Positions 1 through 23,888 of a stretch of 23,888 bases of DNA are shown here, piece by piece (within the stretch, counting starts at the first letter, position 1; the number at the start of each line of letters is the position of its first letter). This stretch comes from a virus. The stretch is from the IMG/VR virus record IMGVR_UViG_3300048446_000878, positions 1 to 23,888 of that record. One strand, given 5' to 3'. The translations under genes and the position numbers were made by a program. The notes below the pieces were generated by a model. It ran no database searches and had not been told where the DNA came from. It worked only from the letters and a program-made list of their open reading frames with translations.

Positions 1-23
1 CCAGGATAGATTTTTGTGACATA

Positions 24-35
24 TACTATATATTA
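24..35 (+). promoter_or_regulatory. Candidate late-promoter element (12-base repeat, copy 1)
   Basis: The 12 bases TACTATATATTA here recur exactly at 9773-9784. Both copies lie 30-50 bases upstream of a plus-strand gene that begins a block. No -35 box of sigma-70 type precedes either copy. A late promoter with only a -10-like element, as in T4, is inferred. AT-rich DNA makes chance repeats fairly likely. Confidence 0.3.
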
Positions 36-80
36 CACATATTTATTTTTTTGTAAAATTATTTTTGTGTATATATTTAT

Positions 81-515
81 ATGGGCCCAATATTGAATAC
101 TATTATAGGAGCGGGAATAAAATTGGCCTGCAATCTAATAAACGCATGGCTAGAGCAAAAGAGGCAAGATCAGCTAGCTTTAGCCGCGCGAGACGAAAAG
201 ATGCTAGAAGCTTTAATTTCTAGTCAGTCGGAAAATGCTAAAGATCCTTTTGTGAAGGTTAGCCGAAGAATACTTTTTATGAGCATCACGTTTACCATGT
301 GTTTCTTGATGATTTATTATGCAATGAATCCTCATATTACATACAATTTAATTGTCCCTAAAGGAGAAGGAACAAAATGGGGGTTTTTTAGTTGGATATT
401 CGGGGCGAAAGATTGGGAAGTAGTTCAAATGACAGGAGGCTTGATGCTTGCATCATTTATGGATTTATGTTTCATGGTTGTTGGATTTTATGCGATTCCC
501 AGTAAGCGCAGATGA
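81..515 (+). CDS. Small membrane protein, holin-like
   Basis: This 144-residue protein has an N-terminal amphipathic/charged region (1-60) rich in Lys, Glu and Gln. Two membrane segments follow, at about residues 66-84 and 118-137, with a short loop between them that contains Trp residues, and a basic tail (SKRR). The layout of a cytoplasmic amphipathic helix, a conserved-looking DPF/V-R-R junction and C-terminal membrane helices resembles phage and gene-transfer-agent holins of the 3TM type, but I recognise this from topology, not from a diagnostic motif. It is coupled by an ATGA overlap to a lipoprotein-like gene that could be a spanin, which supports a lysis role. No endolysin is visible in the window. 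There is no Shine-Dalgarno sequence before the ATG. It could be another inner-membrane protein. Confidence 0.45.
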   Translation: MGPILNTIIGAGIKLACNLINAWLEQKRQDQLALAARDEKMLEALISSQSENAKDPFVKVSRRILFMSITFTMCFLMIYYAMNPHITYNLIVPKGEGTKWGFFSWIFGAKDWEVVQMTGGLMLASFMDLCFMVVGFYAIPSKRR

Positions 516-739
516 GGGTTTGTTGGCTGATAATTTTATTTTTTTTCTCCTGTTCGAGAAAAATCATACAGAAACCAAAAGAAATTGCGCAATTAGATTC
601 TCCTAGCGACGAATCAAATGTACTATCTATAGTGAGCGATCCTCAGAATTATGATCATACTGGGCCGTGGATATGGTTTGGGATGATAATGGGTTTAGTT
701 CTTTTTATTTCGCTCTTTTCTTTAATTTTTAAAAAATGA
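512..739 (+). CDS. Short lipoprotein with C-terminal membrane helix, u-spanin-like
   Basis: This 75-residue protein begins with a very short hydrophobic signal that ends in a plausible lipobox (FFFSC, Cys14). A polar stretch of about 38 residues follows, then one hydrophobic helix at about residues 53-72 and a KK end. A lipoprotein signal plus a C-terminal transmembrane helix is the topology of unimolecular spanins (u-spanins, for example T1 gp11), which join the outer and inner membranes at the end of lysis. The periplasmic part is much shorter than in T1 gp11, which is a weakness of this call. The start overlaps the upstream holin-like gene as ATGA and the stop overlaps the next gene as ATGA, so the three are probably translationally coupled. 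Confidence 0.45.
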   Translation: MRVCWLIILFFFSCSRKIIQKPKEIAQLDSPSDESNVLSIVSDPQNYDHTGPWIWFGMIMGLVLFISLFSLIFKK

Positions 740-1326
740 ATAATGGTCTAGATATATTAAGCGTGCTTACTGGTGTAGTTTCTGCCGCAACTGCGGTTAT
801 CGGTATGTGGTTAAAAATAAAATATGATGAAAAGAAAAGTAAACAATTTGTTTACGACCCTAATTGCCACAGTAATGTAATTTCTGCCTTAAATTATGTT
901 CTCGATGAAGCTGATGCAGATAGAGTATATATTTTAGAGTTTCATAATGGAGAGCATTATTTTTCCGGAAGAAGTCAGCAAAAATTAAGTTGCACTTATG
1001 AGGTTGTTAGCGAAGGAATAAGTTCCGAATGTCAGACTCTTCAAAATATAAGAACTTCTAATTTTCACGGACTTACGCATTCAGTATCTCAAGAAAAAAC
1101 ATTCAAATGCCCTAATCTAGAAGAGTACAATGATGATATCGGGTTCAAGTCTTTTCTGGAGCAAAAAGGCGTGAAAAGTTTTTTTGCGCGACCAGTAAAA
1201 ACTTTAAACGGAAAAATCTTGGGAGTTCTGTGCTTTGAGTATGTAAAAGAAAATAGAAAGTGGAGCGAGGAAGCAGAAGAGTTCTCGAGAAAACAAAGCA
1301 GAATAATAAGCGGTTATTTGATATAA
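736..1326 (+). CDS. Membrane-anchored GAF-like domain protein
   Basis: The protein has 196 residues. An N-terminal hydrophobic helix (about 6-26) is followed by a soluble domain that reads like a GAF fold: an opening helix (SNVISALNYVLDEADADR), a strand with VYILEFHNG, a middle section with Cys residues, then FFARPV, ILGVLCFEY and a C-terminal helix (SEEAEEFSRKQSRIIS). The strand order and the G-x-L-x-F-E pattern are typical of GAF domains, which bind small ligands or act as sensors. The ligand and role are unknown. It is coupled by an ATGA overlap to the spanin-like gene, so it is made with the membrane cassette and may sense or time an event at the inner membrane; that is inference. Confidence 0.5.
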   Translation: MNNGLDILSVLTGVVSAATAVIGMWLKIKYDEKKSKQFVYDPNCHSNVISALNYVLDEADADRVYILEFHNGEHYFSGRSQQKLSCTYEVVSEGISSECQTLQNIRTSNFHGLTHSVSQEKTFKCPNLEEYNDDIGFKSFLEQKGVKSFFARPVKTLNGKILGVLCFEYVKENRKWSEEAEEFSRKQSRIISGYLI

Positions 1327-1345
1327 TTTTTTTTTAAGCTATAAT
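1318..1345 (+). promoter_or_regulatory. Sigma-70-like promoter before the zinc-ribbon gene
   Basis: TTGATA (1318-1323), a 16-base gap and a perfect TATAAT (1340-1345) lie just before the ATG at 1354. The expected start of transcription, about 1352, would give a leaderless or nearly leaderless message. The -35 box overlaps the end of the upstream gene. The surroundings are AT-rich, so the match is less convincing than the three minus-strand promoters. Confidence 0.4.
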
Positions 1346-1353
1346 ATATTATT

Positions 1354-1725
1354 ATGGCTTTTTCTTACTGTCCTCACTGTGGCTTCAAGAACATGTACTC
1401 TATCCAGGCTCCAAAATTTTGTGGGGGCTGTGGGCAGGGTTTGAGTATATTATCTGCAGCAAAAACAACCTCAAGCGTTTCAAAAAAAACTCTCACGCCC
1501 AATCCCGCTCGTAGGGTTAGAAGATCTCCTGAGTTGCTTGACGAGTCTTACGACCCAGATGGAAGCGATGTATATGAGGTTCCGGCAATATCTAAACTAT
1601 CGTACAGCGTAGAACAGGATAAAAATAAATTTAACCTAAAAGATCTAATTCCACTTGAAGATCTAGACCCAGAAAAAGTTGCTCCAAAAAAACCAAAAAA
1701 ACGTGGACGACCAAAAAAAGCCTGA
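1354..1725 (+). CDS. Zinc-ribbon protein with AT-hook-like basic tail
   Basis: This 123-residue protein carries an N-terminal zinc ribbon: CPHC at residues 6-9 and CGGC at 23-26, each with a following glycine. A low-complexity Ser/Pro/Arg linker and an acidic stretch follow. The C-terminus is a Lys/Arg/Pro run ending KKRGRPKKA, which contains the GRP core of an AT-hook. The features point to DNA or protein binding in transcription. It directly precedes and overlaps a sigma-like gene, which fits a transcription co-factor. The end of the gene contains three runs of seven A, where slippage would join it to the sigma-like frame (see findings). No family beyond the zinc-ribbon class is recognised. 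Confidence 0.6.
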   Translation: MAFSYCPHCGFKNMYSIQAPKFCGGCGQGLSILSAAKTTSSVSKKTLTPNPARRVRRSPELLDESYDPDGSDVYEVPAISKLSYSVEQDKNKFNLKDLIPLEDLDPEKVAPKKPKKRGRPKKA

Positions 1726-2446
1726 ATTTAAATACGAGGACAAGTCGGACGAAATCGACTTAGAAGTAAGAAAAAGAAAGGGTAAATGGTTCCTTGATTC
1801 TCTCGCTTGGTTTGACTTTGAAGATGTTGAGCAAATTATAAAGGCTCACATCCACAAAAAATGGCATCAATGGGACCAATCTAGATCATTGAAGCCTTGG
1901 ATCAATAAGATTATTACCAATCAAATGAAAAATATATTGCGAAATAATTACAGCAACTTTGTCAGGCCATGTTTAAACTGCCCCTTTAATCAATCATGCG
2001 CCACAAAAGACGGAGGAGAAGCTTCTTTATGTGGTTTTACAAAAAGCGGATTACAGGACTCTTCTTGCCCGCTTTATGCAAAATGGGAAAGAACAAAAAA
2101 GCCTGCTTACGGAATAAAAATGGCTCTCGCTCTTGAAAATCATTCTTATGAGGTCGGCGCTATGCAAGATCATAACTTCAATATAATTGAGTCTCAACAG
2201 AAATTAAACAATCATATGGAGAAAGAGCTGTCTAGCAAGCAGTTTCAAGTCTACAAGTTGCTTTTTATTGATAATATTGATGAAGAAGAGGTGGCCGAAC
2301 AAATGGGATATAAAACTAGTGAAAAAGGAAGAAAAGCTGGATACAAACAGATAAAAAATTTAAAGAAAATTTTTAAAGAAAAAGCTCAAGACATTTTGAA
2401 AAGAGAAGACATTATCGCCGTTAGGGCTGTACCTCCATGGAGTTAA
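1703..2446 (+). CDS. Sigma-70-like factor with Cys-rich insert (late sigma candidate)
   Basis: From a GTG start the protein has 247 residues. Residues 28-88 read like sigma region 2 (FDFEDVEQIIKAHI, then W-x-x-W-D-Q-S-R, then PWINKIITNQMKNILR), the pattern used for -10 recognition and core binding. Residues 173-230 read like region 4, a helix-turn-helix (KELSSKQFQVYKLLF, EEEVAEQMG, then a basic helix). Between them lies an unusual Cys-rich insert with Cys at 90, 93, 99, 110 and 122, probably a metal site. The role inferred is a phage sigma that redirects host RNA polymerase to late genes, as T4 gp55 does. No ATG exists before codon 75; possible starts are GTG 1703 and TTG 1679, neither with a Shine-Dalgarno sequence. 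The end overlaps the next gene by 10 bp. Confidence 0.6.
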   Translation: MDDQKKPEFKYEDKSDEIDLEVRKRKGKWFLDSLAWFDFEDVEQIIKAHIHKKWHQWDQSRSLKPWINKIITNQMKNILRNNYSNFVRPCLNCPFNQSCATKDGGEASLCGFTKSGLQDSSCPLYAKWERTKKPAYGIKMALALENHSYEVGAMQDHNFNIIESQQKLNNHMEKELSSKQFQVYKLLFIDNIDEEEVAEQMGYKTSEKGRKAGYKQIKNLKKIFKEKAQDILKREDIIAVRAVPPWS

Positions 2447-3489
2447 GCGAAGAACAGAAAAACGTTATTAGGTCTAACGCAAAGGAAGTCTCTGATTTAA
2501 CCGAATTAACCAAGTTAGCTTTTCCCGACTCTGATAAAGTTGACGGAAGAAGTAAACAGGGCAGGGCCGTTAGAAAATTTTTATTGAATAACGAGATAGA
2601 GTATGAAACAAAACACATCTACCCGAAGGATGATATTATATTAACCCAGGAACAAAAAGACTTTGTAGATCAATCTGTCTCAGATGGTATGACCTGCGCT
2701 CAAGCCGCAGCAGTTCTTTTCCCAGAGGTCCGAGTAACACATACTTCAAAAGAATATCAAGCTGTATTTGAATACGTTGATAAAAATGATGAAATAAAGA
2801 CTCCCGCATCTGAGGATGCAATAAATAAAAGATACTCACCTCCGAAGGCTTCTAGCAAAATAATAAAAAAGATAAATGACTATGCCCAAACAAGTATAAA
2901 CGAAGAAAAACTCACCATGTCAGAGAGAAAAGGTATCGAATCCTTGGGTGGTTTTTTAGCGTCTCCTAGATTTATTCAGGTAATCAACACTTACGATAGT
3001 CAGGCGGACAGAGACTTATTTGAGGCGGAGTTTGTTAGGGCTACCTGGGATAAACCTGATTTGACAAGCGACGAAATCAATTTATATATCAATGTGTGTA
3101 TGGATTACATTCATTTAAAAAACATTCAAAGCGCAATTAACAAGTTAAATAGAATGTTCGATGAAGCGGAAGACCAGCAGGATTTAACTGTAAGATTAGC
3201 AGAATTGCTTAAAACTAAAAGCGAAGAATACAATCAGTGCGAAAAAAGAATGGAGTCATTGATTCAAAAACTTCAGGGAGACCGATCAAAAAGAATATCC
3301 AGTAAGCACCAGCAAAATGCAAGCTTGTTGTCGCTTGTTCAACTATTTCAGGAAGAAGAAGAACGAGAGGTTATGATAAAAATCGCGAGATTGCAAAGAG
3401 AGGCGGCAAAAGAAGAAGCTGGAAGGCTCGAATCGATGCCTGACTGGAAAGCTAGGGTTTTGGGAATTTCTAAAGAAGATGTCATTTAA
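2437..3489 (+). CDS. Putative small terminase subunit with duplicated N-terminal repeat
   Basis: This 350-residue protein is placed by context: it lies two genes before the large terminase, where the small (DNA-recognition) subunit is expected. The N-terminus contains two similar stretches of about 50 residues, starting at LSEEQKNVI (about 3) and LTQEQKDFV (about 69), each with a later Ala/Phe-Pro segment and a closing aromatic helix; this looks like a duplicated helical DNA-binding unit. The second half (about 215-340) is charged and helix-rich with likely coiled coil, which would suit oligomer formation. The ATG lies 10 bp inside the sigma-like gene and the stop overlaps the nuclease gene by 11 bp. 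The sequence alone does not prove the assignment; it could be another packaging or head protein. Confidence 0.45.
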   Translation: MELSEEQKNVIRSNAKEVSDLTELTKLAFPDSDKVDGRSKQGRAVRKFLLNNEIEYETKHIYPKDDIILTQEQKDFVDQSVSDGMTCAQAAAVLFPEVRVTHTSKEYQAVFEYVDKNDEIKTPASEDAINKRYSPPKASSKIIKKINDYAQTSINEEKLTMSERKGIESLGGFLASPRFIQVINTYDSQADRDLFEAEFVRATWDKPDLTSDEINLYINVCMDYIHLKNIQSAINKLNRMFDEAEDQQDLTVRLAELLKTKSEEYNQCEKRMESLIQKLQGDRSKRISSKHQQNASLLSLVQLFQEEEEREVMIKIARLQREAAKEEAGRLESMPDWKARVLGISKEDVI

Positions 3490-4402
3490 TGTTTGCAAGA
3501 TATGTTCGCTGGAATTTGAAAGCGAAAAAAAACTTCATATGCACTTGAGGTCTCACAAGGTTACTCTCGCAGAATATTACATAAAGTACTATCCGCGTCA
3601 TAATCTATATACAGGAGATTTGTTGCCATTTAAAAACAAAGAACAATACTTTGGGCGAGATTTTTCAAACAGGAATCAGCTATTAAAATGGTGTGACGCG
3701 CAATCAGATGAAACTGTTAGGGAATATATATTAAAAATGCTCAAGCATAGGGTTGAAAATAAAGATTTAAAGTTCGGGCCTTCTCATATAGAACTAGAGG
3801 TAAATGAAATGCCCACCATAGAACTGTACCAAAAACATTTTGGCTCTTATACCGAGGCTTGTAAGGCTGCAGGAGTTCTTCCAATGTTTGGATCTCGATT
3901 ACCAAAAAAATGGGAAAGAAAGGTTGATGATTCGGTCAAAATTTTTATAGACACAAGAGAGCAGCAACCTTTAGAGTTCCCTAATTCAGAATTCCTTAAG
4001 TTAGATTTCGGAGATTATGCTGTAGGTAAAGAGCATTATGATTATACTTATGCGGACAGAAAAAGCGAGCAAGATTTTAAATCTACATTGAGTAAAAATA
4101 ATTTAAATAGATTCGAGTACGAACTTCAACGTACGAAAGACTTTGATAGTTATTTATTCGTGGTAACTGAAGGAAGCATAAACAGCATAGAAAAAAATAA
4201 TCGATGGGCCCCGCATATGTCAAACATGAAGTATATTTATCATAACATGCGGACTCTAGCGCATAAATTCAAAGGTAGCTGTCAATTCATTTTTACGGGA
4301 AGCAGAGAAGAATCTGAACATTTAATTCCTAAAATATTAACTTTAGGAAAACAACTTTGGGATGTAGACCTTCAATACTATCTTGATCGAGAACTAATAT
4401 AA
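3479..4402 (+). CDS. C2H2 zinc finger / homing-repeat / ERCC4-type nuclease
   Basis: This 307-residue protein has three parts. Residues 6-26 form a classical zinc finger, C-x2-C-x12-H-x3-H (Cys6, Cys9, His22, His26), followed by an LAEYYIKYYP motif common in phage DNA-binding fingers. Residues 112-134 (PTIELYQKHFGSYTEA, then AAGV) match the homing-endonuclease-associated repeat pattern. Residues 155-230 carry an ERCC4 (XPF/Mus81-type) nuclease core: DTRE at 158-161, GDY at 178-180 and DRKSEQD at 193-199, corresponding to the usual ERK-x3-D metal-binding motif. ERCC4 enzymes cut branched DNA. The gene is coupled to the large terminase by a TAATG overlap, so a role in preparing or debranching replicated DNA for packaging is likely (inference). 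A domesticated homing nuclease is the alternative origin. Confidence 0.7.
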   Translation: MSFNVCKICSLEFESEKKLHMHLRSHKVTLAEYYIKYYPRHNLYTGDLLPFKNKEQYFGRDFSNRNQLLKWCDAQSDETVREYILKMLKHRVENKDLKFGPSHIELEVNEMPTIELYQKHFGSYTEACKAAGVLPMFGSRLPKKWERKVDDSVKIFIDTREQQPLEFPNSEFLKLDFGDYAVGKEHYDYTYADRKSEQDFKSTLSKNNLNRFEYELQRTKDFDSYLFVVTEGSINSIEKNNRWAPHMSNMKYIYHNMRTLAHKFKGSCQFIFTGSREESEHLIPKILTLGKQLWDVDLQYYLDRELI

Positions 4403-6273
4403 TGACTTGGGAAACAGGAAATCAATTATCTAGGGCTGAAGAAAAAAACTTCAACGAGAAACTCGAAGAAATGAAAGGGTTTATAGAAGAAAAGGAAGCT
4501 AAGATTTTACTATACAAGTTCTTGAGGGAGAATATCACATTTACTGCAGATTTAGTTAGCGGAGTCCAGCTTTTTCCTTTTCAGCATATGGCTATCAAGG
4601 CTATGTTTGAAACAGATTATTTTATGGGGGTCTGGTCTCGAGGTATGAGTAAGTCATTCACTACTGCTATATATGCATATTTAGACGCTATAATGAATCA
4701 AGGAGTCGAAATAGGAATACTCTCAAAATCCTTTCGGCAAGCCAAGATGATATTCAAAAAAATTGAAGATATCGCCTCGAAGCCTGGAGCGACATATCTA
4801 GCTCAATGTATAACGCATAAATCAAAAAGCAACGATGAATGGTTGCTGGAGATCGGCAGCAGCAGAATCCGAGCTTTACCTCTTGGAGATGGAGAAAAGC
4901 TTCGAGGGTTTCGTTTTCATAGAATTATTATAGACGAGTTTGCCCTTATGCCCGAGCGTATTTATAATGAAGTTATAATACCGTTCTTGAGTGTAGTGGA
5001 AAATCCAACTCAAAGGGAAGCTTTGTTTAACCTTGAAACAAATCTAATTGATCAAGGAAAGATGAAGGAAGGAGAAAGACATGTTTGGCGAAACAATAAG
5101 TTAATCGCTCTTTCTTCAGCGAGCTACAAGTTTGAATATATGTACAAAGCTTACGAGCAATTTGAAGATTTGATTCGCCAAGGAAGCTCAAAACAAAGTG
5201 ATGCGCACAGGGTTATCATGCAGTTTAGTTATGACTGCGCACCAAAGCAGTTGTACGACCAAAATCTTTTGGATCAAGCGAAATCAACAATGAGTCAAAG
5301 TCAATTTGATAGAGAATTTGGTTCGATTTTTACTGACGACAGTAGTGGATATTTTAAGACTTCCAAGATGGCTTCGTGCACTTTGAAAGACGGAGAGACT
5401 CCAACTATTGAGGTGCGCGGGGAGGTTGGGCAAAAATATATTTTGGCTTTTGATCCGAGCTGGGCAGAAAGTGAAAGCAGTGATGACTTTGCTATGATGG
5501 TGCTCAAGCTCAACGACGAAAAGAAAATCGGTACCGTTGTGCATAGCTACGCTTTAAGTGGCACAAATTTAAAACAACATATTTTTTATTTTTATTATTT
5601 ACTTACTCATTTTAATATTGTATCTATTGTTGGAGATTATAATGGAGGAGTGCAGTTTATTAATGCTTGTAATGAAAGTAGTTTGTTCAAGAAAAATAAA
5701 ATGAATATAAAATGCTTAAATACTAACTTTGATGACCTAGAACATTATCAAGAAAAAATAATAGAAGGAAAAAAAGAATATAATTTAGAAGATAAAACGA
5801 TTTGTTATTTGCGTAAACCTACTAGTCAGTGGATTAGGTTGGCGAACGAGTTGCTTCAGGCCAACTTTGATCATCATCGAATATTCTTTGGAGCAAGAGC
5901 AATTGATGATGCTTATAACGAACAAAGAAATAAAAAAATACCAATTCAGGATTTAAAATTTTTAAGAACATCTCAAAGTTTAGAGCGCCAAACAAATGCA
6001 GCGAAAATGATTGACTTTGTTGAGCATCAATTTGATATGATGAATCTTATTAAAACTCAATGTTCTTTAATTCAGATATCTACTTCTGCAGGAGGAACTC
6101 AAACGTTTGATCTTCCTCCTAGTTTAAAGCGCCAAACCGGCCCAGAAAAAGCAAGAAAAGATAGTTATTCTGCATTAATACTTGGCAATTGGATGATTAA
6201 ACTTTACTATGATATAATGAACTCTAAAGTTAATAACGTGAATTATACTTTTACTCCCATGTTTATAAACTAA
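4402..6273 (+). CDS. Terminase large subunit
   Basis: This 623-residue packaging motor has an ATPase domain followed by a nuclease. The adenine-binding region is at 57-68 (LFPFQHMAIKAM). The Walker A motif of terminase type, WSRGMSKS, spans 78-85, and Walker B with catalytic Glu, RIIIDEF, spans 174-180. The RNase H-like nuclease begins at 347 (ILAFDPSWAE, Asp351), with a second acidic site at VGDYNGG (Asp412) and a likely third near RKDSYSALILGNW close to the C-terminus. It translocates DNA into the prohead and cuts concatemers. The length and motif order match large terminases of the T4 gp17 type. The ATG overlaps the stop of the nuclease gene (TAATG). The next gene is the prohead protease, with no portal between. 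Confidence 0.93.
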   Translation: MTWETGNQLSRAEEKNFNEKLEEMKGFIEEKEAKILLYKFLRENITFTADLVSGVQLFPFQHMAIKAMFETDYFMGVWSRGMSKSFTTAIYAYLDAIMNQGVEIGILSKSFRQAKMIFKKIEDIASKPGATYLAQCITHKSKSNDEWLLEIGSSRIRALPLGDGEKLRGFRFHRIIIDEFALMPERIYNEVIIPFLSVVENPTQREALFNLETNLIDQGKMKEGERHVWRNNKLIALSSASYKFEYMYKAYEQFEDLIRQGSSKQSDAHRVIMQFSYDCAPKQLYDQNLLDQAKSTMSQSQFDREFGSIFTDDSSGYFKTSKMASCTLKDGETPTIEVRGEVGQKYILAFDPSWAESESSDDFAMMVLKLNDEKKIGTVVHSYALSGTNLKQHIFYFYYLLTHFNIVSIVGDYNGGVQFINACNESSLFKKNKMNIKCLNTNFDDLEHYQEKIIEGKKEYNLEDKTICYLRKPTSQWIRLANELLQANFDHHRIFFGARAIDDAYNEQRNKKIPIQDLKFLRTSQSLERQTNAAKMIDFVEHQFDMMNLIKTQCSLIQISTSAGGTQTFDLPPSLKRQTGPEKARKDSYSALILGNWMIKLYYDIMNSKVNNVNYTFTPMFIN

Positions 6274-6290
6274 GTGTAAGATTTTTGTAT

Positions 6291-7889
6291 ATGTCTAAAA
6301 AATATAAATACACCGCAACTTTTGATAATGTAGTTTTCGCTTCAAGCGACATAGAGAAGTCCTCAATCAGTAAAGCTTCATTAGAATCTCTTAGGCCTTT
6401 AATTCCTCAAGATATAAACTTGGAAAAAAATATTGACCTTCTTGGGGTTGCCTTTAATGCTGCAGTGGTAAATAAATTTAATAAAAATGGAGATGGTATA
6501 GATAGTGAAGCGGCGGTAAAAATTAAAGATTTTTTTATTCATAAGCCCACTAATATAGAGCATGATCGAGATAAGATTGTTGGTCATATTGTTTCCGCAG
6601 GCTTTTCGAAGTATGATGATTCCTCCTCTTTAATGAGTGAGGATGAAGCTTTGATTGAAGAGAACGCTTACAATATTGCACTCGCAGCTGTAGTTTATAA
6701 AACAGCAAGCAAAGAATTCTCCGACCTTGTTTTAAGTTCTACTGATAAAGACAGCGATTACTACTCAACTGTTTCTGCTAGCTGGGAGGTAGGTTTTAAT
6801 GATTACGTTATTTCTGTAGGAGGTGATGATTTGTGCGATTCGACAATTATCTCCGACCCTCAAGAAGTTGAAGCTTATTCTCCTTATTTAAAATCTTTAG
6901 GAGGAAAAGGACTTTTAAAAGATGGAAGAAAAGTTAACCGACTTATTGTAGGAGAAATTTACCCCTTGGGTATAGGCTTTACTTCTAACCCCGCTGCAGA
7001 TGTAAAAGGTCTTATTGCAGACCAAGGAAGTCCGACTCCTGAAGTGTCTAGCAGTAATAAGCCGATCGACCAATTAATTACAAGAAGTAAAAAAACTTCC
7101 CATTCACCCAAAGAAAATGTACTAAACAAAGAACCTAATAATACTATTATGGATAAAGATCAAATTATAAATGAATTCCGAGCAGCTTTAGACGAAAAGC
7201 TTGGCAGCCAAGATTTTTCTGAAGAGAGTGTCGCAAGCATCTCCAAAGTTTTTATCGAAGCTATCCGAGAGAAAGGCGAACAATATGTCGCCGATCTCGA
7301 AAAAGCTAAAGCTGAAAAAGAAGAAGCTGTTCTGGCTCAAAATTCTCTTCAAGAGAAAATGGGCGAAGTTGAACAACAGCTACAGTCAACAAAAGAAAAG
7401 TTGACTTCTCTTGAAGAAGAAAATGCAGCTCGCGAAGCTGAGGTTAGATTTAATTCACGCATGGAGCTCTTGAACGAAGTTTATGAGCTTGATGAAGAAG
7501 ATTCCAAAATTGTGGCGTCTGAGCTTTCTAGTCTCGACGAAACTGAAGAGAGTTTCGCTGGATACCAAGAAAAACTAGCCAAGGTTTGGAAACACAAAAA
7601 TAAAGATTTCATTGCTGCTGAGCAAAAAGCATTTGAGGATCGAGTAGCTTCAGAAGTTGCAAAACGACTCGAAACCGTCGAGGCCGCAACAAAAGAAGAG
7701 ACACAAGTTGAGGTTTCTCAAGCATCAGAAGCTCAAGAAGAAAGTTCAGACGAAGTTTCTGAAGTTCTTGACTCTCTTGAAGTTGAAGAGGCTGCGGTTG
7801 TTAATAACAACGAAAGCTCTTCCGACCAAGTTTCCCTTAAAGATAGATTCGCAAAAACTTTTAAAGAATCTGTTAAAATTTCATACTAA
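6291..7889 (+). CDS. Prohead protease fused to scaffold
   Basis: The ATG at 6291 is preferred over the in-frame TTG at 6285, giving 532 residues. The N-terminal half looks like a prohead serine protease: KPTNIEHDRDKIVGHI supplies the catalytic His (His91) and STVSASWEVGF supplies the Ser (Ser162 or Ser164), with GEIYPLGIGFTSNPAA closing the domain at about 225-240. The C-terminal part (from about 287) is acidic, Glu/Lys/Gln-rich and predicted coiled coil (about 325-385), with Glu/Ser-rich segments, like head scaffolds. The protease would cleave scaffold and capsid subunits during maturation. An internal ATG at 7149 (MDKDQIINEF) begins exactly at the scaffold part and could yield a separate scaffold, as in lambda C/Nu3. 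It sits between the terminase and the decoration protein. Confidence 0.8.
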   Translation: MSKKYKYTATFDNVVFASSDIEKSSISKASLESLRPLIPQDINLEKNIDLLGVAFNAAVVNKFNKNGDGIDSEAAVKIKDFFIHKPTNIEHDRDKIVGHIVSAGFSKYDDSSSLMSEDEALIEENAYNIALAAVVYKTASKEFSDLVLSSTDKDSDYYSTVSASWEVGFNDYVISVGGDDLCDSTIISDPQEVEAYSPYLKSLGGKGLLKDGRKVNRLIVGEIYPLGIGFTSNPAADVKGLIADQGSPTPEVSSSNKPIDQLITRSKKTSHSPKENVLNKEPNNTIMDKDQIINEFRAALDEKLGSQDFSEESVASISKVFIEAIREKGEQYVADLEKAKAEKEEAVLAQNSLQEKMGEVEQQLQSTKEKLTSLEEENAAREAEVRFNSRMELLNEVYELDEEDSKIVASELSSLDETEESFAGYQEKLAKVWKHKNKDFIAAEQKAFEDRVASEVAKRLETVEAATKEETQVEVSQASEAQEESSDEVSEVLDSLEVEEAAVVNNNESSSDQVSLKDRFAKTFKESVKISY

Positions 7890-7908
7890 AAAATAGAAGA
7901 AAAAAATT

Positions 7909-8535
7909 ATGGCAAAAAGAATACTACCATACCGAGACTACAGTGAACACGATGTTGTTAATTTGTTTTCTCTTGATTTATCATCCGCAACAGCTGCAAC
8001 ATTGGCTGGAATGGTTTCTAATGGATCAGGAGATTTCGATGCAGGCGTTGTCGTTTCTGTAAGTGCGGGAGCTCTACCTGGTGAGGTTTCCGAATTGCGT
8101 GCTGGAACTAGCGATGTCCTCCGAGGATATTTAGGTGCTAGTTTTAGCGGAGCGCATATTGGATTCAACGGATACCCCGCTAACACAGGTATGACCGTTG
8201 CTCCTGCTGCTGCTGGCAGTCGTGGACTTGGAATCACATTACGTGAAACCTTGGCTTTCGACGAGAATGGAGAGAAAATGCTCTATTACAAACAAAAACT
8301 TGATGAAGCTCAAGGAGTTCTTCCTGGTCAAACAGTTCCTGTTTTGACAAAGGGCCTCGTTCTTCTCGCTGCAGGAGCTATAAGTGGCACTGTCGCACTT
8401 GGAGATGAACTTCAAGTCGCAACCGGAGGAAAGCTTGCTACGAAGACTACTGGTGCAGTAGTTGGATCTGTTATCGCAATCGGAAAAGAAAGCGATACTA
8501 CAGCTAAGAAATATCTCTGCAGAGTCAGCTTCTAA
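7909..8535 (+). CDS. Capsid decoration/stabilisation protein (DUF2190-like)
   Basis: This 208-residue protein is Ala/Gly/Val/Ser-rich. The C-terminal half (about 140-208) has the repeating beta pattern of capsid decoration proteins: GQTVPVLTKGLVLL, a Gly-rich turn, LGDELQVATGGKLA, then AVVGSVIAIG and a final strand. That pattern is familiar from DUF2190-type head proteins. The place between the protease/scaffold and the major capsid gene is where decoration proteins such as lambda gpD are encoded. It would trimerise on the expanded head and stabilise it. A weak purine-rich site (AGAAGAAAAAAA) precedes the ATG. The region that spans 20-130 is not assigned. Confidence 0.6.
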   Translation: MAKRILPYRDYSEHDVVNLFSLDLSSATAATLAGMVSNGSGDFDAGVVVSVSAGALPGEVSELRAGTSDVLRGYLGASFSGAHIGFNGYPANTGMTVAPAAAGSRGLGITLRETLAFDENGEKMLYYKQKLDEAQGVLPGQTVPVLTKGLVLLAAGAISGTVALGDELQVATGGKLATKTTGAVVGSVIAIGKESDTTAKKYLCRVSF

Positions 8536-8553
8536 GAAAGGAAATTTAAAAAA

Positions 8554-9702
8554 ATGAAAATTACTTTAGATAGAACACCCGAGCAAGTCGAGCTTATTAA
8601 AGCTATGGCTTCAAAGAATAGAGACGTGGCTTACGAAGCTCAAACTGCATTGGCTGAATTTATTGGCCCAGTTTTAGCAGAAGTTGTTAACACAGCTCCT
8701 ACTGTAAGTAACATGTTTACTAGTCTTCAGTTTAACAGCGAAGAGAGTCCAAGTATTCCATTGGATCTTTATCACGATATGACTGACGAAGATTACATTC
8801 AAGTTTGGAGTCAATCAGTTCCTGGTGGACTTCCTACTAACCAAGTCGCTCCATCACAAAGCGAGCTTAAGTTCACAACTTATACTCTCGATAGTGCATT
8901 GAGTTTCGACAAGCGTTATGCTTCTCGTTCTAGACTTGATGTAGTCAGCAAGACATTCACACGCATGGCTCAAGAAATTCTCCTCAAACAAGAGAAAACT
9001 TCTGCCAGCATGATCATGACTGCATTGGCTAACGCCACAACAAATAGCGAAAAACACGTTATGCGTTCTGCTCAATCAGGACGGTTCTTACTTTCCGACC
9101 TTAACAAGTTGTTCACCAAAGCGAAAAGAATTAATACTTCTTGGACCGGAGGAACTCCTGCTGAGCGTCGTGGACGTGGAATCACAGACCTTCTCGTTTC
9201 TCCTGAAATTGTAGAAGAAATTCGTGGGTTGGCTTACAATCCGATTAATAGTCGTGGAGGCGCTGGTGGCGTACCTACTGCCGGAGATGGCATTGCAGGA
9301 ACAGACAGTATGCGCGACGCTATTTTTAATAGCGCTGGCATTCCTGAGTTCTATGGCGTATCCATTCAGGAATATAACGAAATGGGCGCTGGCCAAAAAT
9401 GGAACGACGTATTTGACGTCGCTGCAGACACCACGGCCTATGCCGATCACTACGCTAGCGGAGGATCTACTCCAAAAGTGTTTGACGGAGGTACAGACAA
9501 AGAACAAATTCTTGTTGGTGTCGACCTTAGTCGTGAATCAATGATTCGTGCAGTCGCTACCGATTCCGAGTCCGGAGATGAGTTTAGTCTTGTGTCCGAC
9601 GATCAATTTGTAACACGTCAATCAAAGATTGGTTATTATGGCTCTATTGAAGAAGGCCGAATGATCATCGATGACCGTGTGTTACTTGGTCTTATCGTTT
9701 AA
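8554..9702 (+). CDS. Major capsid protein, HK97-fold
   Basis: This 382-residue protein follows the decoration gene and precedes a strong terminator. The N-terminal part (1-40) is helical and may be trimmed. The middle contains an extended loop followed by a long helix (about 120-155, SRLDVVSKTFTRMAQEILLK), like the E-loop and spine helix region of HK97-fold capsids. The C-terminal part has the Gly-rich P/A-domain strands with DLLVSPEIVEEIRGLA (about 210-225), VSIQEYNEMG and a last strand ending in VLLGLIV. A Shine-Dalgarno-like AAAGGA lies upstream of the ATG. Synteny with the protease/scaffold gene supports the call. The fold is recognised from pattern and context, not from an alignment. Confidence 0.82.
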   Translation: MKITLDRTPEQVELIKAMASKNRDVAYEAQTALAEFIGPVLAEVVNTAPTVSNMFTSLQFNSEESPSIPLDLYHDMTDEDYIQVWSQSVPGGLPTNQVAPSQSELKFTTYTLDSALSFDKRYASRSRLDVVSKTFTRMAQEILLKQEKTSASMIMTALANATTNSEKHVMRSAQSGRFLLSDLNKLFTKAKRINTSWTGGTPAERRGRGITDLLVSPEIVEEIRGLAYNPINSRGGAGGVPTAGDGIAGTDSMRDAIFNSAGIPEFYGVSIQEYNEMGAGQKWNDVFDVAADTTAYADHYASGGSTPKVFDGGTDKEQILVGVDLSRESMIRAVATDSESGDEFSLVSDDQFVTRQSKIGYYGSIEEGRMIIDDRVLLGLIV

Positions 9703-9730
9703 TTTAAACAAATTAACGTTTTATAAAATG

Positions 9731-9760
9731 TCCACCTCAGGAAACTGGGGTGGATTTTTT
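9731..9760 (+). terminator. Rho-independent terminator after the major capsid gene
   Basis: A 10-bp stem (TCCACCTCAG paired with CTGGGGTGGA, one G-T pair) closed by a GAAA tetraloop is followed by six T. It lies 28 bases after the capsid stop and is GC-rich against its AT-rich surroundings. It should end the high-level capsid transcript. Confidence 0.93.
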
Positions 9761-9772
9761 ATTTTATCAATT

Positions 9773-9784
9773 TACTATATATTA
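9773..9784 (+). promoter_or_regulatory. Candidate late-promoter element (12-base repeat, copy 2)
   Basis: This exact copy of TACTATATATTA lies just after the capsid terminator and 32 bases before the ATG at 9817, where a new promoter is needed to express the downstream genes. No TTGACA-like box is found at the right distance. A Shine-Dalgarno-like AAGGAAAAGG follows before the ATG. Confidence 0.4.
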
Positions 9785-9816
9785 GTGTATAACCCTATAA
9801 GGAAAAGGTATAAATT

Positions 9817-10236
9817 ATGGCAAACAAAAAAACAAAATCGAGCAGGTCTACTTCTTCGAAAAAAACTTCTACAGAAAAGAAAAGTAAACTTGACAATCTT
9901 CAACAAACAAATGGTAAAAGCTATGAAGATCAAGTCGCTAAGGCACGCGAACTTGAGGACATTTTAGGGATTGCAAAGATCAATCCATTCAAGACAAATG
10001 ATAAACGCGTATTCGCTGACATGTTGCAAGACATGAATCTTACAGATCTTCAATCCTTTGCTGTGAAAGTTGGAGTTTTCCCTTCTGGAAATAAAACGGT
10101 ATTAAAAAATAAAATAAAAAGAGCATTTGATTCTAGTCTTCACGGAAAAGGTAGTGTTCAAGTTATGGGAGAACCAGTTAAGCTTGACCCTTCTAATCCA
10201 AAGCATTCAAAGGTTATAGATTTCTTGAATAATTAA
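9817..10236 (+). CDS. Basic protein with SAP/HeH-like domain
   Basis: This 139-residue protein starts with a strongly basic Lys/Ser/Thr tail (1-25). A helical region follows. Residues 71-106 (DMNLTDLQSFAVKVGV, then SGNKTVLKNKIKRAF) match the SAP/HeH pattern: helix, Gly turn, G-x-K, then a basic helix, which binds DNA. Small SAP/HeH proteins are often encoded just after the phage capsid gene and act at the head-tail junction or on packaged DNA, so a virion or connector role is inferred. It has a good ribosome site (AAGG stretch) and stands first after the terminator, one base before the next gene. Confidence 0.5.
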   Translation: MANKKTKSSRSTSSKKTSTEKKSKLDNLQQTNGKSYEDQVAKARELEDILGIAKINPFKTNDKRVFADMLQDMNLTDLQSFAVKVGVFPSGNKTVLKNKIKRAFDSSLHGKGSVQVMGEPVKLDPSNPKHSKVIDFLNN

Positions 10237-10237
10237 A

Positions 10238-10756
10238 ATGGCACACGATCTGTTCCCAGATACAAACCTAGGAAAATTGGCTGTAAATATCTACGACCAA
10301 GAGATTGGATTTCATTCTCATGGAGAAGTTCGAAACTCAGAAGTAGGTTTAATATCTGGTTGGTTAGAAGGCCATTTGGGCGAGCTAAACAACTTAATAT
10401 TTACTTGCTTTAGCGGAGAAAGCCCTGCAGGTTTAAATCTGGAGGAACAGTCAATACTTAAAGAGATGTATATCTCTGAATATAACAGGAAGGCCCACAG
10501 GAGAGTTCTTAGGGGAATAGATGGCAGCAATGGAGATTCTGACTTTCAGGTAATCCGAGAGGGAGACTCTATGATTCAAAGAACCAATAAAAATGTTACT
10601 GCTAAATCGTATCTTGACGCATATGCTAAATCTCAAGAAAGAATCAAAGACCTTGTTTATGCATATAACTTGTATGGCGCCAAGCCAAGTCAGGTAGTAG
10701 GCAAGGACTCTCCTTCAACTAATCAAGGATCAAGTCTTGACGAATATTCTAATTAA
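10238..10756 (+). CDS. Hypothetical protein, possible head-completion/neck
   Basis: This is a 172-residue soluble protein without a recognised motif. The N-terminal half is helical with an aromatic start (FPDTNLGKLAVNIYDQEIGF) and an SGWLEGHLGELNNLIF helix; the C-terminal tail is Ser/Gly/Asn-rich and probably disordered. It begins one base after the stop of the SAP-like gene, so it is co-transcribed. The pattern of a W-L-E-x-H-L-G-x-L-N-x-L helix followed by EEQSILKEMYISEY recalls small head-to-tail connector proteins of tailed phages, and the position just after the capsid genes fits that. The function is not shown by the sequence. Confidence 0.4.
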   Translation: MAHDLFPDTNLGKLAVNIYDQEIGFHSHGEVRNSEVGLISGWLEGHLGELNNLIFTCFSGESPAGLNLEEQSILKEMYISEYNRKAHRRVLRGIDGSNGDSDFQVIREGDSMIQRTNKNVTAKSYLDAYAKSQERIKDLVYAYNLYGAKPSQVVGKDSPSTNQGSSLDEYSN

Positions 10757-10773
10757 TAGGTGTAAATGTAATT

Positions 10774-11268
10774 ATGAGCGAATTATCTGAAAATGACACT
10801 AAAAAAGTGAAATCCGAATTATTTCATATTTGGAAAAAAGCAAGAATCATGTATGAGTCTTTAAAGGAAAAGCCTTCTCTCGACGATTGGGTCAAGAAAA
10901 ATATAACTCAAGCTTACGAATTAATTGACGAAGCTATGAGATTTATTGAATACGAGGAAATATTTCCCAATAAAAAAGAAGAAACTCCTGAGAGCGAAAA
11001 GAATAATTTCTTATCTAATCAAGACAAAAGGTTTCCAGTTCCTGTAGCTCAAGAAGGAGGGGATCAATTTGTTACTCGCTGTATACTTGATGCCAACATG
11101 AAAAAAAGGTACCCTGTTCAGTCTGATCGCTTTGGAGCTTGCATGTCAATTTATAACGACAATCAAAAAGACTCCGCTGACCAACAGAATCCAGGAGAAA
11201 AATTTAAAGACCCCATGGAGGTTAAAGAACCAGAGCTGCCTGACCCTGTTAAGCCAATCCTTCCGTAA
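10774..11268 (+). CDS. Hypothetical protein at the end of the head module
   Basis: This 164-residue protein has a helical N-terminal half (about 1-65) with a W-V-K-K-N-I-T-x-A-x-E-L-I-D-E-A segment that resembles small helical proteins encoded near phage structural genes. A charged linker follows. Then comes a short Cys-containing part (FVTRCILDANMKKRYP, FGACMSIYND; Cys residues at about 106 and 126), then a Pro-rich tail. No catalytic motif is seen. An AGGTG site lies 11 bases before the ATG. The last 20 bp overlap, tail to tail, the end of the Clp gene on the other strand. Confidence 0.45.
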   Translation: MSELSENDTKKVKSELFHIWKKARIMYESLKEKPSLDDWVKKNITQAYELIDEAMRFIEYEEIFPNKKEETPESEKNNFLSNQDKRFPVPVAQEGGDQFVTRCILDANMKKRYPVQSDRFGACMSIYNDNQKDSADQQNPGEKFKDPMEVKEPELPDPVKPILP

Positions 11269-13735
11269 TATTATATACAATAGAATCTTTCAAGACTGAA
11301 AATTTTATTTCTTGATTTTCTTTTAATTCTTTACTTAAAATTAGTTTAGATAGTTTATTTTCTATATTCTTCTGAATTAATCTTTTTATTGGTCTTGCTC
11401 CCATTTTTTCTTCTTCAGCTTTCTCTGCTATAAGCTTGCATACCTTAGGGGTAATAGAAAGCTTTATTTTCTTGCAAGAAAGTTTACTTGATAAGTGATT
11501 GATTTCTATTTTTGTTATATCTTGAATATCCTTTGTAGAGAAGTTTTTAAATAAAATTATTTCGTTTAATCTATTTAGGAATTCAGGTCTAAAGAAAGTC
11601 TTTAGTTCTTCTTTAAGCTTTTCCATGTCTTTCGTGGGGCTCGATTTTTCCCCAAATCCGATGTATGGTTTTGCAACTTTTTCACTACCAATATTACCTG
11701 TTAATATAATTGTGCAATTAGCGAAGTTAATTTTTCTTCCCGAATTATCTGTTACCGATCCTTCTTCTAAAATTTGCAGTAATATGTTTAAAACTTCTGG
11801 GTGGGCCTTTTCGACTTCGTCAAATAGAACAACGCTGTAAGGATTTCTTCTGACTTTCTCTGTCAACTCTCCTCCTTCTTCGTAACCGACATAGCCAGGG
11901 GAAGCCCCAATCAACCTGCTTGCAGATATTTTTTCAGAAAATTCACTCATATCTATTTGTATAAGCTTGTTTTTATCTCCGTATATAAACTCAGCTATAC
12001 ACTTTGCGGTGTAAGTTTTTCCGGTCCCGCTAGCTCCGACAAGAAGAAAGCTTCCTACTGGCTTGTTGCTGTCCTGAAGTCCTGACTTGGATCTAAGTAT
12101 GCATTCTGAAATTTCTTGCAACGCTTCTGTCTGACCTACGATTTTTTTATTTAGTTTACTGAATAGCCCGAGCATTTTTTCTGAATCTTTCTTTGAGATA
12201 TCTGAAATAGGGACTCCGGTTCGAGAGGATACTACCTCATATATATCTTTTTTCTTTACAGATATTTTATACTTCATTGTTTTTTTCGCCCATTTGGATA
12301 TAATCTCGTCATACTTTTCTAGCAAGTCAAGCTGTTCGTCTTGCAGTATCGAGTAGTGAGAGCTAAAATCTTCAGAACTTAAGCTTGATTCTTTTAAGGC
12401 TAGGTCTTCTAGCCTCTGTTCAATATCTTTTGCGGCCTGAGGTCTTTCAATGTTTTTTATTTTAACTTTTGATCCAGCTTGATCAAGTATATCTATTGCT
12501 TTATCTGGGAATTGTTTGTCGAGTACATATCTAGAGGTCAAGTCTATCACTAAATCTAACACTTCTTCTGGGTAATGAATGCTATGAAATTCTTCGTATT
12601 TATGCTTGATCCCTTTTATTATTTCCCTAGCTTCTTCTTTTGTTGGCTCGATGACCTTTACAGCTTGAAACCTTCTGTCTAGAGCTCCATCTTTTAATAT
12701 TGATTTCTTGTATTCATCTTGCGTAGTGGCCCCTATGCACTTTATTTCTCCTCTTGCGAGCAAAGGCTTTAGTAAATTCGCGGCATCCATACTTCCTTCT
12801 GCACTTCCTGCCCCAACTAAGGTATGAATTTCATCAACAAAAAGAATAATATCTTTATTTTTTCTCACTTCTTCAATAATTAATTTCAACCTTTCTTCAA
12901 ACTGCCCTCTGTATTTGGTTCCAGCTATAAGGGATCCTAGGTCCAGGGAATATATAATTTTGCTAATAAGAAAATCAGAACATTCTCCTTTCGTTATATT
13001 CTGCGCTAGCCCTTCAACTATAGCTGTTTTTCCTACCCCAGGCTCTCCTAAGAGTACGGGATTATTTTTTGTTCTCCTGCAAAGTATTTCACATACGTCA
13101 TATATCTCAGAGTCTTTTCCTATAATACTATCGAACTTTCCCTGCAAGGCCATTGCGTTTAAGTTTGTTGCAAATTTTTCTAGGTTTTGAATTTTTGGTT
13201 CTTTTGGGGGTATTTTGGTTTTTATGGGCCTTGTTTTTTTGTGTCTTTCTGCGGTAGAGTCTTTTGATATATGAAGATATTCTCTTACTTGAGATATTAT
13301 ATCATTTTCTGAAGCGTTAAATGATTCAAAGTATTCGGGTATATTAGATTCTTCGTACTTTAATAAAGCTAGTAATATATGCTCTATTCCGACATATTCA
13401 TGTCCTAATTTTTCGGCTATAGAAGCTGATACTTTTAGCACTAAGTGAAAGTGTTCGTCATACACTGAGTCTACATCCTCCGGAGAAAAGGACTGAATGC
13501 TTTCGTTTTCTGAAACAATATACAGAGATTTTTCTATTTTTTCTTTTAGTTTTTCGTCATCAATTTGTAATAAAAATAGTATCTCGCTAAGGATTCCAGC
13601 GTTCAGGCTTACCATTCCGAAAAATAAATGATCTAGGGTCACATACTCATTTCCGTACTTTTGGGCAACTTTTTTAGCTTCATTGATTGCCTGCTGTGCT
13701 CGCGGCGTAAAGTTTGGTTTTGGCGTCATCTTCAT
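11249..13735 (-). CDS. ClpC/ClpA-type AAA+ unfoldase
   Basis: This 828-residue Hsp100 protein is complete. Two N-terminal Clp repeats (about 8-60 and 92-150) serve adaptor and substrate binding. The first AAA+ module has Walker A GEPGVGKT (230-237), Walker B ILFVDE (297-302) and the arginine-finger region DGALDRRF (349-356). A short middle helical region (about 430-490) follows, too short for the long ClpB coil, which excludes ClpB. The second module has GASGTGKT (567-574), VVLFDE (635-640) and sensor 2 GARPIKR (779-785). A tripeptide IGF at 692-694 sits where ClpC/ClpA bind ClpP, so docking to a host ClpP peptidase is likely. No ClpP gene is present in the window. It begins 16 bases after the polymerase stop, so it is probably the last gene of the replication operon. 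Confidence 0.88.
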   Translation of the reverse strand: MKMTPKPNFTPRAQQAINEAKKVAQKYGNEYVTLDHLFFGMVSLNAGILSEILFLLQIDDEKLKEKIEKSLYIVSENESIQSFSPEDVDSVYDEHFHLVLKVSASIAEKLGHEYVGIEHILLALLKYEESNIPEYFESFNASENDIISQVREYLHISKDSTAERHKKTRPIKTKIPPKEPKIQNLEKFATNLNAMALQGKFDSIIGKDSEIYDVCEILCRRTKNNPVLLGEPGVGKTAIVEGLAQNITKGECSDFLISKIIYSLDLGSLIAGTKYRGQFEERLKLIIEEVRKNKDIILFVDEIHTLVGAGSAEGSMDAANLLKPLLARGEIKCIGATTQDEYKKSILKDGALDRRFQAVKVIEPTKEEAREIIKGIKHKYEEFHSIHYPEEVLDLVIDLTSRYVLDKQFPDKAIDILDQAGSKVKIKNIERPQAAKDIEQRLEDLALKESSLSSEDFSSHYSILQDEQLDLLEKYDEIISKWAKKTMKYKISVKKKDIYEVVSSRTGVPISDISKKDSEKMLGLFSKLNKKIVGQTEALQEISECILRSKSGLQDSNKPVGSFLLVGASGTGKTYTAKCIAEFIYGDKNKLIQIDMSEFSEKISASRLIGASPGYVGYEEGGELTEKVRRNPYSVVLFDEVEKAHPEVLNILLQILEEGSVTDNSGRKINFANCTIILTGNIGSEKVAKPYIGFGEKSSPTKDMEKLKEELKTFFRPEFLNRLNEIILFKNFSTKDIQDITKIEINHLSSKLSCKKIKLSITPKVCKLIAEKAEEEKMGARPIKRLIQKNIENKLSKLILSKELKENQEIKFSVLKDSIVYNITEGLA

Positions 13736-13751
13736 TGATTTACACTCTAAA

Positions 13752-16310
13752 TTATTTAACGTCCGACATTTTCATATATATCTTTTCATTCATTATATTT
13801 AACGAATCAAGGAAGACTATATCTTCTCCTTTCCTTCCAAAGGCTACAACTATGCTCTTTTTAAGCGGGGTTTTATTTTTTGAATCAAAATATCTGTCAT
13901 AAAAATTCCCTCTTCTTGAATTTAAAAGCATTGCGTCGTATCTTCCAAACTCATCCGCTATTGAAAGCTTCATGTATTTATTTCCGTTTCTTGAGGTTCT
14001 TTTTATGCAATCTTCTACGACGCCTATGAATTTTCCTTTTTCATCTGAGTCCATAGCCCTTAAGTCTCTAGAATCTTTTAAAGAGTTATAACTGTCCACG
14101 AAGCAACTTTTTAGATTAGAGCTATGACTGTAGCCGAGAAGCTCTGTTTCAAAATACCAGTTGGCAAAGTCTTCGTATTCTTTATTTTTATCATAAATTG
14201 ATTTGTATACATCATACTTTTTCTTAAAGGTTTGAAATCTCGATTCCTTCATTAAGGGTTTTCCGTCGTCTCCTACTAATTCGCCTTTTTTTGCATCAGC
14301 TATACAATTTAAGAGTTTGAATTTATATTTTTCTCCAAGCAAAATAAAGTTTCTTTTCTCTCGATCTGTCAATTGATTGAACGCCTGGGCTTCTAGCACC
14401 ATAAGCGATCTGTTTGAACCTTTACTTTCAAGTGCTCCCGCTTGAATTAATGCACTTAACACTCCAATATTTAGACCTGCCTGTTTTGCAGCTAGGAATA
14501 TATCATACTTCGTTGGGGTATCGCTTGACCTAAAATCTTTAAGAGATTTTAGAGACTTTTCACTAACCCCTTTTATGCTGTTAAGCCCAAATCTTATATT
14601 TTTCCCCTCTATGGAAAAATCCATTCCAGATTTTGCGAGGTCCGGTGATAATAATTTCACACCAAACCTAGAAAGTTCTTTAGAAACTTTAGATATTTCT
14701 TCTTGAGGCGCGGGTTCATATTTTGTCATCTTTAATAGAGAAAGAAAGAATTGCTGGGGATGCTTGAACTTTAAGTGTGTCGTCCATGCAGCCAAAACCG
14801 AATAGCTGATTGAGTGAGACTTATTGAAAGAGTAATTTGCGCTATCTTCTGCAACTCTCCACAGTATGTCCCCAACTTCTTTCGGCAAATCTTTTTCTTT
14901 AACTTTGTCTTCAATTTTAGCTTTCCATTCAGGCATTTGGTCTATTTTCTTTTTTCCAACAATTCTCCTTAATTGCTCAGATTCATCAAGAGTAAATCCA
15001 ACTTTAACTGCCATTTGCATTAATTGTTCTTGATATAGCGGTATTCCTCCTGTGTATTCCAGAATATCTGTGAAAAACTCATGAATTACTTGAGCCTCTC
15101 CTGTGTCTCGGTAAGTTGAATAATCCCCAAGAAAGTCAAGAGCTCCAGGCCTTCCTATTGCAACTACAGCACTTAACTCCTCAAGGTTTCTTGGTTTTAC
15201 TTTTTTGCAAACCCTAAAGTTTGTATCAGATTCCAACTGAAATAATCCGTGTGGCGCGGTCAGGGATTGAAGCGGCTCATATATTTTTTCGTCACTTAAA
15301 TCTATATCTGAGCAATTAATATTTAAACTCTTGCACACATCATAAATAACACTCAATGTTCTTAAGCCAAGAATATCAAACTTAACCATTAGCTCTGAAA
15401 CCCAATTCATATCGTAGCCAGTAACTAAAGCTCCATCATTGGAAGTTTGGATTGGGCATATGTCTGTAATTTTATCAAAACAAATCGCTATTCCGCTTGG
15501 ATGAACTCCAGTGTTTTTATTTAAACCTTCGAGCTTCAAGGCTATGTTGAAAACTTCCGCGTTGCTTGAAGACCAGTCAACAAATTTTTCACTTTCTTCT
15601 AGGGCTGATTTTAGCGGAACCACGACTCCAAATTTCTTAGGAATAGTATTGCTTATTTCGTTAACTTCTTGTTCTGAGAATTCTCCCACGATTTTACCGC
15701 ATTCTTTTATGCATAATTTACCACTTAAGGTATTTAAGGTTAAAATTTTAGCTGTTCTCCCTGGATGCTTTTGTTCTATGTAGTTTATAACCTCGGCTCG
15801 GCGCTCATAGGCGATATCATTATCTACGTCTGCCAAAAGGCTTCCGTCTAGATATGTAATTCCATCTTTATTTATTTTTCTCGCCCTGCTCTTAGAGACA
15901 AACCTCTCGAAGAATAGATTATATTTTACGGGGTCAACATTTGTAACTCCAATTAAATACAAAACCAGAGAGCCCGCAGCACTCCCTCTTCCTGGGCCTG
16001 TTGGAATGTCATTTTCGTGACAATAATTTAATATGTCCCAGTTTAAAAGAATATAATCTATAAAACCAAGCTCTTCCAGGATACTTAGCTCTTGTTTTGC
16101 TCTCTCAAAGTAATCCTGCTTGTTCTCTAGTGAGTCGATTCCTCGGTCATATACGCCCTTGTGACAGAGTTTCCTTAAGAAGTCGAAGTTTGATATGTCT
16201 GGGCTTGCGTCCAGCATTTTATAGTACTTTTTTTCGATCTTAATATTTGGTAGTCTGACTCCAGGAGGAGTACAGTCTTCATAGTGTGAAAATTTCTCTG
16301 TAAAATTCAT
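13752..16310 (-). CDS. dnaE: DNA polymerase III alpha, polymerase part (no PHP domain)
   Basis: The 852-residue protein covers palm, thumb, fingers and OB fold of DnaE. The N-terminus (GVRLPNI) corresponds to the segment that follows the PHP domain in E. coli alpha. GPGRGSAAGS is at 105-114. The catalytic Asp pair is DVD (161-163) and the third Asp is in KFDILGLRTL (Asp312). IPLYQEQLMQMA (423-434) and SFNKSHSISYSVLAAW (494-509) are fingers motifs, and an OB fold occupies about 720-830 (SRNGNKYMKLSIADEFGRYDA). These are DnaE, not PolC, signatures. The ATG at 16310 overlaps the exonuclease stop as TAATG, with GGGAG upstream; an in-frame ATG at 16328 is less likely. The PHP domain is encoded separately, two genes upstream. 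Confidence 0.93.
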   Translation of the reverse strand: MNFTEKFSHYEDCTPPGVRLPNIKIEKKYYKMLDASPDISNFDFLRKLCHKGVYDRGIDSLENKQDYFERAKQELSILEELGFIDYILLNWDILNYCHENDIPTGPGRGSAAGSLVLYLIGVTNVDPVKYNLFFERFVSKSRARKINKDGITYLDGSLLADVDNDIAYERRAEVINYIEQKHPGRTAKILTLNTLSGKLCIKECGKIVGEFSEQEVNEISNTIPKKFGVVVPLKSALEESEKFVDWSSSNAEVFNIALKLEGLNKNTGVHPSGIAICFDKITDICPIQTSNDGALVTGYDMNWVSELMVKFDILGLRTLSVIYDVCKSLNINCSDIDLSDEKIYEPLQSLTAPHGLFQLESDTNFRVCKKVKPRNLEELSAVVAIGRPGALDFLGDYSTYRDTGEAQVIHEFFTDILEYTGGIPLYQEQLMQMAVKVGFTLDESEQLRRIVGKKKIDQMPEWKAKIEDKVKEKDLPKEVGDILWRVAEDSANYSFNKSHSISYSVLAAWTTHLKFKHPQQFFLSLLKMTKYEPAPQEEISKVSKELSRFGVKLLSPDLAKSGMDFSIEGKNIRFGLNSIKGVSEKSLKSLKDFRSSDTPTKYDIFLAAKQAGLNIGVLSALIQAGALESKGSNRSLMVLEAQAFNQLTDREKRNFILLGEKYKFKLLNCIADAKKGELVGDDGKPLMKESRFQTFKKKYDVYKSIYDKNKEYEDFANWYFETELLGYSHSSNLKSCFVDSYNSLKDSRDLRAMDSDEKGKFIGVVEDCIKRTSRNGNKYMKLSIADEFGRYDAMLLNSRRGNFYDRYFDSKNKTPLKKSIVVAFGRKGEDIVFLDSLNIMNEKIYMKMSDVK

Positions 16311-16954
16311 TATACTTCTATCTCCCATATCATTTTTTTAAAAACTTCGAAGTTGACTTTTATGTCGTAAAGTGCGTCATGCAGCTTACTTTCGTCAAAA
16401 TCTATATCAAAATCCTTGCAGCACTGTTTTAAATTGCAGGACAATCCTCTTTCTATTAAGTGATTTAATCTATATTGCCAAGCTAAAAAATCATCGTCTT
16501 TATCAAACCTTATTCTTTTCTTTAAGGCTTTTGCTAAACACAAAGTATCTACTAGGTTTTCTGTATAACTAAAGTCGGGCTTTAATTTTGGATTAATAAG
16601 CTTTCTGTGAATGTTGTGCATGTAGACATCAAAGCCAAGCAAGTTGTGGCCGATTTTCAAGTATGAGTCATCATACAAATATTTCTCTAAGTGATCCAAG
16701 GCTTTTTTTGGGCAAGAAGCTTTTTTGCTGTACTTTGCTTTTGTGAACCCCGTGATTTTTGCTGCTTCTGGAGAGACGTTAAGCTCGTCCCATTTTAGCC
16801 AATAATCTTTTGACTCTACAACTTTATTGTCCTCTATAACTAAGAAGGCTAGTTGCCAAGGCTTATTGTGAGAAACGAGATTGAGATTGCATGTCTCGTA
16901 ATCAAATAATAAGTATTTTTTATTTTTTTGAAATCTAAGTAGTGATTCTTTCAT
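16310..16954 (-). CDS. dnaQ: DEDDh 3'-5' exonuclease (DnaQ-like proofreading subunit)
   Basis: This 214-residue protein carries all DEDDh motifs: FDYETCN (Asp18, Glu20), IGHNLLGFD (Asp109) and LHDALYDI (His192, Asp197). The layout is that of the epsilon proofreading subunit, about the usual length of the catalytic domain, with no long C-terminal clamp-binding tail. It would remove misinserted nucleotides for the phage polymerase. The ATG at 16954 overlaps the PHP gene stop as ATGA, with a GGAAAG site upstream; a longer TTG-started frame from 16981 is possible but unneeded. The stop overlaps the polymerase ATG. Placement between the two halves of DnaE is unusual. Confidence 0.9.
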   Translation of the reverse strand: MKESLLRFQKNKKYLLFDYETCNLNLVSHNKPWQLAFLVIEDNKVVESKDYWLKWDELNVSPEAAKITGFTKAKYSKKASCPKKALDHLEKYLYDDSYLKIGHNLLGFDVYMHNIHRKLINPKLKPDFSYTENLVDTLCLAKALKKRIRFDKDDDFLAWQYRLNHLIERGLSCNLKQCCKDFDIDFDESKLHDALYDIKVNFEVFKKMIWEIEV

Positions 16955-17709
16955 TTTGATTCTTTCCAGCTTTGAAAGCAAAATTCACTGCTTCCAAAGT
17001 GGTCTAAGTTTGGTTTTGATAATGTTTTGTTTCCGAAAGTTCTGCCTGTTATGCACTTGTATGTCTGGAGGGCGGCTGAGTCTGATCTATTTTTGTAATA
17101 AATGCTTTTTGTCAGTTCTGTTTTTATTTTTTTCTTATAGGCATACTCTCTTACTTTTTTAGATATAAAATCATCGAAAGGCAGACCATTGTCTTCAATG
17201 AAGAAAGTTGGCTCGCAGAAAGAAAAATTTGGAGTACAGCTTGAAAATTTCATTAAGTTGTTAAATATAAAGCTATCGTAAAAAGGTATAGCTAATAGCA
17301 AGTCTTTATTGCTCCAGTGTTTTTTTAAAATTTTATCGTCTACGCATTTGTGATTTTTCGTAAATGCTTCACTTGAAATTGCGTTTAGCAGCTTGCACCC
17401 TTTTGAAGTTTTTGCGAAGATGATAATTTTATGAACAGTCTTGACCGACTCTTCCTTTGGGTCTATTGATGCATCTTCTCTCATGTCTATTCTTAATCCA
17501 AAGATTAGCTTTAAGCTTAAATTCTCCGCATTTTTTTTAGCCTGCAGAAACCCTGTTAAGGAGTCTTCTACTAGAACAACTTCTTTTAGAGAATTTTCTT
17601 TGGTTATAGAGAAGATGCTGTCGCTTCCACCCTCTTTATCTTTGTCTGGACTGTCTAGGGTTAAGATGCTTTTTCCTATAGAAAAATGACTTTTGAATAA
17701 TGGTATCAT
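16951..17709 (-). CDS. Degenerate PHP domain of DNA polymerase III alpha, separate protein
   Basis: This 252-residue protein can be followed along the E. coli alpha PHP domain: IPLFKSHFSIGKSIL (opening motif), VVLVEDSLTGFLQAKKNA (the TDH...G...F motif), LKLIFGLRIDM (the KPI-G-E motif), VHKIIIFAKTSKGCKLLNAIS (the LLA-x-N-x-x-G-Y-x-N-L motif), SDSAALQTYKCITGRTF (the D-A-H-x-x-x-x-I motif) and a last FGSSEFCF. Most metal-binding His/Asp/Glu positions are replaced, so phosphatase or nuclease activity is not expected; a structural role that docks the exonuclease is inferred. The start is set at 17709 because a sigma-70 promoter ends 8 bases before this ATG; a longer frame to 17781 would run through the promoter. 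The stop overlaps the exonuclease ATG. Confidence 0.75.
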   Translation of the reverse strand: MIPLFKSHFSIGKSILTLDSPDKDKEGGSDSIFSITKENSLKEVVLVEDSLTGFLQAKKNAENLSLKLIFGLRIDMREDASIDPKEESVKTVHKIIIFAKTSKGCKLLNAISSEAFTKNHKCVDDKILKKHWSNKDLLLAIPFYDSFIFNNLMKFSSCTPNFSFCEPTFFIEDNGLPFDDFISKKVREYAYKKKIKTELTKSIYYKNRSDSAALQTYKCITGRTFGNKTLSKPNLDHFGSSEFCFQSWKESK

Positions 17710-17716
17710 GCTTACT

Positions 17717-17745
17717 ATTTTAGCAAAAAAAGTGAGACTTGTCAA
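17717..17745 (-). promoter_or_regulatory. Sigma-70 promoter of the PHP-exo-pol-clp operon
   Basis: On the minus strand, TTGACA (17745-17740), a 17-base spacer and TAAAAT (17722-17717) lie 7 bases before the ATG at 17709. Transcription should begin at about the A of the ATG, so the message would be leaderless. No Shine-Dalgarno sequence is seen. The promoter lies between the DUF1501 stop and the PHP start and allows separate control of the replication genes. Confidence 0.85.
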
Positions 17746-17781
17746 GGCAAATTTCTCTGTCGAGAGAGCCTTTAACCGCAA

Positions 17782-19080
17782 TTAATTAAGTATGTCTAGC
17801 AGTGGGGTTCCGTCATGAGCTACTTTAAACGGTCTTCCCGACGGAGATGTTTGTATTTGCTCTAAAGGGAGTCCCATCGCATAGGCTATCGTTGCGTTTA
17901 AAGAAGCGGGGTCGATGAATTTGCCTTCTTTAGGGTTTCTTCCTAATTCGTCCATTTCTCCATAAGAGAAGCCCCCTTTTACCCCTCCCCCAGCAAGAAA
18001 AGCTGTGAATCCGTACGGCCAGTGATCTCTTCCATTGCGAGGATTGATTTTTGGAGTTCTTCCAAATTCCGAAGTAAGAACTACCATTGTTTCTTTTAGT
18101 AGCCCCCTCATTTCTAAGTCGATAAGCAATGCGCTGAGAGCTTTATCCATATCTGCACAATTATCAGAAACAACTTCAAAATTATTGTCGTGAGTGTCCC
18201 ACCCTCCTCTACTTACCTCTACATAACGAACCTGGTTCTCGATCAACCTCCTGGCGAGTAAGCAGCCTTGTCCAAAATTTGTTTTTCCATAAAGCTCATG
18301 CATGGAATCTGGCTCCAATCCTATATCGAAAGCCTTAAGGTCTTCACTTTTCATTAGTTTTATTGCGTCTTGATACAAATCTGAATAAGCCCTGACCTGT
18401 TTCTGGTTGTATTGACTTAAGTATGATGCATTCATTTTCTGGGCTAAAGCAAGCCTTCCTCCGAACCTAGATTGATCTAGATAGCTTGCAATTTTACTAT
18501 TTGCAAGTCCTGCAGATGGATTACCAATAGGTAAAGGTCCATACTTTGATTCAAGAAAGCCCGCTCCGGCGGGGTTAGCTCCAATTTGGACATTAGATGG
18601 AATCGTGCTATTAATATTCCCGGAAAGCTTAGATACCCAGCTTCCGAAAGTTGGGTGAGCGATCGTTCCCCTTTTAAGATAGCTTGTGTGCATTAAATAG
18701 CTAGCTTGCTCGTGAGCTCCTTGACTGGACATCATGGTTTTTATTACTGAAGCGTTATGCATGAGCTTTGCTGTTAACGGAAGATTCTCCGAGAGAATAA
18801 TTCCATCTGCAGAAGTAGATATTGACCTTGTTGGACCTTGTATTTCAGGCGCGCCAGGATTAGTTCCAAAAGTGTCTAGGTGTGACATTGCTCCCGTCAT
18901 ATTTAGGTAGATTACGTAACGAGCAGAAGCGACGCGAGTCCCGGTTTCTAGCCCGGCAGCTTCTTGGTGGATATACCCGCCAACCATTGGTAGAAGACCT
19001 ACTCCAAGACAAGCTTTCGCTGCACTAGCCGCAAACTCTCTTCGGCTTAATTCATTTAATTTTTTAAGGTCTGACTTCAT
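17782..19080 (-). CDS. DUF1501 family protein, Tat-exported
   Basis: This 432-residue protein has a twin-arginine signal: SRREF at 12-16, then a hydrophobic stretch (17-36) and an AA-containing cleavage area. The mature part shows family hallmarks: LNMTGAMSHLDTFGTNP (N-terminal metal-site region, GGPSHLDTF in most relatives), GAHEQASYLMH, GGWDTHDNNF, and TSEFGRTPKIN followed by GRDHWP. The family is sulfatase/alkaline-phosphatase-like in fold and common in Planctomycetota, Verrucomicrobiota and Lentisphaerota; the activity is not well known. Being exported folded, it would act in the host periplasm or at the cell surface, perhaps altering envelope glycans or sulfated polymers (inference). It lies 6 bases after nrdB and should be co-transcribed with it. 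The length is normal, with no sign of decay. Confidence 0.88.
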   Translation of the reverse strand: MKSDLKKLNELSRREFAASAAKACLGVGLLPMVGGYIHQEAAGLETGTRVASARYVIYLNMTGAMSHLDTFGTNPGAPEIQGPTRSISTSADGIILSENLPLTAKLMHNASVIKTMMSSQGAHEQASYLMHTSYLKRGTIAHPTFGSWVSKLSGNINSTIPSNVQIGANPAGAGFLESKYGPLPIGNPSAGLANSKIASYLDQSRFGGRLALAQKMNASYLSQYNQKQVRAYSDLYQDAIKLMKSEDLKAFDIGLEPDSMHELYGKTNFGQGCLLARRLIENQVRYVEVSRGGWDTHDNNFEVVSDNCADMDKALSALLIDLEMRGLLKETMVVLTSEFGRTPKINPRNGRDHWPYGFTAFLAGGGVKGGFSYGEMDELGRNPKEGKFIDPASLNATIAYAMGLPLEQIQTSPSGRPFKVAHDGTPLLDILN

Positions 19081-19086
19081 TGAGGC

Positions 19087-20100
19087 TCAAAAGTCGTCTT
19101 CGAGGGAGCCGCTTTGTTGATATTCTCTAACTCTTCTTTCAAAGAAGTTTCCCATCGCTTGAACATCTACCACTTCACCCAACCAGGGAAACGGGTTTTT
19201 ATCGCTTGGAAACCTGTAATCTAATCCTATAGCTTCAAGTCTTCTATTGCCTATATAATGCATGTAATCCACAAACATTTCCGCATTAAGCCCTAATATG
19301 CCAGTCGGCAAAACGTCGTGAGCGTAAGCTATTTCTAGTTCTACAGCTTTTTTCATATGCTCAACGAACTCGTTTTGCATTTTTTTTGTCCATATCCCTG
19401 GCTCCTGATCTATAATAGTATTAATTAAGTAGGTTCCGAATGCAATATGAGAGCTTTCGTCCCTTAATGTATACTTTATTTGATCAGAGATTCCTTGAAG
19501 CTTATTTTGTCTTCCTAGGGCAAGAAGCATTGCGAAGCCGCTAAAAAAGAAAGTTCCCTCGCAGACTATCCAATATGTTAAAAAATTTCTTAATATTTCT
19601 TGCTTTCCTTTTACGGAGTTTGCGTCAAAGTCCTGAGAGCCGATATCATTCGTTATCTGCATTAAAAAGTCATCTTTAGCTTTTATGCTCGGAATTGTCT
19701 CGTATGCGTTAAAAACTTCTTCAATATCTAAATCTAAGCTATCGCATACGTAAACTACCGTAAGATTGTGAAGGCTTTCTTCAAAAGCTTGCCTAAGTAT
19801 ATACTGACGGCATTCAGCGTCCGTAACGTAGCGAAAGGCAGATAGCAAAAGATTATTACCAACCAGAGACTCAGATCCAGCAAAAAACCCAAGGCAGCGT
19901 TTAACAAGAAGTTTTTCATCGTCTGTAATTTCATTGTTTTTCCATTGTTTGATGTCGTTTTGCATTGAGATTTCTGTGGGCATCCAGTTGTTTGCGCAAC
20001 TTTTTAAAAATAAATCCCAAGCATATTTATGCTTATGCGGAAGTATTCTATTTACGCCCGCTATATTTTTGGTTAAAAGTTTTCCTGTTTTATTTTCCAT
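19087..20100 (-). CDS. nrdB: Ribonucleotide reductase small subunit, class Ic-like (no radical Tyr)
   Basis: This 337-residue beta subunit generates the radical or oxidant used by NrdA. Metal ligands are in place: Glu77 (SESLVGNN), Glu108 and His111 (EESLHNL), Glu181 (CEGTFF), Glu215 and His218 (RDESSH). The position four residues after His111, where class Ia enzymes carry the radical Tyr, is Val115, and the first ligand is Glu, not Asp. Both traits are those of class Ic enzymes such as that of Chlamydia, which use a Mn/Fe centre. The C-terminus (REYQQSGSL, then acidic DDF) has the conserved Tyr for radical transfer and the tail that docks on NrdA. A promoter places transcription start at the ATG, so the message should be leaderless. 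Confidence 0.92.
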   Translation of the reverse strand: MENKTGKLLTKNIAGVNRILPHKHKYAWDLFLKSCANNWMPTEISMQNDIKQWKNNEITDDEKLLVKRCLGFFAGSESLVGNNLLLSAFRYVTDAECRQYILRQAFEESLHNLTVVYVCDSLDLDIEEVFNAYETIPSIKAKDDFLMQITNDIGSQDFDANSVKGKQEILRNFLTYWIVCEGTFFFSGFAMLLALGRQNKLQGISDQIKYTLRDESSHIAFGTYLINTIIDQEPGIWTKKMQNEFVEHMKKAVELEIAYAHDVLPTGILGLNAEMFVDYMHYIGNRRLEAIGLDYRFPSDKNPFPWLGEVVDVQAMGNFFERRVREYQQSGSLEDDF

Positions 20101-20106
20101 AATTAT

Positions 20107-20135
20107 AGTATATCATAGTAATATATCGAAGTCAA
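20107..20135 (-). promoter_or_regulatory. Sigma-70 promoter of nrdB-DUF1501
   Basis: On the minus strand, TTGACT (20135-20130), a 17-base spacer and TATACT (20112-20107) are followed after only 6 bases by the nrdB ATG at 20100. The transcript would begin at or next to the ATG. It sits in the 51-bp gap after nrdA, so nrdB need not be read from the nrdA promoter. Confidence 0.85.
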
Positions 20136-20151
20136 CCTCTAAAAGGATCAA

Positions 20152-22611
20152 TTATTGACAACTCTCGCAAGACCCTCCGTTCTTTAAGGCTTCGATGCTG
20201 CACGCAGAAGCTTCTGATTCGCTTCCCGAATCTCCTGTTGATTTTTCAACTTTTGACGCAGCTCGATTTCTAAGGTAGTAAGTCGTTTTTAGTCCGGCTT
20301 CCCAACAGGCCATATATATATCATTTAAATACTTCAAAGATGTTCCTTTATTGTACAAATTAAAACTTATAGCTTGGTCAATCCATTTTTGCCTGACTGA
20401 GTTGCAATCTATCAACTTGAACATATCTCTATCGAAAGCTGTTTTATACTTTAGTTTTATCCACTCAGGTATCTCTCCGTTCAGTGAAGATAAATCTCCA
20501 TCGGAGTCTTTGACTAGTTTTGCATTGATAGGATTCCATAAACCTTCTTTTTTCATGTCGTTTATAAAATGTTGATTGGTAATATAAAAATTACCACTCT
20601 TATTCTCGTAAACAAACAGTACGGAGAAATTAGGCTCTATGCTTTGCTCGACTCCATTAATATAACCTATTGTTGCTGTAGGAGCGATAGCCATAACATT
20701 TGAGTTTCTCATCCCAAATTCATTTACATGAATTCTCACTTTTGGCCACTCTTTAAGGGTTTGACCTTTTCCTGTTAAAGGTTTACCCGTAACCGATTCA
20801 CTCGGAACTTTTTGCTTGCCCCTATAAACCATGAGGTTGTTATAAGAATCAATTGGAAATACTCCTTGACTCCAGAGCGAACCTTCGTAGGTTTTATATT
20901 GACCTCTCTCTTCAGCTAATAAAGAACTAGCATAAATCGCATGCATAGAATAAAACTCAAATAATTTATCATTAAACTCTGCAGCTTCGTCGCTATCTAT
21001 GTTTATATTAACTTTGTGAAGTACATCGTGAAGAGCCATCATACCTAACCCAATAGGACGATGTCTTAAATTGCTATTTTCTGCCTCTTTTGTTGGGTAA
21101 AAGTTAAGGTCTACGACATTATCTAAAGCTCTGATTGCTGTGTGAATGGTTTTTTCCAGCTTTATGTAATCAATATTTGTTTCGTCTTCGTTAATATGAT
21201 TTAGCAGATTTACAGAGCCAAGGTTGCACACGGCTGTTTCTCCAATTTCTGTTTTATACCCTTTGTCGTACTTTGAAGCTTTTGTGTGAAGTGTGATTTC
21301 TGTGCACAAATTACTACTATGAACTACTCCTTCATGCTGGTTTGTGTATCTCATATTGCACGGATCCTTAAATGTACTCCATGGGTGAGAGGTTTCAAAC
21401 AAAACTTTGAGCATTTTTTTCCAAAGCTCTTTTGCGGGAGTAACTCGGTAATTTTTAATTAAACCTTTTTCTGCTTGGTCACAAAGTTTGTTGTACTTTC
21501 TGTCGAACTCAGTGCCAAAGCAATCGTGTAAATCAGCTTCTTTTGGGTCAAAAAAATACCAAACATCTTCATTCTGAACCCTTCTCATGAATTCATCTGG
21601 AATCCACGAGGCGGTATTCATGTCGTGACATCTTAACCTGTCGTCTCCTGTATTCCTGCGAAGATTTAAAAAATCTTCAAAATCTAAATGCCAGGGCTCT
21701 AGGTATGCGCATCCTGCCCCTGGTCGCTTGCCTCCCTGATTGACAGCTACTAGTAAATCATTGTAAATTTTTAACCAAGGAATTAAGCCTCCAGATATTC
21801 CATTTGTGCCTTTAATGGGCGAGCCTGCAGACCTAAACGGGGTTACGTCAAAACCAAGGCCTCCAGCGTACTTGCTTTTCCGGGCTTCCTGCCATGCTCC
21901 ATCAAAAATTCCATCAATACTATCGTCAAAAGTGTTTAGGTAGCAAGAGCTTAATTGAGAATGAGTTGTTCCGCTATTAAATAAAGTTGGGGTAGAGGAT
22001 GTATACAAGAACTGGCTGAACAGATCATAAAACTTAATCGCCCATTCTTCTTTGTTTTTTTCATTGATTGATAATCCCATAGCAACCCTCATCCAGAAAC
22101 ATTGCGGAGCTTCCATTATTTTATCGTCATGCCTAATGAAATACCTGTCAGATAAAATCTGAATGCCTAAATATTTAAAATCTTCATCTCTTCTTATTTT
22201 TATTGCTTCTGATAGCTTTTCGAGATCAAAGTCTAGCATTTTTGGATTAAGCTTTTCTAGTTTTACTAATTTTTTTATATTTTGTATGAAGCTTTTCCTG
22301 TATTGCAGTTTAAATGTGTCTGAGTCTACTCCTTCTTTGAATACTTCTTTGTATACAGTATTTAACAATAGTCTCGCTGCTACAAAACTGTAATTTGGTT
22401 CTTTTTCAATCTTCTCTCTCGCTGAAAGAATTAAGGCCGTGTCTATTTCACTGGTTGTTATTTTGTCAAACAACTGTAATTGTGCGTCGAGAAGAACTTC
22501 GCTAACAGAGGCATCTTCTATTCCTTTGCAGGCTCGCTCCACGTTTGCGTTAATTTTTTCTACCAAAAAGTCCTGAAGTCTGCCGTTTCGTTTTTTTACT
22601 TTTATATTCAT
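20152..22611 (-). CDS. nrdA: Ribonucleotide reductase large subunit, class I
   Basis: This 819-residue catalytic alpha subunit reduces ribonucleotides to deoxyribonucleotides. One ATP-cone occupies about 1-95 (KVKKRNGRLQDFLVEKI at the start), giving overall dATP control. The active site has Cys223 (SSCYLNTF) and Cys462 (AVCNLGS) as the redox pair and NLCTE (Asn434, Cys436, Glu438) with the thiyl Cys. The radical-transfer Tyr pair is in LKTTYYLRN. The C-terminus ends GGSCESCQ, the swinging Cys pair reduced by thioredoxin or glutaredoxin. All key residues are present. The gene precedes nrdB by 51 bp and has its own promoter. Phages often carry it to supply dNTPs from host ribonucleotides. Confidence 0.96.
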   Translation of the reverse strand: MNIKVKKRNGRLQDFLVEKINANVERACKGIEDASVSEVLLDAQLQLFDKITTSEIDTALILSAREKIEKEPNYSFVAARLLLNTVYKEVFKEGVDSDTFKLQYRKSFIQNIKKLVKLEKLNPKMLDFDLEKLSEAIKIRRDEDFKYLGIQILSDRYFIRHDDKIMEAPQCFWMRVAMGLSINEKNKEEWAIKFYDLFSQFLYTSSTPTLFNSGTTHSQLSSCYLNTFDDSIDGIFDGAWQEARKSKYAGGLGFDVTPFRSAGSPIKGTNGISGGLIPWLKIYNDLLVAVNQGGKRPGAGCAYLEPWHLDFEDFLNLRRNTGDDRLRCHDMNTASWIPDEFMRRVQNEDVWYFFDPKEADLHDCFGTEFDRKYNKLCDQAEKGLIKNYRVTPAKELWKKMLKVLFETSHPWSTFKDPCNMRYTNQHEGVVHSSNLCTEITLHTKASKYDKGYKTEIGETAVCNLGSVNLLNHINEDETNIDYIKLEKTIHTAIRALDNVVDLNFYPTKEAENSNLRHRPIGLGMMALHDVLHKVNINIDSDEAAEFNDKLFEFYSMHAIYASSLLAEERGQYKTYEGSLWSQGVFPIDSYNNLMVYRGKQKVPSESVTGKPLTGKGQTLKEWPKVRIHVNEFGMRNSNVMAIAPTATIGYINGVEQSIEPNFSVLFVYENKSGNFYITNQHFINDMKKEGLWNPINAKLVKDSDGDLSSLNGEIPEWIKLKYKTAFDRDMFKLIDCNSVRQKWIDQAISFNLYNKGTSLKYLNDIYMACWEAGLKTTYYLRNRAASKVEKSTGDSGSESEASACSIEALKNGGSCESCQ

Positions 22612-22624
22612 ATTTATGACAACT

Positions 22625-22653
22625 ATATTATCATTTTTTTGTTAATCTGTCAA
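22625..22653 (-). promoter_or_regulatory. Sigma-70 promoter of nrdA
   Basis: On the minus strand, TTGACA (22653-22648), a 17-base spacer and TAATAT (22630-22625) precede the ATG at 22611 by 13 bases. The predicted leader is about 6 bases, too short for a Shine-Dalgarno site, and none is seen. Confidence 0.85.
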
Positions 22654-22686
22654 TGCAAAACAGATATTGTAAATAACTTTTTAATG

Positions 22687-23888
22687 TTATCTTAAGCTAT
22701 CTTGCTTTTCTCCGTTGTAGCGTTTTAAGTCTAGCCCGATTTTTTGAGAAGCATTTATAATGAGATTCATATAATAAGCTGGATCCCCTTCTGAATTAAC
22801 GTGATATTCATCGCTGAAGACGATCCCGTCTCGGTTGCGAATATTGTCGCTATTTTCTTGCCAATAGTATGGCTTTAAGTTTTCACCCGCTCCAGATAAA
22901 TATCCATCACCTCTCCAAGCATTCTCAACAAATTCCTTAAATGATTTAGCGAATGTCTTACCACGGTCTACTTGGAACATAATTCCTCTGTAAAGTCCGC
23001 CGTATCCATTTAAACCTTCCTTAAGGTCTTTCAAGTCATCCATGTAGTGATCTTCTGGTTTGCGATTGAAATTAGGAAGGTGATAGGCAGGTTGAGCTTC
23101 ATCTTGAAATACGAGAGCTAGCACATTTTCTTTCTTTGTCGCGTCTGCAAAGAATTTAAGAGTTCTCTCTCCTTTTCCGTCGACGATCAATACCCTCCTG
23201 TTGTAAAGATCTTCGTCATTTTTGTAGTAGGGAAGTAGGGCATTTTTAAGAAGAGTATCTTTCATTTCTCCCAATGCTTTTCTTGTGCTTAAAATTGAGC
23301 CACTTCCGTCTACATGCATCATGATATAAAGATTGCCGTCTTTTGGTAAGTGGTCGTAGTTTGCCTCGTTATAGCTACTTCCTGTTCCTGCGCCATAACC
23401 TATATCACCAACTTTAGTTATCGGGAGAGAAGCTCTAGCTGAAGACAAGCCTGCCGCTGCCCCCGCTCCAGCTCCACCGACTAAGCCTGCAACACCTCCA
23501 GCAACTCCGGGAGCAACCATAATGACTGAGCCGGAAGTATTCTTTGGGGAACTTCCACTTTCAGTCGGCGTAGAATATGTCCCTATTCCACCAAGTGCAG
23601 GAACTGCTTGACCGTCCATAACCGCTTGTCCAATACCGGCTCCAAGTCCGGCAAATCCAGCGGCAGCACCAACTGCAGGACTACCTATACCTGCACCAAC
23701 ACCTTGTGAAGGGAAATTGTAAGCATAAACCTCAGCTCCCTTGCCGACTCCAGGCATTGTACCTTTTCCAAAACCAGCTCCATCTTTATCAAAATCTCCT
23801 ACAGCACCAAGCTCATCATCATCAAAATCGCCACGACGGCCATCTGGAACAAAATTTCCTACATTTACATTGTCATTTCCGCCTCGAC
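22687..23888 (-). CDS. vWA-domain protein with Gly/Ala-rich linkers (partial)
   Basis: The frame is open through the window end, so the true start lies outside; an internal ATG at 23757 is not needed as a start. About 399 C-terminal residues are visible. The visible N-terminal part is acidic and Gly-rich (GDFDDDELGAVGDFDKDG). Two Gly/Ala/Val-rich stretches follow, around 23645-23700 and 23440-23520. A von Willebrand A domain begins near 23330 with a complete MIDAS start, HVDGSGSI (D-x-S-x-S), followed by a Rossmann-like strand and helix pattern (RRVLIVDG, NVLALVFQDE). vWA domains bind protein or glycan partners through a metal ion. Tail-fibre, adhesin or intracellular binding roles are all possible. 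It lies upstream of nrdA on the same strand. Confidence 0.7.
   Translation of the reverse strand, partial: RGGNDNVNVGNFVPDGRRGDFDDDELGAVGDFDKDGAGFGKGTMPGVGKGAEVYAYNFPSQGVGAGIGSPAVGAAAGFAGLGAGIGQAVMDGQAVPALGGIGTYSTPTESGSSPKNTSGSVIMVAPGVAGGVAGLVGGAGAGAAAGLSSARASLPITKVGDIGYGAGTGSSYNEANYDHLPKDGNLYIMMHVDGSGSILSTRKALGEMKDTLLKNALLPYYKNDEDLYNRRVLIVDGKGERTLKFFADATKKENVLALVFQDEAQPAYHLPNFNRKPEDHYMDDLKDLKEGLNGYGGLYRGIMFQVDRGKTFAKSFKEFVENAWRGDGYLSGAGENLKPYYWQENSDNIRNRDGIVFSDEYHVNSEGDPAYYMNLIINASQKIGLDLKRYNGEKQDSLR

Follow-up and report, generated by a model that had tools for sequence, protein, structure and literature searches.

Organisation of C-family replicases in bacteria and phages

Bacteria keep the PHP domain and the polymerase in one DnaE chain. 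In the Pol III core of E. coli, one of the closest known likenesses of the locus described here, a DnaE polymerase with an inactive PHP domain (alpha) is accompanied by a separate DEDDh proofreader, the DnaQ epsilon subunit, which holds both the clamp and PHP through a clamp motif and a C-terminal helix/tail (PMC4703070). In PolC of the low-GC Gram-positives, PHP, exonuclease and polymerase are again brought together in one replicase, here as a single chain in which the exonuclease sits inserted inside the PHP domain (PMC3919608); the same paper reports the cyanobacterial DnaE, which is encoded by two genes but is split by an intein and spliced.

Most phage DnaEs that we examined are likewise single chains with PHP. 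Phages KLEB27-3, phiT1 and Cuke have a DnaE split inside the polymerase instead, and that of phage ATCC 8014-B2 is split within the palm. Closer to the present locus is Krampusvirus (Microbacterium phage Krampus and relatives), whose PHP (345 aa) and polymerase (767 aa) are encoded by adjacent genes with the cut in the PHP-palm linker; a 2020 survey described the two Krampus genes as related to Pol III alpha, which is typically one gene (PMC7302621). Two viral loci from our scans (L400 and L416) have the break between PHP and polymerase as well, and no exonuclease gene was detected in between. In Pbunavirus/PB1-like phages and Wifcevirus (Pseudomonas phage Victoria, Escherichia phage ECML-117), a DEDDh gene just overlaps the next gene, which encodes a DnaE with a degenerate PHP.

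The locus analysed here shares features with each of these systems and differs from all of them. Its PHP is degenerate, as in Pbunavirus and Wifcevirus, but in those phages PHP is fused to the polymerase and the exonuclease gene precedes both; its PHP and polymerase are encoded apart, as in Krampusvirus, but there no exonuclease lies between them and the PHP metal ligands are intact. What is new is a DnaE replicase in three genes; a PHP/polymerase split and an exonuclease gene before a fused DnaE are already known. The initial annotation had known of no described phage replicase with this gene order, and we saw the three-gene order in none of the isolate phages examined, although the Krampusvirus genes mean that a PHP/polymerase split without the exonuclease has been seen before. 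No such arrangement was found in the available portions of papers on the diversity of C-family polymerases and on polymerase exchange among phages (PMC3919608, PMC12926913, PMC11348598).

Layout of the locus and identity of its products

The window is the IMG/VR virus fragment IMGVR_UViG_3300048446_000878 at its full length of 23,888 bases, and the replicase locus occupies its minus strand from 17709 to 13752. The initial annotation had read three frames here, coupled by ATGA and TAATG overlaps, in the order PHP, DEDDh exonuclease and DnaE polymerase, with the cut between the end of PHP and the start of the palm, and we confirm the frames, their overlaps and the position of the cut. The PHP gene (16951-17709, minus strand; 252 aa, ATG start) and the exonuclease gene (16310-16954, minus strand; 214 aa, ATG start) share a 4-base ATGA overlap of stop and start at 16951-16954, and the exonuclease stop overlaps the polymerase start in a TAATG at 16308-16312. 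The polymerase gene (13752-16310, minus strand; 852 aa, ATG start) encodes palm, thumb, fingers, HhH and a probable OB domain. The next gene downstream (11249-13735, minus strand) encodes a ClpA/ClpB-type AAA+ unfoldase with AAA_2, ClpB_D2-small and Clp_N matches; a Clp gene is a genomic neighbour of the polymerase, within 100 bp and on the same strand, in 59 of the 140 relatives with enough flank.

Together the PHP protein and the polymerase make up one DnaE that has been cut in the linker from PHP to palm, since they give consecutive matches to the same DnaE model and the PHP model finds DnaE folds. Specifically, NCBIfam PRK05673 is matched by the PHP protein at positions 27-250 (3e-9) and by the polymerase at positions 284-1025, placing the break in the linker at profile positions ~251-283. 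Pfam PHP is matched marginally by the window protein (9.2e-5, below the curated cut-off) and by 74 of 86 of its relatives, the best at 2e-15. An AlphaFold model built on the 86-sequence alignment (pLDDT 90.5, pTM 0.88) was searched by fold against the PDB, and the first 18 matches were without exception chains of DnaE/Pol III alpha or alpha-epsilon chimeras; the matches include the PHP domains of the E. coli, Taq and M. tuberculosis DnaEs (E 2.6e-9 to 2.8e-6, TM to 0.74). A PHP fold and a DnaE match were the two checks that had been proposed for this 252-residue protein, and both are positive. The fold is complete within the protein, including the last strand and the segment towards the palm; the Krampus PHP, unlike that of the clade, retains the linker segment (profile to 288-297).

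Most of the metal site of this PHP has been lost. The nine-ligand set HHDHEH[C/H]DH of an active PHP exonuclease of the M. tuberculosis DnaE1 type is absent, with most positions replaced clade-wide: in alignment with intact phage PHPs, the clade has F, S, D, R, Y, S, Y at the ligand positions, a single histidine position is partly kept, and the N-terminal segment aligns too loosely for its ligands to be paired with certainty. The loss of PHP metal ligands accompanies a separate exonuclease according to a published rule, with which the lost ligands and separate exonuclease of the clade fit; the same source describes PHP as a structural element of Pol III whose integrity sets its stability and activity (PMC3666897). 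Given that most of its metal site is lost, the PHP protein is probably a structural subunit.

The polymerase is, by its profile matches, of the DnaE type and not of the PolC type. It matches Pfam DNA_pol3_alpha (2.5e-62), finger (1.3e-32) and HhH (3.8e-15) as well as PHROG 405 (3e-160), and the clade profile searched against the PDB finds the DnaEs of Taq (1.6e-112) and E. coli (8e-96), with PolC reaching just 4e-7. The palm carboxylates D161, D163 and D312 (numbered from the ATG) are essentially invariant, being conserved in at least 184 sequences. DnaE motifs with a trailing OB had been noted from the sequence; the DnaE assignment stands, while the OB part has weaker backing, with no Pfam match, a DnaE profile match that extends to ~1025 of 1146 positions and a second PDB domain that is sub-threshold.

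The exonuclease matches Pfam RNase_T (2.8e-11), and its residues D18, E20, D109, H192 and D197 are invariant in 186 sequences, so the DEDDh site is intact. Its closest PDB sequence match is a PolC exonuclease domain (4e-9). The RNase_T match stops at residue 205 of 214, and the protein ends just past the catalytic domain; the clamp motif Q..[LM][FLYM] was not found in the window exonuclease. As read from its sequence, the exonuclease is therefore without the clamp motif and the PHP-binding tail of epsilon, and, ending where it does, would need a contact other than these. To model the pair, an in-frame PHP-exonuclease translation of one locus (L028) was used, with the stop codon read as glycine; the domains are good (pLDDT 93.6) and their relative placement is uncertain (pTM 0.62).

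Conservation, gene spacing and descent

Scans with the polymerase, the PHP protein and alignments of each returned 266 loci from IMG/VR or MAGs, the window's own included, which represent 185 distinct sequence sets. All three genes are present in 256, and every one of these has the order PHP, exonuclease, polymerase on one strand with no genes fused; the other 10 are short of a gene, mostly where the contig end cuts the stretch. Scanning again from the deepest branch added 79 loci, some of them on contigs counted before, of which 75 are complete; all 75 have the same order, again unfused. The search for this order in other contigs, which the initial annotation had advised, thus finds it in hundreds of contigs spread over many metagenomes, a recurrence well outside what chance or sequencing error would give, and its description of three-piece DnaE-type replicase genes in a fixed phage gene order is borne out in every complete locus of both scans.

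The carriers are a large group of uncultured, water-dwelling tailed phages. Twelve of the loci come from MAGs, in bins assigned to Halobacteriovorax, Flavobacteriaceae, Verrucomicrobiales and other taxa; the bins may have taken in phage contigs and do not fix the host. No close relative was found among isolate phages: the best polymerase matches are ~28-33% identical, BLAST of the window PHP protein and exonuclease against isolate phages gave no match, and searches with terminase and capsid gave no placement near any isolate phage.

The spacing of the genes varies widely within this fixed order. The PHP and exonuclease genes overlap or lie within 30 bp of each other in 97 of the 185 loci and are more than 300 bp apart in 81, so that strict translational coupling is not required; the fixed stoichiometry suggested in the initial annotation is not supported. 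Between exonuclease and polymerase, 89 loci have the genes adjacent, 87 have a gap of 31-300 bp (mostly taken up by an ORF of 60-75 residues) and 9 have a longer one. Overall, the inter-gene distance spans -43 to more than 2000 bases with a changing frame relation, and the length of the overlaps differs among relatives. Inserts at the junctions are unrelated genes. One encodes a SET-domain protein (Pfam 5.5e-12); others, judged by eye alone, resemble genes for HNH and other homing endonucleases, cupins, radical-SAM proteins and GMP reductases. The variable spacing and unrelated inserts indicate that the genes are truly separate and that no conserved frameshift joins them. A foreign segment in frame with the polymerase was observed in one locus (L038). 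In close pairs, dN/dS is 0.01-0.11 for each of the three genes, indicating purifying selection; the PHP protein has lost its metal site yet is under selection.

In an unrooted tree with long outgroup branches, the three-gene clade is one fully supported group on a long stem, away from Krampus. As Krampus lies in a different part of the tree, its split appears independent of that of the clade, which by this phylogeny makes at least two independent PHP/polymerase splits. The split looks derived on the premise that DnaE began as a single chain, the form that prevails in bacteria. Similar PHP residues had suggested that the clade is closely related to Rhizobium phage RHph_N1_15, a kinship that the tree does not support.

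Competing readings and the proposed replicase core

We consider it probable, at about 0.78, that the locus encodes the core of the replicase in a clade of uncultured tailed phages, in which DnaE is cut at the PHP-palm linker, a DEDDh proofreader gene lies between the two parts and PHP has a structural role. A single ancestral DnaE chain would have been cut at this linker, leaving the exonuclease gene between its halves. The PHP protein would then re-associate with the polymerase beside the thumb, restoring the DnaE shape, and is predicted to serve as a scaffold that helps to place the exonuclease, which would proofread in trans for the clade polymerase; we infer that the three proteins form one complex of this kind. 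Counted against this explanation were the pTM of the PHP-exonuclease model, the missing epsilon tail, the genes inserted between PHP and exonuclease, and the beta clamp result given below.

Ten large contigs of the clade (122-211 kb, possibly fragments) were searched for replication genes. All ten carry a DnaB-type helicase, none carries PolA or PolB, and RNase_T is present in eight, once each; with no PolA or PolB and a single RNase_T per contig, no rival replicase or proofreader is seen in these contigs. A bacterial beta clamp was found in 0 of the 10. A T4-type clamp loader was considered on the basis of phrog_168 matches and rejected: the best match is RuvB-like (RuvB_N, RuvB_C), and others in the large contigs agree with the Clp gene in length and position.

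Several explanations would make the division into three genes less than it seems. The initial annotation had allowed that resequencing might remove the stops and leave one continuous polymerase, but apart from the stops themselves nothing favours frameshift errors or a decayed polymerase gene, and the relatives refute both: the genes are separate in hundreds of contigs, with differing gene boundaries, unrelated junction inserts and dN/dS well below 1. It is also highly improbable that the split exists at gene level only, with a split intein, ribosomal frameshifting or readthrough restoring a single chain. Cyanobacteria provide the precedent of split-intein DnaE genes, and overlaps as short as ATGA and TAATG could favour frameshifting; however, the PHP fold fills the PHP protein and about 31 residues precede the DnaE match in the polymerase, which leaves no room for intein halves, and the range of distances, with its changing frame, rules out fusion by any conserved frameshift. 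Marginally less probable still, and largely refuted, is a transitional form leading to PolC, in which the exonuclease is entering the PHP domain; the initial annotation had suggested an intermediate in the building of an exonuclease into a PHP polymerase and had called the gene order PolC-like. The exonuclease is indeed closest in the PDB to that of PolC, and PolC is the weak best match of the PHP profile (E 0.03). Yet in PolC the exonuclease lies inside PHP, whereas here it comes after a PHP that is already complete, and the polymerase belongs to the DnaE type, so that a PolC-like order is not supported; moreover, the clade is one long-stemmed group whose outgroups are mostly single chains.

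A different objection accepts the three genes and questions their partnership: the PHP protein and exonuclease could act independently of the polymerase, for instance on the host or in repair, and be merely its operon neighbours. The cargo genes often inserted between PHP and exonuclease would suit such independence, as would a PHP without an intact metal site and the uncertain placement in the joint model. We nevertheless regard it as unlikely, since the PHP protein is specifically DnaE-like in both sequence and fold and completes a polymerase that has no PHP of its own, and since all three genes co-occur without exception in complete loci. Returning to the replicase core, the manner in which it holds its exonuclease should be new, given that the exonuclease lacks the epsilon tail and that no such split appears in the available text of the surveys. 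One tentative possibility, to which we give rather less than even weight, is a third joining mode, in which the free, dead PHP docks a tail-less exonuclease through an interface that resembles neither the DnaE-epsilon tail nor the PolC insertion.

The recurrence of PHP/polymerase splits at two or more tree positions suggests that this junction is permissive. Bacterial DnaEs retain a catalytically inactive PHP, and PHP mutation destabilises the polymerase (PMC3666897), which makes the structural role of PHP hard to separate from that of the rest of the chain. With the dead PHP as a protein of its own, mixing purified subunits would allow the polymerase to be compared in the presence and absence of PHP, and likewise of the exonuclease; the clade is thus a natural system for asking what PHP is for.

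Open reading frames at the replicase gene junctions

Several relatives within the three-gene clade carry additional coding sequence where the replicase genes meet. In one phage relative (L003) and about 13 others, a gene for a SET-domain protein (L003 4836-5354; Pfam 5.5e-12) sits between the PHP and exonuclease genes. The exonuclease/polymerase junction harbors a conserved small ORF of 60-75 residues, found at L091 (7390-7605) and in about 74 relatives. At L038, the polymerase is preceded in frame by foreign sequence coding for about 250 residues, the two forming a single open frame of 1114 codons (5239-8580).

DnaE variants in other phages

The DnaE of Rhizobium phage RHph_N1_15 (L284 1957-5364) bears a uracil-DNA-glycosylase-family domain at its C-terminus (Pfam 6e-10), and its PHP domain looks degenerate too. 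Two further phage DnaEs are split between PHP and polymerase, at L400 (5908-9479) and at L416 (5953-11453), where several genes separate the two parts; no exonuclease was detected for either split DnaE.

Other genes in the clade

A phage of the three-gene clade (L448) encodes a RuvB-like AAA+ protein with a RuvB winged helix (1492-2430), readily confused with a clamp loader. Within the window, the genes of a class I ribonucleotide reductase, NrdB and NrdA (19087-22611), sit near the replicase genes, as does a gene for a DUF1501 protein (17782-19080; Pfam 1e-103), uncommon for a phage and matched in 14 of 140 relatives. Directly 3' of the polymerase, on its strand, lies a gene for a ClpA/ClpB-type AAA+ unfoldase (11249-13735); of 140 relatives with enough flanking sequence, 59 have such a gene within 100 bp of the polymerase and in the same orientation. 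It is possible that the unfoldase is an operon partner.

Follow-up and report, generated by a model that had tools for sequence, protein, structure and literature searches.

A host-derived DUF1501 gene linked to ribonucleotide reductase genes in an uncultured phage lineage with probable Opitutia hosts

The DUF1501 gene and its phage neighbourhood

The sequence examined (the window) is a whole virus record of 23,888 bases. Positions 17782..19080 of its minus strand encode a DUF1501 protein of 432 aa with a Tat-type N-terminus, whose model matches the fold of the alkaline phosphatase (AP) superfamily. The sequence-only reading had this interval right, and the strand is minus: the forward reading of the interval is filled with stops and the intact frame lies solely on the minus strand. 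The protein covers positions 2-390 of the 390 positions of the Pfam DUF1501 profile (PF07394) with a score of 347.7 bits (cut-off 27; E = 1.2e-103). NCBIfam gave no match for this protein or for the PSCyt2-PSD1 proteins described below.

A spacer of 6 bp separates the start of the gene from the stop codon of nrdB (ribonucleotide reductase small chain, 19087..20100; PF00268, Ribonuc_red_sm, 1.8e-76; phrog_86), which itself follows nrdA (large chain, 20152..22611; PF02867, 1e-169), both on the minus strand. Downstream and on the same strand lie the genes encoding (i) the PHP-domain part of phage DNA polymerase III (16951..17709; phrog_405, 3.9e-10; start inferred as the ATG after the promoter, homologs being 252-255 aa long), (ii) the polymerase exonuclease subunit (16310..16981; PF00929, 3.3e-11; phrog_192), and (iii) the DnaE-like polymerase alpha (13752..16328; PF07733, 2.5e-62; phrog_405, 5e-160), together with a Clp-type ATPase gene. 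In this part of the window (13752-17781), DNA polymerase III is thus encoded by three distinct ORFs (PHP, exonuclease and alpha). Pfam matches and ORFs confirm the earlier description of a full-length DUF1501 protein with a twin arginine, encoded behind phage nrdB and ahead of polymerase genes. The other half of the window carries, on the opposite strand, a packaging/head module with a terminase and a cement-like protein. A Gly/Ala-rich, vWA-like protein (DGSGS) of the c58 family, encoded at 22687..23886 on the minus strand, runs off the contig and has neither a Pfam nor a PHROG match; this family recurs beside PSD1 or a second DUF1501 gene in L002, L005, L167, L200, L218, L321, L327 and L328.

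A search for a strict extended -10 motif (TTGAC[AT]-N14-TGN-[TA]ANNNT) found 41 sites against 1.4 expected in 16 contigs; since these contigs are related, the 41 matches are not independent events. The window alone has three such sites (0.1 expected), none of them in the head region. They precede nrdA (22625..22653, TTGACA-17-TAATAT with TG, site at 22653), nrdB (20107..20135, a sigma70-type TTGACT-17-TATACT with TG, site at 20135) and the PHP gene (17717..17745, TTGACA-17-TAAAAT with TG, site at 17745), all on the minus strand, and promoter position and spacing are kept in relatives. A scan with a loose consensus performed no better than chance. Judging from these motifs, DUF1501 belongs to a transcription unit that begins with nrdB and lies between two conserved host-type promoters. 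The early expression previously proposed for the gene is supported by this conserved early-type unit, although the timing is a prediction. The -10 boxes end 6-7 nt ahead of the start codons of nrdB and of the PHP gene, a spacing also kept in relatives that would give nearly leaderless early transcripts.

Conserved motifs and predicted fold

The N-terminus of the window protein, LNELSRREFAASAAKACLGVGLLPMVGG, contains an RR motif (SRREF) followed by a moderately hydrophobic stretch. This Tat-type signal region (residues 1-45, RR at 13-14) corresponds to 18946..19080 on the minus strand, and R13-R14 are invariant in the alignment (33/33 phage and 80/80 cellular homologs). The sequence-only reading had proposed export through the Tat pathway: the signal motif is indeed conserved in phage and cell homologs, and Tat-dependent export of the window protein is predicted from it.

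The motifs of the DUF1501 family (H123, WDxH, EFGRTP and GRDH) are all found in the window protein, on the minus strand. H123, within GAHEQA (18703..18720), is present in 33/33 phage and 80/80 cellular sequences and may occupy the position of the CxPSR nucleophile of sulfatases. The WDTH motif (18190..18201) provides two putative metal ligands, D295 (33/33 phage, 80/80 cell) and H297 (33/33 phage, 76/80 cell), and the GRDH motif (18022..18033) two others, D352 and H353, the latter being found in 80/80 cellular and 32 phage rows, with one further phage row gapped. Between them, a weak sequence match to sulfatases aligns SEFGRTP (18052..18072, E338) with their SDHG metal motif; EFGRTP is present in 80/80 cellular and 32 phage rows, one phage row being gapped. 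Overall, H123, D295, E338, R341 and H353 are invariant, and H297 and D352 nearly so.

The AlphaFold model of the window protein (mean pLDDT 69, pTM 0.78) matches structures of the alkaline phosphatase superfamily, with Z scores of 17.9 for PafA and ENPP6 and about 16 for sulfatases. A sequence search of solved structures gave weak sulfatase matches only (E 0.31 or worse). The D295, H297, E338, D352 and H353 residues are conserved but the canonical nucleophile position is not, and the model falls below a pLDDT of 50 in the two stretches (residues 119-142 and 341-353) that are expected to hold the active site. Furthermore, the protein sequence lacks the C-x-P/A-S-R formylglycine motif, which rules out a canonical sulfatase. 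The earlier qualification of the protein as sulfatase-like therefore holds for the superfamily, by its fold, but sulfatase activity should not be assumed, since the CxPSR motif is missing. From the model, a hydrolase role is likely; the lack of this motif and the poor modelling of the active-site loops keep it a prediction. In the literature searched, we found no DUF1501 protein with a known activity.

Viral relatives, partner gene and donor lineage

A scan of viral contigs revealed 34 others that encode a DUF1501 protein with 61-86% identity to that of the window; all score above the family cut-off, and their frames are free of internal stops. The order nrdA-nrdB-(PSD)-DUF1501-php-exo-dnaE of the window is found again in L002-L008 and L034. 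A PSD gene lies between nrdB and DUF1501 in L002-L008, and L002 and L005 have extra inserts before php; L034 repeats the exact window order nrdB-DUF1501-php, with a gap of 8 bp and no PSD gene. In many other contigs, DUF1501 is located near nrdB. A check suggested by the sequence-only reading, to look for DUF1501 beside nrdB or polymerase genes in other viral contigs, was thus positive. The pairwise dN/dS of DUF1501 is 0.015-0.038, nrdB having values of 0.000-0.024 and the partner gene of 0.04-0.08; this indicates that DUF1501 is maintained by selection. The gene has no match in 50,697 catalogued phages (tblastn) or in the PHROG families, and the literature on DUF1501 in phages yielded only a weak database match of 61 aa in a Pseudomonas phage.

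A PSCyt2-PSD1 gene precedes DUF1501 in 22 of the 35 loci, the window being counted among them. Its product is about 714-808 aa long (a fragment in L009) and contains the domains PSCyt2 (DUF1549, E = 2.3e-44) and PSD1 (DUF1553, 1.1e-29); the two genes overlap or are separated by a few to about 400 bases. Each phage PSCyt2 copy examined has a single CxxCH, and PSCyt2/PSD1 is therefore predicted to be a heme protein. The same neighbour is found beside DUF1501 in cellular genomes. In the window, no PSCyt2-PSD1 gene adjoins DUF1501, which directly follows nrdB, and the partner is also missing from L034 and other viral contigs. Conversely, PSCyt2 was found without DUF1501 solely in L163 and L167, in which the gene lies at the very end of the contig, so that DUF1501 appears as the retained part of the pair. 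DUF1800, which accompanies DUF1501 in other bacteria, is absent from all 34 viral records. The AlphaFold model of PSD1 has a pLDDT of only 40 and is unusable; therefore, we make no claim about its fold. PSD1 proteins carry a Cys-rich TRASH/YHS-like insert (L009:14-613, L013:7712-9979 and L066:4198-6729), which is doubled in host copies and missing from the L002 copy.

The best cellular matches belong to Opitutia (Verrucomicrobiota), with 83% identity for L066 and 72% for L067. Their flanks are ordinary chromosome and the gene lies in an operon PSCyt2/PSD1 - DUF1501 - PSCyt1; cysteine desulfurase, sulfatase or multiheme cytochrome genes, for example, are found near host operons. In one marine Opitutia family, 36 of 42 genomes carry the ortholog (63-85% identity, compared to at most 51% for the next paralog); the genomes of this family in which DUF1501 genes were counted have 10-26 of them. 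None of the genomes outside this family passed 1e-140 among 286 sampled from the class. The phylogeny against cellular DUF1501 proteins, also called for by the sequence-only reading, confirmed its claim of a host origin and identified this one Verrucomicrobiota family as the donor, the phage copies being nested among its orthologs.

Forcing the 30 main phage copies into a single clade was rejected (AU test, p-AU 3.3e-11), and in the fuller tree the phage copies are interspersed with host copies. The group of the window clusters with hosts L266-L271 (enclosing group 99*), phage L255 lies inside a different host group (100*), and a group of 16 phages has four other host genes as its neighbours (95*). 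Nine changes of the phage label are required on this tree, at least six of them forced by starred branches. The tree of the partner gene agrees, the PSD1 of the window group joining L066 (100*). These trees are most simply explained by three or more independent captures of the same host operon. A transfer in the opposite direction, from phage to host, is less likely, given that the three-gene operon is intact around the host copies wherever flanks are readable. GC3 is uninformative on recent transfer, because the DUF1501 gene (0.353) resembles both nrdB (0.352) and its closest host orthologs. No phage terL was found in the 42 genomes of the host family, a result that is uninformative on a physical host link; the gene phylogeny makes this Opitutia family the probable host.

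Besides these orthologs, the same phage lineage carries a more distant DUF1501 clade (52-54%; L250-L254 and L256-L259) and a third kind (31-35%; second copy of L002 and L260-L262). A broader scan identified 243 viral contigs with DUF1501, some short ones being possibly cellular DNA; the earlier statement that the family is nearly always chromosomal needs to be amended, since hundreds of viral contigs carry it. Among 50 further relatives of the polymerase, 13 have DUF1501 and nine have PSCyt2 over the cut-off, while 37, many of which are fragments, show no DUF1501. This patchy distribution points to an accessory gene. Of 78 loci read, 14 carry at least two DUF1501 copies, and five other large phage contigs (L352, L354, L355, L357 and L360) each contain a tandem array of three or four distinct copies. 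These arrays (Pfam-confirmed for L357) adjoin polymerase (polymerase III), PhoH or UvsX-like genes; in L335, DUF1501 adjoins the portal and maturation protease genes. Among full-length copies, WDxH and GR[DN]H are present in 99/99 and an RR near the N-terminus in 93/99. L359:8414-8812 is a short in-frame deletion remnant in which the start of PSD1 is fused to the end of DUF1501, both genes being whole in the related L335; therefore, loss of the pair also happens.

Possible role during infection

The origin of the gene, its intactness, the selection acting on it and its linkage to an early-type unit can be held with high confidence from the sequence comparisons. As for its function, the account that we favour, and to which we give roughly even credence, is that of a host-derived, early-expressed and Tat-exported auxiliary hydrolase that supplements the host copy during infection. 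The sequences show that phages of one large, uncultured marine lineage captured the Opitutia PSCyt2/PSD1-DUF1501 operon at least three times and that DUF1501 has since remained under strong purifying selection; several lineages, including that of the window, are without the PSD1 partner. The gene would be transcribed together with nrdB from the early-type promoter and its product exported folded through the host Tat pathway. In the periplasm, the protein may be a metal-dependent AP-superfamily hydrolase whose substrate is a carbohydrate or an envelope component esterified with phosphate or sulfate, and it may work with a PSCyt2/PSD1 protein encoded by the phage or the host. It would thereby supplement or replace the host DUF1501 and sustain the flow of nutrients or energy during infection.

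A role in surface remodelling is possible but unlikely: after export, the protein would modify glycans of the envelope, or mask a receptor or take its place, and thereby prevent the adsorption of competing phages (superinfection exclusion) or the trapping of progeny at release. The retention of the export motif is consistent with it, as are the nucleotide-sugar epimerase (Epimerase/GDP_Man_Dehyd), Gcw_chp and c58 vWA-like genes that recur nearby, and the several DUF1501 subfamilies found within one phage would suit varied surface targets. However, PSCyt2/PSD1, a predicted heme protein with a single CxxCH, would be odd in an exclusion device, no receptor is known, and the epimerases are not always adjacent.

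We give still less weight to a redox or stress-energy module in which DUF1501 would be accessory to the cytochrome-like PSCyt2/PSD1, the pair sustaining periplasmic oxidation during infection. It would explain the CxxCH of all examined phage PSCyt2 copies and would fit with the continuation of the host operon by a PSCyt1 cytochrome gene and with the PSD1/PSC2 gene of R. baltica, which is stress-induced and has a suggested redox function (PMC2754498). However, many phages have DUF1501 without PSCyt2, the converse being seen only at contig ends, and the PSCyt1 gene was not taken into the adjacent phage slot.

That the gene is a passive hitchhiker, i.e. chance host cargo of no benefit, is very improbable. 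The patchy distribution and the decayed remnant of L359 would fit with such cargo, but it is strongly disfavoured by the selection data derived from the sequences: a dN/dS near that of nrdB, WDxH and GR[DN]H motifs intact in every full-length copy, and the repeated capture of the same ortholog out of the 10-26 paralogs per related host genome. Lastly, an assembly chimera or cellular contamination, which a single metagenomic contig and a closest cellular match of 85% identity might suggest and which the sequence-only reading had named as a way to refute its claim, has a negligible probability, since dozens of independent contigs carry the gene in this phage context (34 other viral contigs for the relatives above), with a phage-specific loss of the partner and a divergence from the host of at least 15%; a chimera is thus excluded.

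The auxiliary hydrolase that we favour can be compared with four kinds of known systems. Compared to chromosomal DUF1501 (PF07394) of Verrucomicrobiota and Planctomycetota, the window protein has the same full-length domain, RR and invariant residues, and its phage relatives share the PSCyt2-PSD1 partner order. By contrast, the window copy has no partner and lies in a phage nrdB unit under an early-type promoter conserved in phages, and the downstream PSCyt1 gene is not carried beside the phage copy. The planctomycete-specific cytochrome modules PSCyt2-PSD1 and PSCyt1 were described from cells (PMC5615132); in the literature searched, they are known solely from cells and no paper joins PSCyt and virus, whereas the phage relatives have PSCyt2-PSD1 directly before DUF1501. 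Relative to alkaline phosphatases, NPPs and S1 sulfatases, the predicted fold and metal-ligand-like residues would be shared, but DUF1501 lacks the FGly CxPSR and has a histidine at the putative nucleophile position.

Phage auxiliary metabolic genes include, for example, the photosystem and phosphate genes of cyanophages. Like them, the DUF1501 gene is host-derived, repeatedly captured, linked to nucleotide metabolism and under purifying selection; unlike them, it belongs to a host pathway that is uncharacterised and its product has an export signal, paralogs of several classes are used by the same phage group, and some phages have three or four copies in a row. This gene is a host-derived auxiliary phage gene, and what is new is the repeated capture and the stacking by uncultured phages of an uncharacterised system of PVC bacteria. 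The sequence-only reading was right about the origin, and its proposals on export and timing are plausible, but it had recognised neither the PSCyt2-PSD1 partner nor the repeated captures and the DUF1501 arrays.

DUF1501 and PSCyt/PSD1 proteins are uncharacterised in spite of tens of copies per PVC genome. Their repeated capture, the strong selection, the placement in a nucleotide-gene unit and the stacking in some phages show that the system is important to the physiology of infected cells, and the phage copies are compact natural versions for assay. Furthermore, a large lineage of uncultured phages is given a probable host family, and a common class of auxiliary genes is revealed that is missing from phage family databases and catalogued phages. 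Tentatively, DUF1501 (with PSCyt2/PSD1) might even be a general point of conflict between large phages and PVC bacteria: surface or energy factors that decide the outcome of infection would be among the chromosomal paralogs, and phages would override, mask or replace them by re-acquiring specific paralogs, up to four at once; we consider this wider idea rather doubtful.

Other genes were observed around the nrd-DUF1501 region of the relatives. On its upstream side, genes for nucleotide-sugar epimerases and Gcw_chp proteins are found repeatedly (L007:523-1584 and L002:3237-3884), and a subtilase gene with a long Pro-Glu repeat adjoins nrdB (L013:12391-13662). A TnpB/Cas12f-like gene (L002:1099-2547) and an HNH endonuclease gene (L010:8128-8721) are located near the nrd-DUF1501 region, which suggests a mobile hot spot.
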